Source: Veillonellaceae bacterium DNF00626
Lineage (GTDB): Bacteria; Bacillota; Negativicutes; Veillonellales; Dialisteraceae
Direction of reading: 5' to 3'
Length of the DNA: 64,000 bases
Assembly: GCA_001553355.1 (NCBI GenBank)
Contig: KQ960853.1
Coordinates: 49,796 to 113,795 of the forward strand
Program-made: the position numbers and the translations under genes
Notes under the pieces: generated by a model
What the model was told of the DNA's origin: nothing
Seen by the model: the letters and a program-made list of their open reading frames with translations, nothing else
Database searches by the model: none
Shown: in pieces, positions 1-64,000 of the stretch
How the letters are laid out: the number at the start of each line of letters is the position of its first letter
Position numbering within the stretch: the stretch's first letter is position 1

Positions 1-45
1 CAAATTGTTTATCATATACGTGTGCATGACTATCAAAAAGCCTCA

Positions 46-1965
46 TCATTTCACGCGACTTCCGGCAGGCATATCCACAAAAGGCACTACTAATTTATCA
101 TCTTTTGAGGCCGCTAAAATCATTCCTTGTGATTCAATCCCCATAAGCTTTGCCGGTTTCAAATTCGCAACAAAAATCACATGCTTTCCAATAAGCGCCG
201 ACGGTTCATAATATTCAGAAATACCACTCACCACGGTTCTTTCTTCACCATTACCAAGGGATACGGTAAGTTTCAACAATTTCTTTGATTTCTTCACTTT
301 TTCCGCTGTCAAAATTTCTGCTACACGAAGTTCCGTTTTGAAAAAATCGTCAATAGAAATGCCCGGTAAGTGCGGTTCTTTTATCACTTTTTCCTCTTCT
401 TCCGCTTCCTCTTCTTTTATATCAATACGCGGAAATATGGGATCCCCTTTATGTACTTCTGTATCGTCAGCAATACCGCCCCATGTAAGGTCATTATAAT
501 TGGCTTTAGCAAAATCTGTAAGTCCTAATTGATTCCACATTTTTTCCGCTGCCAACGGAATAAAGGGCTCTACCATCAGAGAGACGAAACGCATACCTTC
601 ACACAAATGGTAAAGAACTGCATCCAATGTTGCTTTCTTATTTTCATCTTTCGCCAATGCCCAAGGCATAGTAATATCAATATATTTATTCAGAGAGCGA
701 ATATATGTCCAAACGCCTTTCAGTGCATCATTAATTTTCCAATCATCCATATTTTTTCGGAATGCAGCTAAAGTTTCTTCTCCATGATGACGCACTTCTG
801 CTGAAGCATCACGAACAATTTCGTCCCCTGTCGGATCACCTTGATATAAATGACCATTTCTATATTTTTCCACCATGGACAATGTGCGATAAAGCAAATT
901 CCCTAAATCATTGGATAAATCTGAATTGATTCGATTAATCAGGCGTTTACGGCTAAAGTTCCCATCTTGCCCTAATTGAATATCATTCAAAAGATAGTAA
1001 CGAATAGCATCTGAGCCAAATTCATGAATAAGAGGAATAGGATCCACCACATTTCCTAAAGATTTTGACATTTTTTCGCCATCAACAATAAGCCAACCGT
1101 GACCGTAAATCTTTTTCGGCAACGGAATATCAAGACTCATGAGCATAATCGGCCAAATAATAGAGTGGAAACGGACGATTTCTTTTCCTACCAAATGAAC
1201 GTCCGCCGGCCAATATTTCTTAAACATCTCCGGATTATCCATAATGCCTATGGCAGTGATGTAATTCACAAGAGCATCAAACCACACATATACGACATGT
1301 TTCGGATCAAACGGTACCGGCACGCCCCAGGTAAAACTGGTACGAGACACACACAAATCTTCCAACCCGTTTTTCACAAATTGTATCATTTCATTTCGCC
1401 GTGACAAAGGTTCAATGAAATCGGGATGTTCATCAATAAATGTAAGCCACCGATCGGCATATTTTGACATCCTAAAGAAATAGGCATCTTCACTCACCCT
1501 TTGCAAGGCTCTGCCGCAATCGGGACAAGTCTTTTCTTCCGTCAACTTATTTTCAGGCCAAAAAGTTTCATCGGGCACGCAATACCAACCTTCATATTTC
1601 CCTAAATAAATATCCCCTTTATCATAAGCCCTTTGAAATAGCATTTGCACTACTTTTGTATGACGTTCTTCCGTAGTACGAATAAAATCATCATTGGTAA
1701 TGTTAAGTTCCTCCCAAAGTTGCTTGAAAAGTTTTACAATACCGTCTACATACTCAATAGGAGTCACACCGGCCTCTTTGGCTTTATCCTCAATTTTTTG
1801 CCCATGTTCGTCGGAGCCGGTCAAAAACATCACATCATAACCGCAAAGTCTTTTGAAGCGTGCCATGCTGTCTGCGATAGACGTGCAATAGGTATGCCCG
1901 ATATGTAATTTCGCACTGGGATAATAAATCGGTGTTGTAATATAAAATGTTGGTTTCTCTGTCAT
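46..1965 (-). CDS. metG: Methionine--tRNA ligase (MetRS)
   Basis: Charges tRNA-Met with methionine in the cytoplasm. The 639-residue protein has the class I signature HIGH at residues 21-24, a KMSKSLGN loop near residue 300, and a C-terminal EMAP/Trbp-type tRNA-binding domain (about residues 540-639, beginning DDFFKTELRVAEI), as in long Firmicute MetRS dimers. The zinc knuckle is only partly kept: a CPDC pair is present, but the first pair reads CVPD, so one ligand is Asp. An acidic/lysine linker (EEEAEEEEK) joins the anticodon and C-terminal domains. It is the last gene of a holB-ricT-trmN6-rsmI-metG block, the same relative order as in Bacillus. It lies 61 bases after rsmI. Family assignment is secure. 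Confidence 0.97.
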   Translation of the reverse strand: MTEKPTFYITTPIYYPSAKLHIGHTYCTSIADSMARFKRLCGYDVMFLTGSDEHGQKIEDKAKEAGVTPIEYVDGIVKLFKQLWEELNITNDDFIRTTEERHTKVVQMLFQRAYDKGDIYLGKYEGWYCVPDETFWPENKLTEEKTCPDCGRALQRVSEDAYFFRMSKYADRWLTFIDEHPDFIEPLSRRNEMIQFVKNGLEDLCVSRTSFTWGVPVPFDPKHVVYVWFDALVNYITAIGIMDNPEMFKKYWPADVHLVGKEIVRFHSIIWPIMLMSLDIPLPKKIYGHGWLIVDGEKMSKSLGNVVDPIPLIHEFGSDAIRYYLLNDIQLGQDGNFSRKRLINRINSDLSNDLGNLLYRTLSMVEKYRNGHLYQGDPTGDEIVRDASAEVRHHGEETLAAFRKNMDDWKINDALKGVWTYIRSLNKYIDITMPWALAKDENKKATLDAVLYHLCEGMRFVSLMVEPFIPLAAEKMWNQLGLTDFAKANYNDLTWGGIADDTEVHKGDPIFPRIDIKEEEAEEEEKVIKEPHLPGISIDDFFKTELRVAEILTAEKVKKSKKLLKLTVSLGNGEERTVVSGISEYYEPSALIGKHVIFVANLKPAKLMGIESQGMILAASKDDKLVVPFVDMPAGSRVK

Positions 1966-2026
1966 GGTAATTCCCCCTGATACATTTATTATTTCTAGAC
2001 ATCTATATTGCCTATTTCATATAGAT

Positions 2027-2872
2027 TTACTTTTCCTTCAACAAAAATTGATAAATTTCTCGTCTGGGCAAATGATATTCGACTGCCATTTGCCGTGCCA
2101 CGTCTTTGATAGGCATCTCCTTCGCTCGCCTTAACGCATCTTCTTGCCAAGAAATAGTATCTCTCTCCGCCATCGGTTTCACGTTTTCACCGGCGCCTTC
2201 TACAAGAATGACATATTCTCCACGAGGTGTCTCTACCTCCAAATGGCTAAGCGCCTCGCTCAATAAACAACGCCTAAACGTTTCAAATTTCTTTGTTAAT
2301 TCACGAGCAAGAACAACCTGTCTATCACCTAACGATTGAAATAAAAATGATAAAGTTTCTTTCAAGCGATGAGGCGCTTCATAAAATATCAAAGTCCCCG
2401 GCATGATAGAAATCGTTTCTATTAATTTTTTCTTTTTCCCTGTTATTTTAGGAAGAAATCCTATAAAAGTAAATAAGCGAGCATCTAAGCCTGATGCTAC
2501 TAACGCTGTTAATGCCGCATTTGGCCCCGGTAGCGGCACTATCGGTATATCATTCTCAATGGCTAATTTCACTAAATCAGCCCCGGGATCTGATATGACA
2601 GGCATGCCGGCATCGCTGCATTGTGCTACTGACTTTCCACTCAGAATCGCTGCCACTATTTTCGGCGCCATATCCTTCTTATTATGTTCATGATAAGAAA
2701 TTAATTCTTTATGAATATCAAAATGCCGAAGTAAAATACTCGTATGCCGCGTATCTTCCGCTGCGATGATATCCACTTCTTGTAATACGGAAATAGCCCT
2801 TGCGGTCATATCCGATAAATTCCCTATAGGTGTCGGTACCAAGTATAACGTACCGGATTTCACTTCATTCAT
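2027..2872 (-). CDS. rsmI: 16S rRNA (cytidine1402-2'-O)-methyltransferase RsmI
   Basis: Tetrapyrrole-methylase-fold enzyme that 2'-O-methylates C1402 of 16S rRNA in the decoding centre, using SAM. The 281 residues match the usual length. The N-terminal signature GTLYLVPTPIGNLSDMT is followed by AAEDTRHTSILLRH and the glycine-rich PGPNAALTALVASGL, all typical of YraL/RsmI. The ATG lies inside the end of trmN6 (8-base overlap), which suggests translational coupling. Position between trmN6 and metG matches yabC in Bacillus. Confidence 0.96.
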   Translation of the reverse strand: MNEVKSGTLYLVPTPIGNLSDMTARAISVLQEVDIIAAEDTRHTSILLRHFDIHKELISYHEHNKKDMAPKIVAAILSGKSVAQCSDAGMPVISDPGADLVKLAIENDIPIVPLPGPNAALTALVASGLDARLFTFIGFLPKITGKKKKLIETISIMPGTLIFYEAPHRLKETLSFLFQSLGDRQVVLARELTKKFETFRRCLLSEALSHLEVETPRGEYVILVEGAGENVKPMAERDTISWQEDALRRAKEMPIKDVARQMAVEYHLPRREIYQFLLKEK

Positions 2873-3614
2873 CTTTTGCCTTTCCGTAAATCTCCATCAC
2901 TTCTTTCGTATACGATCCATCCGCTTCATGAATAAAAAGCGGCGGATCTACCGTAAGTTCCGCATGACCGCCATAACGCCATTCCATCAAAAGACGTACA
3001 GCCCGTCTCCCTTCATGCGTATAAATCAACCGCAAACGTTTTGCTTCCATATGACACATCCTACCAAGCGTAATCAAATCAGCCAACCGATCCGCCCGAT
3101 GCACCATTGTCAATCGACCACCATATTTCAATAAATATTGTGCCGTTTCAAAAACGTCTTTAAGCGTAGCATGAATTTCATAACCTGCCGTAGCCACACC
3201 GGCATGAGGGCTCATACGCCCCGTTCCCACCTCGCGATACGGCGGATTGACCACCACAGAAGAAAAAAAACCGGACGGAAATGATTTTTTCATCTCCCGA
3301 TAATCACCGTTCACCACCTGAATGACATCTTCCTTATGATTCCCGATGACATTACGATGGGCTAAATCAGCCATTACCGGATTCACCTCAAAAGCCACTA
3401 TTTCCTTTGCTCCTAAAGCAGATAGAAGCAAAGAAATAACCCCCGTCCCTGTACCTAAATCAGCCACTACATCTTTCTTTTTTATATCCACATAATGAGC
3501 TAAAAGGACAGAATCCAAAGAAAAACAAAACTGATCCGGACGTTGAATAACTTTCATCCCATCAAGAAGCAAATCATCAAGACGCTCCCCCTCGAGGGTA
3601 CAACCGTCAAACAT
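2865..3614 (-). CDS. trmN6: tRNA1(Val) (adenine37-N6)-methyltransferase-like protein (YabB/TrmN6)
   Basis: Class I SAM-dependent N6-adenine methyltransferase of the YfiC/YabB group, which modifies A37 of tRNA1-Val in Escherichia coli. The 249-residue protein shows motif I DLGTGTG at residues 52-58 and the N6-adenine catalytic motif NPPY at residues 123-126. The conserved beginning around GMKVIQRPDQFCFSLDSVLLA matches the family. Start and stop overlap neighbours on both sides by 8 bases (ATG inside the end of ricT, stop inside rsmI), so it is almost certainly co-translated. The exact tRNA substrate in this organism is inferred. Confidence 0.9.
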   Translation of the reverse strand: MFDGCTLEGERLDDLLLDGMKVIQRPDQFCFSLDSVLLAHYVDIKKKDVVADLGTGTGVISLLLSALGAKEIVAFEVNPVMADLAHRNVIGNHKEDVIQVVNGDYREMKKSFPSGFFSSVVVNPPYREVGTGRMSPHAGVATAGYEIHATLKDVFETAQYLLKYGGRLTMVHRADRLADLITLGRMCHMEAKRLRLIYTHEGRRAVRLLMEWRYGGHAELTVDPPLFIHEADGSYTKEVMEIYGKAKDE

Positions 3615-4446
3615 TATCCACCTGCTCTACAGCATCCCAAGGAAATATTTTCGTACTACCGCCTTCCAATTGAATCTTCACGCTACGCTTCTGATCATTC
3701 ACATACACCACTTGCCCTTCCCCTTCATCGGAAATAACACGCATACCCACACGGAAAAATTTTTTCGTTTCCGTCTTCAAAGGACAACGACAAGTCTTTG
3801 CTCTTTCCTCATACTGATCATTTTCATAAGTCAAACAACACATCAAACGACCGCAAGCGCCTGAAATTTTCGTCGGATTAAGAGAAAGCCCCTGAATTTT
3901 TGCCATTTTAATAGACACCGGAGCGAACTCTCCTAAATACGTCGCACAACAGAGAGTCCGACCACAAGGGCCTATACCCCCTACCTGCTTAGCCTGATCA
4001 CGCACACCCACTTGCCTAAGTTCAATGCGCACATGAAAAATCGCTGCCAACTCCTTAACAAGCTCACGAAAATCCACCCTGCCATCCGCAGTAAAAAGAA
4101 ATATAATCTTCGTTCGATCAAAAGTATACTCTGCCCGAAGAAGTTTCATAGGCACCTGAAGTTTCTTTATTTTCTCCAAACAAATATCAAAAGCCGCCTC
4201 TTGCCGCTCCCTATTTCTTGCAAGCTGTATCTGATCCTTCACCGTAGCGATACGCTTGACCGGTTTCAAATCATTACCGGCCACCTCGTCTTCCACCTGC
4301 TGCGGCATAGATGCGATATAACCGTACTCCGTTCCTCGCGACGTATCTACAATTACGCCGTCATTCATATGTATATCCAATCCATTAGGAGAAAAATAAT
4401 AAATTTTTCCTGCCTTCCTAAAACGGACACCTACTATATATTTCAT
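3607..4446 (-). CDS. ricT: PSP1-domain protein RicT (YaaT), Cys-rich regulator
   Basis: Homologue of Bacillus YaaT/RicT, part of the RicA-RicF-RicT complex that binds iron-sulfur clusters and affects RNase Y-dependent mRNA processing, biofilm formation and sporulation there. The 279 residues start with the typical VVGVRF-like stretch (IVGVRFRKAGKIYYF). The C-terminal PSP1 region carries eight cysteines at about 161, 166, 167, 198, 203, 204, 219 and 221, within GPCGRTLCC and GACGRLMCC. It directly follows holB with no gap. No ricA or ricF is in this window, so the partners, if any, lie elsewhere. Confidence 0.93.
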   Translation of the reverse strand: MKYIVGVRFRKAGKIYYFSPNGLDIHMNDGVIVDTSRGTEYGYIASMPQQVEDEVAGNDLKPVKRIATVKDQIQLARNRERQEAAFDICLEKIKKLQVPMKLLRAEYTFDRTKIIFLFTADGRVDFRELVKELAAIFHVRIELRQVGVRDQAKQVGGIGPCGRTLCCATYLGEFAPVSIKMAKIQGLSLNPTKISGACGRLMCCLTYENDQYEERAKTCRCPLKTETKKFFRVGMRVISDEGEGQVVYVNDQKRSVKIQLEGGSTKIFPWDAVEQVDNV

Positions 4447-5490
4447 TCATATACCTCTCTTGATATGACTCAGCCGAATAGCTATCATATCCCATATATT
4501 TTTTACGGAAATATTTCTCCGACATGCCAATTCCGCGGTTTGCAGCACATCCAATGCTTTCTGCGCACGCCCTTCACCCCAATAAGGCGCCACCTTACGT
4601 AACCGTTCCTCTACCTGATTACAACGAGCAAAAGAAATATCTCCCACATCGGACATCACCATGATATCCCGTCCCACAAGCAAAATCCAACGAAGCAAGC
4701 GCAAAAAATCCTTTCGTTCCCCCAACTTCCAAGAAAACAACGTGGAAAACGACATAGAACTCCAGGTAATCGTTTCCCAAAACCGCATCGCTCGATCCGG
4801 CTCAGGCTCATCATCCTTACATAAATCCATCGTTACTCCGGGATTTCCTACGGACAAATCATAAGCCATTTCCATTGACATCCCCGAAGGCAATGCATAT
4901 TTATCCATATCAGACATCAACAAATTCCGATAAACATCAAAAGACAACGGAAAAAAGCCAAACTTCTCACCACGTGACAAAATCGTAGAAAGAAGTGCAT
5001 GAATATCATGTGTGATTAAAATGAAATATACTTGCGCCGGTGGTTCCTCTAAAGTTTTTAAAAGAGAATTCGCCACTTCATCCTTCATCGTTTGTGCTTC
5101 ATCAATAATACAAACCTTCGGCGTATCATCAAAAGCAGCCATCTCTTTCAAAAATGCACGAAATTGATCAATCCTAAGCCCCGTGCCTATAGGTCGTAAA
5201 TACCAAACCGATTCCTTTGCCCCCGTTAATAAAAGAGTTTTTTCACTCGCCTTATCCCATTTAGCGACATCCTTCCACAAATCCGCAGAAAAACCCGTTT
5301 GAGAAAAATCTTCATCCATAGGTAAAGAATTGGTCAAATTAGCAGCCAAATCAAGTGCCGCCGTGGTTTTTCCCAAGCCTTCTTCCCCATAAAAAATCAT
5401 CGTATGAGGAATACGCCCCTCACGCCAAAGACCTTCTATATTTTTCTTAAATTTTTCCTGCCCTGCCAAATGAGAAAAAAACAAATTCAT
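4447..5490 (-). CDS. holB: DNA polymerase III delta-prime subunit
   Basis: AAA+ subunit of the clamp loader that places the beta sliding clamp on DNA. The 347-residue protein has a Walker A motif GEEGLGKT at residues 35-42, Walker B VCIIDEAQTM, and an arginine-finger region ILSRGEKFGFF (SRC-like). Most relatives carry a four-cysteine zinc module between Walker A and B; here that stretch has no cysteines. It heads the holB-ricT-trmN6-rsmI-metG block, and its position immediately before ricT supports the delta-prime call over another RFC-like protein. Confidence 0.92.
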   Translation of the reverse strand: MNLFFSHLAGQEKFKKNIEGLWREGRIPHTMIFYGEEGLGKTTAALDLAANLTNSLPMDEDFSQTGFSADLWKDVAKWDKASEKTLLLTGAKESVWYLRPIGTGLRIDQFRAFLKEMAAFDDTPKVCIIDEAQTMKDEVANSLLKTLEEPPAQVYFILITHDIHALLSTILSRGEKFGFFPLSFDVYRNLLMSDMDKYALPSGMSMEMAYDLSVGNPGVTMDLCKDDEPEPDRAMRFWETITWSSMSFSTLFSWKLGERKDFLRLLRWILLVGRDIMVMSDVGDISFARCNQVEERLRKVAPYWGEGRAQKALDVLQTAELACRRNISVKNIWDMIAIRLSHIKRGI

Positions 5491-5573
5491 ACGCCTACCT
5501 ATAAAAAGATAACAAAAATCTATTTTTTATTTTATCATTTACACGCATATATAGCAAAATAAGACCCTACGAT

Positions 5574-6710
5574 TTAACGCGACAACATATGCCCCAATAA
5601 TTTTCTTACCTCTTCTGCCAAAGGTCCGCCATTAGCCAGCAACTTTTCATAAAATCGCTGCACATCATGATCATGCAAAATAGAACGAACCTGATCATTT
5701 CTTAACGCAATTTCAAATAACCTGTTTCTCTGCGCCTCAGACCAATCCGTCACAGACTTCATCTCAGCAATTACATGATGCGTCGTAGAAAAACTCGTAC
5801 TATCCTCTAATCGATTCACCAAATCATCACGATGACGAGCCTCTCGACTAATACCTTCCGTTTCTTTTCTCATTTCATTCATACAAGAAAAATGAACCCT
5901 CTCAAGCGCATCATTCGTGACTGTGCGATCAATAATTTGTTTAATCAAAATTTCCAGCGGAGAATTTTCCTCATAATCAGCCGGCGCAAAATAACGAATA
6001 CGATTCTCCTCGAGCATGCGAAATACCTTTGACCGGTCCTGCGTTTTAGCATTATACACCCCGATAGCATGACCGCCATTCACCGTGACCAATTTCATAC
6101 ACGGAATATCCGTATCACTGTCGCCGATATACACCATATTTCTAAACGGCACACGATACTCCGCCGCCGTAAAATAACTATTCACATCCTGATCATTGAC
6201 ATTCAAAACACCTTTTTCTATACGAAATAAAAACTGCGTCTTATTCGTATAATTCACCACCTGAGCAGGCCATACCGCCACACCGTCATCATCAAAATAA
6301 AACGAACTGGCATAAATCTTCTTAAACTCCCCTGCCACCTTTGTGCCCTCAATCATTTCCTTAAGCCCTGAAGAAATAATATAATGCTCTACCGTAACAC
6401 CCTTCTTTGCTCCATAAGCATTCACCCTACGAAACCAAGACTCCACACCGGGAAAAAGTGCCACCTTCGAACCATCAAGGCGAAGCCTCTCCCGATTCAC
6501 GATAAGTTTACCGCGCGATTTTGTGGCCATCATGTACATATACGCCAAATTCTGATCCATATCATTTTCTTCCGAAAGTCGATTAGACTCCGCCCAAAAA
6601 TCCGACACCTCATATCCCAAAGACTGGATATACCCCTGAGCCTGCATATCATCCGGCGAAAGTGTCTTATCAAAATCATAACAAATCGCTAAAATCGTTT
6701 CCTTATCCAT
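5574..6710 (-). CDS. HAD-superfamily phosphatase with long C-terminal extension
   Basis: Predicted cytoplasmic phosphatase of the haloacid dehalogenase superfamily, phosphoserine-phosphatase-like. With the ATG at 6710, preceded by AAAGGAG with a 5-base gap, it has 378 residues; the in-frame codon at 6734 lacks an SD. Motif I is DFDKT (D12, D14, T16), motif II is ISSG, a lysine lies in TNKTQF, and motif IV is IGDSDTD. About 120 mostly helical, charged residues follow the HAD core and resemble no domain I recognise. The substrate is unknown. It may be the first gene before holB (gap about 80 bases). Confidence 0.8.
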   Translation of the reverse strand: MDKETILAICYDFDKTLSPDDMQAQGYIQSLGYEVSDFWAESNRLSEENDMDQNLAYMYMMATKSRGKLIVNRERLRLDGSKVALFPGVESWFRRVNAYGAKKGVTVEHYIISSGLKEMIEGTKVAGEFKKIYASSFYFDDDGVAVWPAQVVNYTNKTQFLFRIEKGVLNVNDQDVNSYFTAAEYRVPFRNMVYIGDSDTDIPCMKLVTVNGGHAIGVYNAKTQDRSKVFRMLEENRIRYFAPADYEENSPLEILIKQIIDRTVTNDALERVHFSCMNEMRKETEGISREARHRDDLVNRLEDSTSFSTTHHVIAEMKSVTDWSEAQRNRLFEIALRNDQVRSILHDHDVQRFYEKLLANGGPLAEEVRKLLGHMLSR

Positions 6711-6815
6711 AACCGCTCCTTTTATAAAAACCAAAAAGAAATATTGTCTCAGCCACCCTAAACATTGTAAAAAGCTTGCCCGTTCATCACGAACCGCAGC
6801 AAACTTTCAAAACAA

Positions 6816-7181
6816 CTATTTCTTTCTCCACGCCCCATCAGCAAAAGGAATATAAATCGAAAGTAATCCAAAAATAGCCAAAAACCAACAATACCACATA
6901 TGCGGAATAATCTCGATAGCACTCAAAAGAGACCCATTTTTCGATGCCAACGCTGAAGCCGTCAAAAGCTGTGCGCCATACGGCACAATTCCCTGAAATA
7001 CACAAGAAAAAATATCCAAAAGCGATGCCGTCCTCCGCGGATCTATATCATACTCACGACTGATATCCTTTGCTACACCGCCACTGATAATGATTGCCAC
7101 CGTATTATTCGCCGTCGCACAATCCACCATAGACACCAACGACGCGATACCGAGCTGCGCTGTCTTAGCCCCCTTAATCAT
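6816..7181 (-). pseudogene. C-terminal part of NhaC-family antiporter, cut off by amber codon
   Basis: This 121-codon segment reads in the same frame as the gene ending at 7188. Only TAG CGA CAG separates the last sense codon of the upstream part from this ATG. It contains the last helices of an NhaC-type transporter, with the family-like stretch VDCATANNTVAIIISG. Together the two parts make about 440 residues, a normal length for this family. The ATG at 7181 has no convincing SD, so independent translation is doubtful. Most likely the two segments are one gene broken by a point nonsense mutation; a sequencing error or readthrough are alternatives. Confidence 0.7.
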
Positions 7182-7187
7182 CTGTCG

Positions 7188-8147
7188 CTACTTAGAAAGC
7201 AACCAATCAATACCACCATAATAAGCAATCATTTCAGAAATACCGCCGCAGAAAAGCGCCAAGAAAAAGGCTTCTCCCATACTCATAAAACCATTCCAAA
7301 TATTTTGCGCAAAAGTAATGACCGTCATATCCGATGTTCCCATACCGATAAACCCGGCCAGAAAGATCCCAATAGTCAATACAAGAAATACATTTGCGCC
7401 CAAAAGAGCCAATACCAATACGGCTATATAAGGAAATACCTTAAGCAAACTATAATCCAAATGCCCGAGAGCCACCTGCTCCTCCGGCTGACCAATCACC
7501 AAAAACAAAATCGTCGTCAAAACCGCCGCCGGAAGCGCGATGCGAAAATTCATCTTAAATTTATCCTTCAAAGCGCACCCTTGCGTACGTGTTGCCGCGA
7601 TAGTCGTATCAGAAATCATCGACAAATTATCGCCAAACATAGCGCCACCCACACAAGCCGCCACCATCAGAGGCTCAGAAATACCACTCTTCACAGCCAC
7701 ACCGGCAGCGATAGGCACGATAGCCGCCACCGTACCCATAGACGTTCCCGTAGCCGTTCCCATAAATGCAGAAATAACGAAAATACCGGCGGTCAAAAAC
7801 TCCGTCGGCACCAAAGAAAGGCCCAAATTCACCGTAGCATCTCGACCGCCCATAGCTGCAGCCACAGCAGAAAACGCCCCCGCCAAAATATAAATCATGA
7901 GCATCGTCATAACATTTTCATTACCGGCGCCACGCGAAAAAATGCCAAACTTCACATTCAGTGACTCATCACCAATCCAAAACGCCACCAACACCGCCAT
8001 AAACATCGCTGTAACAGACGGAAATTGATAAAACGCCATTTCCACGCCTTTTACCTGAAAATAAATTCCGGCACCCAAATAAATGACAATAAAAACAAGA
8101 AACGGAAGAAGCGACAAAGCACCTTCCTTCTTAGGTGTATATCCCAT
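7188..8147 (-). CDS. Na+/H+ antiporter NhaC family, N-terminal part (ends at in-frame TAG)
   Basis: Polytopic membrane protein, 319 residues to the stop, probably exchanging Na+ (or an organic ion) for H+. The family motif is GAMFGDNLSMISDTTIAATRTQGC, with GTSMGTVAAIVPIA before it. At least eight hydrophobic segments are visible. The frame stays open past the TAG at 7188-7190 into the downstream segment at 7181, so the native protein is interrupted about three quarters along. The ATG at 8147 follows a GGAGGG-like SD. If translation ends at the TAG, the last conserved helices are lost and the transporter is probably inactive. Confidence 0.8.
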   Translation of the reverse strand: MGYTPKKEGALSLLPFLVFIVIYLGAGIYFQVKGVEMAFYQFPSVTAMFMAVLVAFWIGDESLNVKFGIFSRGAGNENVMTMLMIYILAGAFSAVAAAMGGRDATVNLGLSLVPTEFLTAGIFVISAFMGTATGTSMGTVAAIVPIAAGVAVKSGISEPLMVAACVGGAMFGDNLSMISDTTIAATRTQGCALKDKFKMNFRIALPAAVLTTILFLVIGQPEEQVALGHLDYSLLKVFPYIAVLVLALLGANVFLVLTIGIFLAGFIGMGTSDMTVITFAQNIWNGFMSMGEAFFLALFCGGISEMIAYYGGIDWLLSK

Positions 8148-8275
8148 AATACCCTCCCTGCATGATTTCTCTTCATTATATCAGTTACCACTATAAAAAG
8201 AAATAAATATCCTCAGTTACATTATCCCATGATTATGAAGACCTATAAGTTATCTCTCCCATTTTTATAACAACA

Positions 8276-8304
8276 TTGTGGTACAGTGAAATTATTGATA
8301 TAAT
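8276..8304 (+). promoter_or_regulatory. Likely promoter of the DUF2939-type gene
   Basis: A TATAAT box at 8299-8304 has TTGTGG at 8276-8281 with a 17-base spacer. The -10 is perfect and the -35 is weak. It lies 38 bases before the gene start, in the divergent gap after nhaC. Confidence 0.5.
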
Positions 8305-8342
8305 TTTATAAAATTAATTTTTTCTAACAGGAGGATTTATTT

Positions 8343-8996
8343 ATGTCATCGACTCAAAAAAAATTAGCCATAACCGGTGGCAGCATAGCGCTTATTATTC
8401 TTTTTGCTTTAGCATATTATTTCTTTTGCTGGATGAAATCACCGACTTATTCATTAATGCTTATTCGTGATTCTATTGAAAAACATGATGTCATGACCTT
8501 CCAAAAACATGTGGACTTATCTTCTCTCTTGGATAAAGCTTTTGATGATACGATCAAGGCGACATCTATCATCAATAAGGAAGATATTACATCAAATCCT
8601 TTTGCTCAAGGATTGATTCAAATAATTAAGCCAAACATTGTTCAAGCTCTTAAAGAAGAAATTCTATCTGAAATATCCAACGGAAAAGGTACTTCCAATA
8701 ATTCGAAAAAGCCTCCGGAATTAAATAATTTTATGAAACAGTTCAACGGAAAAACGGACGTAAAGAATTCGTCTTTCAAGGATATATCTGTCGAATCTGT
8801 ATCAGATAATATGGCTATAACACGAGTTGTTATTCACAATGAAAAGTCAGATGAAGATTTTGACTTACGGGTAAAAATGGTAAAGCTTCCCGACGGAACA
8901 TGGCAGGTAAAGGAATTTACCAATTTGGTAGATTTACTGATAACTTCGGAGCAAGACAAAAAGAATCAAAACAATAACGCAAAAAAATCATTTTAA
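8343..8996 (+). CDS. Membrane-anchored DUF2939-type protein
   Basis: A 217-residue protein of unknown function. Residues about 8-30 form one transmembrane helix. It is followed by SPTYSLMLIRDSIEKHDVMTFQKHVDL, typical of DUF2939 proteins in Firmicutes and Proteobacteria, which are exported or periplasmic-facing. The end is low-complexity and basic (KKNQNNNAKKSF). AGGAGG lies 7 bases before the ATG. It is a single-gene unit between its own promoter and a strong terminator, and the only plus-strand gene in the first 36 kb. Confidence 0.75.
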   Translation: MSSTQKKLAITGGSIALIILFALAYYFFCWMKSPTYSLMLIRDSIEKHDVMTFQKHVDLSSLLDKAFDDTIKATSIINKEDITSNPFAQGLIQIIKPNIVQALKEEILSEISNGKGTSNNSKKPPELNNFMKQFNGKTDVKNSSFKDISVESVSDNMAITRVVIHNEKSDEDFDLRVKMVKLPDGTWQVKEFTNLVDLLITSEQDKKNQNNNAKKSF

Positions 8997-9011
8997 TATT
9001 TCCGATAAAAT

Positions 9012-9050
9012 GTAAAAACGTCATGAGATGATATTCTCACGGCGTTTTTA
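9012..9050. terminator. Bidirectional Rho-independent terminator
   Basis: A 15-base stem (9014-9028 with 9035-9049, one mismatch) with A5 on the left and T5 on the right. It sits between the convergent DUF2939-type gene and mscS and can serve both. Confidence 0.85.
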
Positions 9051-9055
9051 TTTCT

Positions 9056-9904
9056 TTATTCTTTTTTATCTTGATGCACAACAAGTTGCGGATAGGGGAT
9101 ATCTATGCCGGCAGCGTCAAAGGCTTCTTTTACTTTGATATATAAATCGGTCCGCGTTTCGTAGTATGTTTTCCGTTCTACTGCCGGTCGAACATAAATT
9201 TTTATGCTATTTTCTCCTAAGGCATCTACATACATGGGTAATTTGTCTTTGTTCAAGACTCTTTTGTCTTCGTGAAATATTTGTTTAATCAATCTGAGGC
9301 AAGCATTTAAATCAGTACCATAGCCTACGTCAAAGGTAAATTCTATATTTCTTACATCATATTGGGAGTAGTTTTTAATAACGCTGTTGGTAAGTGTGGA
9401 ATTAGGCATAGCGATAAGTTGATTCCCTAAGGTAGCTAATTCGGTATACATGATGCGAATATTTTTTACTTCGCCTTCGTTATCACCAATTTTGATAAAG
9501 TCGCCTACTTTAAAAGGGCGGAAAATTAAGATAAAAATACCTGATGCCACGTTTCCTATATTATCTTTCAAGCCTAAGGCAATAGCGAGTCCGATACCGC
9601 CAAAGGCAGCTGCCAATGTCGCTGCAGAAACACCCATGGTAGATAGTGCCATGATGATAACGATAGCCAAGCAGAAGAAATAAATGATCTCCACGATAAA
9701 ACTATTGGCAGAGTGATCGATGTCACTCTTATTAAGTAATTTTTCTACCACTTTTCGGATGTGCCGGCAAATAAAATAACCGATACATAAAATAATAAAT
9801 CCTTGAGCGATATCAATGCCTTTCGTGAATAAAAATTCTTTCCCTTGTTCTATTAATTGCCCGGTAAAGGTAATTTCATCGGAAATAAGCCCTTTTCCTA
9901 TCAT
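9056..9904 (-). CDS. mscS: MscS-family small-conductance mechanosensitive channel
   Basis: Inner-membrane pressure-release channel, 282 residues, close to the Escherichia coli MscS length. Three hydrophobic segments are visible. The pore helix and following loop read AATLAAAFGGIGLAIALGLKDNIGNVASGIFILIFRPFKVGDFI, with the typical Gly/Ala packing, followed by the soluble beta domain. It lies 15 bases downstream of folD and is probably in the fhs-folD-mscS transcript. Confidence 0.92.
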   Translation of the reverse strand: MIGKGLISDEITFTGQLIEQGKEFLFTKGIDIAQGFIILCIGYFICRHIRKVVEKLLNKSDIDHSANSFIVEIIYFFCLAIVIIMALSTMGVSAATLAAAFGGIGLAIALGLKDNIGNVASGIFILIFRPFKVGDFIKIGDNEGEVKNIRIMYTELATLGNQLIAMPNSTLTNSVIKNYSQYDVRNIEFTFDVGYGTDLNACLRLIKQIFHEDKRVLNKDKLPMYVDALGENSIKIYVRPAVERKTYYETRTDLYIKVKEAFDAAGIDIPYPQLVVHQDKKE

Positions 9905-9919
9905 TCGCTTTGCCCCCTA

Positions 9920-10762
9920 TCATTTTTTTCTTTGTTGTTTTCCGGCTTTCACGAGTGATTCAATAACCATCGTGGTGGTCACTGATCCGACACCGCCCGG
10001 TACAGGAGTAATGTCTCCGGCTATTTCTTTTACATGTTCATAGTCTACGTCACCGACGGTAACGCCTTCTACTCGATTAATTCCTACGTCAATCACTACG
10101 GCCCCGGTGTTCACCATATCTGCGGTAAGGCTTTGAGGTCGACCTACGGCTACAATGATAATATCTGCTTTTTTTGTTATTTCTTTTATATTTTTCGTAT
10201 GGGAATGGCAAATCGTAACGGTGGCATTTCTATCTAATAGCATCTGTGCCACAGGTTTACCGATAACGTTACTTCGTCCCATAACAACAACTTTTTTCCC
10301 TTCGAGCTGAATTCCATAGTAATCTAATATTGCCATAACCGCACGTGGTGTGCATCCAAAAAGTCCTTCTTTGCCGGTAAATAATCGACCGGCGTTGGTC
10401 GTGGTCAATCCGTCAATATCTTTATCCGGATCGATGCACTTAATTATTTCTTCTGCTCTCATTCCTTTAGGCAAAGGCATCATGGGCAAAATTCCCGTCA
10501 CGGTGTTGTCTTGATTCAGTTCTTCAATCAGTTTTTTTACGTCGTCTTCTGTGGCATCTTCTGATTTTTCATAAATCTCACTTCGTATTTCATAATTTTC
10601 TGCCACTTTCATCATAAATCGGGCATACATTTGTGACGGTTTGCTATTTCCGATTAATAAGATAGCCAGTTTTGGAATAAATCCTTCTTTTTTGCTTTCT
10701 GCTATTTGTTTTTTTAGTTTTTCTTCCAGTGCTTTGGCTGTTTCTTTTCCATCAAGTATCAT
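9920..10762 (-). CDS. folD: Bifunctional methylene-THF dehydrogenase / methenyl-THF cyclohydrolase
   Basis: Interconverts 5,10-methylene-, methenyl- and 10-formyl-tetrahydrofolate with NADP. The 280 residues match the family. Visible signatures are PSQMYARFMMKVAE (active-site Tyr-Lys region), DKDIDGLTTTNAGRL, and the nucleotide-binding VVMGRSNVIGKPVAQMLL, ending with ITPVPGGVGSVTTTM. It lies 9 bases after fhs. With Fhs it supplies 10-formyl-THF for the two purine formylations encoded by purN and purH in this window. Confidence 0.97.
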   Translation of the reverse strand: MILDGKETAKALEEKLKKQIAESKKEGFIPKLAILLIGNSKPSQMYARFMMKVAENYEIRSEIYEKSEDATEDDVKKLIEELNQDNTVTGILPMMPLPKGMRAEEIIKCIDPDKDIDGLTTTNAGRLFTGKEGLFGCTPRAVMAILDYYGIQLEGKKVVVMGRSNVIGKPVAQMLLDRNATVTICHSHTKNIKEITKKADIIIVAVGRPQSLTADMVNTGAVVIDVGINRVEGVTVGDVDYEHVKEIAGDITPVPGGVGSVTTTMVIESLVKAGKQQRKK

Positions 10763-10771
10763 ACAATCTCC

Positions 10772-12439
10772 TTAAAATAATCCGGTAATATGACCGTCAT
10801 CGTCTACATTAATATTTTCTGCTGCCGGCATTTTGGGAAGTCCGGGCATAGTCATCACTTTACCGGTAATTACCACCACAAATCCGGCACCGGCAGCTAT
10901 CCTACATTCTCTTACATGAAGGGTAAATCCTTCTGCCGCTCCTAATTTGGTGGGGTCATCCGAGAAGGACGCCGGTGTTTTAGCGATACAAACGGGTAAA
11001 TCGGCATAGCCCATGTCTTCTATCTGTTTCAGTGCTTTTTCTGCATCATTCTCGTAAACTACGTCTTTAGCACCATATATTTTTGTAGCAATGGTTTCTA
11101 TTTTCTTTTTCAAGCTTTGATCTAATTCGTATAAAGGCTGATAATGACTTTCTTCTTCCATTGCGGTAAGCACAGCTTTTGCCAGAGCTTCTCCGCCATG
11201 TCCTCCTTCTGTGAATACAGTGGCTTTTTCCATGGGTACTCCGACTTTTTCACAAGCCTCACGAATGATATTTATTTCTTCTTCCGTATCGGTAGGGAAT
11301 AAATTCAATCCTACGACAATGGGAACTCCAAATTTTTTCAAATTGGAAATATGACGCAGCAAATTGGGCAGTCCCCGGCGTAAGGCATCTGTGTCCGGAA
11401 TAGATAATTTTTCTTTGGATACACCGCCGTTCATTTTCAGAGCTTTCACTGTGGCCACTAAAACCACAGCATGAGGTGTCAAATGCGCATAACGACATTT
11501 GATATCAAAAAATTTCTCTGCACCTAAGTCAGCACCGAAACCCGCTTCTGTTACTGTATAATCGGCTAAATGTAAGGCTGTTTTTGTTGCCATAACGGAG
11601 TTACATCCGTGTGCAATATTGGCAAATGGCCCGCCATGAATGAATGCCGGCACATGTTCTACGGTTTGCACCAAATTCGGTTTCAATGCGTCCTTCATAA
11701 GTGCTGCCATAGCGCCTTCTGCATGCAAATCTTTGGCACGTACCGGTTTATTGTCATAGGTATATCCGATAATAATTTCTCCAAAGCGATGCTTCATATC
11801 TGAAATAGAATTCGCAAGGCAAAGAATCGCCATCACTTCTGATGCAACGGTAATATCAAATCCGCTTTCTCTCGGTACGCCATTTGCTTTGCCTCCTAAG
11901 GCAATCACAATATGCCGCAGTGTACGATCATTCATATCCATTACGCGATTCCATACCACTCGACGGGGATCAATACCGAGCAAATTTCCTTGTTGGATAT
12001 GATTATCCACCATTGCGGCTAAAAGGTTATGTGCTGCTGTGATAGCATGAAAATCACCGGTAAAGTGAAGATTAATATCTTCCATAGGAACGACTTGCGA
12101 ATATCCGCCGCCGGCAGCACCGCCTTTAAGTCCCATGCAAGGGCCTAATGATGGTTCACGCAAACAAATCATGACTTTCTTTCCCAATTTGGTCAATGCC
12201 TGTCCTAATCCGACCGTGGTCGTCGTCTTACCTTCTCCGGCAGGTGTCGGTGAAATAGCTGTAACTAAAATAATTTTCCCTGCTTTTCTTTCTAAGACTT
12301 TTTGTATAAAGGGTAAGGAAATTTTTCCTTTATACCGTCCATATCTTTCTATATTTCCTTCGTCAATACCTACCATCTTTCCTATTTCCTCGATAGGTTT
12401 CATTTCCACTTGTCTTGCAATTTCAATATCACTTAACAT
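10772..12439 (-). CDS. fhs: Formate--tetrahydrofolate ligase
   Basis: ATP-dependent synthesis of 10-formyl-THF from formate. The 555-residue protein carries the P-loop TPAGEGKTT at residues 65-73 and long stretches typical of the family, such as [37 protein letters not shown] and [21 protein letters not shown]. It heads the fhs-folD-mscS unit. An extended -10 lies about 40 bases upstream. Confidence 0.97.
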
Positions 12440-12478
12440 ACTTTTCTCCTATTCCATTTTTACTACTTCCATGTATAA

Positions 12479-12487
12479 ATTATATCA
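12479..12487 (-). promoter_or_regulatory. Extended -10 promoter before fhs
   Basis: On the minus strand TGATATAAT (TATAAT at 12484-12479 with a TGn extension) lies about 40 bases before the fhs start. No good -35 is seen, which is tolerated for extended -10 promoters. Confidence 0.5.
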
Positions 12488-12508
12488 TAAATACGACTAT
12501 TTCTCGTA

Positions 12509-12547
12509 AAAACAAAGAAGTGACCTCACTTAAGAGATCACTTTTTA
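12509..12547 (-). terminator. Terminator after the PBP gene
   Basis: Stem AGTGATCTC/GAGGTCACT (12519-12527 with 12534-12542) followed on the minus strand by a T-rich tail. It ends the cca-PBP unit immediately after the PBP stop codon. Confidence 0.75.
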
Positions 12548-14512
12548 TTATGGGCTAAAATAGACTTTCACCGCATCGCCTTTTTTCACAATTACACCGG
12601 GACGCGGTATCTGCCTATCAGCAGTACCTGTACCTTCCGGTCTAAAGCCTAAACCGGCATCACTCAGCCATTCTCCTACATCACGCATCGATGAACCATA
12701 AAAATTGGGGAGACGAAATTCTTTGACATCATTTCCGGGTACACGAGGCAAATTCCTCCGATGATCCACGCCATGTCCACCGGTATGTTTTTCTTCCAGC
12801 ACCGGTATTTTAAGATACCTCATAATATGTTCCATTACTTCTTTGAATACCGGAGCTGCCACTTGCCCTCCGTAGTAAACACCACGGGGATTATCCAATA
12901 CGACCAAACAAACAGCACGAGGATCTTCCGTAGGGCCAAAGCCACAAAACGATGCTATATGTTCATTTTTCAAATATCCACCGGATATCGTATTAATTTT
13001 TTGTGCCGTTCCCGTTTTACCACCCATATGATATCCCGGAACCTTTGCTTTATTACCGCTGCCTTCAGAGATTTCCTTTTCCATCATATCTTTTACTTGA
13101 TCTGCCACTTCTTTATCGACAGGCTCCCCTGCGGTTTCACTATGATAGGTTTTATAATCGCTACCGTCCGGATTTCTAATGGCTGCTAAAATATGAGGCT
13201 TCACCATTTGTCCGCCATTGGCCAACGCACTATATGCCTGTACCATTTGCAAAGGCGTCACCGCAATCCCTTGTCCGATGGACATGGTAGCAATATCTAT
13301 ATCTTTCATGTCTTTTTCTTGAAATAAAATACCTGATGCCTCTCCGGGTAACTCAATCCCTGTTTCCTTTCCAAAGCCAAAGGCCCTCGCGTATTTCGTC
13401 AAATTCTCAGCACCCATAAGAAGACCGATATGCGCACAACCCGTATTAAGAGAATATTTGATAATATCCACCATACGAACATTACCATACGAACTGTCAT
13501 CCCAATTACGGATAGCATGCCCGGATGCCCATACTGCACCGGGATCAGTCCATACTATATCTGTTGTATATGACCCGGATGCCAATGCCGCAGCCGCAAT
13601 AATCGGCTTAAAAGTAGAGCCCGGTTCATAGACATCCACTACCGCTCTATTTTTAAAACTGTCATCAGGAAATTCGTTAAACTTATTAGGATCATAAGTC
13701 GGTCGATTGCAAAGCGCCAAAATATCCCCGTTCTTTGGATCCATAACTATAATAATGCCCCCTTGGGCTTTCGTAGACGCCATAGCCCGATCCAATGCAC
13801 GTTCAGCATAAAACTGTATATTTTCATCAATAGTCAAATAAACTGACCTTTTTTCTTCCGGTTCTTTCTGATTGACCGATGAACGCAAAATCGGATTCCC
13901 TTTTGCATCGGTAATGACTTTATATTGACTTTTTTCTCCACCAATATAAGACTCCATAGATTTTTCCATGCCGCTTAAGCCGATATCATCAATCCCGACA
14001 AACCCAAGTACATTAGCTAATAGTGGCCCGTTAGGATAATATCTCCGACTTTCATGAACAAAACCAAACCCCACTTGCCATTTATTTTCTTTCAATAACG
14101 CCTCTACTTTATCTGAATCTTCCGGATCCATCAATCGCGCAAGCCATACAAAACTGCTGTCTGCATTTAGCTTTTTTTCAATCTTTTCGGCATTTTCTTT
14201 CAGCAAGGGCGCCAATGCTTTAGCTATCACTTGTCTATCGCCTTTAATCATTTGCGGATCACAATAAAATGATTTCACCATAGCAGAAAAAGCCAATTTT
14301 TTCCCATTTCGGTCATAAATTGTCCCACGAGGTGAATATAATGTTTCTACGCCATTAGCTTGAGCATACAGCCGTTGAACGTACCGATCATGATCGATAA
14401 TTTGTATATAAAAAAGTCGTCCTATCAGCATAAGACCAATAAAAGAAAATATAACTAAAATTATCGCACTTCTTTTTCTGAGTATTCCCTGTCTATTGAT
14501 TCGTTTCTTCAT
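12548..14512 (-). CDS. Class B penicillin-binding protein (FtsI/SpoVD type) with PASTA domain
   Basis: Membrane-anchored D,D-transpeptidase that crosslinks peptidoglycan, probably at the septum. I place the start at the ATG at 14512, preceded by AGGAGA; the in-frame codon at 14551 lacks an SD. This gives 654 residues. A helix at about 15-36 anchors it. A PBP dimerisation domain (with SPRGTIYDRNG) precedes the transpeptidase, with S299 in GSTFK, SLN at 354-356 and KTG at 499-501. A single PASTA repeat ends the protein (about 590-654). It overlaps the cca end by 20 bases. No mur or mra genes flank it, so it is detached from a dcw cluster. It could be either the divisome FtsI or a SpoVD-like paralogue. 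Confidence 0.92.
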   Translation of the reverse strand: MKKRINRQGILRKRSAIILVIFSFIGLMLIGRLFYIQIIDHDRYVQRLYAQANGVETLYSPRGTIYDRNGKKLAFSAMVKSFYCDPQMIKGDRQVIAKALAPLLKENAEKIEKKLNADSSFVWLARLMDPEDSDKVEALLKENKWQVGFGFVHESRRYYPNGPLLANVLGFVGIDDIGLSGMEKSMESYIGGEKSQYKVITDAKGNPILRSSVNQKEPEEKRSVYLTIDENIQFYAERALDRAMASTKAQGGIIIVMDPKNGDILALCNRPTYDPNKFNEFPDDSFKNRAVVDVYEPGSTFKPIIAAAALASGSYTTDIVWTDPGAVWASGHAIRNWDDSSYGNVRMVDIIKYSLNTGCAHIGLLMGAENLTKYARAFGFGKETGIELPGEASGILFQEKDMKDIDIATMSIGQGIAVTPLQMVQAYSALANGGQMVKPHILAAIRNPDGSDYKTYHSETAGEPVDKEVADQVKDMMEKEISEGSGNKAKVPGYHMGGKTGTAQKINTISGGYLKNEHIASFCGFGPTEDPRAVCLVVLDNPRGVYYGGQVAAPVFKEVMEHIMRYLKIPVLEEKHTGGHGVDHRRNLPRVPGNDVKEFRLPNFYGSSMRDVGEWLSDAGLGFRPEGTGTADRQIPRPGVIVKKGDAVKVYFSP

Positions 14513-15989
14513 GGCGTCTCCTATAACGCATAGCAGCATCACAAAGCACATCTGCTTGATTTTCTAAACTTCCATTTTGTACGCGGTGAAGTAAATTTTT
14601 CATTCCTTCCCCTACTTGATTTCCCAAAGCATCAATCGTTCTTTCATCATAATGAAGTTCCTTCGTTATCACGGGCATTTCTTTGCATAATTCAAGCATA
14701 TACGCCCTTAAATCATTTTGATGATCAATTTGCACCGGTTCTTTCCCGGTTCCAATGGCATCTGCTCGGCACACTTCCCCTAATTGCTCAATCGCTTCTT
14801 TCATATCTTCAAGAGAAATAAATTCTCCACTTCGTGCCATTTGTCTAAGCCATTTTATCACATTTGCTTCCGGCACATGAGCATAATAATGATATCTCAT
14901 ATGATTTCTAATCAACCAAGTCACTCGTCTCACAAAAGACTTCGGCATCTCCCACCGTGATAAAAGAGCCTGCGCCATATCAGCGCCTACTTGATCATGC
15001 CCATAATCCGTATATCTACCTACACGAATAGCACGCACCCCGGGCATTCCTTTTCCTACATCATGGAGCAGTGCTGCCCATCGAAGTACCAAAATCGGTG
15101 GCACCGCTTCCATCGTACGCAGCGCATGATACCAACCGTCAAATTCATGATACTCTTTTTCCTGTGGTAAATCTACTAAATGAGACAATTCAGGCAAAAT
15201 ATCCACATAAGAAATATGCCCATTTCTCCGTATCATACATTGACATTCATTAAGTCCCGTACGAACGAGCAAATCCATCCCCCTTGCAGAATGATTCGTA
15301 AGAAGAAGTTTTCCCACTTCCTCACGAATACGTTCCAATGAAAGACCTTTCACCCGATCAAACGCTTTGGGAAACGCCGCAACGATTTCCTTATCTGCCA
15401 TAAAATCCAGTTGCCCTAAAAAACGACAAGCCCGAAACATACGAAGTGCATCTTCCCTAAAACGCTCTACTGCATCACCTACTGCACGTAATTTTTTATT
15501 TTCTAAATCCTCTACACCATGAAAATAATCATAGATGACACCATCTTTATCTACTGCCAATGCATTGACGGTAAAATCCCGACGACTTACATCTTCCCTC
15601 AAACTATGAGCAAATCTCACTTCTTCCGGTCGATGACTATCTTCTCCGTACATCTCACTGCGAAATGTAGTGACTTCATACATGCCATGATTCATCACCA
15701 CGATAAGCGTACCGAAGCGCCGACCTTTTCCATCAATAACACGCCAATTTCGCCGTGCCATGACCTCCGACACTTCATCCGGTGTCGCCACTGTCGTGAT
15801 ATCCCAGTCATGAGGAATTTCCCCTAAAAGCAAATCACGAACACAACCACCCACCACGTAAGCTTCAAAACCATCTTCTTCCAGCGCACGCAAAATAGCC
15901 CGTGCACCGGGATCTATTCTCCCCACACAGGCCTCTTTCTTCCGATTTTTATTTTCTTCTTTGCTAAATAGTTGCTGAATAAACCGCAT
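14493..15989 (-). CDS. cca: CCA tRNA nucleotidyltransferase / poly(A) polymerase family protein with HD domain
   Basis: Predicted to add or repair the 3' CCA of tRNAs. The start is the ATG at 15989 with GGAG 8 bases upstream; an in-frame GTG at 15998 overlaps that SD. About 498 residues. The nucleotidyltransferase head shows YVVGGCVRDLLLGEIPHDWDITT with the DxD metal site, then RRDFTVNALAVD and a neck region. A C-terminal HD hydrolase-like domain follows (LLHDVGKG). One encoded tRNA in this window already carries CCA, so repair may be a main role. A poly(A) polymerase cannot be excluded from sequence alone. Confidence 0.9.
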   Translation of the reverse strand: MRFIQQLFSKEENKNRKKEACVGRIDPGARAILRALEEDGFEAYVVGGCVRDLLLGEIPHDWDITTVATPDEVSEVMARRNWRVIDGKGRRFGTLIVVMNHGMYEVTTFRSEMYGEDSHRPEEVRFAHSLREDVSRRDFTVNALAVDKDGVIYDYFHGVEDLENKKLRAVGDAVERFREDALRMFRACRFLGQLDFMADKEIVAAFPKAFDRVKGLSLERIREEVGKLLLTNHSARGMDLLVRTGLNECQCMIRRNGHISYVDILPELSHLVDLPQEKEYHEFDGWYHALRTMEAVPPILVLRWAALLHDVGKGMPGVRAIRVGRYTDYGHDQVGADMAQALLSRWEMPKSFVRRVTWLIRNHMRYHYYAHVPEANVIKWLRQMARSGEFISLEDMKEAIEQLGEVCRADAIGTGKEPVQIDHQNDLRAYMLELCKEMPVITKELHYDERTIDALGNQVGEGMKNLLHRVQNGSLENQADVLCDAAMRYRRRHEETNQ

Positions 15990-16335
15990 GATAACCACTC
16001 CATAAATACAAATCCATCATAAACGATTTTTCACTACGGTGCAAGAAAATAGAATAACAATACCAAAAACACAAATTCTTACTAAATTATCCAATGGTAA
16101 TACGCTTGCGCCAAAATATAAAGACCATCCGTGATATTTCAGCTACCAATTAAATCTATCATCAAATCAATATTTACTTCATACGTGCCAAAAAACGATC
16201 TGCGAAATAGAAAATTCCATATACATGACGCCTGCAAAAATACATATGCATATGATAACCGCTAATGTTAAAACTCTATTTATCGACTCACAAAAAAATC
16301 GCCTGTCCCTTTCGACAAGCGATTTTCCATTTTTA
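15990..16335. other. Intergenic region between maeA-type gene and cca
   Basis: 346 bases, very AT-rich. The malic enzyme terminator occupies the left end (16290-16327). Elsewhere I found no convincing promoter pair, RNA structure or reading frame with an SD; the cca promoter must lie here but is not obvious. Confidence 0.5.
16290..16327 (-). terminator. Terminator of the malic enzyme gene
   Basis: Stem AAATCGCTTGTC/GACAGGCGATTT (arms 16297-16308 and 16314-16325, one G-T pair) followed by T7 on the minus strand. Confidence 0.85.
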
Positions 16336-17556
16336 TTAATCTTGATACTGTTTCGGAAGTTCCTTTACTCTTGCTACCCCTGTTTCTATGGCAGCTTTGG
16401 CAACGGCTTTCGCCACAACATGCGGTACTCTTTCATCAAATACATCAACCACCACATTTTCCGGTGTCAATTCATCATCAGAAAGAAGATTAGCCAATGC
16501 ATGAGCAGCTGCAATTTTCATCGGTTCATTAATTTGCCTTGCGCGTACATCAAGTGCACCGCGGAAAAGTCCGGGGAACACTGACGAATTATTCACCTGA
16601 TTCGGCATATCACTTCGACCTGTGCCGAAAACGCGTACGCCTAATTGCTTAGCATCTTCTGCCATCATTTCCGGTATCGGATTTGCCATAGCGAAAACGA
16701 TACTGTTTTCCGCCATTTCTTGAATCGCTGCTTTCTCCTTATCTCCAAAAGCACCCGGAGCGGAAATAGCCAAAAGCACATCAGCGCCTCTTACTGCATC
16801 GCCAAAATCACCCGTCCGTCCTTCCGGATTAATTTTATCAACCAACACTTTCTGTACACGATTAAGTCTGCCATCATCATGGAGAATACCATGGCTGTTA
16901 AGCATCGTCATATGCTCATTTTTCACACCGGTTTCCAAGAGAAGCTGTGCAATAGCTGTTCCGGCAGCACCGGCACCGGAAACTACCACTTTCACATCTT
17001 CCATATTCTTCTTAACAAAACGAAGAGCTCCGATAACAGCTGCTACTGCTGCAATGGCTGTACCGTGCTGATCATCATGGAATACAGGAATATTCATGCA
17101 AGCCTTCAATTCATCTTCCACGTCATAACATTTAGGCGATGAAAAATCTTCCAAATTAATTCCTGCAAAAGATTTTTCCAAAATTTTAATAGTACGAACA
17201 ATTTCATCTTTATCTTTCGTATCAAGAACAATCGGAATAGCGTCAATATTGCCAAAACGCTTATACAAAGCACATTTACCTTCCATGACAGGCATAGCTG
17301 CTGCCGCTCCGATGTCACCCAAGCCCAATACTCTTGTACCATCGGAAATAACAGCTACTACATTGCCTCTCCAAGTCAATTCCAACGATTTATCTTCATC
17401 ATCTTTGATAGCTAAACAAGGTGCTGAAACCCCCGGTGTATATACCACAGCTAAATCATGACGATCCTTCATATCAAGACTCAAATCAGTCTTAATCATC
17501 TGATGCTTTTCCTCACGAAGCGCCATCGCTTCTTGCTTCAATTTTTCGGTATTCAT
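16336..17556 (-). CDS. NAD(P)-dependent malic enzyme
   Basis: Oxidative decarboxylation of malate to pyruvate. Using the ATG at 17556 after AAGGAAGG, the protein has 406 residues, the size of short bacterial malic enzymes without a phosphotransacetylase domain. Landmarks are VVYTPGVSAPC, VISDGTRVLGLGDIGA, the metal-binding NLEDFSSPKC, FHDDQHGTA, and the dinucleotide-binding VVSGAGAAGTAIAQLL. It is transcribed alone, with its own terminator. The family contains both NAD and NADP enzymes and I cannot tell which cofactor is used. Confidence 0.95.
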   Translation of the reverse strand: MNTEKLKQEAMALREEKHQMIKTDLSLDMKDRHDLAVVYTPGVSAPCLAIKDDEDKSLELTWRGNVVAVISDGTRVLGLGDIGAAAAMPVMEGKCALYKRFGNIDAIPIVLDTKDKDEIVRTIKILEKSFAGINLEDFSSPKCYDVEDELKACMNIPVFHDDQHGTAIAAVAAVIGALRFVKKNMEDVKVVVSGAGAAGTAIAQLLLETGVKNEHMTMLNSHGILHDDGRLNRVQKVLVDKINPEGRTGDFGDAVRGADVLLAISAPGAFGDKEKAAIQEMAENSIVFAMANPIPEMMAEDAKQLGVRVFGTGRSDMPNQVNNSSVFPGLFRGALDVRARQINEPMKIAAAHALANLLSDDELTPENVVVDVFDERVPHVVAKAVAKAAIETGVARVKELPKQYQD

Positions 17557-17648
17557 TTTATACCTTCCTTTCTTACAACCATTTCGACACAAACTTATGC
17601 ATTACGATATTTATTATACCACATTTATTTTATTCGATATAGTTATCT

Positions 17649-18239
17649 TTATTTTAATTTTCGTAATTCTTCTACCATGGCACGCAACGCCCGTCCGCGA
17701 TGAGATATTTCATTCTTCTCTTCCATGGATAACTCCGCCATTGTTTTTCCCTTTTCCGGTAAATAAAACAATGGATCATAACCAAATCCACCATTTCCTT
17801 TTTCAAAATCGCGAATCACGCCATAACATTTTCCCTCGGTGGTAATTTCTTTTCCATCAGGAAATACTACCGCTATCACGCATTCATAATGTCCCTTTCT
17901 ATCATCTCCTTGGTAAGATTTTAATCGTTCTACCAACTTTTTATTATTCGCCTCATCATCCCCGTGAACGCCGGCATAACGAGCCGAATAAATCCCGGGT
18001 TCATCTTTTAGTACATCGGCGATAATACCGGAATCATCAGATAGCACCGGCAGCTGAACAGCTTTCATATAATAATGCGCTTTCTGAAGAGCATTCTCTT
18101 TAAATGTTTCCCCTGTTTCCGCCGGATCCGGTACATCGGAAATATCAGAAACAGGAATCGCTTCCCAACCGATTTCAGCTAAGCATTCTTTCAGTTCTCT
18201 TATTTTTCCTTGATTGTGAGTAGCTAATACTAATTTCAT
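17649..18239 (-). CDS. rdgB: XTP/dITP pyrophosphatase (RdgB/HAM1)
   Basis: House-cleaning enzyme removing deaminated purine nucleotides (dITP, XTP) before they enter DNA or RNA. The 196 residues show VLATHNQGKIRELKECL at the N-terminus, the active-site VLSDDSGIIADVLKDEPGIYSARYAG, and GNGGFGYDPLFYLPE, ending SHRGRALRAM. It lies 11 bases after the 491-residue protein gene and is likely co-transcribed with it. Confidence 0.96.
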   Translation of the reverse strand: MKLVLATHNQGKIRELKECLAEIGWEAIPVSDISDVPDPAETGETFKENALQKAHYYMKAVQLPVLSDDSGIIADVLKDEPGIYSARYAGVHGDDEANNKKLVERLKSYQGDDRKGHYECVIAVVFPDGKEITTEGKCYGVIRDFEKGNGGFGYDPLFYLPEKGKTMAELSMEEKNEISHRGRALRAMVEELRKLK

Positions 18240-18250
18240 TTATATCTTGC

Positions 18251-19726
18251 CTACTTTCCCATCATAAGACCAATACTTTCGCGTTTCACCATCCGCCAAT
18301 TTTCTCCGGCTTTTGCCAATAATTCAACCGCCGCTTTTCCTTTTTCCGTCACTTCTTTCACTTTTTCTTCATCGGTTTTCGGTAAAGGAATACGAAGCAA
18401 ACGATGAAGTGGCAAAATCGTATACCCACCGGCATTGAATATATCCATAAATAAATGACCCACCGGGCCTTCTAAATAGGATTTCAAATACTCTCCGGTA
18501 TAATACGACTGCGGTCGCAAAACGATAACAGATGACGAAACAAATAAATGATCTCCTTCATCATACACCACTGCCATATGAACTTTATGTTCATCACAGG
18601 ATAAAAGTATATCTCCCTTTTGCACCCCTTTCAAAGAAATAGACTCCTTTACCATTTCATCATGTATCAAATCGGAACGCAAGCCTAAATCTTCTTCCCA
18701 TGCCTCCGATGGAATAAACTTGATTTTTTCTTCAGCCACAACTACCTCGGACACAGCCCGGTACTCTGAAGCAATCGTATGCTCAAGAGAAAGCATCCCC
18801 GTTCCCAAAAGAGTTTGAAGTGCCGCCGATGCATTATAACGATACAAATCATAATTCCAATCATCGCAAGATATAAAATCTTCCATCGGAATAGATAAAG
18901 CCTTATATTTTTTTACCTTTTCACCTTCGATGCGTGCTTCACCGAAATCGATAGAATTCGCCGGCCCATGAGATATATCCAAAAGTCCCCACTCATCATC
19001 ACAAAGCACGATGTCATAATATTCCGTCACCACGCGTTCCTTCGCCACAAGCTGCCTTGCGCTTTTCTGTTCAACTGCACTATCAACAAGTCTGTCATAC
19101 GCCACCAACGCTTTCATGACCCCTGTATCTTTCATATGGCGATGCAATAAGGAAGTCCGTTCCAAATTTTTCTTTTCGCAATGGAATATGAAATCAAAAG
19201 ACACTGATACATTGTCCAATTCATCAAAAGAAATAATAGAACTTTTCGGGAAAAGAAAGGACAACTTCTTTCGCCACACCTCATCATCAAGAATCACCGT
19301 TATTTCTTTATCCTGTAACTCATAAAAAATCCACGGTAACCGATATAAATAACCATCAGCACCGGAAAGCAAAATATTTTTTCCTGCGCTCTTTAATTTT
19401 TCAATCAAATCTGCCACAAAATTCTGCCAATCCATGCCATCCTTCACAACGCCCGGTGCAAAATCCATAGGATTTACCTGCATCGCCAACGTGAATACCT
19501 GTGCATACTGTTCCGCATTACCGGCATAAGTACCTAACTCATCGGCAGTAAGATTCATTTGGGCATATAATTCTTCCATCGTCAATCCGCACTCTGCCAC
19601 TTCATGATGAGAAAATAAATGATAATCCAAATAATAAGCTCGCATAATTTCATCAAAAATACGAGCTTCCGGCACCATAAGTGCAGCAAATTTTTTCTTT
19701 AATTGATTAATATCTTTCGTCGTCAT
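18251..19726 (-). CDS. Protein resembling a decayed DNA methylase fused to a specificity-subunit-like end
   Basis: A 491-residue protein I do not firmly recognise. Residues about 95-190 look like a Rossmann SAM-methyltransferase fold: NILLSGADGYLYRL stands where motif I should be (118-126), ITVILDDEV where the acidic strand should be, and FDFIFHCEK (177-185) where N/DPPY/F should be, so both catalytic motifs are absent. Residues about 365-460 (SLKGVQKGDILLSCDEHKV, then SSSVIVLRPQSYYTGEYLKSYLEGP and LPLHRLLRIPLP) resemble the target-recognition domain plus end helix of type I restriction HsdS or HsdM/S fusions. It sits directly upstream of rdgB, with no restriction genes nearby. Structure and role are inferred; it may bind nucleic acid without methylating it. 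Confidence 0.55.
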   Translation of the reverse strand: MTTKDINQLKKKFAALMVPEARIFDEIMRAYYLDYHLFSHHEVAECGLTMEELYAQMNLTADELGTYAGNAEQYAQVFTLAMQVNPMDFAPGVVKDGMDWQNFVADLIEKLKSAGKNILLSGADGYLYRLPWIFYELQDKEITVILDDEVWRKKLSFLFPKSSIISFDELDNVSVSFDFIFHCEKKNLERTSLLHRHMKDTGVMKALVAYDRLVDSAVEQKSARQLVAKERVVTEYYDIVLCDDEWGLLDISHGPANSIDFGEARIEGEKVKKYKALSIPMEDFISCDDWNYDLYRYNASAALQTLLGTGMLSLEHTIASEYRAVSEVVVAEEKIKFIPSEAWEEDLGLRSDLIHDEMVKESISLKGVQKGDILLSCDEHKVHMAVVYDEGDHLFVSSSVIVLRPQSYYTGEYLKSYLEGPVGHLFMDIFNAGGYTILPLHRLLRIPLPKTDEEKVKEVTEKGKAAVELLAKAGENWRMVKRESIGLMMGK

Positions 19727-19866
19727 AGCCCACCCCTTTAATATTTTTATTATACGATAGGTGATAAATAAAAGCCACTATTACGAATACTATGACAAAT
19801 TTGAAAACTTTCCATTTCTCCGAAATTTTACCCCTTTTCTAAATTGCATAAATTTTCTCCATAATA

Positions 19867-19908
19867 AAAAATACCCTCTTCCCGTTTTATACGGTAAAGA
19901 GAGTATTC
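19867..19908 (-). terminator. Terminator of rplM-rpsI
   Basis: Stem 19871-19880 with 19897-19906 (one mismatch) plus an inner CCGT/ACGG pairing, followed on the minus strand by a T-rich run. It lies about 25 bases past rpsI. Confidence 0.8.
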
Positions 19909-19930
19909 CAAATAACATTGTTTTCCGATT

Positions 19931-20323
19931 TTAACGTTTGGAGAACTGGCTTGCTTTTCTTGCTTTTTTCAAGCCGTATTTCTTACGTTCTTTCATTCTC
20001 GGATCACGAGTAAGCAATCCTGCACTTTTCAATACTTTTCTATAATCCGGATCAACTTCTAAGAGTGCACGGCTGATTCCATGACGAATAGCACCGGCTT
20101 GTCCGGAAGGACCGCCACCTTTAACGGAAGCAATCACATCATATTCTGCCGTAGTTCCTGTCAGTTCCAACGGCTGTTTAATGATAAGCTCCAATGTTTT
20201 CAAATCAATATAGTCGTCCATATCACGACCATTAATTGTGATATTTCCCTGTCCTGCTACCAGACGGACTCTGGCAACGGATGTTTTTCTGCGGCCTGTG
20301 CCGTAGTACGTAGCTTCTGCCAT
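19931..20323 (-). CDS. rpsI: 30S ribosomal protein S9
   Basis: Small-subunit protein of 130 residues that reaches the P-site tRNA with its basic tail. It begins [17 protein letters not shown] and ends [11 protein letters not shown], both diagnostic. It lies 20 bases after rplM, the usual rplM-rpsI pair. Confidence 0.99.
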
Positions 20324-20343
20324 TTTTATTTCCTTCCCTCCGG

Positions 20344-20784
20344 TTAACGGATATCAAACTTTAATTCTTCCGGTTGTTGTGCTGTATGAGGATGCTCACT
20401 GCCGGCATAAACTTTCAATTTACGATACATTTGATCGCCTAATTTCGTTTTAGGAAGCATGCCACGAATAGCATGTTCTACAACCCACGCCGGTTTCTTT
20501 TTCATTGCGTCGCCGGCTTTTTGATATCTATCTCCGCCGATGTATCCGGTGTAATGGAAATATTCTTTCTTCAAGAGTTTTTTGCCTGTAAGAACCACTT
20601 TGTCTGCATTAATAACAATAACAAAGTCCCCTGTATCCACATGTGGTGTGAAGGTCGGTTTATTCTTGCCACTCAGGACTTTTGCTACTTCAGCTGCTAA
20701 GCGACCCAGCGTTTGCCCTTCAGCGTCAACTATATACCATTTACGGGTAACATTGCCCGCATTGGCCATAAATGTGCTTTTCAT
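20344..20784 (-). CDS. rplM: 50S ribosomal protein L13
   Basis: Large-subunit assembly protein, 146 residues, with the conserved [15 protein letters not shown] near the start and FHYTGYIGG and [12 protein letters not shown] later. An AGGAGG site lies 9 bases before the ATG. A consensus promoter and an 80-base leader precede it. Confidence 0.99.
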
Positions 20785-20866
20785 TTCTTATTGTTCCTCC
20801 TAATTAAAACAGAACCGCAAGATATATCCTTCCGCCGGGGCTAGTGGGTTCCGGACAAATCTCACA
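20785..20866 (-). promoter_or_regulatory. 5' leader of rplM-rpsI, possible L13-type autoregulatory leader
   Basis: About 80 bases of transcribed leader between the promoter and rplM are GC-rich compared with the surroundings. They can pair as GGAACC (near 20850) with GGTTCT (near 20813). L13 leaders are known in Firmicutes upstream of rplM; I cannot confirm the consensus by eye. Confidence 0.4.
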
Positions 20867-20872
20867 AGGAGT

Positions 20873-20901
20873 ATTATAGCGTTTTATATAAACCTTGTCA
20901 A
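20873..20901 (-). promoter_or_regulatory. Perfect sigma-70 promoter of rplM-rpsI
   Basis: TTGACA (20901-20896) and TATAAT (20878-20873) with exactly 17 bases between, on the minus strand. All twelve consensus bases match, as expected for a ribosomal protein operon. Confidence 0.9.
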
Positions 20902-20943
20902 GATTTTTCGATTCTTTATATTATTACATATTAAAACTCAGAA

Positions 20944-22236
20944 TTACGATTTCTTTTCTCTTTCCTTATCCAATAAATGTTTCAAACCTTTATCGGCTAT
21001 ATCATGTCTGTATTGCATGCCTTCCCACTGAATAACACTTGCACCATAATAGGCTTTTTCTTGTGCTTCTTTTAAGGTAGCAGCCACGCCTACGACATTA
21101 AGCACTCTACCACCATTAACGACATATTTCCCTTCTTTTTTCTTCGTTCCGCTATGAAATACGAGACACTCTTTTTCTGCCCATTTAATACCCCGTATTT
21201 TTTCTCCCGTACTATGTCCGATAGGATAACCGGCAGAAGCTAAAACGACATCAACGGCATAGCCTTCTTTCCATTGAAGGGTCGTTCCTTTCAATGTGCC
21301 TTTGGCACAGCTCATCATGATTTCGCCTAAATCACTTTCCAAAAGAGGTAGTATAGCTTCCGTTTCCGGATCACCAAAGCGACAATTAAATTCCACTACT
21401 TTAGGCCCATCTTTGGTCATCATAAGTCCGGTATAAAGGCAACCTTTAAATGGTACGCCTTCTTTTTTCATAGCTTCCATTACCGGATACAAAATAGTTT
21501 CCCTTATCGTTTTTCTTGTTTCTTCCGTAAGCAATACAGTAGGAGCATAAGCGCCCATACCGCCGGTATTTAATCCTTTGTCATCATCAAAGATACGTTT
21601 ATGATCTTGTGATGAAATCATAGGTATGATGGTTTCACCGTCAGCAAAACCTAAAACACTCAATTCTTCCCCTTCCATATATTCTTCAATAACGATACTT
21701 TCTCCGGCTTTTCCAAAAGCAGCCCCGCTAATCATAGCGTTCACTGTTTCAATAGCAGCTTTCTCTGTTTCCGCTATCACTACGCCTTTCCCACTTGCCA
21801 ATCCATCAGCTTTAATAACAATGGGATATTTTTTTTGTTGTTGAATATATGAAATAGCCTTTTCTCTATCCGTAAAAGTTTCATAATCCGCTGTCGGAAT
21901 ATGATATTTCTTCATCAAATTTTTAGCAAATTGTTTTGATCCTTCGATTTGTGCGGCCGCTTTAGATGGCCCAAAAAAGGTCAACCCTTCTTGTTCAAAT
22001 AAATCTGCTATCCCTTCCACCAATATATTTTCAGGCCCTGCCACAGTAAGGTCAATCTTCATCAATTTGGCAAAATCAATGATGTCTTCTGTTTTGTAAA
22101 GAGGTACGACATGAGCTATATCTGCCAAAGCATCACTTCCCGGGATAACATATACTTCTTCCACAGACGGGCTTTGTTTTAATTTCCATACTAAGGCATG
22201 CTCTCTGCCTCCACTACCCAGAACAAGTACTTTCAT
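20944..22236 (-). CDS. purD: Phosphoribosylamine--glycine ligase
   Basis: Second step of purine synthesis: ATP-dependent joining of glycine to phosphoribosylamine. The 430-residue ATP-grasp enzyme begins KVLVLGSGGREHALVWKL and contains KADGLASGKGVV and EFNCRFGDPETEAILPLL. It is the last gene of the pur operon, 11 bases after purH. No clear terminator is visible before the rplM promoter 40 bases downstream. Confidence 0.98.
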   Translation of the reverse strand: MKVLVLGSGGREHALVWKLKQSPSVEEVYVIPGSDALADIAHVVPLYKTEDIIDFAKLMKIDLTVAGPENILVEGIADLFEQEGLTFFGPSKAAAQIEGSKQFAKNLMKKYHIPTADYETFTDREKAISYIQQQKKYPIVIKADGLASGKGVVIAETEKAAIETVNAMISGAAFGKAGESIVIEEYMEGEELSVLGFADGETIIPMISSQDHKRIFDDDKGLNTGGMGAYAPTVLLTEETRKTIRETILYPVMEAMKKEGVPFKGCLYTGLMMTKDGPKVVEFNCRFGDPETEAILPLLESDLGEIMMSCAKGTLKGTTLQWKEGYAVDVVLASAGYPIGHSTGEKIRGIKWAEKECLVFHSGTKKKEGKYVVNGGRVLNVVGVAATLKEAQEKAYYGASVIQWEGMQYRHDIADKGLKHLLDKEREKKS

Positions 22237-22247
22237 TTCATCTCTCC

Positions 22248-23783
22248 TTAACTATGTTTAAAATGACGATGACCGGTAAATATCATCGCAATACCATATT
22301 TATTCGCCATATCTATGGATTCTTGATCACGAATAGATCCGCCGGGCTGAATAACAGCAGTAATTCCTGCTTTTCCCGCTGCTTCTATAGTATCACCAAA
22401 GGGAAAGAATGCGTCAGAACTCATCACTGCGCCATGACATTTTTCTCCTGCTTCGGCGATAGCAATTTCTGCTGCGCCCACACGATTCATTTGTCCGGCA
22501 CCTACGCCATAAGTCACTTTTTCTCCGGTAAGTACGATAGCATTTGACTTCACATGTTTCACTACTTTCCACGCAAATGCCAACGCTTTCCATTCTTCTT
22601 CTGTCGGCTGCCTTTTCGTGACACAAGTCCAATCATTTTTGGTCTCTATTATATCATCAGCCGTTTGTATTAACAGCCCTCCGGAAATTTTATGAAGTTG
22701 CCATTCCTTTTCTTCCGTAGGTTTCACTTCAATAAGACGAATATTCTTTTTTTCTGACAACAACGCCAACGCATCTTCCGTAAATGACGGAGCAATAATA
22801 ACCTCAAAGAAAATAGGCTTCATTTTTTCTGCTGCAGCCTTATCGCAAGGACGATTCATAGCGACAATACCGCCAAAAGCAGATTTGCTATCAGCTTCAA
22901 ATGCTCGTGTAAAAGCATCTTCCGCATTTTCTCCAAGAGCCACCCCGCAAGGATTAGTGTGCTTTACGATAACGCAAGCTGCTTCATCTTTCCACTCCTG
23001 CACCAAATTCCAGGCTGCTTCCATATCCACGATATTGTTATATGACAATTCCTTCCCATGCAGTTGTTTCGCTCCTGCCATGCCCCCCGACATTTGTGAA
23101 TTAGTATAAAAAGCCGCTTTTTGATGAGGATTTTCTCCATATCTAAGGTCTTGTTTCTTTATATAAGATGGTGAAAATATAGAGGGGAATAAATCACCAT
23201 CTATTTCTTTGGATAAATAATTCGCAATAGCACTATCGTAAATAGCAGTATGTAAAAAGGCTTTTTGCGCTAGAGATAAACGAAATTCTTCTGTCAAGGT
23301 ATTTCCTTCTATACGGGCAATAATATCATCATATTGTGTAGGATCTACCACGACAGTGACATATTTATAATTTTTGGCTCCTGCACGTATCATTGAAGGT
23401 CCCCCGATATCTATATTTTCGATAGCCTCTTCTCGTGTCACATTTGGTTTTTTTATGGTTTCTTGGAAAGGATATAAATTCACCACTACTAAGTCAATAC
23501 CGATGATTCCATTTTCTTCCATCGCTTTTAAATGACCGGGATTATCTCGCAATGCCAATATGCCGCCATGAATTTTAGGATGTAACGTTTTCACTCTACC
23601 ATCCATCATCTCCGGAAAACCGGTTACATCTGATACCGGTATGACTGAAATACCTGCGTCTTTTAACGCTCTAAATGTACCGCCGGTAGAAATAATATCT
23701 ATACCGTTTTTTTCTAATTTTTTCGCAAATTCGACAATGCCCGTTTTATCTGAAACGCTGATCAATGCTCTTTTAATCGTCAT
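22248..23783 (-). CDS. purH: Bifunctional AICAR transformylase / IMP cyclohydrolase
   Basis: Last two steps to IMP, using 10-formyl-THF. The 511 residues comprise an N-terminal cyclohydrolase ([33 protein letters not shown]) and a C-terminal transformylase ([24 protein letters not shown], ending [10 protein letters not shown]). It overlaps the end of purN by 11 bases. Confidence 0.98.
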
Positions 23784-24396
23784 TTTTCTCCTCCTTATTT
23801 ATCCCTATGACTTGCCGGCCTTTCATTTCCAGTCGATCCTCACAAAAGGCTTTCACTGCCTTGACGTAAATTTTATGTTCCTCTTTCAATATCCGTTGGG
23901 ATAAAGTGTCTTCCGTATCATTATCATAAACAGGTACAGCCGCTTGAATGATAATCGGGCCATCATCAAGCCCGGTACCCACAAAATGTACCGTACAGCC
24001 CGATATTTTCACACCGGCTTCGATGGCTTGCCGCTGTGCATGAAGTCCCTTAAATGACGGGAGAAGCGCCGGATGTATATTTACGATTTGATTAGGATAA
24101 GCATTCACTAAAGTTTCATCACAAATTCTCATGTACCCGGCCAAGCAAATAAGATCGGGATGATAACTTTTTACCGCTTTTAATATTTCTTTATGATAAG
24201 TTTCCTTATCTTTCATTTCAATGACCACTGTCGGTACTTGCCATTCTGCCGCCCGTTTTAAAATTTGAGCATTTTGATGATCACAAATAACCGCTACCAA
24301 TGTCCCTTGAATATCCCCGGCTTGCATAGCATCATAGAGAGCAGCTGCATTACTTCCTCTCCCGGACGCGAAAATGACGATACGTTTTTTATTCAT
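23773..24396 (-). CDS. purN: Phosphoribosylglycinamide formyltransferase
   Basis: Formyl-THF-dependent third step of the pathway. The start is taken at the ATG at 24396, 8 bases after AGGTGG and overlapping the purM stop; an in-frame GTG at 24408 would sit in that SD. 207 residues. Diagnostic are [41 protein letters not shown] and [19 protein letters not shown]. The tail EEKNDD is short and acidic. Confidence 0.97.
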
Positions 24397-25441
24397 GAAA
24401 TAGCCCACCTGTAATCGTTACTTCTTTTTTACCCTTCGTCACATATCCGATACGGTAAATTTTTTCTCCCTGCTCACTCAATATATCCATAGCCTTATCT
24501 GCATCTTCTTGATTCAAAATAAGAAGCATTCCTATCCCGCAATTAAAAGTACGATACATTTCATGAGCATCTATATTTCCTTCCTTCTTCAAAAAAGGAA
24601 ATATAGGAAGCACGGGCCAACTGTCACCATCAATCACAACCGCTGTCCCTTCCGGCAAAATGCGCGGTATATTTTCATAAAATCCGCCGCCGGTAATATG
24701 CACCATGCCCTTAATGTCTATATGCGAAAGAAGCGGCAATACAACTTTCGGATAAAGCCTGGTAGGTGTCAAAAGAACTTCTCCTAAAGATTTATCAAAA
24801 TCAGGATACACCTTTTTCAAATCCCAATGATTTTCTTTTGCCAATTTCCTCACCAAAGAATACCCATTGGAATGAATACCCGTAGAGGGAATACCCAAAA
24901 TAACATCACCCTCGGAGATCGTCTCACCGGTAATCAATTTTTTTCTGTCCACAATACCTACGGCAAACCCTGCTACATCATAGTCTCCTTCTTGATAAAA
25001 GCCTGCCATTTCTGCCGTTTCTCCACCTAAAAGTGCACACCCTGATTCTTTGCATGCATTTGCAACACCTTTAACAATATCCGCCATAAGTTTCGGCTCT
25101 AACTTCCCGGTAGCAATATAATCCAAGAAAAATAAAGGCTTTGCTCCCTGCACCAACACATCATTGACACTCATCGCAACACAATCTTGTCCAATCGTGT
25201 CATGAATACCCAAATCAATAGCTAAGCGCAATTTCGTTCCTACGCCATCAGTACCCGAAACTAAAACCGGTTCATCCGACCATTCTTGTTTTAATGAAAA
25301 AAGACCGCCAAACCCACCTAAATCACCTAAAACTCCGTCAATATATGTTTCCTTTACACTTTCTTTAATTAATTCTACTTCTTTTGCACCGGCATCAATA
25401 TCCACACCGGCTTCTTTATATGTCCAACTTTTTTTCGTCAT
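24389..25441 (-). CDS. purM: Phosphoribosylformylglycinamidine cyclo-ligase
   Basis: AIR synthetase, fifth step of the pathway. The chosen ATG at 25441 lies one base after the purF stop, with GAGG 6 bases upstream; the in-frame GTG at 25453 would overlap purF. 350 residues. Landmarks are TYKEAGVDIDAG, VSGTDGVGTKLRLAIDLG, MSVNDVLVQGAKPLFFLDY, ALLGGETAEMAGFY and HITGGGFYENIPR. Confidence 0.97.
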   Translation of the reverse strand: MTKKSWTYKEAGVDIDAGAKEVELIKESVKETYIDGVLGDLGGFGGLFSLKQEWSDEPVLVSGTDGVGTKLRLAIDLGIHDTIGQDCVAMSVNDVLVQGAKPLFFLDYIATGKLEPKLMADIVKGVANACKESGCALLGGETAEMAGFYQEGDYDVAGFAVGIVDRKKLITGETISEGDVILGIPSTGIHSNGYSLVRKLAKENHWDLKKVYPDFDKSLGEVLLTPTRLYPKVVLPLLSHIDIKGMVHITGGGFYENIPRILPEGTAVVIDGDSWPVLPIFPFLKKEGNIDAHEMYRTFNCGIGMLLILNQEDADKAMDILSEQGEKIYRIGYVTKGKKEVTITGGLFHE

Positions 25442-25442
25442 T

Positions 25443-26876
25443 TTAGCCCTCACTCACTGATTCATTTCCCGCCAAAGGAACAGATTCCGGATAATCTCCG
25501 TCAAAACAAGCGAAACACATATTTTCCTTCGGTAAAGAAGAAATCGCTCGTGCCAATCCGTCTTGTGACAAATAATGCAAACTATCAGCGCCGATAAGCT
25601 TACATATTTCCTTTTCACTATGTCGAACAGCAATAAGTTGCTTTCGTGCTGCCGTATCAATTCCAAAAAAGCAAGGATATTTTACCGGCGGTGAACTGAT
25701 GCATAAATGAATTTCCTTCGCTCCGGCACGACGAAGAAGCCCAATGATAATTCCACTGGTAGTCCCTCGTACGATAGAATCATCAATTAAAATAATCTTC
25801 TTCCCTTTTACATTAGATAAAATAGGATTTAATTTCATTCGTACGGCTTGTTCCCTCTTCTTTTGCCCCGGTTTAATAAACGTACGACCCATATATTTAT
25901 TTTTCAAAAGCCCCTCCACATAGGGAATACCTGATGCCTGAGCATAACCCAAAGCTGCCACATTCCCCGAGTCAGGTACACTCATGACTACATCGGCATT
26001 GAAATTCGTTTCTCTCCAAAGTTCTTTCCCCATTTGCAAACGAGCTTTATAAATATCCTGTCCATTCATGATTGAATCCGGACGAGCAAAATAAATATAT
26101 TCAAAAACGCACATACCTAAACGCGGCACAGTCCGTCGACACATCATGGAATGCACTCCGGTATCATCAATACGAATGATTTCACCCGGCTTGATATCTC
26201 TTATAAAAGTAGCATCAATAGAATCTAACGCCACTGTTTCTGAACAAACCACAAAACCCGTCTCAGTCTGTCCTAAAACCAAAGGACGATAACCAAACGG
26301 ATCCCTAAAGGCATACAACGCTTCATTCGTACAAACTACCACAGAATAAGCACCTCGAAGTTTATCCATTACTTCATTAATGCGTTCTTCCATATTTCTT
26401 CCCTGCGCTTGTGCCAACATCTTGACAATAACTTCTGTATCCATTGTCGTCTGGAAAGTAGAACCTTTGGCCAAAAAAGCATCGCGCAAATCTTTTGTAT
26501 TCACTAAATTTCCATTATGCGCCAACGCCACAGGCCCATCGGCGTCCACCACCTGAAGGGGTTGGACGTTACAAGAAATAGATGACCCGGTCGTGCTGTA
26601 ACGCACATGCCCGATACCGATATGCCCTTCTTTATCCGGCAATTCATGAAAAACCTCTGTCACAAGTCCCATACCACGGAAAGTTTCCATCGTATGTCCA
26701 TCACTTACCGTGATACCTGCACTTTCCTGCCCTCGATGCTGGAGAGAAAAAATACCATAAAACGTTTCCTCCAATGCCGAGCAATTTCTATCAAAAATGC
26801 CGAATACACCACACTCCTCATGCAGTTTATCATCATCTATAAAATCTTGGCTCACTCTCTTCATTTTCCTTTTCAC
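25443..26876 (-). CDS. purF: Amidophosphoribosyltransferase
   Basis: First committed step: PRPP plus glutamine to phosphoribosylamine. 477 residues, starting with GTG at 26876, which has AAGGAG 9 bases upstream; a later ATG at 26864 is too close to its SD. The mature N-terminal nucleophile is the Cys in EECGVFGIF, after a propeptide of about 22 residues, as in Bacillus-type enzymes. The glutaminase part contains LQHRGQESAGI and GHVRYSTTG. The PRPP loop is LIDDSIVRGTTS. Four-cysteine iron-sulfur ligation typical of the Bacillus enzyme is plausible (C388-region and C-terminal CFACF). Confidence 0.97.
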   Translation of the reverse strand: MKRKMKRVSQDFIDDDKLHEECGVFGIFDRNCSALEETFYGIFSLQHRGQESAGITVSDGHTMETFRGMGLVTEVFHELPDKEGHIGIGHVRYSTTGSSISCNVQPLQVVDADGPVALAHNGNLVNTKDLRDAFLAKGSTFQTTMDTEVIVKMLAQAQGRNMEERINEVMDKLRGAYSVVVCTNEALYAFRDPFGYRPLVLGQTETGFVVCSETVALDSIDATFIRDIKPGEIIRIDDTGVHSMMCRRTVPRLGMCVFEYIYFARPDSIMNGQDIYKARLQMGKELWRETNFNADVVMSVPDSGNVAALGYAQASGIPYVEGLLKNKYMGRTFIKPGQKKREQAVRMKLNPILSNVKGKKIILIDDSIVRGTTSGIIIGLLRRAGAKEIHLCISSPPVKYPCFFGIDTAARKQLIAVRHSEKEICKLIGADSLHYLSQDGLARAISSLPKENMCFACFDGDYPESVPLAGNESVSEG

Positions 26877-26898
26877 TATGAAAAGCTCCTTATTTTTA

Positions 26899-27771
26899 TT
26901 AAGACTCCAAAAACTTTTTACCTGTTAATAATTCATACGCTTCTTCATATTTAGCCACAGTCTTAGAAATAATATCTTCCGGTAACGAATCTCCGGGATG
27001 CGCTTTCAGATAATCCCGTACAAACTGCTTATCATAAGACGGTTGACCTTGCCCCGGTGTATACCCCTTAAGCGGCCAGAACCGAGAATTATCCGGCGTG
27101 AGCATTTCATCAGCTAAAATAATATTTCCTTTTTCATCCAAGCCAAACTCAAATTTCGTATCAGCAATAATAATTCCCTTAGAAAATGCATAATCAGCAC
27201 ACTTCTTATAAAGTGCCAAAGTCAAATCCCGAAGAGCTTCCATATACTCTTTTCCCTTCCCCGGGAACGTACGATTGACCCACTCAATGCCTTCTTCCAT
27301 AGAAATATTCAAATCATGCTCCCCTACCGGCGCTTTTGTAGACGGCGTAAAAATCGCTTCCGGCAATCGATCACATTCAACCAATCCCTTCGGTAATTCA
27401 ATACCGCAAACCTTTCCATTTTCCTGATAACCTTCCCATCCCGAGCCGGTAATATAACCACGAACAATACACTCCACAGGAATCATAGTAAGCTTCATTG
27501 TTTTCATACTTCTACCGACAAACTCCGGTTTCTGAAAATATTCCGGCATATCTTTCGTATCAATAGAAATCATATGGTTCGGCACTACATCTTTAGTGAA
27601 ATCAAACCAAAATTCCGACATTTTATTTAATATTTCACCCTTTTTAGGAATGGGATTTTCCAAAATATTATCAAAAGCAGAAATGCGATCCGTAGATACA
27701 ATAATTAAACTATCCCCCAAATCATATAATTCCCGAACTTTACCGGACTTAAAAGGTACATATTCTTTCAT
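26899..27771 (-). CDS. purC: SAICAR synthase
   Basis: Joins aspartate to CAIR. The start is the ATG at 27771 with GGAGG 7 bases upstream; the in-frame codon at 27789 has none. 290 residues. Signatures are FKSGKVRELYDLGDSLIIVSTDRISAFD, VPVECIVRGYITGSGW-like text, and the C-terminal DEMLTPDNSRFWPL. The length is nearer to the eukaryotic/Actinobacterial-size form than to the 235-residue Bacillus form. Confidence 0.96.
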   Translation of the reverse strand: MKEYVPFKSGKVRELYDLGDSLIIVSTDRISAFDNILENPIPKKGEILNKMSEFWFDFTKDVVPNHMISIDTKDMPEYFQKPEFVGRSMKTMKLTMIPVECIVRGYITGSGWEGYQENGKVCGIELPKGLVECDRLPEAIFTPSTKAPVGEHDLNISMEEGIEWVNRTFPGKGKEYMEALRDLTLALYKKCADYAFSKGIIIADTKFEFGLDEKGNIILADEMLTPDNSRFWPLKGYTPGQGQPSYDKQFVRDYLKAHPGDSLPEDIISKTVAKYEEAYELLTGKKFLES

Positions 27772-27789
27772 GACAATTCCTCCCAACAA

Positions 27790-28281
27790 TTATTTTTTTA
27801 ATTCCTTTTGTAAATTTTCATCTTTACGATAAATTTCTTCTGCTGCTTCTTTTCTATAAGCTTGATACCGTTCATACAATGCCTGCTCTTTCACACCGCC
27901 TATTTCTATGGCTAAGTACGCTGCATTCTTCGCACCATCAATAGCCACCGTAGCAACAGGTATACCCGAAGGCATTTGCACGATGGAATAAAGCGCATCC
28001 ATGCCATCTAAATTTGCTCCCGACAGCGGAACACCTATCACCGGACGACAAGTAAGTGACGCTACCACTCCCGGCAAAGCTGCTGCCATTCCGGCTCCGG
28101 CGATAAAACAAGTAGCCCCCTTCTTCTCTTCATCCTGCACAAATCGCGCCAATTTTTCCGGCGTACGATGTGCCGATGCAATCGTAACATCAAAAGACAC
28201 ACCGACACCTTTCAATATGTCGCAAGCTTTTTTCATGATGGGAAAATCCGAATCACTTCCCATGACAATTCCTACATGCAT
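27790..28281 (-). CDS. purE: N5-carboxyaminoimidazole ribonucleotide mutase
   Basis: Class I PurE, converting N5-CAIR to CAIR; 163 residues. I use the ATG at 28281 (GGGGAGG, 5 bases upstream); an adjacent ATG at 28284 is possible. A farther in-frame codon at 28305 falls in the T-run of the leader terminator and is not credible. Motifs are GSDSDFPIMKKAC, ASAHRTPEKL and GAGMAAALPGVVASLT. First gene of the pur operon. Class I PurE usually needs PurK; none is in the window. Confidence 0.96.
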   Translation of the reverse strand: MHVGIVMGSDSDFPIMKKACDILKGVGVSFDVTIASAHRTPEKLARFVQDEEKKGATCFIAGAGMAAALPGVVASLTCRPVIGVPLSGANLDGMDALYSIVQMPSGIPVATVAIDGAKNAAYLAIEIGGVKEQALYERYQAYRKEAAEEIYRKDENLQKELKK

Positions 28282-28301
28282 CATAACCTCCCCTAAATTT
28301 A

Positions 28302-28346
28302 ACAAAAATAAAAGCCCTCTATTTGAAACACTTCAAACAGAAAGCT
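28302..28346 (-). terminator. Rho-independent terminator inside the pur leader (candidate attenuator)
   Basis: On the minus strand AGCTTTCT (28346-28339) pairs with AGAGGGCT (28320-28313) using G-T pairs, and TTTGAA pairs with TTCAAA inside it. The tail is TTTTATTTTTGTT. It lies between the promoter and purE, ending about 20 bases before the purE start, so it must be bypassed for expression of the operon. Confidence 0.75.
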
Positions 28347-28453
28347 CCATCTCCTTGGTTGCAAACACTCTGACTCTTCTTCCGGTACAAATAAAAAAGG
28401 GTACTCTGATTTTGTTTTATGCTGAAATAACCAAAATCAATTTCGCCCTTCAT
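28319..28453 (-). CDS. Candidate 44-residue leader peptide of the pur operon
   Basis: An ATG at 28453 with GGGGG 5 bases upstream opens 44 codons ending in TAG at 28319-28321. The stop lies in the terminator hairpin, so a ribosome finishing this frame would cover the 3' arm. The peptide starts MKGEIDFGYF, is basic in the middle (YRKK), and has three cysteines at 31, 39 and 42 in a C-x7-C-x2-C pattern. I know no family for it. The arrangement suggests translation-linked attenuation. It could still be a chance frame: conservation has not been tested. Confidence 0.45.
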   Translation of the reverse strand: MKGEIDFGYFSIKQNQSTLFYLYRKKSQSVCNQGDGAFCLKCFK

Positions 28454-28496
28454 TTGTTCCCCCGTAAATAAAATCATTTGTCTGACGACTGATTAC

Positions 28497-28525
28497 AGTT
28501 TAGTATAAAAATATATGCTTGTCAA
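28497..28525 (-). promoter_or_regulatory. Promoter of the pur operon
   Basis: TTGACA at 28525-28520 and TAAACT at 28502-28497 with a 17-base spacer on the minus strand. The -35 is perfect and the -10 is 4 of 6. Confidence 0.75.
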
Positions 28526-28664
28526 ACGATAAAAGTCTCGAAAAAATACGATTTTATCAACTATTTTTAATTGTAATTCTTTTTTCATATTTGATTGAGA
28601 AAAAATAAATCATTATTAATAATTAAAGTTCCATTTTATTTTCTATTGATTCCGAAAAACCTAT

Positions 28665-29654
28665 TTACTTCTTCTCAATCATGCCTTCCATTAATTCATA
28701 GTCACTAAGCACCCGATTAAATTCCTCCTCAGTAAGAGCTTTCATGATTTGCCCTCGAAGTATCGTTGCCTTTGGAAGCCCATGAAAATAATGAGCCGCA
28801 TGAGCACGCATTTCGCGGATGCCGATATACTCTCCCTTTTCCCGACACAACTCATGAAGATGATAACGCACCATATCAAGACGCATTGCACCGGTAGGTT
28901 TCTCTATTTCCTCACCCGTTCGTAAATACTCATTCACTTCCCGAAATATCCAAGGATTTCCCCACGCTGCTCGACCGATAGCCACCGCCGCGCATCCGGT
29001 TTCCTCCATCATTTGCTTCGCTGACGGTCCATCCACCACATCACCATTTCCGATAACCGGAATATGCAATGCATTCACTACTTGAGAAATAGCCTTCCAA
29101 TCAGCTTTTCCTGCATACATATCATCACGCGTTCTTCCATGCACAGTCACCGCCATAGCACCGGCCTCTTCCACAGCCTGTGCCAATTCCACCGCATTCA
29201 TAGAAGCATGATCCCAACCTAACCGCATTTTCACCGTTACCGGAATATGCACCGCTTGCGCCATAGCACGTACAATATCTGCTGCCAAAGAAATATTTTT
29301 CATCAACGCCGACCCATCACCGTTCTTCACTACCTTCTGCATAGGGCAGCCCATATTAATATCTACCATATCTGCACCGGCCGCTTCCATTCGTTTCGCC
29401 CCCAATGCCATGATTGACGGATCAGAACCAAAAATCTGAAGAGCCACCGGATGCTCTTTCTCATTAATAACGATCATTTCCTTTGTCTTTTCATTTTCAT
29501 AATACAATCCCTTAGCAGACACCATTTCCGCCACTGTAAGCGACGCCCCCATACGCCGTGCCAACACACGATACGTCGCATCACTCACTCCTGCCATAGG
29601 TGCTAAAAACGCCCAACCATCAAAAGTAATATTTCCTATCTTCGGATATTTCAT
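28665..29654 (-). CDS. dusB: tRNA-dihydrouridine synthase
   Basis: FMN enzyme reducing uridines in the tRNA D-loop with NADPH. The ATG at 29654 has GAGG 7 bases upstream; the ATG at 29660 abuts the SD. 329 residues. Motifs are LAPMAGVSDATYRVLARRMG, ALQIFGSD, the catalytic-Cys segment DINMGCPMQKVVKNGDGSALM, VTVHGRTRDDMYAGKADW and IPVIGNGDV. It resembles DusB, the usual single Firmicute Dus. Monocistronic. Confidence 0.94.
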   Translation of the reverse strand: MKYPKIGNITFDGWAFLAPMAGVSDATYRVLARRMGASLTVAEMVSAKGLYYENEKTKEMIVINEKEHPVALQIFGSDPSIMALGAKRMEAAGADMVDINMGCPMQKVVKNGDGSALMKNISLAADIVRAMAQAVHIPVTVKMRLGWDHASMNAVELAQAVEEAGAMAVTVHGRTRDDMYAGKADWKAISQVVNALHIPVIGNGDVVDGPSAKQMMEETGCAAVAIGRAAWGNPWIFREVNEYLRTGEEIEKPTGAMRLDMVRYHLHELCREKGEYIGIREMRAHAAHYFHGLPKATILRGQIMKALTEEEFNRVLSDYELMEGMIEKK

Positions 29655-29660
29655 CTTCAT

Positions 29661-29980
29661 TCCTCACTATTTTTTATTTTCTATTGTAACACATCCTAAA
29701 CTCCCATCACTTTATATACCAAACCATTCATCTATATAAAACCATCCGGAAATTTTACAATTGAATTTTCAAAAAAATCAAAAATAACATCATATCTATA
29801 TTTCCCCGGTCAATTCATGAAACATTTTTTGTCCCTATTTTATAAGAAAACCAAACAATACTTACCTTCTCCACGCAAAAAGTCTTCGCACAGATGGGCA
29901 GAACCGTTGCTGTCAATAAGTGATATAAAAAAACTCTCTGCTTTTTCGTGCTTGAGAGTTTTGATTTTTCGTACCGGTTT
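29661..29980. other. Intergenic region between dusB and surE
   Basis: 320 bases. An extended -10 (TGTTACAAT, TACAAT at 29688-29683) on the minus strand probably drives dusB. The surE terminator occupies the right end. About 200 bases in the middle (29720-29920) are otherwise unexplained; I found no convincing structure or SD-led gene there. Confidence 0.5.
29926..29962 (-). terminator. Terminator of the surE operon
   Basis: Stem AAAACTCTC/GAGAGTTTT (29954-29962 with 29930-29938), then a T-run on the minus strand, 19 bases past surE. Confidence 0.85.
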
Positions 29981-30748
29981 TTATTGATTTTGTTTTAGTA
30001 TTTGTTCTATCATTTCCATATTTTCTTTATCGGTCTGATTCCATTGTAGTGGTGTAAGTGTGATGTATCCTTTTCGTGTCCAGTATACGTCCGTCCCTTT
30101 TGTACCACCGTTTAGCGGCTCACCACTCATGATAAATTCTATTTCTGTTTGTTCTTTTTTATTGATTTGTACTATGTTTGAATAGGGTTGCAAGCCTAAG
30201 GGTGCTATTTTGATTTGTTTTTCGTTCAATTTTTTTGTTTCTATGCAGGGAATATTCATGTTCAGGATCCCCGAATAGTGCTGTTTTATGAAGTATTTTT
30301 GTATAATTTGTACGGTTAATTTAGCAGCGGCTTGGAGAAATATTTCCTCTTTATGGTGTTCTGTAGATACGGCTAATGCCGGTATACCGGCGAAGATGCT
30401 TTCCATTGCTCCTGCTACGGTTCCGCTATAAAGGCAGTCGCTTCCTGTATTATATCCATCATTCATCCCTGATACGATCAGATCGGGCAGGTCGTCTTTT
30501 AGTATATATTCTAAAGCGATTTTGCAACAGTCGCCTGTGGTTCCGTTAAGAGAATAGACGGTTATATTTTTGTCTTCTTTTTTCTTTTTTAGTCGCAATG
30601 GTTTTCGCAAGGTCAATGCATTTGAGCAGGAGCTGACTCCTTTTTCAGGTGAAATAATAGTCACTCGTGCCATTTTTCTTATTTCTTCGGCTAATATGCG
30701 TAATCCCGGTGAACGATATCCATCGTCATTGGTCATGAGTATATGCAT
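29981..30748 (-). CDS. surE: 5'/3'-nucleotidase SurE
   Basis: Metal-dependent nucleotide phosphatase of stationary phase, 255 residues. It begins with the metal site MTNDDGYRSPGLRILAEE (D8, D9), then PEKGVSSCSNALTLRKPLR, and VSGMNDGYNTGSDCLYSGTVAGA. It is the last gene of the envelope block and lies 3 bases after the GT2 gene. Confidence 0.95.
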   Translation of the reverse strand: MHILMTNDDGYRSPGLRILAEEIRKMARVTIISPEKGVSSCSNALTLRKPLRLKKKKEDKNITVYSLNGTTGDCCKIALEYILKDDLPDLIVSGMNDGYNTGSDCLYSGTVAGAMESIFAGIPALAVSTEHHKEEIFLQAAAKLTVQIIQKYFIKQHYSGILNMNIPCIETKKLNEKQIKIAPLGLQPYSNIVQINKKEQTEIEFIMSGEPLNGGTKGTDVYWTRKGYITLTPLQWNQTDKENMEMIEQILKQNQ

Positions 30749-30751
30749 GGT

Positions 30752-32011
30752 TTATTTATCTATCTCTTTCTTCCGTGTCAATGTGGCGTCTTTGAAGTTC
30801 ATATTTCTTGTATGTATAGTGTGTACCCATTTCTTTTTGTGTCGGTCTTTCCAACCTAAGAAGGTCACGGGTATCCATGAATACATGAATAGGGGATAGA
30901 GAAGCCAGTATATATATATTTTCCACGGTACTTCAATTTGTAGGAGCACAACTAAAGGGAGCAGGTATTGAATAGTTCCCAGAGTACTCCAAAATTGTCG
31001 GGGTAATAATGCGTCGTTATAAAGAATAACGGTAAAGCAAGGTGTCCACATATTAATATATGTCATTATAAGGTATACGGTCGATATGATGAGAAAGTAG
31101 TTTTGCAGTAGTTGCATAATACCGTCTAATATCATAATATTATGTCTTTTTATTCCTTCTTTGAGCAAGATAGGTATGTATCGTTCGGAGCAATCAAATT
31201 GTCCTTGTGCCCATCTTTTTCTTTGTCGACAGGATGCCATCAGTGTGAGTGGTTTTTCGTCGTAGATAATAGCGTCATGCACCCAGCAGGTTCGTATACC
31301 GTTGGATAGGCATTTCATGGAAAATTCCATGTCTTCTGTGAGACAGTCGCAGCCCCATCCAAATTTTTTGACTATATCTGCGGATATGCACATCCCTGTT
31401 CCGCCTAAGCATGATGATAGGCCTAAGTTGTATTTCCCTAAGTGCCATAAGTGGTTCACTGTCCAGAAAGCAATGGCAAAGGTGCCTGATATCCATGTAT
31501 CGGTTGGGTTTTTAGCCGATAAGTAGCCTTGCAATACCTTTTGTCCTCGAAGGAGCCTGGTATTCATGACGGATAGAAAATCTAAGTGTACTAAGTTGTC
31601 GGCATCAAATATGCAAAAGGCGTCATAAGAACGTCCGCTTTTAAATATTTCGGGGAATGCCCAGTCCATGGCGTAGCCTTTCCCGCCCAGTTCTTCGTTA
31701 TGTCGTTCCAACACGTATGCGCCGTGTTCTTTCGCTACTTCTGCTGTGCGATCGGTGCAGTTATCGGCTATAACGTAAATGTCATAGAGTTCATCGGGGT
31801 ATTTTAAGAGTTTTAAGTTCTCTAATAATGCCCCCAGTACGGCTTCTTCATTATGTGCCGGTATCATGATGGCAAATTTGTTTTTTGGCTCTGCCAAGTT
31901 TTTATCTTTTTTGTGCCACATACCAAAAACGGCAATTACTGTATAGTATACGGTAAACCATGCCACAATGAGTTGTATGGGTATCATAAAGATGTCCAAC
32001 GGATAGTTCAT
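30752..32011 (-). CDS. Membrane-bound family 2 glycosyltransferase
   Basis: A processive-type GT2 (cellulose/poly-GlcNAc synthase-like core), 419 residues. One helix lies near residues 8-30. The catalytic domain has IPAHNEEAVLGALLENL, the metal-binding FDAD at 135-138, TED at 225-227 and QRKRW at 263-267. At least three helices follow. D,D,D,QxxRW is typical of enzymes that polymerise and export beta-linked sugars, but short members also make single transfers to lipids. No pgaA/B or bcs partners are adjacent. Its stop overlaps the pssA stop-region by one base arrangement, so it is coupled to phospholipid genes. Confidence 0.85.
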   Translation of the reverse strand: MNYPLDIFMIPIQLIVAWFTVYYTVIAVFGMWHKKDKNLAEPKNKFAIMIPAHNEEAVLGALLENLKLLKYPDELYDIYVIADNCTDRTAEVAKEHGAYVLERHNEELGGKGYAMDWAFPEIFKSGRSYDAFCIFDADNLVHLDFLSVMNTRLLRGQKVLQGYLSAKNPTDTWISGTFAIAFWTVNHLWHLGKYNLGLSSCLGGTGMCISADIVKKFGWGCDCLTEDMEFSMKCLSNGIRTCWVHDAIIYDEKPLTLMASCRQRKRWAQGQFDCSERYIPILLKEGIKRHNIMILDGIMQLLQNYFLIISTVYLIMTYINMWTPCFTVILYNDALLPRQFWSTLGTIQYLLPLVVLLQIEVPWKIYIYWLLYPLFMYSWIPVTFLGWKDRHKKKWVHTIHTRNMNFKDATLTRKKEIDK

Positions 32012-32709
32012 TATATTTCATCCTTTATCATTTTGGTCTTTTTTGTATGTCTATTCATATATGTGTTTATGATGCCAAAAATGACATAGGCTACGCAGAG
32101 TGCTACTGCCCATGCCGGCCAATAAATCACTGTGACAATAATAAAGAAGGCTAAACAAATCAGAAAAGCCGGTAGGTGTAGTCGATCTACGCTAGCGCCT
32201 TTATTATCCGGATAGTGAATTTCGCTTACCATAAGTACGCCTAAGAGGAGAACGAAAAGACATACCAACCAGTTCCATGCTTTCGCACCGCCCAATACGT
32301 AACAGGCGATAACTGCGCCGGTGGTCGGACAGGGTAGTCCTTCGAAGTATCCATGCACGGTGTCTACTTTTACATTAAAGCGTGCTAAGCGAAAAGCGCA
32401 AAAAGCGCCTAATAACGCACAGGGGATGGCTCCCCAGATGCCCCATTCGTGAAGCTGGTAAGCAAATATTAATGTACCCGATGCTATACCAAATGAAATA
32501 TCGTCTGAAAGTGAATCCAGTTCTACTCCCATCGGCCCGGCTGTATGCAATGCTCTCGCTACACGACCATCTAATGCGTCTGCAATCATTGCTAAAATGA
32601 TACAGATCGCTGCTGTTTTAAATTCTCCCATCAACGAGAGCATGATAGCTAATCCGCCAAAAAGCGCATTGGCTGCTGTTACTCCATTGGCAATCCATGA
32701 TTTATTCAT
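32011..32709 (-). CDS. pssA: CDP-diacylglycerol--serine O-phosphatidyltransferase
   Basis: Makes phosphatidylserine in the inner membrane. The ATG at 32709 has GGAGG 8 bases upstream and shares an A with the psd stop codon (TAATG); a farther in-frame codon at 32769 would lie inside psd. 232 residues with several membrane helices. The CDP-alcohol phosphotransferase signature is DALDGRVARALHTAGPMGVELDSLSDDISFG (D-G-x2-A-R-x8-G-x3-D-x3-D). Confidence 0.94.
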   Translation of the reverse strand: MNKSWIANGVTAANALFGGLAIMLSLMGEFKTAAICIILAMIADALDGRVARALHTAGPMGVELDSLSDDISFGIASGTLIFAYQLHEWGIWGAIPCALLGAFCAFRLARFNVKVDTVHGYFEGLPCPTTGAVIACYVLGGAKAWNWLVCLFVLLLGVLMVSEIHYPDNKGASVDRLHLPAFLICLAFFIIVTVIYWPAWAVALCVAYVIFGIINTYMNRHTKKTKMIKDEI

Positions 32710-33356
32710 TATTTCAGCCTCCCTATCACCGTCAAACCACCGCGAACGGAATCTCCTTTTTTTACGCAAATTTCAGCTTCTCCGGGAATGTAGAGTTCTG
32801 TACATGACCCAAATTTAATCATGCCGTATAGTTCTCCTTTTTGAAGCGTTTCCCCTAAATTTTTCCATGTCACTACTCGTCTTGCCAATAGTCCGGCAAT
32901 AAGAATTACTAAGATATTTCTATTTTTCCCTTCGATTCCAATAGCACCTCGTTCATTTTCGAAGCCTACTTCTTTTTTATATGCCGGTAGGAATTTTCCT
33001 TCTGTATAGGATTGATATTTAATTATTCCTGCCATAGGTGATCGATTACAATGAACGTTAAAGACGGAGAGAAATATAGTAATTTTGTGACATTTTTCTC
33101 CTAAATAGGTGTCTTCTTGTACGTCATGAGATACATCTACCACAGTGCCGTCTGCCGGTGAAACAATCAAATCGTCGCCTTCGGGGATTTTTTTATTTCT
33201 TCTTGGGCAGCGGAAAAAATAGGTGAAATATCCGGCTAACACAAAAAATATAATAGCTATTTCTTCGTAGTGGCAAAAAATAAAGATTCCGGCTATCACT
33301 AAGCAGATAAAAATAAAGGGATAGCCTTCTTGTAATATAATCGGTTTTTTTAGCAT
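32709..33356 (-). CDS. psd: Phosphatidylserine decarboxylase proenzyme (short type)
   Basis: Converts phosphatidylserine to phosphatidylethanolamine. 215 residues, the short Psd class. Two N-terminal helices are followed by SPADGTVVD, FLSVFNVHCNRSPMAG and a C-terminal KFGSCTELYIP, in which the Gly-Ser bond is the expected self-cleavage site giving the pyruvoyl group. Directly coupled to pssA, so the organism makes PE. Confidence 0.95.
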   Translation of the reverse strand: MLKKPIILQEGYPFIFICLVIAGIFIFCHYEEIAIIFFVLAGYFTYFFRCPRRNKKIPEGDDLIVSPADGTVVDVSHDVQEDTYLGEKCHKITIFLSVFNVHCNRSPMAGIIKYQSYTEGKFLPAYKKEVGFENERGAIGIEGKNRNILVILIAGLLARRVVTWKNLGETLQKGELYGMIKFGSCTELYIPGEAEICVKKGDSVRGGLTVIGRLK

Positions 33357-33357
33357 G

Positions 33358-34101
33358 TTACAGTCCTTTTTCTCTTTTTTCTTTTTTTACAGCCCACATA
33401 AAGCGGGGAATTGAAATCATTCTCATGCACCGTGACGGTTGCAGATAGAGTCTATACGCCCATTCTAAGCTATGGTTTCGCATCCATAGTGGTGCCCGTT
33501 TTAAATGACCTGCCATGACATCAAAAACGCCACCGATACCTATGGCGATGACATTACCTAATTCTTCTCGATGTGCCCAGAGCCATTTTTCTTGTTTCGG
33601 CACACCCATAGCACAAAGAAGTAATTTTGTCTTATTTTTTCTTATATCTTCAATAATCTTTGTTTCTTCTTTTTCGTCAAAGTATCCATTATGAATACCG
33701 GCTACTTCAAAATCGCCATATTTCTTTTTCATATTTTCTACGGCTTTTTCTGCTACCCCGACATTCCCGCCAAGAAAATATACACGCCAATTTTTTTCTT
33801 TTGCCGTTTTCAATAATTCTTCAGCATAGTCAGCACCGGTGACCCGCTCGGGAAATATTTTATTCAGTTCTCGTCCTGCCCATAATACACCGGCACCATC
33901 AGGGACTACCATATCTGCATGTTGCAAGATATCCTTTAATTCATCATCTTTTTGAGCAAGCATAATCATTTCTGCATTGGCTGTGGCTATGATATTCGCT
34001 TTTTCTTCGTCAGCTAATGTTTCCGCATAAGCCACCGCTTCTTTCATCGTTACAGCATGAATCGGTATACGCATAATCTCATGTATAACATGTTCTTTCA
34101 T
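33358..34101 (-). CDS. WecG/TagA/CpsF family glycosyltransferase (GT26)
   Basis: 247-residue transferase of the family adding ManNAc or ManNAcA to undecaprenyl-PP-GlcNAc. Motifs are TANAEMIMLAQKD, PDGAGVLWAGR, RVTGADYAEELL, FLGGNVGVAEKAVENM, CAMGVPKQEKWLW and GIGGVFDVMAGHLKRAPLWM. It heads a psd-pssA-GT2-surE transcript, 1 base before psd. No other teichoic-acid or ECA genes are seen; the sugar and acceptor are unknown. Confidence 0.88.
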   Translation of the reverse strand: MKEHVIHEIMRIPIHAVTMKEAVAYAETLADEEKANIIATANAEMIMLAQKDDELKDILQHADMVVPDGAGVLWAGRELNKIFPERVTGADYAEELLKTAKEKNWRVYFLGGNVGVAEKAVENMKKKYGDFEVAGIHNGYFDEKEETKIIEDIRKNKTKLLLCAMGVPKQEKWLWAHREELGNVIAIGIGGVFDVMAGHLKRAPLWMRNHSLEWAYRLYLQPSRCMRMISIPRFMWAVKKEKREKGL

Positions 34102-34210
34102 TGCCTTATATTATCCTCTATTTCTTGTTTTTATGATTTCATACTAATAATTACATTTTAATTCAAACAACTATTGTTCGCAAATAGACTTTTTCGGGAA
34201 AGTCTCAACT

Positions 34211-34219
34211 ATTATATCA
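34211..34219 (-). promoter_or_regulatory. Extended -10 promoter of the envelope block
   Basis: TGATATAAT on the minus strand (TATAAT at 34216-34211) just past recG and 110 bases before the TagA-type gene. No good -35. Confidence 0.45.
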
Positions 34220-34246
34220 TAGCCTTTTCTGTCCATCTATGCAGTA

Positions 34247-36304
34247 TTATGTATTTTTTCTTGTATTTTCTCCATAAATTTGCTTAAAAAATTGACCGCC
34301 AAAGCGTTTTTGTAATTCTTCGCGGAAACTCATTCCGTTTTGTACGGCGACTTTTGCTTCTTTTTTAGCTATTTCTAAAAGAGGCAAGTCTTTCACTATA
34401 TCCGCCGCTTTCAGGTCCGGCATGCCGTGTTGATGATAACCGAAAAATTCTCCTGATCCTCTAAGTAGCAAGTCTTTTTCTGATAACAGGAATCCGTCTT
34501 GTATATCACACATCAATTTTAGTCGAAGTTCTGTCATTTCATTTCTATTATCGGAATATAAAATGCAATAGGCTTGACTTTTCCCTCGTCCTACACGCCC
34601 TCGAAGTTGGTGAAGTTGACTCAAGCCAAATCGGTCGGCGCCATAAACAAACATGATGGTCGCATTCGGCACATTGACGCCTACTTCAATCACTGATGTG
34701 GCGACTAAAAGTTTTATTTCTCCATCGTGAAATTTTTTCATCACGGTTTCTTTTTCTTCGCTTTTCATCCGTCCATGTACTAATCCGATTTCATAGTTGG
34801 GAAATATGTCATTTTTAAATTTTTCGTAAACGGATACGGCAGCCGCTAAGTCTTGTTTCTCACTTTCTTCTACTAAGGGACATACTACATAGACTTGGTG
34901 TCCTGCTTCTATTTCTTTTCCCATAAAGCGATGAATGCGTTCCAACATATCTGCGCCTACGGCATAGGTTTTCACCACATGTCTGCCCGGTGGTAAACCA
35001 CGAATAGATGATATGTCTAAATCACCGTAAACGGATAGTGCCATAGTGCGTGGAATAGGTGTCGCGGTCATGACAAGGACATGAGGAGCTTCTCCTTTGT
35101 TTTCTAAAGCTTGTCTTTGTTTAACGCCAAATCTATGTTGTTCGTCAGTAATCACTAATCCCAAGTCAGAGAATACGACTTTGTCTTCTATCAGAGCATG
35201 TGTACCAATGAGTATATCTATTTGTCTTGTTTTTAATTTTTCTCGAATATTTTTTCTTTCTGCCATACTTGTATGCCCTGAGAGATAGGCTATATTCACC
35301 GGTAATCCTTGAAAAAACTCAAGAAACGTTTTATAATGCTGCGCAGCCAATACTTCGGTGGGTGCCATAAGTGCTCCTTGATAGCCGTTTTCTACTATTT
35401 TGGCCAATGCCAATGCAGCAACAGCCGTTTTACCGCTCCCTACATCGCCTTGAATAAGTCTTTGCATGGGTACAAAGCCTTCCATGTCATCTTCAATATC
35501 ATGAAAAGCTTTCTCTTGCCCTTCGGTCAATTGAAAAGGCAACTTTCCCAGCAAGGCTTTCACTAATGCCCCTCCGGGTGCACATTTCACGCCCATCGTA
35601 TTTTTTTCTCGATAGCTACGAAGTAATTGTATACCGGCTTGCATAAAAAATAATTCCTCAAAAGCAATACGCCGACGTGCTATATTTCTCATCTTCCAAT
35701 TTTTCGGAAAATGAATAGTGTCCCACGCTTCTTTTCTACCCATGAGTCGTTCTCTCACCAATGTCTCTTGAGGCAAATTTTCTGTCACATCTGTCACATG
35801 GCTTAGTGCATCTTGCACAAAATTCCTTATTTGCGTCATTTTGAGTCCATCAACTAAGGGATAAATGGGAATCAATCGTTGATATTGAAATAATTCATCC
35901 GGAGTGGCCCATTCCACTTCAGCGTGATTCATTTGCCAACGTCTGTAATGATATTCCGCTTTCCCGTAAGCCAATACTTTCCGCCCTATAATAAATTGCT
36001 CTTTCCGCCACGGCTGATTAAAATAAACCAATTCCACCGCTCCTGTTCGATCAGAAATAAGAGCCGTTGATATGGTCATATTTCGTTTCACTCGCATTTC
36101 ACGAAAATCTACGACTTCGCCGTACACGTTTACTTCTTCATTCCCACGAATATCTTCCATTTTGATGATAACGGTATGATCTTCATAATGCCGAGGATAA
36201 TAGGACAATAAATCTTCTACGGTATGCACCGACACCCGTCCTAATATTTCCTTCATTTTAGGGCCTACGCCCTTTACGACGGTCACCGGATCGGATAATT
36301 TCAT
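34247..36304 (-). CDS. recG: ATP-dependent DNA helicase RecG
   Basis: Branch-migrating helicase acting on stalled forks and Holliday junctions. 685 residues: an N-terminal wedge (OB fold, about 1-150), then a superfamily 2 helicase with Walker A GDVGSGKT at 286-293, DEQH as motif II, TATPIPRTMALSVYGDLD, and QLRGRVGRGKSQAYC as motif VI, ending with the RecG C-terminal region. Transcribed divergently from rpmB. Confidence 0.97.
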   Translation of the reverse strand: MKLSDPVTVVKGVGPKMKEILGRVSVHTVEDLLSYYPRHYEDHTVIIKMEDIRGNEEVNVYGEVVDFREMRVKRNMTISTALISDRTGAVELVYFNQPWRKEQFIIGRKVLAYGKAEYHYRRWQMNHAEVEWATPDELFQYQRLIPIYPLVDGLKMTQIRNFVQDALSHVTDVTENLPQETLVRERLMGRKEAWDTIHFPKNWKMRNIARRRIAFEELFFMQAGIQLLRSYREKNTMGVKCAPGGALVKALLGKLPFQLTEGQEKAFHDIEDDMEGFVPMQRLIQGDVGSGKTAVAALALAKIVENGYQGALMAPTEVLAAQHYKTFLEFFQGLPVNIAYLSGHTSMAERKNIREKLKTRQIDILIGTHALIEDKVVFSDLGLVITDEQHRFGVKQRQALENKGEAPHVLVMTATPIPRTMALSVYGDLDISSIRGLPPGRHVVKTYAVGADMLERIHRFMGKEIEAGHQVYVVCPLVEESEKQDLAAAVSVYEKFKNDIFPNYEIGLVHGRMKSEEKETVMKKFHDGEIKLLVATSVIEVGVNVPNATIMFVYGADRFGLSQLHQLRGRVGRGKSQAYCILYSDNRNEMTELRLKLMCDIQDGFLLSEKDLLLRGSGEFFGYHQHGMPDLKAADIVKDLPLLEIAKKEAKVAVQNGMSFREELQKRFGGQFFKQIYGENTRKNT

Positions 36305-36364
36305 AGTACCTCCTGTAATCGCATTTCTTTTATTTTACTCTGTAAAAGTAACAAAGGAAAACAC

Positions 36365-36393
36365 TTGATTCAGAAAATATTTTGTGATATATT
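36365..36393 (+). promoter_or_regulatory. Promoter of rpmB
   Basis: TTGATT at 36365-36370 and TATATT at 36388-36393 with a 17-base spacer, 40 bases before rpmB. Confidence 0.6.
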
Positions 36394-36433
36394 ATTAATG
36401 TTGCAATGGTGGAAGTGCAAGGAGGTGTAGCAC

Positions 36434-36625
36434 ATGGCTAATTATTGTGAAGCTTGCGGCAAGCATACCGCTACGGGATTTAATGTATCCCACTCTCATT
36501 TGAAAACAAAAAGAACTTGGAAACCGAATATACAGAGAGTTCGCGTTAATGTAGAAGGAGAGATCCGGAGAATGAATGTCTGCACTCGTTGCCTTCGTTC
36601 TCATAAAGTCAATAGAGACATTTAA
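36434..36625 (+). CDS. rpmB: 50S ribosomal protein L28
   Basis: 63-residue large-subunit protein. It contains CEACGKHTATGFNVSHSHLKTKRTWKPNIQ and a second CTRC pair, so it is a zinc-binding C+ form. A full AAGGAGGTG SD lies 9 bases upstream. Single-gene unit with its own promoter and terminator. Confidence 0.98.
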   Translation: MANYCEACGKHTATGFNVSHSHLKTKRTWKPNIQRVRVNVEGEIRRMNVCTRCLRSHKVNRDI

Positions 36626-36631
36626 TGAAGT

Positions 36632-36662
36632 AACCGGTAATTAATGCCGGTTATTTTTATTT
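36632..36662 (+). terminator. Terminator of rpmB
   Basis: AACCGG (36632-36637) pairs with CCGGTT (36647-36652), followed by ATTTTTATTT. Confidence 0.85.
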
Positions 36663-36704
36663 CCCCTTTTTATTCCACTTGATATAAGTATGACATGGAT
36701 AATG

Positions 36705-36769
36705 ATAAAGCACAAATAAAAACGATTGCCTGTTCTGTTCACAGTCAATCGTTTTTATTTGTGCTTTAT
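36705..36769 (-). terminator. Exceptionally long perfect terminator hairpin
   Basis: A 24-bp perfect inverted repeat (36705-36728 with 36746-36769), plus an inner CTGT/ACAG pairing after one mismatch. It overlaps the stop codon of the CofE-like gene. There is no long T-run after it on the minus strand beyond the stem end, but the stem itself ends in A/T-rich bases. Most likely terminates the murI operon, and may also back up rpmB termination. Confidence 0.65.
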
Positions 36770-37413
36770 TTTATTTGATCGGTAAAATTTTTGATAATCA
36801 CAATAGGCGTTTTTTGGTTGTCATTACCGAAGGGATTATCAATAAGAATTTTGGCTATTTCTTCGGGGTTAATACCTTTACTGCGTCCTAATACCGCCGC
36901 TCTCTTTAAGTCATTAACGTCTGCAATTACTGCCCCGTAAGCGCCGGTGGCTTTTTTTATTTCTTCACATACTTGATTCGTATTTGCCGGGCCGTAAACA
37001 AGGCATTTGTCAAAGGGTGGCATTGTCCCGGTCACATCGTCAATAAGTGATGCTTGCCGGCAACGTGCATAAAATACTCCGGGCTTGCCGAATAATTTGG
37101 AAACAGCGCCTAAGATAAAGGAGTAAAGCATATTCCACTTTCCTTCTTCATTCATGGCTGCTTGCATTCCGTAAACACTTGCCATCGAACCTTCACCGGG
37201 AACGAAACGGTTCATTAATCGTGCTTGCCAGCAGATTTTTAGTTCTTCAGGACGAACATAACGATTTTGTGTAATCGCCACTACAGATTCAGCACTGCAA
37301 ACAATATCCCGCTCGGTAATTTGGTCACCGGCATATTCTAAAATAGCGTCAACAATATTATCTTTATTCGTCAAAATGCGGGTATGTACAGGAATTAGTT
37401 CTAACGCTGCCAT
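36766..37413 (-). CDS. Coenzyme F420-0:gamma-glutamyl ligase-like protein
   Basis: 215-residue member of the CofE-like fold. VHTRILTNKDNIVDAILEYAGDQITERDIVCSAESVVAITQNR resembles the beginning of F420 ligases and their Firmicute relatives. PFGNDNQKTPIVII ends the protein. The family attaches glutamate by gamma-linkage to F420 in archaea and actinobacteria, but F420 is not expected here and no cof/fbi genes are near. Sitting three genes downstream of murI (glutamate racemase) it might act on another glutamate-linked substrate; that is inference. It lies 2 bases after the membrane protein gene. Confidence 0.7.
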   Translation of the reverse strand: MAALELIPVHTRILTNKDNIVDAILEYAGDQITERDIVCSAESVVAITQNRYVRPEELKICWQARLMNRFVPGEGSMASVYGMQAAMNEEGKWNMLYSFILGAVSKLFGKPGVFYARCRQASLIDDVTGTMPPFDKCLVYGPANTNQVCEEIKKATGAYGAVIADVNDLKRAAVLGRSKGINPEEIAKILIDNPFGNDNQKTPIVIIKNFTDQIK

Positions 37414-37415
37414 AA

Positions 37416-37976
37416 CTATTTCACCTCCGCTGTATATTCATAAAGAGCCGTGCGTAATTCTTCTTTTGTCAAAATGACTCTCGTTTTGTCGTAATAATAA
37501 TCACTTCTTGCAACCACTTGATAAATAATATCCATTGCCATATCGGGAAAATCTTCTAAGTCGTGAAGAATATGCCCGGATGTACCGGTCAGTTTTAATT
37601 TCACAAGAAATACTTTCGGCGTATTTCGTTCCATAATGAACGCTTGCCAGTAACCGTCATCTCGCGGTGCGTCTTCTGCCGTAAGCGTTGCTTCTACTTT
37701 GGCTTTATCATATTGCTCAAAGGGAAGATAGGTACGCACAAAAGCATCCATAATCGTACCGATTTGTTTACCCGTATTCACAATAGGTAAAGCAAATGTC
37801 AAAGTCACATCATTCATGCCCATATTTTCCACACGAAACGGAGACATTTTCCCTTTTAATACTCGAAGACGGCAATCTCCCTTGATCCACACCATCATCC
37901 AGTAGGCAATGAAGCCTAAGCAAATGAGAAATATCAGCGCCATTAAAATTTTTAAGATAATTATCATAACCCTCAC
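37416..37976 (-). CDS. Single-span membrane protein of unknown function
   Basis: 186 residues from a GTG at 37976, overlapping the murI stop as GTGA; an ATG at 37967 is an alternative start (183 residues). One helix spans about residues 4-30. The rest is a soluble domain of about 155 residues (DCRLRVLKGKMSPFRVENMGMNDVTLTFALPIVN and so on) that looks beta-rich. I do not recognise it. It is tightly packed between murI and the CofE-like gene. Confidence 0.75.
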   Translation of the reverse strand: MRVMIIILKILMALIFLICLGFIAYWMMVWIKGDCRLRVLKGKMSPFRVENMGMNDVTLTFALPIVNTGKQIGTIMDAFVRTYLPFEQYDKAKVEATLTAEDAPRDDGYWQAFIMERNTPKVFLVKLKLTGTSGHILHDLEDFPDMAMDIIYQVVARSDYYYDKTRVILTKEELRTALYEYTAEVK

Positions 37977-38749
37977 TCTCCTATTAAACTAATAGTTTCT
38001 ATATGTGCGTTATCGCCAAACATATTTTTCACTAAATGTTTTGATATGTCTGTCGTTTTAGTGAAATAAAAAATATTTTTTCCCGGCACCTCGGATAACT
38101 GATGACAGGATTTCAACCGCTTCATGGCTACATCAACGGTGACTTCCGCCGGATTGATAAATGTAGTTTCCGGCATCACTTTCTTCAGTACATTCAATGC
38201 TAACGGATAATGTGTACATGCCAACAAAGCTGCATCTGCGTGAATAGCTCCATAAGCACTTATTTCTTTTTCTGCCAAAAGCGCTAATTCCGATGGATCC
38301 ATACCCCTTTCGATAGCTCCTGCCAAATCCGGTAACGGCACTTCCAACAAATTTCTATCTCCGCCGACAGCTTGTAATCGTCTTTTATGACGATGACTAT
38401 CAATCGTAGCCGGTGTAGCTAAAATGGCTACTGTTCTCGCTTTCTCCGGACAGGGGGCATCAAGACTCATACCAATCACCGGAATATTTTCTTCATAATA
38501 CCGCTTCGGCACGGTAAAGGTGATGGTATTGCATGCCAGAATAATCATTTTCACTTGTTTTTCAAGCAAAAAGGTTTTCATTTCTTCCGAAAAGGAAATA
38601 ATTTCTTTTTGCGTGCGATTACCATAGGGATTCCGTGCTGTATCGCCAATAAAAATAATAGATTCCTGAGGATATTTCTCATGAAGAACCTCTGCTACGG
38701 TCAAGCCGCCTATACCGGAATCCATGATGCCGATAGCTCTATTATCCAT
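37973..38749 (-). CDS. murI: Glutamate racemase
   Basis: Supplies D-glutamate for peptidoglycan. 258 residues. It starts GIMDSGIGGLTVAEVL. The two catalytic cysteines lie in ILACNTITFT and LLACTHYPL. It overlaps the thioesterase gene by 8 bases, so it is translationally coupled. Confidence 0.96.
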   Translation of the reverse strand: MDNRAIGIMDSGIGGLTVAEVLHEKYPQESIIFIGDTARNPYGNRTQKEIISFSEEMKTFLLEKQVKMIILACNTITFTVPKRYYEENIPVIGMSLDAPCPEKARTVAILATPATIDSHRHKRRLQAVGGDRNLLEVPLPDLAGAIERGMDPSELALLAEKEISAYGAIHADAALLACTHYPLALNVLKKVMPETTFINPAEVTVDVAMKRLKSCHQLSEVPGKNIFYFTKTTDISKHLVKNMFGDNAHIETISLIGE

Positions 38750-39164
38750 GAATTTGATCCTCTTTCGATATTTCTATCAATCGTACTAACCGCTCCTTTG
38801 GTATTCGTACAATTTTCCCTGTACTAATGCTCGTATATGTCCCTACTGATTCACCGGTGGCCAAAAGTTCACCATCCGATTCCCGTTTCACTTCATATTC
38901 AAATCTGAGGCTTGCCCGATCCAACTTCCGCAAATACGCATTAATGAAAAGAACATCATCATAATAAGCAGATTTCAAATATTTCACATGTACTTCTACC
39001 ACAGGAAATACGATATCCTCTGCCATAAGCTCATTCAAATTCACGCCACCTTCCCGCAAATATTCTACACGGGCTTCTTCAAACCAGTTTAAATAATTTC
39101 CGTGATATGCTACACGCATACCATCTGTTTCATAAAACCGCACTCTTCGGCGCAATGTATACAT
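38742..39164 (-). CDS. Hot-dog acyl-CoA thioesterase (YbgC/4HBT type)
   Basis: 140 residues from the ATG at 39164 (GGAGG 6 bases upstream; an in-frame codon at 39182 lacks an SD). The motif RVRFYETDGMRVAYHGNYLNWFEEARVEYLR is the YbgC/4-hydroxybenzoyl-CoA thioesterase active-site helix, with Asp in ETDGM. Proposed to hydrolyse acyl-CoA thioesters; the substrate is not known. First gene of a unit with murI. Confidence 0.88.
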   Translation of the reverse strand: MYTLRRRVRFYETDGMRVAYHGNYLNWFEEARVEYLREGGVNLNELMAEDIVFPVVEVHVKYLKSAYYDDVLFINAYLRKLDRASLRFEYEVKRESDGELLATGESVGTYTSISTGKIVRIPKERLVRLIEISKEDQIHG

Positions 39165-39255
39165 ATTATCCCTCCATATCATTTTATTTTACTACAAAAA
39201 GGAAAATGTTTATAGGCTTTTTACGGAATTTCAGCTTATATAAATACATGTTCAA

Positions 39256-39290
39256 TATAAAAACCGACGCAATGAGATGTTGCATCGGTT
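39256..39290 (-). terminator. Terminator of infC-rpmI-rplT
   Basis: Stem ACCGATGCA/TGCGTCGGT (39281-39289 with 39263-39271) and a T-run on the minus strand, 24 bases after rplT. Confidence 0.85.
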
Positions 39291-39313
39291 TCATTTCTTA
39301 TTTTGTTATGTCA

Positions 39314-39664
39314 TTATGCGTTTTTTGCTACTTCGCATACTTTGGTAAAGCCCTGCGGATCATGAATTGCCATTTCTGACAACATTTTACGATTGACTTC
39401 TACACCGGCTTTGGTCAAGCCTGCAATGAGTCGACTATAAGTAAGTCCATTCATGCGAGCGGCTGCATTGATACGAATAATCCATAATTTACGGAATTCT
39501 CTCTTCTTCGCTCTACGGTCGCGTCTTGCATAGTACAAAGCTTTCATTACCAATTCATTTGCTTTTTTGAATTGTGCATGGCGTGCGCCTCTATAGCCTT
39601 TCGCCATTTTAAGAATTTTTTTATGTCTTCTATGTGCTGTTACACCGACTTTTACTCTTGCCAT
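39314..39664 (-). CDS. rplT: 50S ribosomal protein L20
   Basis: 116-residue assembly protein, beginning [28 protein letters not shown]. Likely the autoregulator of the operon through the leader upstream of infC. 16 bases after rpmI. Confidence 0.99.
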
Positions 39665-39680
39665 TCTCTATTCCCCCTTA

Positions 39681-39878
39681 TTATCCGTTCGGCAGCAATT
39701 TAGCTACCCGTTTGTAATCAGATTTTGAAACTAATACAGCTTTTCTGAAGTTTCTCTTTCTTTTTGGAGATTTCTTTTCAAGGATATGGCTCTTAAAAGC
39801 TTTATTTCTCTTATACTGTCCGGATCCTGTTTCAGTAAAGCGTTTAGCCGCTGCGCGGCGAGTTTTCATTTTCGGCAT
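39681..39878 (-). CDS. rpmI: 50S ribosomal protein L35
   Basis: 65-residue basic protein, [32 protein letters not shown], matching L35. Located between infC and rplT. Confidence 0.98.
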
Positions 39879-39896
39879 CTTTTATTCTCTCCTTTA

Positions 39897-40406
39897 TTAT
39901 GCTTTCGGACCAATGACCATAGTCATATTACGTCCTTCCAATTTCGGCGGTTTCTCACGAACAATGGAATCGCCAAGTTCTTTAGCGAAACGTTCTAAAA
40001 GAGCGGCTCCTAATTCGGGATGACTCATTTCTCTTCCACGGAACATAATAGTCACTTTGACTTTATTCCCGTCACCAAGAAAACGTTGTGCATTTTTCAG
40101 TTTAACGTAAAAGTCATGATCTTCTATATTGGGACGAAGTTTCACTTCTTTTATCTGAAAGACTTTTTGTTTTTTCTTCGCTTCCTTGTCACGTTTTTGC
40201 TGTTCATATCTGTATTTACCGTAATTCATGATACGGCAGACCGGGGGGCTTCCATTAGGCGCCACCTCTACGAGATCAAGACCTGCATCTTCTGCAGCAC
40301 GAATGGCATCGTGAAGTGTCATAATCCCTAATTGTTCGTTTGTATCGCTGACAACTCGCACTTCTCGTGTACGAATCTCTTCATTGATACGCAATTCCTT
40401 TGCTAT
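39897..40406 (-). CDS. infC: Translation initiation factor IF-3, probable AUA start codon
   Basis: IF-3 controls start-codon fidelity and subunit joining. The conserved protein starts near AKELRINEEIRTREVRVV. The only codon with correct SD spacing is ATA at 40406: GGAGGTG lies 7 bases upstream. The TTG at 40439 has no SD and would add 11 unusual residues, and the GTG at 40415 is part of the SD itself. With ATA the protein has 169 residues, the usual length. Non-AUG starts (AUU/AUC/AUA) in infC are known to allow autorepression, since IF-3 rejects them. Two domains with the linker EVKLRPNIEDHDFYVKLKNA are visible. Confidence 0.93.
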   Translation of the reverse strand: MAKELRINEEIRTREVRVVSDTNEQLGIMTLHDAIRAAEDAGLDLVEVAPNGSPPVCRIMNYGKYRYEQQKRDKEAKKKQKVFQIKEVKLRPNIEDHDFYVKLKNAQRFLGDGNKVKVTIMFRGREMSHPELGAALLERFAKELGDSIVREKPPKLEGRNMTMVIGPKA

Positions 40407-40552
40407 GGTTTTCACCTCCGAATAAAAATGTAATTGCAAGTGAAAAAGAGCGGGCGCAATGTCCGCTCTCTATATTCATACGTAGACCTTAGTAACTTAC
40501 GTCTTGTAAGGTGAGAAGCGGATGACTTCTGCTTGCAATTTGATACGTTTTG
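40407..40552 (-). promoter_or_regulatory. L20-type leader of infC-rpmI-rplT
   Basis: A 145-base leader with GCAGAAGTCATCCGCTTCTC (near 40534-40515), the helix typical of Firmicute L20 leaders, followed by complementary TTACAAGACGTAAGTTAC-type segments and a terminator just before infC. L20 binding to such leaders causes premature termination in Bacillus. The match to the Rfam-type L20 leader is by eye. Confidence 0.7.
40442..40470 (-). terminator. Attenuator terminator in the infC leader
   Basis: AGAGCGG (40469-40463) pairs with CCGCTCT (40453-40447), followed by TTTTT on the minus strand, 35 bases before the infC start. Confidence 0.85.
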
Positions 40553-40553
40553 T

Positions 40554-40582
40554 ATTCTATACTACTTTTCATAGGTTGTCAA
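40554..40582 (-). promoter_or_regulatory. Promoter of infC-rpmI-rplT
   Basis: TTGACA (40582-40577) and TAGAAT (40559-40554) with 17 bases between, on the minus strand. Confidence 0.8.
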
Positions 40583-40627
40583 GAAAATATATTTTACTTT
40601 GACCACCTAAACCATTATATTTCTTTC

Positions 40628-41053
40628 TTACTCATCATGAAGCACGCGATGCGCAACGCCGACAGCCAATTCGTTGAAATGGAGAACTCCTACCCCGATG
40701 TAAACGGCTACGCAGAGATGTTCATGCCACCGGGCAATACCTACTTTGCCCCCTACATTCATTCCTACGGCTTTTAGCTTAATTTGTTCCATGGCTGATT
40801 CCAAGGCGCCTAAAACAGATCCGTCACCAACATGGGTATTGCTAATAACATTCTGCCTTTGTGCTGCCACGATGGAAGATTCATATATTTTCGGTAAAAT
40901 ATCTAAAAATCTGCCTCCGAAATTTACTGCTACGGATCGAATGCCTTGTTTAGCCAGCATTTCTCGAAGCTCGGTTTCTTCTTCTCTTGTTTCTGACAAT
41001 GCCATCCGTAGGGCAGCTCTACCGATGTCATTGCTCCGATAGTCTTTTTCCAT
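40628..41053 (-). CDS. HutP-like RNA-binding antiterminator homologue
   Basis: 141 residues resembling HutP, the L-histidine- and Mg2+-dependent antiterminator of the Bacillus hut operon. SNDIGRAALRMALSETREEETELREML, then VSNT and KVGIARWHEHLCVAVYIGVGVLHFNELAVGVAHRVL at the end recall the HutP core, with histidines that could bind metal. The hut genes are absent here. It lies 2 bases after thrS and so falls under the thrS T-box. Its target and ligand are unknown; the HutP call is a family-level resemblance. Confidence 0.7.
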   Translation of the reverse strand: MEKDYRSNDIGRAALRMALSETREEETELREMLAKQGIRSVAVNFGGRFLDILPKIYESSIVAAQRQNVISNTHVGDGSVLGALESAMEQIKLKAVGMNVGGKVGIARWHEHLCVAVYIGVGVLHFNELAVGVAHRVLHDE

Positions 41054-41055
41054 AT

Positions 41056-42963
41056 TTATTCCCTATTTTTAATTTCACGAGTGACATTGGCGATGAATAC
41101 CGCAATAGGCATAGCTCCTTGGTCTCCGTCTTTTCGACTTCTGATAGACACGGTGTGAGATGCCATTTCTTTATCACCTACAATAAGCATGTACGGCACT
41201 TTTTCCATTTGCGCTTTGCGGATTTTATAGCCTAATGTTTCATTACTTTCTTCGACTTCCACACGGACATGAGATTCTCGTAAGGCCGCTGCGACTGAGC
41301 GTGCATATTCTAAATGTTTTTCTTCAGTGACAGGAATTACTTTAACTTGTACCGGAGCAAGCCATGTGGGGAAAGCACCGGCATAGTGTTCAATCAATAT
41401 CCCAATAAAGCGTTCCAATGAACCGAATCCGGCACGATGCAGCATGACTGCTCTGTGTTTTTCACTGTCTTCTCCGATATAAGTCACATCAAATCGTTCA
41501 GGCAGTTGCATATCCATCTGAATGGTTCCGCATTGCCATGTGCGTCCCAAACAATCTTTTAAATGGAAATCCAATTTAGGCCCATAGAAGGCGCCGTCAC
41601 CTTCGTTGACAACGTAGTGAACACCTGAATCTTCAATGGCTTCACGCAAAGCATTGGTGGCGATTTCCCACAATTCATCAGATCCCATGGAATCTTCCGG
41701 ACGTGTGGATAATTCCACATGAAATTCCAATCCAAATACGCTGTACAATTTTTGGAACATTTTCATACATCTAAGAACTTCTGCCTTCATCTGGTCTTGT
41801 GTCATGAAAATATGTGCATCATCTTGGGTAAATACACGAACGCGGAATAATCCATGCAATGCGCCATGTAATTCATGACGATGAACAAGACCGAATTCTC
41901 CTACTCTCTTAGGTAATTCTTTATACGAATGTTGTCTTGTTTTATAGTACAAAATACCGCCGGGGCAATTCATCGGTTTTACCGCATAGTCTTCGTCATC
42001 AATCTTTGTGAAATACATATTTTCTTTATAATGATCCCAATGCCCGGATTGAAGCCACAATTCTTTAGATAAAATGACCGGCGTCATAATTTCTTCGTAC
42101 CCGAATTCCGTGAACAGTTCCCGTTCGAAATTCATTAGTTCGTTACGCACAATCATTCCTTTCGGATGGAAAAAGGGGAATCCCGGTCCTTCTTCATGGA
42201 AAGAGAATAAATCTAATTGTTTTCCTAATTTCCGATGATCACGTTTTTCTGCTTCACTACGAATAAAGAGGTATTGATCCAAATCTTCTTTGGTGAAAAA
42301 TGCAGTAGCATAAATACGTTGAAGCATTTTATTTTTTTCATCACCACGCCAATAAGCGCCGGCAACGGACATCAACTTAAATACTTTTAATTTCCCGGTG
42401 CTGGGTACGTGTAACCCACGGCAAAGATCCGTGTAATCGCCTTGTGTGTAAGTGGAAATAACAGTATCTTCAGGTAAATCTTGAATCAAAAGTATTTTAT
42501 AATCTTGATTCCGTTCTTTGAAAAATTTCAGCGCTTCCTCTCTGGACAAAATCTTTTTCTCCAAAGTCAGATTTTGCTTGCAAATTTTTGCCATTTCTTT
42601 TTCAATAGCCGGAAAATCTTCTTTGGTGAAAACATGAGAGGAATCAACATCATAATAGAATCCATCTTCAATAACCGGGCCGATGGCAAATTTCGTATCC
42701 GGGAAAAGGTGTTGAATCGCCTGTGCCATGACATGCGCTCCGGTATGACGAAGAGCCACCAATCCTTCTTTGTCTTCTTTCGTGAAAAATTCTACTTTGC
42801 TACCATCACGAATCGGTTCACGCAAATCTGTAATGCGTCCGTCTACGCCGGCACAAAGTACATTTTTCCCTAAGCTGTTTGATATTTTCTTTGCTACCTC
42901 TATCAACGGTATGGCTTCTTCAAATTGCATTTCTTTGCCATCTTTTAAATAAATAGTAATCAT
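41056..42963 (-). CDS. thrS: Threonine--tRNA ligase
   Basis: 635-residue class II synthetase with N-terminal TGS domain (residues 1-60, ITIYLKDGKEM), a second additional domain with the editing HxxxH (RHTGAHVMAQAI), catalytic core (FHPKGMIVRNELM motif 2 region, YAVKPMNCPGG), and the anticodon-binding domain ending near VREIKNRE. Zinc ligands Cys in NCPGG and His in VHRHELHGALHGLFRVR are present. Regulated by an upstream T-box. Confidence 0.98.
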   Translation of the reverse strand: MITIYLKDGKEMQFEEAIPLIEVAKKISNSLGKNVLCAGVDGRITDLREPIRDGSKVEFFTKEDKEGLVALRHTGAHVMAQAIQHLFPDTKFAIGPVIEDGFYYDVDSSHVFTKEDFPAIEKEMAKICKQNLTLEKKILSREEALKFFKERNQDYKILLIQDLPEDTVISTYTQGDYTDLCRGLHVPSTGKLKVFKLMSVAGAYWRGDEKNKMLQRIYATAFFTKEDLDQYLFIRSEAEKRDHRKLGKQLDLFSFHEEGPGFPFFHPKGMIVRNELMNFERELFTEFGYEEIMTPVILSKELWLQSGHWDHYKENMYFTKIDDEDYAVKPMNCPGGILYYKTRQHSYKELPKRVGEFGLVHRHELHGALHGLFRVRVFTQDDAHIFMTQDQMKAEVLRCMKMFQKLYSVFGLEFHVELSTRPEDSMGSDELWEIATNALREAIEDSGVHYVVNEGDGAFYGPKLDFHLKDCLGRTWQCGTIQMDMQLPERFDVTYIGEDSEKHRAVMLHRAGFGSLERFIGILIEHYAGAFPTWLAPVQVKVIPVTEEKHLEYARSVAAALRESHVRVEVEESNETLGYKIRKAQMEKVPYMLIVGDKEMASHTVSIRSRKDGDQGAMPIAVFIANVTREIKNRE

Positions 42964-43009
42964 TAGTTTACTTCCTTTCTTCTTATTTCTCGGATCATGA
43001 AATAATCAT

Positions 43010-43040
43010 AAAAAAACTCCCGTCCGTAAGGGACGAAAGT
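43010..43040 (-). terminator. T-box terminator of thrS
   Basis: ACTTTCGTCC (43040-43031) pairs with GGACGGGAGT (43025-43016), ten pairs with G-T, followed by T7 on the minus strand. Confidence 0.9.
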
Positions 43041-43234
43041 TATTTCCGCGGTTCCACCCAAATGAAAGCCATGCTTCTCTTTGACGGCGTAACGGGACCG
43101 ACCGGGAAAATTTACTCTATTTCCATTTTCCTACTCAGGAGGGGTAATATCTTCTTTTCATATCTGCTTCCACCATTCCGCAGATTCTCTATGAATGAAA
43201 TGGAAAGATACCATGTCTCCTTCATCACATTTAT
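43010..43234 (-). promoter_or_regulatory. T-box riboswitch upstream of thrS
   Basis: The canonical T-box sequence GGGTGGAACCGCGG lies at 43059-43046 on the minus strand, followed by a terminator. About 225 bases of leader precede it, with Stem I in the 43140-43230 stretch. Uncharged tRNA-Thr should stabilise the antiterminator and allow thrS (and the HutP-like gene) to be read. The specifier codon could not be fixed by eye; an ACC lies in a plausible position near 43145. Confidence 0.92.
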
Positions 43235-43240
43235 GAATAT

Positions 43241-43268
43241 ATCATACACTTTTATCTTATAATGTCAA
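43241..43268 (-). promoter_or_regulatory. Promoter of thrS
   Basis: TTGACA (43268-43263) and TATGAT (43246-43241) with a 16-base spacer on the minus strand, just downstream of the mgtC-like stop. Confidence 0.75.
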
Positions 43269-43279
43269 GTAACACATAT

Positions 43280-43972
43280 TTACAATTCTTCAAAGTAATT
43301 AATTTCGTCCATACAACGAAGTAACTCTTTGAATTTTTTCTTTTCTCCATATCCGGGTAATTTGAGTGACACCATAGCCACAGGAAGTTCGCGATTTTTT
43401 CTATTTTTCCGAAATTCAAAATCCAGCATATCAATTTTATTCACCCGCAACTGTTCCATGAAAACACCGATGCTACCATTATCGCGAAATTCGATATACA
43501 AATCCATCTGTCGAGAATTTCCATGCATTTTTTTATCTAAGGGCGCTAATATACGCAGGACAAGGAGAATAAAAATCATCGCCACAATCGTACCTTCGGC
43601 GAATCCGATACCGGCGGCAAGTCCTACTCCGGCACAAGCCCAAAGTCCGGCTGCTGTGGTGAGTCCTCTCACTTCATTTCTTCCGGTAATTATAATCGTT
43701 CCTACGCCTAAAAAACCGATACCGCTAATCACCTGTGCCCCAATACGAGTGACATCTATATTACTTCCCGGAAATGTACGAAAACAATATTCATTGACAA
43801 TCATTGCCATAGCTGAACCGATACACACCAGAGCATGTGTTTTCACACCGGCTCCTTTATTTTTATATTCCCTATCTAATCCGATAATGATACCTACAAT
43901 AGTAGCTAACAACAAACGGAGACATATCCCGGTAAGACTCCATTCTTTCACTAATTGAATCATCGTATCCAT
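43280..43972 (-). CDS. MgtC/SapB family inner-membrane protein
   Basis: 230 residues. Four or five helices with the MgtC signature GIIIGLDREYKNKGAGVKTHALVCIGSA and GIGFLGVGTIII, then a C-terminal ACT-like domain of about 80 residues. Linked elsewhere to Mg2+ limitation and ATP synthase modulation, but MgtC-family members have varied roles. GAGGAG lies 7 bases before the ATG. Follows the phosphohexomutase gene but a terminator stands between. Confidence 0.88.
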   Translation of the reverse strand: MDTMIQLVKEWSLTGICLRLLLATIVGIIIGLDREYKNKGAGVKTHALVCIGSAMAMIVNEYCFRTFPGSNIDVTRIGAQVISGIGFLGVGTIIITGRNEVRGLTTAAGLWACAGVGLAAGIGFAEGTIVAMIFILLVLRILAPLDKKMHGNSRQMDLYIEFRDNGSIGVFMEQLRVNKIDMLDFEFRKNRKNRELPVAMVSLKLPGYGEKKKFKELLRCMDEINYFEEL

Positions 43973-43992
43973 AATCTGACTCCTCTTTTATA

Positions 43993-44024
43993 TAAAAATA
44001 CTCCCTCTCTATATCAAGAGGGAA
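43993..44024 (-). terminator. Terminator of the phosphohexomutase gene
   Basis: TCCCTCT (44023-44017) pairs with AGAGGGA (44008-44002), with TATTTTTAT after it on the minus strand. Confidence 0.8.
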
Positions 44025-44037
44025 TTCGTTGCTTATT

Positions 44038-45408
44038 TTAATTCATTGCTTTTATAAAATCAATCATTTCTTTTGTCTTATGTTGCAACAATATTTGATC
44101 CCCTTTCGTTTCCATATTAAACCGTATCAAAGGTTCTGTATGGGAAGCACGCAAATTAAATCGCCATGACTTAAAATCCATTCCGAGTCCATCAATGCGA
44201 TGAATTTCCATGGCATCCTTCTTATATTTTTCTTCCACAGCATGTAGCACTTTCTCTACATCATGCGCCGGTAAATTGATTTCTCCACTCACCGGATAAG
44301 CAGCTTTTACCTCTTTCACTAAATCTCGAAGAGTTTGTCCTGTTTCACTAATAATTTGCGTCACAATAAGCCACGGAATCATGCCACTATCGCAATAGGA
44401 ATAATCTCTAAAGAAATAGTGTCCGCTGTTTTCTGCTCCAAAAATTCCATTAACTCGGCGAAGCGTTTCTTTCATAAAAGAATGTCCGCCTTTTGATTCT
44501 ACCGCAATTCCTCCTTCTTTTTTTGCCATATCTTGAATCCCCCAATAAACGCGAGGATCGTGAATAATCTTTTCTCCTTTATTCTTTTGAAGGAAATATT
44601 TCCCCAATAACGTTGCCATGTAATATCCTTCTTGAAATTCTCCTGTGTGATCAATAAAGAAACAGCGATCAAAATCACCATCCCAAGTAATTCCCAAATC
44701 AGCTTTTTCTTTAAGAACTTTATCTATCAAAACTTTTCTATTTTCTTCCAACATCGGATTCGGTACACCATTTGGAAATGTACCATCCGGCGTCATATTC
44801 ATCTCAACAAACTCAAAGGGAAGGTATTTTTTTAAATGAGCAAAAACCACATTAGCGCAACCATTTCCTCCATTCACCACAATCTTCAACGGTTTCATTT
44901 TGGATATATCGGCAAAAGATAAAAGAGTTTTCACATAATCATCCATGATTTCTTTTTGATATACTTTTCCCTTTTCTTGTGATTCTTGAAATTCCCCGGC
45001 GAAAACAGCTCTTTCTATTTCTTTAAGCCCCGTGTCACTGCTGACCGGAATGGCTTTCTCACGAACAATTTTTATTCCGTTATTATCCGCCGGATTATGA
45101 CTGGCGGTGATCATAAGTCCTCCGTCAAAATGATAGAAAAACGTGGTGAAATAGACCATATCTGTACCGCAAAGACCGATTTGATAGACATCCACGCCTC
45201 CATCGCAAAGTCCTTTTGTCGCTGCCTCACAAAGAGCCATAGATGATGGACGCACATCGTAACCGATACACATCATTTTGGGATGGTACAATTCCGCATA
45301 AGCACGACCTACACGATAAGCTAATTCTTCATTAATCTCCGTGGGAATGACTCCACGAATATCATAAGCTTTGAATCCTTTATGACTCATGGTAAATGGC
45401 TCTGTCAT
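44038..45408 (-). CDS. Phosphomannomutase/phosphoglucomutase
   Basis: 456-residue alpha-D-phosphohexomutase that interconverts hexose 1- and 6-phosphates for envelope sugars. The phosphoserine loop is MITASHNPADNNGIKIV, the metal loop is DGDFDRC, the sugar loop GxEnSGH-type is FGAENSGH, and the C-terminal phosphate loop is RASHTEPLIRFNME. The start at 45408 follows GGAGGGG and is 2 bases after the YerC-like gene, implying co-transcription. ManB/AlgC-type in sequence; glucose versus mannose preference is not decided. Confidence 0.95.
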   Translation of the reverse strand: MTEPFTMSHKGFKAYDIRGVIPTEINEELAYRVGRAYAELYHPKMMCIGYDVRPSSMALCEAATKGLCDGGVDVYQIGLCGTDMVYFTTFFYHFDGGLMITASHNPADNNGIKIVREKAIPVSSDTGLKEIERAVFAGEFQESQEKGKVYQKEIMDDYVKTLLSFADISKMKPLKIVVNGGNGCANVVFAHLKKYLPFEFVEMNMTPDGTFPNGVPNPMLEENRKVLIDKVLKEKADLGITWDGDFDRCFFIDHTGEFQEGYYMATLLGKYFLQKNKGEKIIHDPRVYWGIQDMAKKEGGIAVESKGGHSFMKETLRRVNGIFGAENSGHYFFRDYSYCDSGMIPWLIVTQIISETGQTLRDLVKEVKAAYPVSGEINLPAHDVEKVLHAVEEKYKKDAMEIHRIDGLGMDFKSWRFNLRASHTEPLIRFNMETKGDQILLQHKTKEMIDFIKAMN

Positions 45409-45410
45409 CG

Positions 45411-45716
45411 CTACCCCTCCTCGTTTTCTTTCACACGTTTAAGTAATTTCATGTATCCGTCCGCTCCATAATGAAGAGCCCGCTTGACTCGACTTATCGT
45501 CGCCGTTGATGCACCGGTGCGTGATTCAATATCCTCATAAGTCGCTCCTTCTTCAAGCATCCGTGCCACTTCCATTCGTTGTGCCATATCATGTAATTCG
45601 CTAATGGTACAAAGGTCTTCAAAAAATTCGTAGCATTCCTCTCTATTTCTTAATTGCAAAATCGTATCAAAAAGTTTATCCGCTAAGGGATTCACCAACC
45701 GCTGATTTACACTCAT
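45411..45716 (-). CDS. YerC/YecD family TrpR-like DNA-binding protein
   Basis: 101-residue helix-turn-helix protein like Bacillus YerC. LRNREECYEFFEDLCTISELHDMAQRMEVARML then EDIESRTGASTATISRVKRAL is the TrpR-type DNA-binding motif. Function is unknown in the family. Co-transcribed with the phosphohexomutase gene and divergent from the metNIQ operon. Confidence 0.9.
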   Translation of the reverse strand: MSVNQRLVNPLADKLFDTILQLRNREECYEFFEDLCTISELHDMAQRMEVARMLEEGATYEDIESRTGASTATISRVKRALHYGADGYMKLLKRVKENEEG

Positions 45717-45856
45717 TTTATCTCCTTTATTTTATATTTTTTATATTCATTTATATTTCATTCTCATTATATCACTCTCGCTTTTCATCACGCAAAGCAG
45801 TGCTATGCGTTACAGTAAAGGTAAACAACAATTTAATTATTTTTATGAATATTGTA

Positions 45857-45885
45857 TTGACATTTTACGACAGCTTTTGTAATAT
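45857..45885 (+). promoter_or_regulatory. Promoter of metNIQ
   Basis: TTGACA (45857-45862) and TAATAT (45880-45885) with 17 bases between. A TATAAT three bases further gives a longer 20-base spacer. Confidence 0.65.
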
Positions 45886-45923
45886 AATGAAAACTCAGTC
45901 ATGAGATTTGAATAGTTTTATAT

Positions 45924-46023
45924 TTCATCACGAGTAGCGGAGGGAACGGCCCTTTGAAGCTACGGCAACCATTCTTTATGAAACGGTGCCAAATCCGACG
46001 GATATTCCGACAGATGATGTGAA
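45924..46023 (+). promoter_or_regulatory. SAM-I (S-box) riboswitch
   Basis: The aptamer shows the classic blocks AGCGGAGGGAACGGCCC, TTTGAAGCTACGGCAACC, ACGGTGCCAAATCC and GACAGATGATG. P1 is closed by TTCATCA with TGATGTGAA. SAM binding should favour the terminator that follows, switching off methionine uptake. The rest of the 354-base gap from 45717 holds only the two divergent promoters. Confidence 0.95.
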
Positions 46024-46030
46024 CTTTTTT

Positions 46031-46057
46031 CCTTCATCTATCGGTGAAGGTTTTTTT
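46031..46057 (+). terminator. Riboswitch terminator before metN
   Basis: CCTTCA (46031-46036) pairs with TGAAGG (46045-46050), followed by T7. Confidence 0.9.
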
Positions 46058-46070
46058 ATAAGGAGTTACT

Positions 46071-47108
46071 ATGATTGAACTAAAGCACATCAACAAAATT
46101 TACGGTCACTTCAAGGCTTTAGATGATATCAATCTTTCTATCGAAGATGGAGATATTTTTGGTATCATCGGTCAATCCGGTGCCGGAAAATCCACATTAA
46201 TCCGGTGCATCAATATGCTTGAGCCTCCCACAACCGGTGAGGTCTTGGTCAACGGTAAGGACATGACTACTTTATCCCAAAGAGAACTTCGGGAAGAAAG
46301 AAAAAAAATCGGCATGATTTTTCAACATTTCAATTTGCTTTCCGGGCGAACGGTTTATGAGAATGTAGCGTTTCCCTTGGAGCTATGCCATATTTCCAAA
46401 GAGGAAAAAGATAAACGCATCATGGATATATTGGAATTAGTAGGACTCACTCCCTACCGCGATAAATATCCTGCCCAACTCTCGGGCGGACAAAAACAAC
46501 GTGTAGGTATTGCCAGAGCTATCGTTTCCAACCCGTCCGTTCTTCTTTCAGATGAGGCCACCAGTGCTTTGGACCCGGAAACGGTAAAATCCATTCTTCA
46601 ATTGCTTAAAGACATCAATAAAAAATTGGGTATCACCATCATTATGATTACCCATCAGATGGAAGTCATTAAGGAAATAGCACGGCATGTGGCAGTTATT
46701 GAAGGCGGAAAAATCATTGAACAAGGTACGGTAGTTGATTTATTCACCAATCCGCAAACAGAAACTTTGCAAAATTTTGTGGGTTCTGTCATGTCTTCTG
46801 AATATCCTGAACAGTTATCTCATATGAATTTACAAAAAGAAAAGAAAAATCCCGATGACCTGACAGTCATGGCTCTTTCTTTCCGCGGTGATGTGACGAA
46901 CGAGCCTATCATTGCAAGTCTGATTAAAAAATTCAACGTAGACGTAAGCATTTTATACGGCTCTATTGATTACATTCAAAATGTTTGTTTCGGCAAGTTA
47001 ATTATTACGATTTCCGGTAACGATGGTAATATTTCCGAAGCACTATCTCATTTACAAACGTTACCTATAAAAAGCGAGGTGATTGGTTATGTCTCCAATG
47101 ATGATTGA
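46071..47108 (+). CDS. metN: Methionine ABC transporter, ATP-binding protein
   Basis: 345 residues. Walker A is GQSGAGKST, the signature [15 protein letters not shown], Walker [15 protein letters not shown]-terminal NIL (ACT-like) domain, about residues 260-345, senses methionine and gives trans-inhibition in MetN. AAGGAG lies 7 bases before the ATG. First gene under the SAM riboswitch. Confidence 0.97.
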
Positions 47109-47742
47109 TTTATTACTAAAAAGTTTAGCAGAAACATTATACATGCTTTCTGTTTCCGCCATCATCGCAGCGGTCATTGGTATTCCTTTAGGTATTCTCT
47201 TAGTAGTGACAGAAAAAAATCATATTTTATCCTGTCCTATGATGAATAAGCCTTTAGCTTTCGTTATTAATATGATTCGTTCCATTCCATTCATTATTTT
47301 GATGGTTGCCATCATCCCGTTAACGCGAATCATTGCCGGCACATCTATCGGCACTACGGCTGCCATCGTGCCTTTGACCTTAGCAGCCATTCCGTACACA
47401 GCCCGCATGGTGGAAACGTCCATTCGCGAAATACCGTCCGGACTTATTGAGGCAGCAGAATCTATGGGGGCGTCCCCCCTGCAAATCATTTATAAAGTGC
47501 TGATACCGGAAGCACTTCCCGCAGTCATTCAGAATATGACCGTAGTCATCGTTTCTTTGATCGGTTCTTCTGCTATGGCAGGAACCATAGGCGGCGGCGG
47601 TTTAGGTGATTTAGCTATCCGATACGGTTACCAACGTTTCCAAGCAGATATGATGATTGCCACAATTGTAGTCCTCATCGTTATCGTACAAGTCATTCAA
47701 TGGGTAGGAAATAATCTATCCAAAAAGACAAACAAAAAATAA
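47089..47742 (+). CDS. metI: Methionine ABC transporter, permease
   Basis: 217 residues, with five or six helices and the EAA-type loop EAAESMGASPLQIIYKVLIPEALP that couples to MetN. The ATG at 47089 (GAGG 9 bases upstream) lies within the end of metN; the TTG at 47083 is an alternative. Confidence 0.96.
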   Translation: MSPMMIDLLLKSLAETLYMLSVSAIIAAVIGIPLGILLVVTEKNHILSCPMMNKPLAFVINMIRSIPFIILMVAIIPLTRIIAGTSIGTTAAIVPLTLAAIPYTARMVETSIREIPSGLIEAAESMGASPLQIIYKVLIPEALPAVIQNMTVVIVSLIGSSAMAGTIGGGGLGDLAIRYGYQRFQADMMIATIVVLIVIVQVIQWVGNNLSKKTNKK

Positions 47743-47794
47743 TTCGTTTCAAACTCTTTTCAGGGTTTAAAATAAAGAAAGAAGGAAAAATTTT

Positions 47795-48625
47795 ATGAAA
47801 AAACAACTTATTTTAGCAGGTCTTATACTCGCCGGTGCAGCACTAACATTTTCCGGCTGCGGAAATTCTAAAAATAACCAATCTACCGCTCCGGCAGAAA
47901 AAACATCTATTATCGTCGGTGCTACCGCCGGTCCTCATGCGGAAGTTGTAGAAGCAGCCGCTAAAGAAGCGGAAAAGAAAGGCCTGAAAGTAGAAATAAA
48001 AGAATTTTCAGATTATATCACACCGGACCAGGCTTTAGCTGATGGCAGTATTGATATCGCCGTGTATCAACACAAACCTTTCTTGGATAATTTCAATAAA
48101 CAACACGGTACAGATTTAATTCCTGTAGGCGATGCCATTCTCATGCGCATGGGTATTTATTCCAACAAATATAAAGATGTCAAAGATATTCCTTCCGGTG
48201 GTACCGTTTCTATCCCGAATGACCCCACCAATGAAGGGCGTGGCCTTCAACTCTTGGAACAAGCCGGACTGATAAAATTAAAAGAAGGCGTCGGCATGAA
48301 AGCCACACCGGCAGATGTCGTAGAAAATCCCAAGAACCTGAAATTCAAAGAATTAGAAGCCGCTCAGCTTCCACGTAGTTTAGATGATGTAGACGCCTCT
48401 GCTATCACCATGAACTTCGTCATGAGTGCAGGACTTTCTCCAAAAGAACAAGGTATTTTCTTGGAATCAAGAGATAATCCTTTGGCTGTTATGATTATCG
48501 CCGTAAGAAATAAGGACAAAGATCAACCGGCATACAAAAAATTCATTGAAGCATACCAATCTGACGCAGTAAAGAAATTTATTACAGAAAAATATAAAGG
48601 CACCATTGAAGCGGCTTGGAACTAA
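47795..48625 (+). CDS. metQ: Methionine-binding lipoprotein
   Basis: 276-residue substrate-binding protein (NlpA family). The lipobox TFSGC gives lipidation at C22. PHAEVVEAAAKEAEKKGLKVEIKEFSDYITPDQALADGSIDIAVYQHKPFLD and SIPNDPTNEGRGLQLLE are diagnostic. Last gene of the metNIQ operon. Confidence 0.97.
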   Translation: MKKQLILAGLILAGAALTFSGCGNSKNNQSTAPAEKTSIIVGATAGPHAEVVEAAAKEAEKKGLKVEIKEFSDYITPDQALADGSIDIAVYQHKPFLDNFNKQHGTDLIPVGDAILMRMGIYSNKYKDVKDIPSGGTVSIPNDPTNEGRGLQLLEQAGLIKLKEGVGMKATPADVVENPKNLKFKELEAAQLPRSLDDVDASAITMNFVMSAGLSPKEQGIFLESRDNPLAVMIIAVRNKDKDQPAYKKFIEAYQSDAVKKFITEKYKGTIEAAWN

Positions 48626-48668
48626 TCAAAAAACCTTCTCGGAACAATTCCCGAGAAGGTTTTTTGAT
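48625..48668. terminator. Bidirectional terminator between metQ and rnhA
   Basis: Perfect 18-bp stem (48625-48642 with 48651-48668) with A6 and T6 flanks; serves both convergent genes. Confidence 0.92.
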
Positions 48669-48675
48669 GACATAA

Positions 48676-49353
48676 TTACTCTTCATCTAATAGTGCTTTC
48701 TTGGCTAACTGATCAGCCATTTCATTATATTTCACACCGGTATGACTCTCTACTTTATGAAAATGCACTATCAACTCATTTTTAATAGATGCATAATAGT
48801 CTCGAAATGCCTTAGTTCTCGGCTTATTCACTTTCCACTTTCCCAAGCACCATTTCTCAATCCCCGCATAATCATAGTAAAGATCCATTTCACGAATACC
48901 TTTTTTGATGCACTCATTCATAGCATAAGTAGCCCCGTATATTTCCCCTGCCACATTGTGCATTTCTGCATCTTCTTTATTTACGATTTTTTTACTATAA
49001 GTATGTATTTGTCCTTGATACAAGAATACAACACCAAAAGAAAAAGCATCAGGATATAAAGACATGTACGATCCATCCACATAAATCGTCATACGTTCCG
49101 GATCCGGTAATGGCTCTTCTTTCTTTCGAGAAACATGTATCTGTGTTTTCTCCTTTTGGGGCAAATCTTCATCGACAAACAAAGACACTACCTTTTTCCC
49201 TAATAAATAAGCCTCTGCTTCTTCTTTTGTATAAAATCCTTTAAATATCGCCCCGGGATAACCTACAACCTGTGCTTCGCACTCCGCCCATTTATTATAC
49301 AATCCGGGTTTTCTTCCTTTTTTTACTGCATACCACTCTTTTTTCTTTGTCAT
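48676..49353 (-). CDS. rnhA: Ribonuclease H with N-terminal viroplasmin (caulimovirus-type) domain
   Basis: 225 residues from the ATG at 49353 (GAGG 6 bases upstream; ATG at 49356 also possible). Residues about 4-50, WYAVKKGRKPGLYNKWAECEAQVVGYPGAIFKGFYTKEEAEAYL, are the hybrid-binding domain. The RNase H core follows, with D in YVDGSY, E in AGEIYGA, D in YYDYAGIEKW and D in MADQLAKKAL. Removes RNA from RNA-DNA hybrids. Firmicute layout. Confidence 0.94.
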   Translation of the reverse strand: MTKKKEWYAVKKGRKPGLYNKWAECEAQVVGYPGAIFKGFYTKEEAEAYLLGKKVVSLFVDEDLPQKEKTQIHVSRKKEEPLPDPERMTIYVDGSYMSLYPDAFSFGVVFLYQGQIHTYSKKIVNKEDAEMHNVAGEIYGATYAMNECIKKGIREMDLYYDYAGIEKWCLGKWKVNKPRTKAFRDYYASIKNELIVHFHKVESHTGVKYNEMADQLAKKALLDEE

Positions 49354-49473
49354 CATACGCCTCGCATATTTTTCTCTTTCTTATGATACTATAATCCTCC
49401 GTGAAATTCACTAAATCGCCTTAGTTCACTTAACTACTTTTCCTTGATATAATAAAAAAATAAAGGAGTCAAT

Positions 49474-50262
49474 ATGAAGGAAACATATACATTGGAAACA
49501 GGCGCTTCTCTTTTAGTTACAGATACCTTTTTATCTATTTCTTTTGACAAACCGCGCCATTCCTTATCAACAGCCATTTTTGGCGGAGGATTTAAGGAAA
49601 TTCGTCATGCAGTAAATCAAAAATTAACAGAATACCATGACCGTGAAGACCAATTTCCCGGTGGATCTATACCGGCATATTTAGAAATCATGCTCAAAAA
49701 AAACGGCTTTGATCCAAAAGATAGTTGCGCCTTACTCACCAGTGCGCGAATGGATTATTTTTCTCGCACCATCAGACGGGATAAAGAATTAGTCGTTGAA
49801 GTCATTACCACCGGCGGTGTAGAAAAAACAGCAGCCCGTGCAGCGTCAGCTCCACTTTACGGCGAAGATCATGGCCGCTTTTATCCGGTCGGAACGATTA
49901 ATATCACAGTCATCGTGAATGGACACTTATTACCCAATATCATGGCACGTACACTCATTACCATTACAGAAGCCAAAACCGCCGCTCTTCAAGATTTAGG
50001 TATTGCCGATGTAAATAATGGTCTACCGGCAACGGGTACTGCTACCGATGGCATCACACTCATCACCAATCCCACAGCAGCTCCATACACAGATGCCGGC
50101 ACTTTTTCTGTATTCGGAAGTTTAGTCGCTGAAAGTGTTCACGAAACGGTCACCCACTGCCTCACCGCCTTTGAAACACCGTGGAATCAATTTGCATCCC
50201 TTCGCACACCTCCGGCAGTAGATGTACGAAAAATCAAAGAACGCACCAAAGGAACCTATTAG
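49474..50262 (+). CDS. cbiZ: Adenosylcobinamide amidohydrolase
   Basis: 262 residues, archaeal-type corrinoid salvage enzyme that strips the nucleotide loop linker from cobinamide or pseudocobalamin to give cobyric acid. Motifs are VITTGGVEKTAARAA, VGTINITVIVNGHLLPNIMARTLITITEAKTAALQDL and LPATGTATDGITLITN. AAAGGAG lies 6 bases before the ATG, and a TATAAT lies at about 49449. No other cobalamin genes are adjacent. Confidence 0.9.
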   Translation: MKETYTLETGASLLVTDTFLSISFDKPRHSLSTAIFGGGFKEIRHAVNQKLTEYHDREDQFPGGSIPAYLEIMLKKNGFDPKDSCALLTSARMDYFSRTIRRDKELVVEVITTGGVEKTAARAASAPLYGEDHGRFYPVGTINITVIVNGHLLPNIMARTLITITEAKTAALQDLGIADVNNGLPATGTATDGITLITNPTAAPYTDAGTFSVFGSLVAESVHETVTHCLTAFETPWNQFASLRTPPAVDVRKIKERTKGTY

Positions 50263-50358
50263 TCTTATAGATTTACTTTCCTTTCCCTATATAATTGATA
50301 AAAATATACTTAAATGATATGATGAAAATAAATAAACTGTAAAGGAGTTGGTTCGGCT

Positions 50359-51393
50359 ATGCCATATGATGAGCGGACAATCAATGAATTACAAGAATCC
50401 GCCGATATGACCCCCGTAGGTATCCAATTAGAAGTAAACACGGATATATTTAATACCGTACATAACCTTATTCGACAAAAAGGAAATATGGATCCGGAGG
50501 ATGAAAAACGATTATACTATTTATGGAGAAAGACCATTAAATCTATGGCAAAAATAGAAATACGCAAAAGCCATGGTTTATCTATGGAAAAACAAATTTC
50601 CATGCTCCAAGAAGCCTTTCAAATCGAAATAAAATATCTTCCCGACCAATTATTTCATCAACGTCCATTAAAAATATCAAAAGATATTCAAATGGCAGAA
50701 GAAAAAATAGAATCTGCCGAATGGATGTCCCTTTTTGAAAAAACGATTTGGCCCGGACTTACTTACGGAAAAACCGGTAACCACGAACATCCCATGGCAT
50801 ATATCGTAGTAGGACAGCCGGGTTCCGGAAAAACTCGCATGTCCGCTTCATGGATTGAAGAACATGATGGAAATATCATTCAATCCATGAGTGATAATTT
50901 CCGTGGATATCACCCCCATGCCGAACAGCTCACTGAACGTTACAGCACACAATGCACCTTCTTCACCCTTGAACAAGGACGCTTCCTTTCTGATTTAGCC
51001 ATAAAAAAGGCTGTCGAAGGTCGCTATCATATTCTCCAAGAAGGTTCTCTTTTAGATGTAAATCACACCAAAGATTTGATTTGTTTCTTAAAAGAAAACG
51101 GATACACAGTATACGTTATTTTCCGTGCATCCCCGAAAAAAGAGAGTTGGAAAGCCATTCATCAGATTTTTTTACAGCAACGACTAAAAGCACCGGGATT
51201 GTCACGACTCATCACGAAAGAATATCACGACAAAGCCTGCACGTCTTTCCTGTCTGCGACAAAAGAATTAATCTCTCAAAACTTAATGGATCGCCTAATT
51301 ATCAAAAGTTCCAAAGGATTGCTATATGATAGCGATGACATGCCCACAGAACGAGCCATTGATATACTCACCAAACGCATGACTAAAGAATAA
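50359..51393 (+). CDS. Zeta-toxin-like P-loop kinase, no adjacent antitoxin
   Basis: 344 residues. Residues about 1-135 are a helical, charged extension I do not recognise. A zeta-toxin-type domain follows: Walker A GQPGSGKT at 152-159, then SMSDNFRGYHPHAEQL with D179, R182 and H185-P186 as in zeta/PezT kinases that phosphorylate UDP-GlcNAc. ILQEGSL stands where ETT-type residues lie. No epsilon or PezA-like gene is beside it. Either it has a distant or built-in antitoxin, or it is a non-toxic kinase. GGAG lies about 12 bases before the ATG. Confidence 0.75.
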   Translation: MPYDERTINELQESADMTPVGIQLEVNTDIFNTVHNLIRQKGNMDPEDEKRLYYLWRKTIKSMAKIEIRKSHGLSMEKQISMLQEAFQIEIKYLPDQLFHQRPLKISKDIQMAEEKIESAEWMSLFEKTIWPGLTYGKTGNHEHPMAYIVVGQPGSGKTRMSASWIEEHDGNIIQSMSDNFRGYHPHAEQLTERYSTQCTFFTLEQGRFLSDLAIKKAVEGRYHILQEGSLLDVNHTKDLICFLKENGYTVYVIFRASPKKESWKAIHQIFLQQRLKAPGLSRLITKEYHDKACTSFLSATKELISQNLMDRLIIKSSKGLLYDSDDMPTERAIDILTKRMTKE

Positions 51394-51451
51394 CGAGAGC
51401 AGGCAACTGCTCTTTTTTAATGAATCGCCTATAAGACGAAGAAAGGCACTT

Positions 51452-52357
51452 ATGGATCACGAAGCCAAGTCCCGATTACTGCAAATCGCTGCCACCCATC
51501 ATTTAGATGCCGTAGGCACAATGCGCTGCCCATTCTCACCCATATTATCCAAACAACTATCCACGAATGGGCCTGTACCGTTTGCACCGGAAAATATTAA
51601 AGAACGACTTGATCCGGAAGCACTTCTCCCCGGCACACGTTCCATCATCGTCATTTTATTTCCCTATAAATACAAAGAAGAAAAACAGGCGAATATTGCC
51701 CTCTATGCCCGTTCAAAAGATTATCACCGTGTCCTTAGAAAATATTTAGACGCTATCATCTCTGAAATGAAAATCTCATACCCTGACACAAAATTCCATC
51801 CCATCGTAGACACATCACCCTTAGCCGATCGCTTCTTAGCCTACCAAGCCGGACTTGGCTTCTTCGGAAAAAATCACTGCCTTATTCATCCAAAATACGG
51901 ATCATATTTCACCATCGGATCCATTCTGACCGACTTATCCCTTCCATCGGACAGCCCGCTTACCTTATCATGCGGCGACTGCACACGATGCATGGACGTC
52001 TGCCCGGGTCGTTGCCTGAAAGAAAATAAATTCAATCCCTGGACATGCAAATCCTACCTGACACAAAAAAAAGAGCCCCTCACAGAAGCAGAAGAAAAAA
52101 TTATCCAAAAAACGCCGCTCATCTTTGGATGCGATGAATGTCAAAAATACTGCCCCTTCAACGAAAGAGCTTCACTTTCCCCCATTCCGGAAATCAGCGA
52201 AGCACGCATCCCCTATTTATCCAAAGAACAATTAACTTCACTATCAAATAGAAAATTCCTTAAGGACTATAAAGAATACGCCTTTGCCTGGCGCGGTAAA
52301 TCTATTCTGCTAAGAAATATAGAACTCTTAGAGAAAAAGAAAAAAGAAATTCCATAA
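51452..52357 (+). CDS. queG: Epoxyqueuosine reductase
   Basis: Cobalamin- and iron-sulfur-dependent last step of queuosine formation in tRNA. 301 residues, so a short QueG without the C-terminal HEAT repeats. The acid IVDTSPLADR (D120) matches the catalytic Asp region. Two [4Fe-4S] sets are C174-x2-C177-x2-C180-x3-C184 and C227-x2-C230-x3-C234 with C188/C199 nearby. The B12 requirement gives a functional link to cbiZ, two genes upstream. Confidence 0.93.
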   Translation: MDHEAKSRLLQIAATHHLDAVGTMRCPFSPILSKQLSTNGPVPFAPENIKERLDPEALLPGTRSIIVILFPYKYKEEKQANIALYARSKDYHRVLRKYLDAIISEMKISYPDTKFHPIVDTSPLADRFLAYQAGLGFFGKNHCLIHPKYGSYFTIGSILTDLSLPSDSPLTLSCGDCTRCMDVCPGRCLKENKFNPWTCKSYLTQKKEPLTEAEEKIIQKTPLIFGCDECQKYCPFNERASLSPIPEISEARIPYLSKEQLTSLSNRKFLKDYKEYAFAWRGKSILLRNIELLEKKKKEIP

Positions 52358-52365
52358 CAAACCAA

Positions 52366-52421
52366 AAAACACTCTCTTTAGATGACACCAATCTATCCAA
52401 AGAGAGTGTTTTATTTTTTAA
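52366..52421 (+). terminator. Terminator of queG
   Basis: AAAACACTCTCTTT (52366-52379) pairs with AAAGAGAGTGTTTT (52399-52412), then TATTTTTTA. Confidence 0.88.
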
Positions 52422-52502
52422 AAATATATTTCACTTTCCCTAAGACACGCAAAACAAGTATTTCTCAAAGAAAAAAAGCAACCATCTCTGATTGCTTCTC
52501 TT

Positions 52503-52578
52503 TGGTGGGCGATAACAGGATCGAACTGCTGACATTCTGCTTGTAAGGCAGACGCTCTCCCAGCTGAGCTAATCGCCC
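52503..52578 (-). tRNA. tRNA-Val (anticodon UAC)
   Basis: 76 bases including encoded CCA (52505-52503). The acceptor GGGCGAT pairs with ATCGCCC, the D-arm is GCTC AGCTGGGA GAGC, the anticodon stem TCTGC/GCAGA encloses CTTACAA (anticodon TAC), and the T-arm AGCAG TTCGATC CTGTT has a G-T pair. It stands alone between queG and the MATE gene. Confidence 0.96.
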
Positions 52579-52696
52579 ATAACTCTCTATTATTATGCAT
52601 TACGGAAAGAATTTTTTCAAGTATTTTGAAATTTTTCTGTACATTTCTGCCATTTCGCTATACTATTTACTTATATGTCTTTTAAAGGAGTCTGCG

Positions 52697-54037
52697 GTGG
52701 TACAAGATAATATATATCAAAGTCGGTGGGCGGTTTTTTCCATGTCCCTCCCCATTTTCATTGAGACTACGCTGCAAATGCTCGTTCCGAATATCAACCA
52801 AATCATGCTCAGTTGGTATTCTGACGAATCCGTGGCAGCCGTAGGAAATGACAATCTCATTTTCAATTTAATCATTTTAACATCTGCTGTTTTAGCACAA
52901 GCAGCAACTATTTTAATTGCGCATTATCGCGGTGCCGGCAATGGTGCAAAAATTAATGAAGTCTGTTCTGTGTCAGCTTTTACTAATTTGATTATCGGCA
53001 TCATTATCAGCTTTTTGTTATTTTTTGGTGATAACTTTTTTCTCAACTTGCTGGATATGCCTAAAGAAATATACGATGAGGCTTCTCTTTATCTCCGCTG
53101 GATTGGTGTTTTCAGTTTCATTCAAAGTATTTACATGTCTTTTATTTCTTTTCTCCGCGGATTTTCACTTCTTCGCATCACTATGCTCTGTTCTCTTTTC
53201 ATGAATATAATCAATATCATGCTAAACATGGTACTTATCAACGGATATGGTTCTATTCCGCCAATGGGTGTTACAGGCGTTTGTATTTCTACCAATATTT
53301 CAAAAATAATCGGGCTTGCATTGGTCATCTATTTATTTTATAGCCGCACACCGGCACGCTTATCACTCTCTTATTTAAAGCCTTTCCCCTATAAAACATT
53401 AGAAAAGATATTATACTTAGGACTTCCTTCCGGTGGCGAATTTTTTTCTTACCAATTATCCCAAACGGTAATCATGAAATTTGTCAATATTTTCGGTGTC
53501 GCTATGATTACAGCTAAAGTTTATTGTTCCATTATTGCTATGATCAGTTATGCTTATTCTCAAGCACTCGCAATGGCAACGCAAATTTTAGTGGGCTTTT
53601 TCAAAGGCGCCAAGCAAAATGATGAAGTGGATAAGCGTGTAAAATTTACTATTACCGTTGCTATTATTTTATCGGGTACAATAGCTACTCTTGTTTATTT
53701 TAATAATGAAAAGATTTTATCTCTCTTTACAGAAAATCCGGAAATTTTGGCTATCGGCGAAATTATTTTCTTCATAGAAATATTTTTAGAAATGGGTCGT
53801 GCCGTCAATATGTGCATGGTCATGGCGTTAAATGCTGCCGGTGATGTAAAAGCGCCCATTACCGTAGGTATTATTTTCATGTGGTGTGTCGCTGTACCCG
53901 GTGCATGGCTCTTGGGTGTTCACCTCGCTTGGGGTCTTGTGGGAATTTGGATCGCTATGGCTTGCGATGAATGTTTGCGTGCTCTTATTTTCCTTCTTCG
54001 CTGGCATCAAGGAGTTTGGAAAAAGAATCTTATTTAG
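52697..54037 (+). CDS. MATE family efflux transporter
   Basis: 446 residues from the GTG at 52697, preceded by AAAGGAG with a 6-base gap; the ATG at 52595 would overlap the tRNA promoter side and adds an extra helix-like tail. Twelve hydrophobic segments fit a MATE multidrug/Na+ exchanger: SMSLPIFIETTLQMLVPNINQIMLSWYSDESVAAVG and PPMGVTGVCISTNISKIIGL. Its substrate is unknown. Followed by an extended -10 for the LysR gene. Confidence 0.9.
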   Translation: MVQDNIYQSRWAVFSMSLPIFIETTLQMLVPNINQIMLSWYSDESVAAVGNDNLIFNLIILTSAVLAQAATILIAHYRGAGNGAKINEVCSVSAFTNLIIGIIISFLLFFGDNFFLNLLDMPKEIYDEASLYLRWIGVFSFIQSIYMSFISFLRGFSLLRITMLCSLFMNIINIMLNMVLINGYGSIPPMGVTGVCISTNISKIIGLALVIYLFYSRTPARLSLSYLKPFPYKTLEKILYLGLPSGGEFFSYQLSQTVIMKFVNIFGVAMITAKVYCSIIAMISYAYSQALAMATQILVGFFKGAKQNDEVDKRVKFTITVAIILSGTIATLVYFNNEKILSLFTENPEILAIGEIIFFIEIFLEMGRAVNMCMVMALNAAGDVKAPITVGIIFMWCVAVPGAWLLGVHLAWGLVGIWIAMACDECLRALIFLLRWHQGVWKKNLI

Positions 54038-54092
54038 CTGTCTGATTTTTCCATAATTTTATCTCTTTTGACTTTAATATATTGATTAAGCA

Positions 54093-54101
54093 TGATATAA
54101 T
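54093..54101 (+). promoter_or_regulatory. Extended -10 promoter before the LysR-type gene
   Basis: TGATATAAT at 54093-54101, about 60 bases before the gene, without a good -35. Confidence 0.4.
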
Positions 54102-54161
54102 AATAGAAAAGTTTTATAACTCATTTTTTGTTTTTACGGCTTATGCCGATGGAGTATTTCA

Positions 54162-55037
54162 ATGAACAATACAGATTGGAAAATTCTGATCTATCTTCGA
54201 GAAGAACGTAGTATCAATAAAGTCGCCAAACGTTTATTCATGACGCAACCGTCTTTGACTTATCGCTTAAGTCAGATGGAAAAAGAAATAGGCTGTTCTT
54301 TATTTATTCGCACCAACAAAGGTGTTCATTTTACCGACGCAGGAAACAGGCTTTTTTCTTTTGCGGAAAAAGAATTACAGCAATATCAAGACATGAAAAA
54401 TTATGTCACGCATGAACCAAATTCTATCTCCGGCGTTCTTCGTATCGGTGCTTCTCAGTCTTTCTCTCAATCTCACATGCCTGCATTGTTAAAAGGTTTT
54501 GTGGATGAATATCAAGACGTTGAAATTTCTCTTACCACTGATACCAGTGACCGCTTAGCTAAATTAGTAAAAAAAGAAGATATCCATTTAGCTATTGTTC
54601 GCGGTGCGCAAGAATGGCCCGATTCGGATATTCTCTTAGAAGATGCGCCTTTATATCTTATTTCTGCCAATAAAATAGATTTTGACACTTTACCTAAACA
54701 GCCCTCTATTCGCTATCGCAGTGATCCGTCATTAGACGAATTGCGTAGCAGATGGTGGCGTCAAAATTTTACAGATTCACCACATTTTTCACTCACCGTC
54801 AGTGATTGTCTGACTTGCGTGGAAATAGTAAATCACGGGCTTGGACATTCTCTCATTCCCGAGGATTTACTGTCAAAATGTAACAGTAACGTAGATAGGC
54901 AAATGATTTACGACAAACAAGGGAAACCCTTACTACGTCCCAGTCACTTGCTCTATAAAGAAGCCATGCTTCAATCAGCGCCGGTGAAAATATTTATCAA
55001 CTACATCAAAAAATATTTCAGAATTGCGGAAGACTGA
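54162..55037 (+). CDS. LysR-family transcriptional regulator
   Basis: 291 residues. The N-terminal winged HTH is NKVAKRLFMTQPSLTYRLSQMEKEIGCSLFIRTNKGVHFTDAGNRLFSFAE. A periplasmic-binding-like effector domain follows (SGVLRIGASQSFSQSHMPALLKGF). No effector can be named. It lies downstream of the MATE pump and may control it; that is inference. Confidence 0.92.
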   Translation: MNNTDWKILIYLREERSINKVAKRLFMTQPSLTYRLSQMEKEIGCSLFIRTNKGVHFTDAGNRLFSFAEKELQQYQDMKNYVTHEPNSISGVLRIGASQSFSQSHMPALLKGFVDEYQDVEISLTTDTSDRLAKLVKKEDIHLAIVRGAQEWPDSDILLEDAPLYLISANKIDFDTLPKQPSIRYRSDPSLDELRSRWWRQNFTDSPHFSLTVSDCLTCVEIVNHGLGHSLIPEDLLSKCNSNVDRQMIYDKQGKPLLRPSHLLYKEAMLQSAPVKIFINYIKKYFRIAED

Positions 55038-55041
55038 AAGG

Positions 55042-55078
55042 AAAGATTCCCTCCAATAACGGCAAGGGAATCTTTTTT
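55042..55078 (+). terminator. Terminator of the LysR-type gene
   Basis: AAAGATTCCCT (55042-55052) pairs with AGGGAATCTTT (55065-55075), then T-rich. Confidence 0.85.
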
Positions 55079-55085
55079 TAACACT

Positions 55086-55745
55086 ATGGAATCTATCAAA
55101 ATTATACATCGACAAACCAATCATCTCTATCTTCGCCTATGCGCAGATGGTTCTATTCGCATCACAGCCCCCACGGGGCTTTCTCATTCATGCATTATGG
55201 ATTTTCTGAAAAAACATCAGGCTTGGATTCAGAAAAGAAGAAAAATGCTTCCTCCTCTCCCGACTTACTCGTACAAAGATGGTGAAAAGCATTTATTTTT
55301 AGGCCGTTCTTATGAGTTATATATAAAATTTTCTACCAAAAACAGCTATGAAATCAAAGATTCCGCCATTATCCTTTATGTAAAAGATGATACGGTCAAT
55401 AAAGAAATATTATTTACCGCTGCCATGAAAAATGAATTGAATATTATCTTAAACACCTTACTTCATAAATGGTGTCCTATCATGAAGGTAACTCCATCTT
55501 CCATTTCTGTCAAAACAATGAAGACCCGTTGGGGCAGTTGCACATATCAAACAAAACGTCTGCATTTTTCATTAGATTTAATTTCTAAACCCATGCCGTA
55601 TATTGAATTAGTGGTTGTTCACGAATTAACTCACTTAATGGAGCCTTCTCATAATCGACATTTTCATAAACTAATGAGTCACTATTTACCGGAGTACCGA
55701 AAGTTACAAAGAGATTTACAAAGACTACCGAAAGAATTTCGTTAA
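55086..55745 (+). CDS. YgjP-like zinc metallopeptidase (DUF45)
   Basis: 219 residues. HELTH at 179-183 and a downstream histidine (H189-H194, EPSHNRHFHKL) form the zinc site. KTRWGSCTYQTKRLHFSLDLISKPMPYIELVVVHELTHL is the family core (SprT-like/M48-related). Substrate unknown. The start is 8 bases after the LysR terminator, with no strong SD visible. Confidence 0.85.
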   Translation: MESIKIIHRQTNHLYLRLCADGSIRITAPTGLSHSCIMDFLKKHQAWIQKRRKMLPPLPTYSYKDGEKHLFLGRSYELYIKFSTKNSYEIKDSAIILYVKDDTVNKEILFTAAMKNELNIILNTLLHKWCPIMKVTPSSISVKTMKTRWGSCTYQTKRLHFSLDLISKPMPYIELVVVHELTHLMEPSHNRHFHKLMSHYLPEYRKLQRDLQRLPKEFR

Positions 55746-55752
55746 CACATTC

Positions 55753-55785
55753 AAAAACCGTGCCATTCTCATAGCACAGTTTTTT
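55753..55785. terminator. Bidirectional terminator between YgjP-like gene and ftsY
   Basis: AAAAACCGTGC (55753-55763) pairs with GCACAGTTTTT (55774-55784, one mismatch), with A/T runs on both sides; convergent genes. Confidence 0.8.
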
Positions 55786-55789
55786 ATTT

Positions 55790-56734
55790 CTATATTTTTG
55801 TCGATATTTCCAATTTATGATCTTCCGTTTCAAAGAGAGCTTTGGCAAATTCTCTTGGTTGGAATTTTTGCAAATCATCTTCTCGTTCGCCCAGTCCAAT
55901 CCATCGAATAGGTACGTGAAGTTCTTCATGTATGGATAATACGACGCCCCCTTTGGCAGTACCATCTAATTTAGTTAAAATCACTTCTGTCAAAGGAACA
56001 ATATCCCCGAAATTTTTAGCTTGACTTACTGCATTTTGTCCGGTAGTGGCATCTAATACCAACACCGTATGATGCGGTGCATCAGGAATCACTTTTTTCA
56101 CAACACGACTAATTTTCGCCAATTCTTCCATTAAATTTACTTTTGTCTGAAGACGTCCTGCGGTGTCAATAAGCACGACATCTACGTTTCTTGCTTTCGC
56201 TGCTGTGACAGCATCAAATGCCACGGCTGCCGGATCAGCGCCTTCACTGTGTTTAACGATATCCGCGCCTGTGCGTTCTGCCCAAATCGTAAGTTGCTCC
56301 GATGCAGCCGCACGAAATGTATCTGCCGCCGCCAAAAGCACTTTCTTTCCCTCTTTACGGAATTGAGCAGATAATTTACCGATAGTTGTGGTCTTGCCCA
56401 CTCCATTGACACCAACCACTAAGTAAACCTCCGGATGATGAGTTATTTCTTCTTCCTTGCTTCCTTCAGAAAGCATTTCTACGACTAACTTCTCCATAAA
56501 AGGCATTACTTCATTGGTATTATGAATATCCCCTTCAGTCACCCCTCGACGAATTTGACGCATGAGATAATCAGTGGTTCTCACGCCCAAATCTCCGGAA
56601 AGTAAAACCATTTCCAATTCTTCTAAAAAATCTTCATCAATTTTGGCGTAACCGATAATCACGGTTTCAATATTTCTTATCAAGCCATCTTTTGTTTTCT
56701 TCAAGCCATTTCGTACTTTATCAAAAAATCCCAT
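55790..56734 (-). CDS. ftsY: Signal recognition particle receptor FtsY
   Basis: SRP receptor GTPase that docks ribosomes at the translocon. 314 residues from the ATG at 56734, just after the smc stop with AAGGGG upstream; the codon at 56758 is inside smc. There is no long acidic A domain. G1 is GVNGVGKT at 108-115, then AADTFRAAASEQL, DTAGR, TKLDGTAKGG and GLGERXDDLQ-type end. Coupled to smc. Confidence 0.97.
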   Translation of the reverse strand: MGFFDKVRNGLKKTKDGLIRNIETVIIGYAKIDEDFLEELEMVLLSGDLGVRTTDYLMRQIRRGVTEGDIHNTNEVMPFMEKLVVEMLSEGSKEEEITHHPEVYLVVGVNGVGKTTTIGKLSAQFRKEGKKVLLAAADTFRAAASEQLTIWAERTGADIVKHSEGADPAAVAFDAVTAAKARNVDVVLIDTAGRLQTKVNLMEELAKISRVVKKVIPDAPHHTVLVLDATTGQNAVSQAKNFGDIVPLTEVILTKLDGTAKGGVVLSIHEELHVPIRWIGLGEREDDLQKFQPREFAKALFETEDHKLEISTKI

Positions 56735-56738
56735 TTTC

Positions 56739-59700
56739 TTACCCCTTAATATAATCACCTACTCGCACAGTGATGAGCGAAGAAACTCCTTTTTCTGCCA
56801 TCGTAACACCTTGCAGCGTATCGGCAAATTCCATTGTTTTCTTTCGATGAGAAATAATAACAAACTGCGTTTTTTTCTTATAATCTCCAATCATACGACT
56901 ATATCTTTCTACATTGGCATCGTCTAACGCTGCATCTATTTCATCGACAAAACAAAACGGTGCCGGACGATAAGCCATGAATGACATAAGCAGAGCAATA
57001 ACCGTCAACGCTCTTTCACCGCCGGACATAAGCGTCAAAGGCTGCCTCTTTTTCCCCGGTAGTTGCAAATACATATCCACACCGCCTTCTAAGGGATGAG
57101 CTGTATCCGTTAATTCCAAACGAGCATCACCACCGGAAAACATAAGCTTCATGATACGAGCAAATTCCACATTAATCATTTGAAAAGCGTCAGAAAATTG
57201 TTTTGTCATTGTCACATCAATATCATGAATGATGGTTTCCAAACCGCTCTTTGCCTTTTTCAAATCTTCAATTTGCGTTTCATAAAAAGCCCGACGCCGT
57301 ACTTGTACTTCATATTCTTCCTCACCATTAGGATTCACTGTACCCAACGCCGCTATACGTTCATCCAACTCCTTTTCTTTCTCTTTCATATCCGCCATAG
57401 AACCGGGCAAACGAAATGCCTCCGCTCGTTCTCGTGTGAGATGTACTGCCTTTAGTTTATCTAATTCCTCTTGCTCCTGCAATGTGAAATTTTCTATCCG
57501 TGCTTTGCGATCTGCCATATCTTTTTGTATCGCTGATGACTTTTCCGCCGCCTCACGCCATGCCGTATCACTATTTTTTCTATGAACAATAAAAGATTCT
57601 GACGCATTCTGCAAATTTTCTTGCGCCTTCTCCATTTCCTTTCGCTCATTATCTACTATCTCAAATTGTTTTTGAATATTTTCCAACTCTTGCGTCAATT
57701 GTATTTTTTTATTTTTATTTTCCTCAATCGCACACTCTATTTCTTTTCTATCTTTTGCCTGTTCTTTTTGCGCCTGCAAACGTTCTTCTTTCCCGCGCCG
57801 GCAAAAATTTACTTTCTCTTCCGCCTTTGTGGCATTGATACGAAGTGTCAAAAGTGCATTCTCATTTTCTTTCACGGACACTTTGATTTGCTTACTTTCT
57901 TCATCATCTTCCATATCGGGAATATTTGCATAATCTTGCAAAGCCGTCCGCCATTCCGCAAGACGCTCTGAAGTAGTCGTCATCGACTGTTCCGTTTCCT
58001 CGCAATCGGTTTTTAATTTCTCCGCCAACTGCTCTTGAGATGCCAATGCTCCAATCAATCCTTCTTTTTGTCCGGACAGCGCAGCATACTCCATTTTTTG
58101 ATTCTGACACAAACTGCGAAGCTCCGTCACCTTATCTGAAAGAGCAGCGCAAATATCGTCATGACTTCTTCTCTTTTCTCCTAACGCCTTAAGTTCACGT
58201 GCCAATACATCTTCCTGTCGAAGTATTTCATTAATTTCTTCTTTTCTGCCAAAATATAAATTTTCCTTCTTCTTCATAGACCCGCCGGTAAGCGACCCTC
58301 CGGGATGCACCAACTGTCCGTCTAACGTAACCAAACGAATGCGATGCTTATATTTCGCAGAAACTTTTTGTGCTGCCTTCAAATCTTCAACAATCACTAT
58401 TTTCCCTAAAATAGCAGACATCAGTGATGTATATTCCTCATCATAAAGAAATAAATCAGCAGCAATACCGCAAACGCCCTTTTCTGCGCAAGCCTCCTTT
58501 TCTATTTCATCAGAACCCCTCATCTTCATCGTATCCAAAGGATAAAAAGTGACACGCCCGGCATGATTTTCCTTCAACCATTGAATCATCTCTCCGGCAG
58601 ACTTTGCCGTATCCGTCACAATATAAGAAACAGCAGCGCCTAATGCCACTTCTGCCGCCACGGTGTATTTCGCCGGCACATGAAGCAACTCACCGACAGG
58701 CCCGATAACATGATCTCCCCAAAGAGAACGATTCTCCAAAATCGTTTTCGTCGTACGAGAAAAATTCGCATATTCACGCTCAGACCGTTCCAAATACTCC
58801 CGCCGTGATTTCAACTGAACGCCTTCTGCCTGTTTCTCATTCCAGACCTGAAGCAGATGATACCTTTCATCTTCCGCTTTTTTCAACTCCTGACTACCAA
58901 CGTCCCCCGCCTCTTCAGTTTCTTTTAAAGACTTTTTTAATTCAACTTCTTTTTTATCATAAACCTGCTTTTGAAGCTTTAACTCCTTGCAGGCAGCCAT
59001 AGCTTTCATTTCTTCTGCCACTAAGCCCTCTTTAACCGCTGTAAGCCTTTGTATTTCCTTCTCATTCAACTCAATATTACCGGTGAGGCGCTCTTTCTCT
59101 GCCATCTGCGCTTGATACGCTTTTTGCTTTTCTCTATATTTACCTTCAGCTATGGCTAATTGCTTCGACAACTCTTCTTTCTTTTTTTCTTCAGTCAACA
59201 CCAACTGTTGCTCTTCTTTTAATAACTTTTCCGCCTCTTGCAACTCAAGCGAAATCGTTTCTATCTCCTCCGACAGCTCCTTCTCCGCTTCACACTGGTC
59301 CTCAAAATCCTCATCAAGCCGTTTTGTTTCCTCTTCAGCATGATGTAGCGCCTCTTCCTTCACTCGATAATCCCCACGAAGACGCTCCACGAAATTTTGC
59401 TTCTCCGACAACCGACCTGCCGCCTCACGAAGAGCCTCTTGGTGACTTAATGCCTTTGCCTCTAACTCTTCCTTCTCCACAGAAAACTTCGCTAATTTTG
59501 CCTCCCAAGACACCTTTTCATCCATCAACGTATGATATTCAGATTCATAACGTGACAACATACGCCCAATAGATGCCAAACGCAAAAGAGTCATCGTCAC
59601 CGCGACAGCACTCTTCTCTTTCGACAACGACTTGTATACCTTAGATTTTTCCGCCGCTTCCTTCAACGGCTCCAATTGCTCATCCAAAAGAGCCACCAAA

Positions 59701-60278
59701 TCACGGACACGCTCCATATTTTCCGCTGTACGCTCTAACTTTCGTAACCCTTCATTTTTTCGCATACGATACAATCCGATACCCGCCACTTCCTCAAAAA
59801 TAAGCCTACGCTCATCAGGATGCGCCGTCAGTACCTGATCCACTCGATTTTGTCCGATAATAGCCATTGAGCCTTTGCCTAAACCCGTTTGCGTGAGTAA
59901 CTCCTGAATATCTTTTAATCTGCAACTTCTTTTATTTAACTGAAATTCACTATCACCGCTCCGAAGAATACGCCGAGTAATCGCCACTTCCACCGTATCA
60001 AGAGGAAGCTCATGCGAAGAATTATCCAACACCAAAGTCACCTCAGCAGCATTCCTCGCCTGCCGACCCTCAGCACCGGAAAAAATAATATCCTCAGATT
60101 TCTGTCCCCGTAAATTTCGAATATTTTGCTCACCCAAAACCCACCGCACGGCATCAGAAATATTACTCTTCCCACAACCGTTCGGCCCGACAATAACCGT
60201 CATTCCATCCGCAAACTCAATTGTCGTTTTATCAGCAAAAGACTTAAACCCCTGCAAAATCAATCGCAGTAATTTCAT
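56739..60278 (-). CDS. smc: Chromosome segregation protein SMC
   Basis: 1179-residue condensin ATPase. Walker A is GPNGCGKS at 31-38, the hinge lies near the middle (GDHVIGPVGELLHVP to LVTLDGQLVHPGGSLTGGS), two long coiled coils flank it, and the C-terminal signature is LMSGGERALTVIALL with Walker B FCFVDEIDAALDD. ScpA/B are not in the window. The smc-ftsY pairing is common in Firmicutes. Confidence 0.98.
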   Translation of the reverse strand: MKLLRLILQGFKSFADKTTIEFADGMTVIVGPNGCGKSNISDAVRWVLGEQNIRNLRGQKSEDIIFSGAEGRQARNAAEVTLVLDNSSHELPLDTVEVAITRRILRSGDSEFQLNKRSCRLKDIQELLTQTGLGKGSMAIIGQNRVDQVLTAHPDERRLIFEEVAGIGLYRMRKNEGLRKLERTAENMERVRDLVALLDEQLEPLKEAAEKSKVYKSLSKEKSAVAVTMTLLRLASIGRMLSRYESEYHTLMDEKVSWEAKLAKFSVEKEELEAKALSHQEALREAAGRLSEKQNFVERLRGDYRVKEEALHHAEEETKRLDEDFEDQCEAEKELSEEIETISLELQEAEKLLKEEQQLVLTEEKKKEELSKQLAIAEGKYREKQKAYQAQMAEKERLTGNIELNEKEIQRLTAVKEGLVAEEMKAMAACKELKLQKQVYDKKEVELKKSLKETEEAGDVGSQELKKAEDERYHLLQVWNEKQAEGVQLKSRREYLERSEREYANFSRTTKTILENRSLWGDHVIGPVGELLHVPAKYTVAAEVALGAAVSYIVTDTAKSAGEMIQWLKENHAGRVTFYPLDTMKMRGSDEIEKEACAEKGVCGIAADLFLYDEEYTSLMSAILGKIVIVEDLKAAQKVSAKYKHRIRLVTLDGQLVHPGGSLTGGSMKKKENLYFGRKEEINEILRQEDVLARELKALGEKRRSHDDICAALSDKVTELRSLCQNQKMEYAALSGQKEGLIGALASQEQLAEKLKTDCEETEQSMTTTSERLAEWRTALQDYANIPDMEDDEESKQIKVSVKENENALLTLRINATKAEEKVNFCRRGKEERLQAQKEQAKDRKEIECAIEENKNKKIQLTQELENIQKQFEIVDNERKEMEKAQENLQNASESFIVHRKNSDTAWREAAEKSSAIQKDMADRKARIENFTLQEQEELDKLKAVHLTRERAEAFRLPGSMADMKEKEKELDERIAALGTVNPNGEEEYEVQVRRRAFYETQIEDLKKAKSGLETIIHDIDVTMTKQFSDAFQMINVEFARIMKLMFSGGDARLELTDTAHPLEGGVDMYLQLPGKKRQPLTLMSGGERALTVIALLMSFMAYRPAPFCFVDEIDAALDDANVERYSRMIGDYKKKTQFVIISHRKKTMEFADTLQGVTMAEKGVSSLITVRVGDYIKG

Positions 60279-60379
60279 ATACTCGACCCCTCAACTTTAT
60301 TCCAATTATTCATATTATACTATGAGACTTCATACTTTGACTACAAATTCGCAACTATCAAAAATAATATTTCCCTAAT

Positions 60380-60409
60380 AAAAAATCTCTCGCCAAAACG
60401 AAAGATTTA
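60380..60409 (-). terminator. Terminator of mpg-ogt
   Basis: AAATCTTTCG (60409-60400) pairs with CGAGAGATTT (60393-60384), then T-rich on the minus strand; overlaps the ogt stop. Confidence 0.8.
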
Positions 60410-60898
60410 CTTGATGTATGAAATATGCTCTATCTCCAATAACTTTACTTTCCTATCTAACCCACCGGCATAACCGGTAAGTTTTCCATGCTTTCCCAAC
60501 ACCCGATGACAGGGAATAAAAATAGGAATAGGATTTTTCTTAAGCGCTTGTCCGACAGCTTGCGCTGACATTTTCCTTTTTGTTCTCTCTTCCACCCACT
60601 TGGCTATATCTCCATACGTTCGATAAGTACCATACGGAATAGACAACAAATATGACCAAATTTCCTTTTGAAAGGCAGTCCCTTCCGGTGCCAACGGCAA
60701 TTTCTCTTTAGGTTTTTCTCCGGAAAAATATGAAAAGAGCCAATTTTGTGCTACTTGCAAAAGAGGAATCTCCCTTTCCTCCACATCATATGGACATGCT
60801 TCTTCCTGAAATAATAAACCCGTCAACCCCTTTTCCGGACTCCCCATAAGTCGTAAAATTCCCAAAGGAGTTGCCGTCATCATCATAAACACTCTCAT
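60407..60898 (-). CDS. ogt: Methylated-DNA--[protein]-cysteine S-methyltransferase
   Basis: Suicide repair of O6-methylguanine. 163 residues from the ATG at 60898, which overlaps the mpg stop as ATGA (in-frame codons further upstream lie inside mpg). The acceptor Cys is C130 in IPCHRVLG; YGTYRTYGDIA and LTGYAGGLDRK are typical. Confidence 0.94.
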   Translation of the reverse strand: MRVFMMMTATPLGILRLMGSPEKGLTGLLFQEEACPYDVEEREIPLLQVAQNWLFSYFSGEKPKEKLPLAPEGTAFQKEIWSYLLSIPYGTYRTYGDIAKWVEERTKRKMSAQAVGQALKKNPIPIFIPCHRVLGKHGKLTGYAGGLDRKVKLLEIEHISYIK

Positions 60899-61482
60899 TT
60901 CGATATCCACAAACTCCCTTTTAAGGTAAAACGCCACGGGAAATTTTTACCGTATACAGCATAATCAATATTCCTTCGTTTCGACCGTTCTACTGCCACC
61001 TTTTCTCCACTCTTTTCAATGTACAAAGGCCCTGTAACCAAATCTGCACCATATAACGATTTATCAATGCCCAAAGCCATGGCCACCCGTCCGGGCCCGG
61101 TAGTAAGATTCTTCCCCTTTGCTTTTCCTCGTCTTGCCTGCATAAGCTCCAATCCTTCCAACGGCTCTATACTTCGAATCAAAACAGCAGCCGCCTCACC
61201 CTCCTGTCCGCAGACGACATTCATACACCAATACATACCATAAATTAAATAAACATAAGCATGTCCGCCCTCACCAAACATCGCTTTTGTTCGTTCCGTC
61301 AATCCTTTAAATGCGTGCGAACCGTCATCCGGTTTCCCACGATAATACCCGCCATACGCTTCACATTCCGTAATACGCCCTGCCACTCTTCCTTCCGGTG
61401 TTTCATGCACTAATATGTCACCTATCAGACGCTTCGCCACCTCTACCGACGTATCGTAATATTCCTCACGCACCCAACGCAT
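60895..61482 (-). CDS. mpg: 3-methyladenine DNA glycosylase (Mpg/AAG family)
   Basis: 195-residue base excision enzyme. LIGDILVHETPEGRVAGRITECEAYGG, DDGSHAFKGLTERTKAMFGEGGHAYVYLIYGMYWCMNVV and LTTGPGRVAMALGI are the family signatures. Coupled to ogt; together they repair two kinds of alkylation damage. Confidence 0.95.
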   Translation of the reverse strand: MRWVREEYYDTSVEVAKRLIGDILVHETPEGRVAGRITECEAYGGYYRGKPDDGSHAFKGLTERTKAMFGEGGHAYVYLIYGMYWCMNVVCGQEGEAAAVLIRSIEPLEGLELMQARRGKAKGKNLTTGPGRVAMALGIDKSLYGADLVTGPLYIEKSGEKVAVERSKRRNIDYAVYGKNFPWRFTLKGSLWISK

Positions 61483-61494
61483 AAAATCCTCCTA

Positions 61495-62553
61495 CTACTT
61501 TATCGAAACGGCCATCCCTATTTCCAACTTCGGATCAGCATGAGTAACCACCTTATCCCCCTCATGAATACCTGAAATAATACGAATCTGTCCATCTTTA
61601 TCCGCTACAACTTCCACCGTTCTCCAATCGATAAGCCCCTCATCAGTTACCACTTCCACAGTATGTTCATCCAACAAAACACTCCTTGGAAATATCATCG
61701 CCGGCGCCACTTCTTCACTTTCAATATGAATATGATACATATCACCCATTACCACATCATCAGATACATTATCCATCTGCACCTTATATGCCGTATATCC
61801 GTCAACATCAGATAGCCCTCGACGCTTCAACTCACCGTACCACTCATGTGTCCCATCAGAAATCATCACCGTCAAAGCCTTTTCCACTTTTGCTTTTTCC
61901 AAAAACTTATCATTCACCGATGGCATATTAAAAACAAAAATAACCGGTGAATTTTGCTGTATCACTAACGCCGGTTTCCCTGCCATGACTACCTTTGCAT
62001 CGCCTCGATAAACACGAGACACTACACCGGACACCGGTGCTTTCACCACACAATCCTCAATAGACCTTTGCAAAGCTGCCAAAGCCTGCGTCACTCCGGC
62101 CTGTCTTGAAACACCGGATCCCGATGAAGGCGAAGGCCCTACACCCTTTCGCATACGGATACGATCATATTCCGCACGAGTAATGATACCTTCCTTCAGC
62201 AAATCCCCCTCCGGTCCATCCGGTGGTGCTACATTAGGCACCGATACGGTAGCATCAGTCATTTGCCCTTCCAAAGCCGCCTTTTGCGCTTCATACGCTG
62301 ATGAATCCACACGGAAAAGTACATCCCCGGCAGCCACCACTTGCCCTACATCAGGCATATCCGATACAACTTTTCCCGACACCATAGGAACGACAGGAAA
62401 CACATGCAAAGGCTCCGCCGCCACCTTCGTCTCAAAAACAAAAGGTACCTCCGTCTGCACCGCCTCCGTCACTTTCACCGAAGTCCTCCCGCAACCGGAA
62501 ACACAAAACATCCCTATCACGCATAAACACATCATCCATAATCTATATTTCAT
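61495..62553 (-). CDS. Efflux membrane fusion lipoprotein (RND/HlyD type)
   Basis: 352 residues from the ATG at 62553; the ATG at 62559 is too close to its SD. The lipobox VSGC gives a lipidated C21. A biotinyl-lipoyl half-motif (GKVVSDMPDVGQVVAAGDVLFRVDSS) and a second half (VKAPVSGVVSRVYRGDAKVV) flank a short hairpin only about 60 residues long, with a Gly/Ser-rich stretch (GPSPSSGSGVS). Beta-barrel and membrane-proximal parts follow. No RND or ABC pump gene is adjacent, so its partner is unknown. Confidence 0.85.
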   Translation of the reverse strand: MKYRLWMMCLCVIGMFCVSGCGRTSVKVTEAVQTEVPFVFETKVAAEPLHVFPVVPMVSGKVVSDMPDVGQVVAAGDVLFRVDSSAYEAQKAALEGQMTDATVSVPNVAPPDGPEGDLLKEGIITRAEYDRIRMRKGVGPSPSSGSGVSRQAGVTQALAALQRSIEDCVVKAPVSGVVSRVYRGDAKVVMAGKPALVIQQNSPVIFVFNMPSVNDKFLEKAKVEKALTVMISDGTHEWYGELKRRGLSDVDGYTAYKVQMDNVSDDVVMGDMYHIHIESEEVAPAMIFPRSVLLDEHTVEVVTDEGLIDWRTVEVVADKDGQIRIISGIHEGDKVVTHADPKLEIGMAVSIK

Positions 62554-62643
62554 CAGCATCTCTTCCTATTTACCATATTTCCTTCAGTATAGCACACCTA
62601 TATGCCATCCAAATACGCCAACATAGAAATATCTCACAAAAAC

Positions 62644-62679
62644 AAAAAAGATGCTATCTCATAAGATAACATCCTTTTT
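62644..62679 (-). terminator. Terminator of the autotransporter gene
   Basis: GATGTTATCT (62673-62664) pairs with AGATAGCATC (62659-62650), then T6 on the minus strand. Confidence 0.8.
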
Positions 62680-62712
62680 GTCCGATCTTAGACTTTATCA
62701 ATTTCTTTTGTC

Positions 62713-64000
62713 TTAGAACGCAAAGCGGAATCCTGCATCCAGCCTCCACTTGTTATTCAATTTCGCTCCAAAATTCTCCGTAAAGCTTCCATAGAAGTAA
62801 CTATTATCTTTCATCTTATAAGTCCCTCCTACTTCTAATTCAAGCCATGTATCTTCTAAACTCAGACTTGCATTAACAGGATCCTTATTTTCTTCTTGAT
62901 AACGACTCTTTACTTCTCCTCCAAATTCATGCGCTGCACTGAATTTTCCATAAAGGCTCATATTCTCATTCTTCACGCCTACACTGACTCCGATTTTTCC
63001 AATTAAGCTGTTTACGTCATCACTATGTACTTTTACAGATACCTTCTTATCAGATACTATATCTTCGTCATAGCCTCCTATATGACTCCAGATCATTTCT
63101 GCATTAGGTTCAACGTAGAATCCATTTCCTTGTTCTATTCTCTTTCCGTATTCAAAACTTATGAGCGTAGCATTTGCTTTATAGGTCCCCTTTATTTCAT
63201 CGCCCACCTTACTATGCGTCTCTGCTCTGTATTCATATTCTTTCGTATGTACATCATAATCATTCTTCACTTGCCCTGCTTTTGCAATGATATCCATATA
63301 AGTTCCATCATCTTTTACTTGACTTCCATAAATAGCTCCACTTACAGTAGTTCCTTTGCCGGTACCGGTGAAATAAGTATCGTCGTTCTTCATATATCCA
63401 AAGGCTCCACCAATAACCCATTCTCCTACTTTCTTATCATAGCCCACTTGAATACCATTATATTTATGTGCCCATTTAATTTGTTGATTCAAGCTATCTT
63501 TCATATCCAATTCGGTATTTCCGCCTTGGTATTTCGCCCATATACCACTTTCACTTTGTGTCAAGCGAATATCTCCCAATCGTTTTTGAATATCATTATT
63601 CTGTGCTTGCCATACCAATGCGCTAGAGAATATGGCATTTTTTGTGCTCTTAATAACAGAAACTTCTCCATTATTATGTCCTTGTTGTCCCGGATCACCT
63701 TTCGGTCCTTGCGGTCCTTGTTGTCCCGGATCACCTTTCGGTCCCTGCGGTCCTTGTTGTCCCGGATCACCTTTCGGTCCTTGTTTACCCACAAATGTAT
63801 TCAAGAAATCCTCATAACTCGTTTTATTATTTCCTTTAGCTTCTTGTTCTTTTTTCCACTTTTGATACATAGCTTCTGCAGCTTGTTCCAGTCCACTTTT
63901 CGGTCCGGGTTTACCCACAAATGTATTCAAAAAGTCATCATAACTCGTTTTATTATTTCCTTTAGTTTCTTGTTCTTTTTTCCACTTTTGATACATAGCT
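62713..64000 (-). CDS. Collagen-like autotransporter-type surface protein, C-terminal part (gene runs off the window)
   Basis: At least 428 codons are present, and the frame stays open to the right edge, so the start is outside. From the visible N-side: two 42-residue repeats AMYQKWKKEQE-KGNNKTSY-DFLNTFVGK, then three GPKGDPGQQGPQ units (collagen-like Gly-X-Y), then a short linker. An autotransporter beta-barrel of about 260 residues follows, with alternating hydrophobic strands, ending in LDAGFRFAF (terminal Phe, outer-membrane insertion signal). This implies a diderm envelope. The repeats may bind host or matrix; that is inference. Confidence 0.88.
   Translation of the reverse strand, partial: AMYQKWKKEQETKGNNKTSYDDFLNTFVGKPGPKSGLEQAAEAMYQKWKKEQEAKGNNKTSYEDFLNTFVGKQGPKGDPGQQGPQGPKGDPGQQGPQGPKGDPGQQGHNNGEVSVIKSTKNAIFSSALVWQAQNNDIQKRLGDIRLTQSESGIWAKYQGGNTELDMKDSLNQQIKWAHKYNGIQVGYDKKVGEWVIGGAFGYMKNDDTYFTGTGKGTTVSGAIYGSQVKDDGTYMDIIAKAGQVKNDYDVHTKEYEYRAETHSKVGDEIKGTYKANATLISFEYGKRIEQGNGFYVEPNAEMIWSHIGGYDEDIVSDKKVSVKVHSDDVNSLIGKIGVSVGVKNENMSLYGKFSAAHEFGGEVKSRYQEENKDPVNASLSLEDTWLELEVGGTYKMKDNSYFYGSFTENFGAKLNNKWRLDAGFRFAF
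63679..63786 (-). repeat. Collagen-like 36-base coding repeats
   Basis: Three head-to-tail copies of a 36-base unit (12 residues GPKGDPGQQGPQ) inside the autotransporter gene, almost identical, so liable to change copy number. Confidence 0.9.
63791..64000 (-). repeat. 126-base coding repeats
   Basis: Two copies, period 126 bases (42 residues), differing at a few positions. The second copy is cut by the right edge, so more copies probably lie beyond. Confidence 0.88.

Follow-up and report, generated by a model that had tools for sequence, protein, structure and literature searches.

A purE leader that is probably a translation-coupled attenuator of purine synthesis in one order of Negativicutes

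How is purine synthesis adjusted in bacteria whose genomes hold no recognised regulator of the pathway? In Firmicutes, pur operons are known to be governed by the purine riboswitch, by PurR and by the ZTP and PRPP riboswitches. PurR and riboswitches are likewise the pur operon controls named in the accessible part of a published account (PMC13328217). The question is raised by a complete purine operon, purECFMNHD, which lies on the minus strand (28281-20944), behind dusB, in a 64,000-nucleotide stretch of contig KQ960853.1 of Veillonellaceae bacterium DNF00626; this whole stretch is referred to here as the window.

The layout that a first-pass annotation had noted upstream of purE, namely a promoter, a frame led by a Shine-Dalgarno (SD) sequence and an intrinsic terminator whose hairpin contains the stop codon of that frame, is real, and the coordinates assigned to it proved correct in the window (Table 1). 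A scan of 501 bases gave three promoter-like sites against 1.7 expected; the pur promoter occupies the same position in the leaders of relatives, and the predicted transcript start of the operon lies near 28490. Counted from where the 5' arm of the terminator hairpin begins, the stop codon of the frame comes 29 nt later, within the 3' arm. A terminator with a T-rich tail is found once in the window leader against 0.1 expected from shuffles, and purE starts about 17-20 nt past the T tract, so that there is no space for a second promoter between the two. Taken alone the window frame is weak, with 28.5% of dinucleotide shuffles of the leader yielding a frame that passes the same rule (given below), and it stands above chance because it is present in relatives; the window leader sequence itself has no close relative among the compared genomes. 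Without its terminator the leader folds better than shuffles (z -2.38; 6 of 200 shuffles equally stable). The predicted hairpin around the start codon is, as an SD-sequestering stem, not above chance in the window leader (z -0.28).

Table 1. Features of the purE leader and the pur operon in the window (positions counted from the first letter of the window)
Feature	Position	Strand	Detail
Predicted pur operon promoter, sigma-70-type, TTGACA-17-TAAACT	28497..28525	-	10/12 matches
SD-like GGGGG, 5 nt upstream of leader ATG	28459..28463	-	anti-SD duplex -8.6 kcal/mol
Predicted hairpin pairing the leader start codon region (28458-28446) with 28401-28387	28387..28458	-	
Leader ORF, 44 codons + TAG	28319..28453	-	ATG 28453, TAG 28321-28319
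Predicted intrinsic terminator stem-loop (attenuator)	28311..28348	-	17 pairs, loop 4, -18.5 kcal/mol
Terminator T-rich tract	28302..28310	-	
purE, first operon gene	27790..28281	-	TIGR01162 over cut-off; alternative ATG 28284
purC	26899..27789	-	TIGR00081 over cut-off
purF	25443..26876	-	TIGR01134 over cut-off
purM	24389..25453	-	TIGR00878 over cut-off
purN	23773..24408	-	TIGR00639 over cut-off
purH	22248..23783	-	TIGR00355 over cut-off
purD	20944..22236	-	TIGR00877 over cut-off

The genes upstream of the leader vary among relatives (Dus, YebC, tetrapyrrole methylase, dihydroorotate dehydrogenase, UvrD, a glutamate dehydrogenase-type gene or an ABC ATPase), so the leader unit belongs to purE. 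Its distribution was followed in 61 genomes of the order, 54 of which encode PurE. Groups carry arbitrary labels (f1-f35, g1-g97), for which the family names Dialisteraceae, Megasphaeraceae, Veillonellaceae and Acidaminococcaceae are our guesses, f18 being presumably Acidaminococcaceae-like. The promoter, the SD-led frame and the terminator precede purE in 38 of the 54 genomes, comprising five of the six from the window's genus, both of g2, all 16 of f2, the one of g10 and all 14 of g12; two of these leaders (L010, L015) have weak promoters. The unit is absent from the other 16, that is, from G002 in the window's genus, four g3/g4 genomes, four of f3 and seven of g13, and in eight of these (the four of g3/g4 and the four of f3) reading of the sequence places a permease-like gene before purE. 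In g3/g4 (L065-L068), which belong to the window's own family, the permease-purE unit is preceded by a promoter and a hairpin with a T-rich tail, with no leader frame; this hairpin resembles the first of the two hairpins that are described below for g1.

For a test of the frame, 37 leaders were chosen by eye from 53 upstream regions and a fixed rule was applied afterwards (a frame of 15 codons or more, led by an SD whose duplex energy is -6 kcal/mol or better, with a stop that precedes the hairpin by 25 nt at most), with seven boundaries set by hand (the promoters of L052, L055, L059 and L062 and the terminators of L005, L038 and L058). All 37 leaders pass, compared with 4.3 expected from dinucleotide shuffles. 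At 70% identity they form 18 clusters, of which 2.8 would be expected to pass when the highest chance rate within each cluster is used. G017 was added after this test and passes in a script that uses no hand-set boundaries. Across the 54 genomes this script recognises a terminator in 37 purE leaders and the frame in 35 of them, having picked another promoter or hairpin in the two that have a terminator without the frame (L015, L038); 7 of the 54 give no terminator, and 10, L010 included, no promoter scoring at least 9.

The wider class sample of 300 genomes provided, outside the order, 40 upstream regions (39 usable) and 30 f18 loci (28 with a promoter); two distant loci from a class-wide protein scan of named genomes were left out of the counts. 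The same script finds a terminator before purE in 20 of the 28 f18 leaders and in 7 of the 39 others, and the frame in one of these 27 terminator-bearing leaders (f18 0/20, other class members 1/7). The f18 terminators (L109-L138; e.g., L122, L120, L125, L138) are hairpins of 45-62 nt that come soon after the promoter and often show the pattern CCCGAGA-AGATTTT ... CTTGGG(C/T)TTTGTTTTTT. A search of 11 of these loci gave no Rfam match at E 0.1, and this leader type is possibly an undescribed purE RNA element.

Within the order, the stop codon lies between 7 nt before and 82 nt past the hairpin start in every one of the 37 leaders: in 14 it precedes the 5' arm by 3-7 nt, in 14 it is inside the hairpin and in 9 beyond it. 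The sequence is open from the start codon to the hairpin in the ORF frame of 23 leaders, as against 3 and 9 for the other two frames. The first-pass annotation had proposed that relatives be compared for conservation of the frame, expected to be rich in synonymous changes, and for covariation in the hairpin. The frame that reaches or enters the terminator is conserved across the order, so the lack of conservation that had been named as grounds against the reading is not what is found. Covariation was seen in the second family (alignment A1), whose terminator shows double changes in 9 of 12 pairs. The synonymous-rich conservation of the peptide was not borne out.

Leader peptides differ between genera, and a peptide search with that of the window returned one cluster, the window's own protein. 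Among seven close g12 sequences dN is 0.062 and dS 0.020, and purifying selection is not seen, although changes are few; the nine variable columns in codons 2-24 are spread 4, 2 and 3 over the codon positions. L030 and L032 are separated by a 1-nt indel within the frame, and L007 and L009 by a 2-nt indel near its end, and in each case both frames still reach the terminator or stop within it. In g1 the peptide may be weakly constrained, the ratio being 0.50 over 36 codons for L007 against L009 and 0.48-1.02 for the other pairs. It seems that the peptide produced is unimportant and that the presence of a ribosome at the right moment is what counts. The C-x7-C-x2-C pattern of the window peptide could point to a metal or redox sensor, which is unlikely because the three cysteines are not common to relatives, whose peptides lack the pattern when read by eye. 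Control codons of the trp or his type were likewise rejected, no residue being common across genera.

The search for known regulators was negative in the window's family. Rfam 15 gave three sub-threshold matches in 27500-29500, to eukaryotic snoRNA or lncRNA families or unrelated sRNA families, and no riboswitch, in agreement with the earlier statement that no purine, PRPP or ZTP riboswitch core was found; the leaders of ten relatives gave no Rfam match near the cut-off. A known riboswitch class was rejected in the light of this lack of any covariance-model match over the leader in the window and the ten relatives. In the window's family all 12 genomes lack PurR (PuR_N, PF09182) at the family cut-off. 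It exceeds the cut-off in 25 of the 61 genomes of the order, those of f3, g12 and g13, and is missing from the window's family, f2, g10 and g11. With at most 53 candidates scored per genome under strict filters, the purine riboswitch (RF00167) was found in none of the same 12 genomes and in 7 of the 61, all in g12. The leader is present in 24 of 29 PurE-bearing genomes without PurR and in 14 of 25 with it; its loss in f3 and g13 coincides with PurR, and g12 has both. Upstream of the promoter in PurR-bearing g12 and g13 genomes (L050-L063) are TTCGGAATATAACGAA-like inverted sequences, which we take to resemble the PurBox.

Several candidate triggers were compared among the leaders. Pairing of the SD region with a later part of the leader has a mean z of -1.22 over the 37 leaders, 9 of which fall below -1.64, the strongest being L038 (-4.76), L010 (-3.71), L027 (-3.00) and L044 (-2.92). 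A stem that sequesters the SD was rejected as a common feature, being clear in f2, g10 and L010 and not in the window. Purine runs are not enriched over the leaders (mean z 0.39) and U runs weakly so (mean z 0.71), while the U6 of the window leader is not above shuffles. Near the terminator, a raised G-10/Y-1/G+1 pause score is confined to g12 genomes; TGYG occurs in 18 of the 37 leaders where 11.3 are expected. Sensing of fMet or formyl-folate by way of initiation would be a further conceivable trigger. With no pause signal common to the leaders, a purine-rich or U-rich pause tract was also rejected as a common feature. In 13 of the 14 g12 leaders (L050-L053, L055-L063) the sequence just before the terminator carries GCTAT or GCTAC, followed a few nt on by GTGYG or GCGYG; this motif is kept despite differing peptides, and several examples fit the G-10/Y-1/G+1 consensus.

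Four g1 relatives (L006-L009) have a second hairpin with T6 (GGCTTGTGCA...GCGCAGGCTTTTTTATCTCA), about 30-65 nt past the predicted transcript start and upstream of the frame, which is nearly invariant among them, as in tandem attenuators; the window has a weak hairpin (-4.1 kcal/mol) at this position. The terminator 5' arm of the same four leaders (CTCCTCTT or CTCCTTTT) is anti-SD-like. As judged by eye, it may base-pair with the SD of its own leader, and read-through would then be favoured in the absence of a bound ribosome.

Sequence comparison thus establishes the predicted promoter, frame and terminator, their geometry, the conservation of the frame without its peptide and, in the window's family, the lack of a recognised purine regulator. 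The purE leader probably attenuates transcription by coupling it to translation, in the manner of E. coli PyrL, thereby controlling purine synthesis. Should a ribosome keep close enough to RNA polymerase, it would occlude the hairpin's 5' arm and allow transcription to proceed into purECFMNHD; were the ribosome to lag, or the frame to go untranslated, the hairpin would form and transcription would stop about 20 nt before purE. The most likely input would be the speed of RNA polymerase as set by NTP supply. When purine NTPs are short, the polymerase would slow, the ribosome would catch up and the purine genes would be transcribed, and when NTPs are ample the polymerase would outrun the ribosome and stop. 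Poor translation in itself would also lower purine synthesis via the same leader. In E. coli, according to the accessible part of one study, termination falls from about 90% to less than 10% when the distance of a stop codon upstream of a terminator is shortened from 28 to 5 bp, and a ribosome at a stop more than 27 nt before the terminator is without effect, leaving full termination (PMC4824070). Since their stops range from 7 nt before to 82 nt past the hairpin start, all 37 leaders would lie on the ribosome-sensitive side. We infer that the leader frame is translated and that termination occurs, and the same holds for the identity of the sensed signal, since no trigger common to the leaders was found.

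The likeness to pyrBI is close in design. There, too, a promoter is followed by an SD-led 44-codon frame that enters or crosses an intrinsic terminator just ahead of the first biosynthetic gene in a nucleotide-synthesis operon, with a peptide of no obvious importance, and leader transcription-translation coupling reports UTP (mechanism as given in the accessible parts of PMC5021804, PMC3641672 and PMC9291695; UTP, PMC3641672 and PMC5021804). Measured in the same way, E. coli K-12 pyrL has 44 codons, and its frame contains a terminator of -15.3 kcal/mol. Its stop lies 47 nt past the hairpin start and 27 nt beyond the hairpin, whereas the window frame ends inside the hairpin. The operons differ in pathway, pyrimidine there and purine here, with no sequence similarity; in addition, the leaders of the window and the order lack a shared U-run pause, and U runs in a purine operon would be unexplained. 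Salmonella mgtM, as described in the accessible part of PMC3641672, is alike in that leader transcription-translation coupling on a short ORF with a non-conserved peptide reports a purine nucleotide. However, high ATP raises expression there via alternative stem-loops, the opposite of the sign proposed here, and the frame of the purE leader stops at an intrinsic terminator that has a purine-synthesis operon immediately downstream. Control by the purine riboswitch (RF00167) or PurR (PF09182) differs in that neither has a match in the 12 genomes of the window's family and the leader has none in Rfam.

Other readings of the same elements must be weighed. It is conceivable, if unlikely, that the frame represents a small gene, ordinary or in decay, to which the terminator belongs, and that purE is expressed by constitutive, leaky read-through that is independent of the ribosome. 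The lack of peptide conservation between genera would fit, as would the stop 3-7 nt before the hairpin in 14 of the 37 leaders, which is where any small gene might end. However, the stop is inside or past the hairpin in the other 23, and a useless frame would not stay open in 18 sequence clusters through changing peptides and indels. The terminators before purE in other class members come without such a frame, and the window has no space for a promoter between terminator and purE. An attenuator in which the ribosome stalls at certain codons, or through its nascent peptide, is very improbable: leader peptides often act so in biosynthetic operons, and frame and terminator are rightly placed for it, but no codon, residue or motif is common across genera, the cysteine pattern of the window is missing from relatives, and the C-terminal residues change from one relative to another through frame shifts.

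The remaining alternatives concern the RNA. The same leader could sense translation initiation if its SD/start region paired with the end of the frame and this stem, by opening or closing, gated the loading of the ribosome. Pairing of the SD region is above shuffles on average over the 37 leaders and remains despite sequence differences in f2 and g10, yet it is not above chance in the window, L006, L007 or L009, RNAalifold on the f2 alignment finds the terminator only, and there is no Rfam match; we consider this reading improbable. An unrecognised riboswitch or protein-binding RNA that controls the terminator, with the frame incidental, has very little probability in our view. The stable fold of the window leader without its terminator would suit it, as would the extra hairpin and T tract upstream of the frame in g1 relatives. 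Against it, Rfam gave no match near cut-off in the window or the ten relatives, the window leader has no core in common with other leaders, and the conserved internal hairpin sequence of f2 is lost in L029, L046, L049 and L054, where frame and terminator remain.

The interpretation offered by the first-pass annotation is thus partly supported. It had suggested that the attenuator could be undescribed, and the literature searched, which left out most subscription journals, yielded no such purine leader; the accessible portions of two surveys of bacterial RNA motifs list no purE motif of this order (PMC8632094; PMC6429828). The principle, however, is the one at work in E. coli pyrBI, a system that the annotation did not name. 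Most likely, then, this is a known principle, PyrL-type coupling, in a new pathway, that of purines, and in a repressor-free setting. More tentatively, it is possible that purECFMNHD is controlled with neither repressor nor riboswitch and depends for its main purine feedback on the speed of polymerase on purine NTPs, as read by the timely or late arrival of the leader ribosome at the terminator, throughout the PurR-less families of the order, as the purine counterpart of pyrBI.

If the coupling is as proposed, gut and oral anaerobes of this order would tune purine synthesis by the progress of the ribosome relative to RNA polymerase on a short leader, and would do so where PurR is not found, extending pyrBI-type control to purines. 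The 38 natural leaders, with their changing peptides and fixed geometry, would then offer material with which to test what spacing of stop codon and terminator is important.
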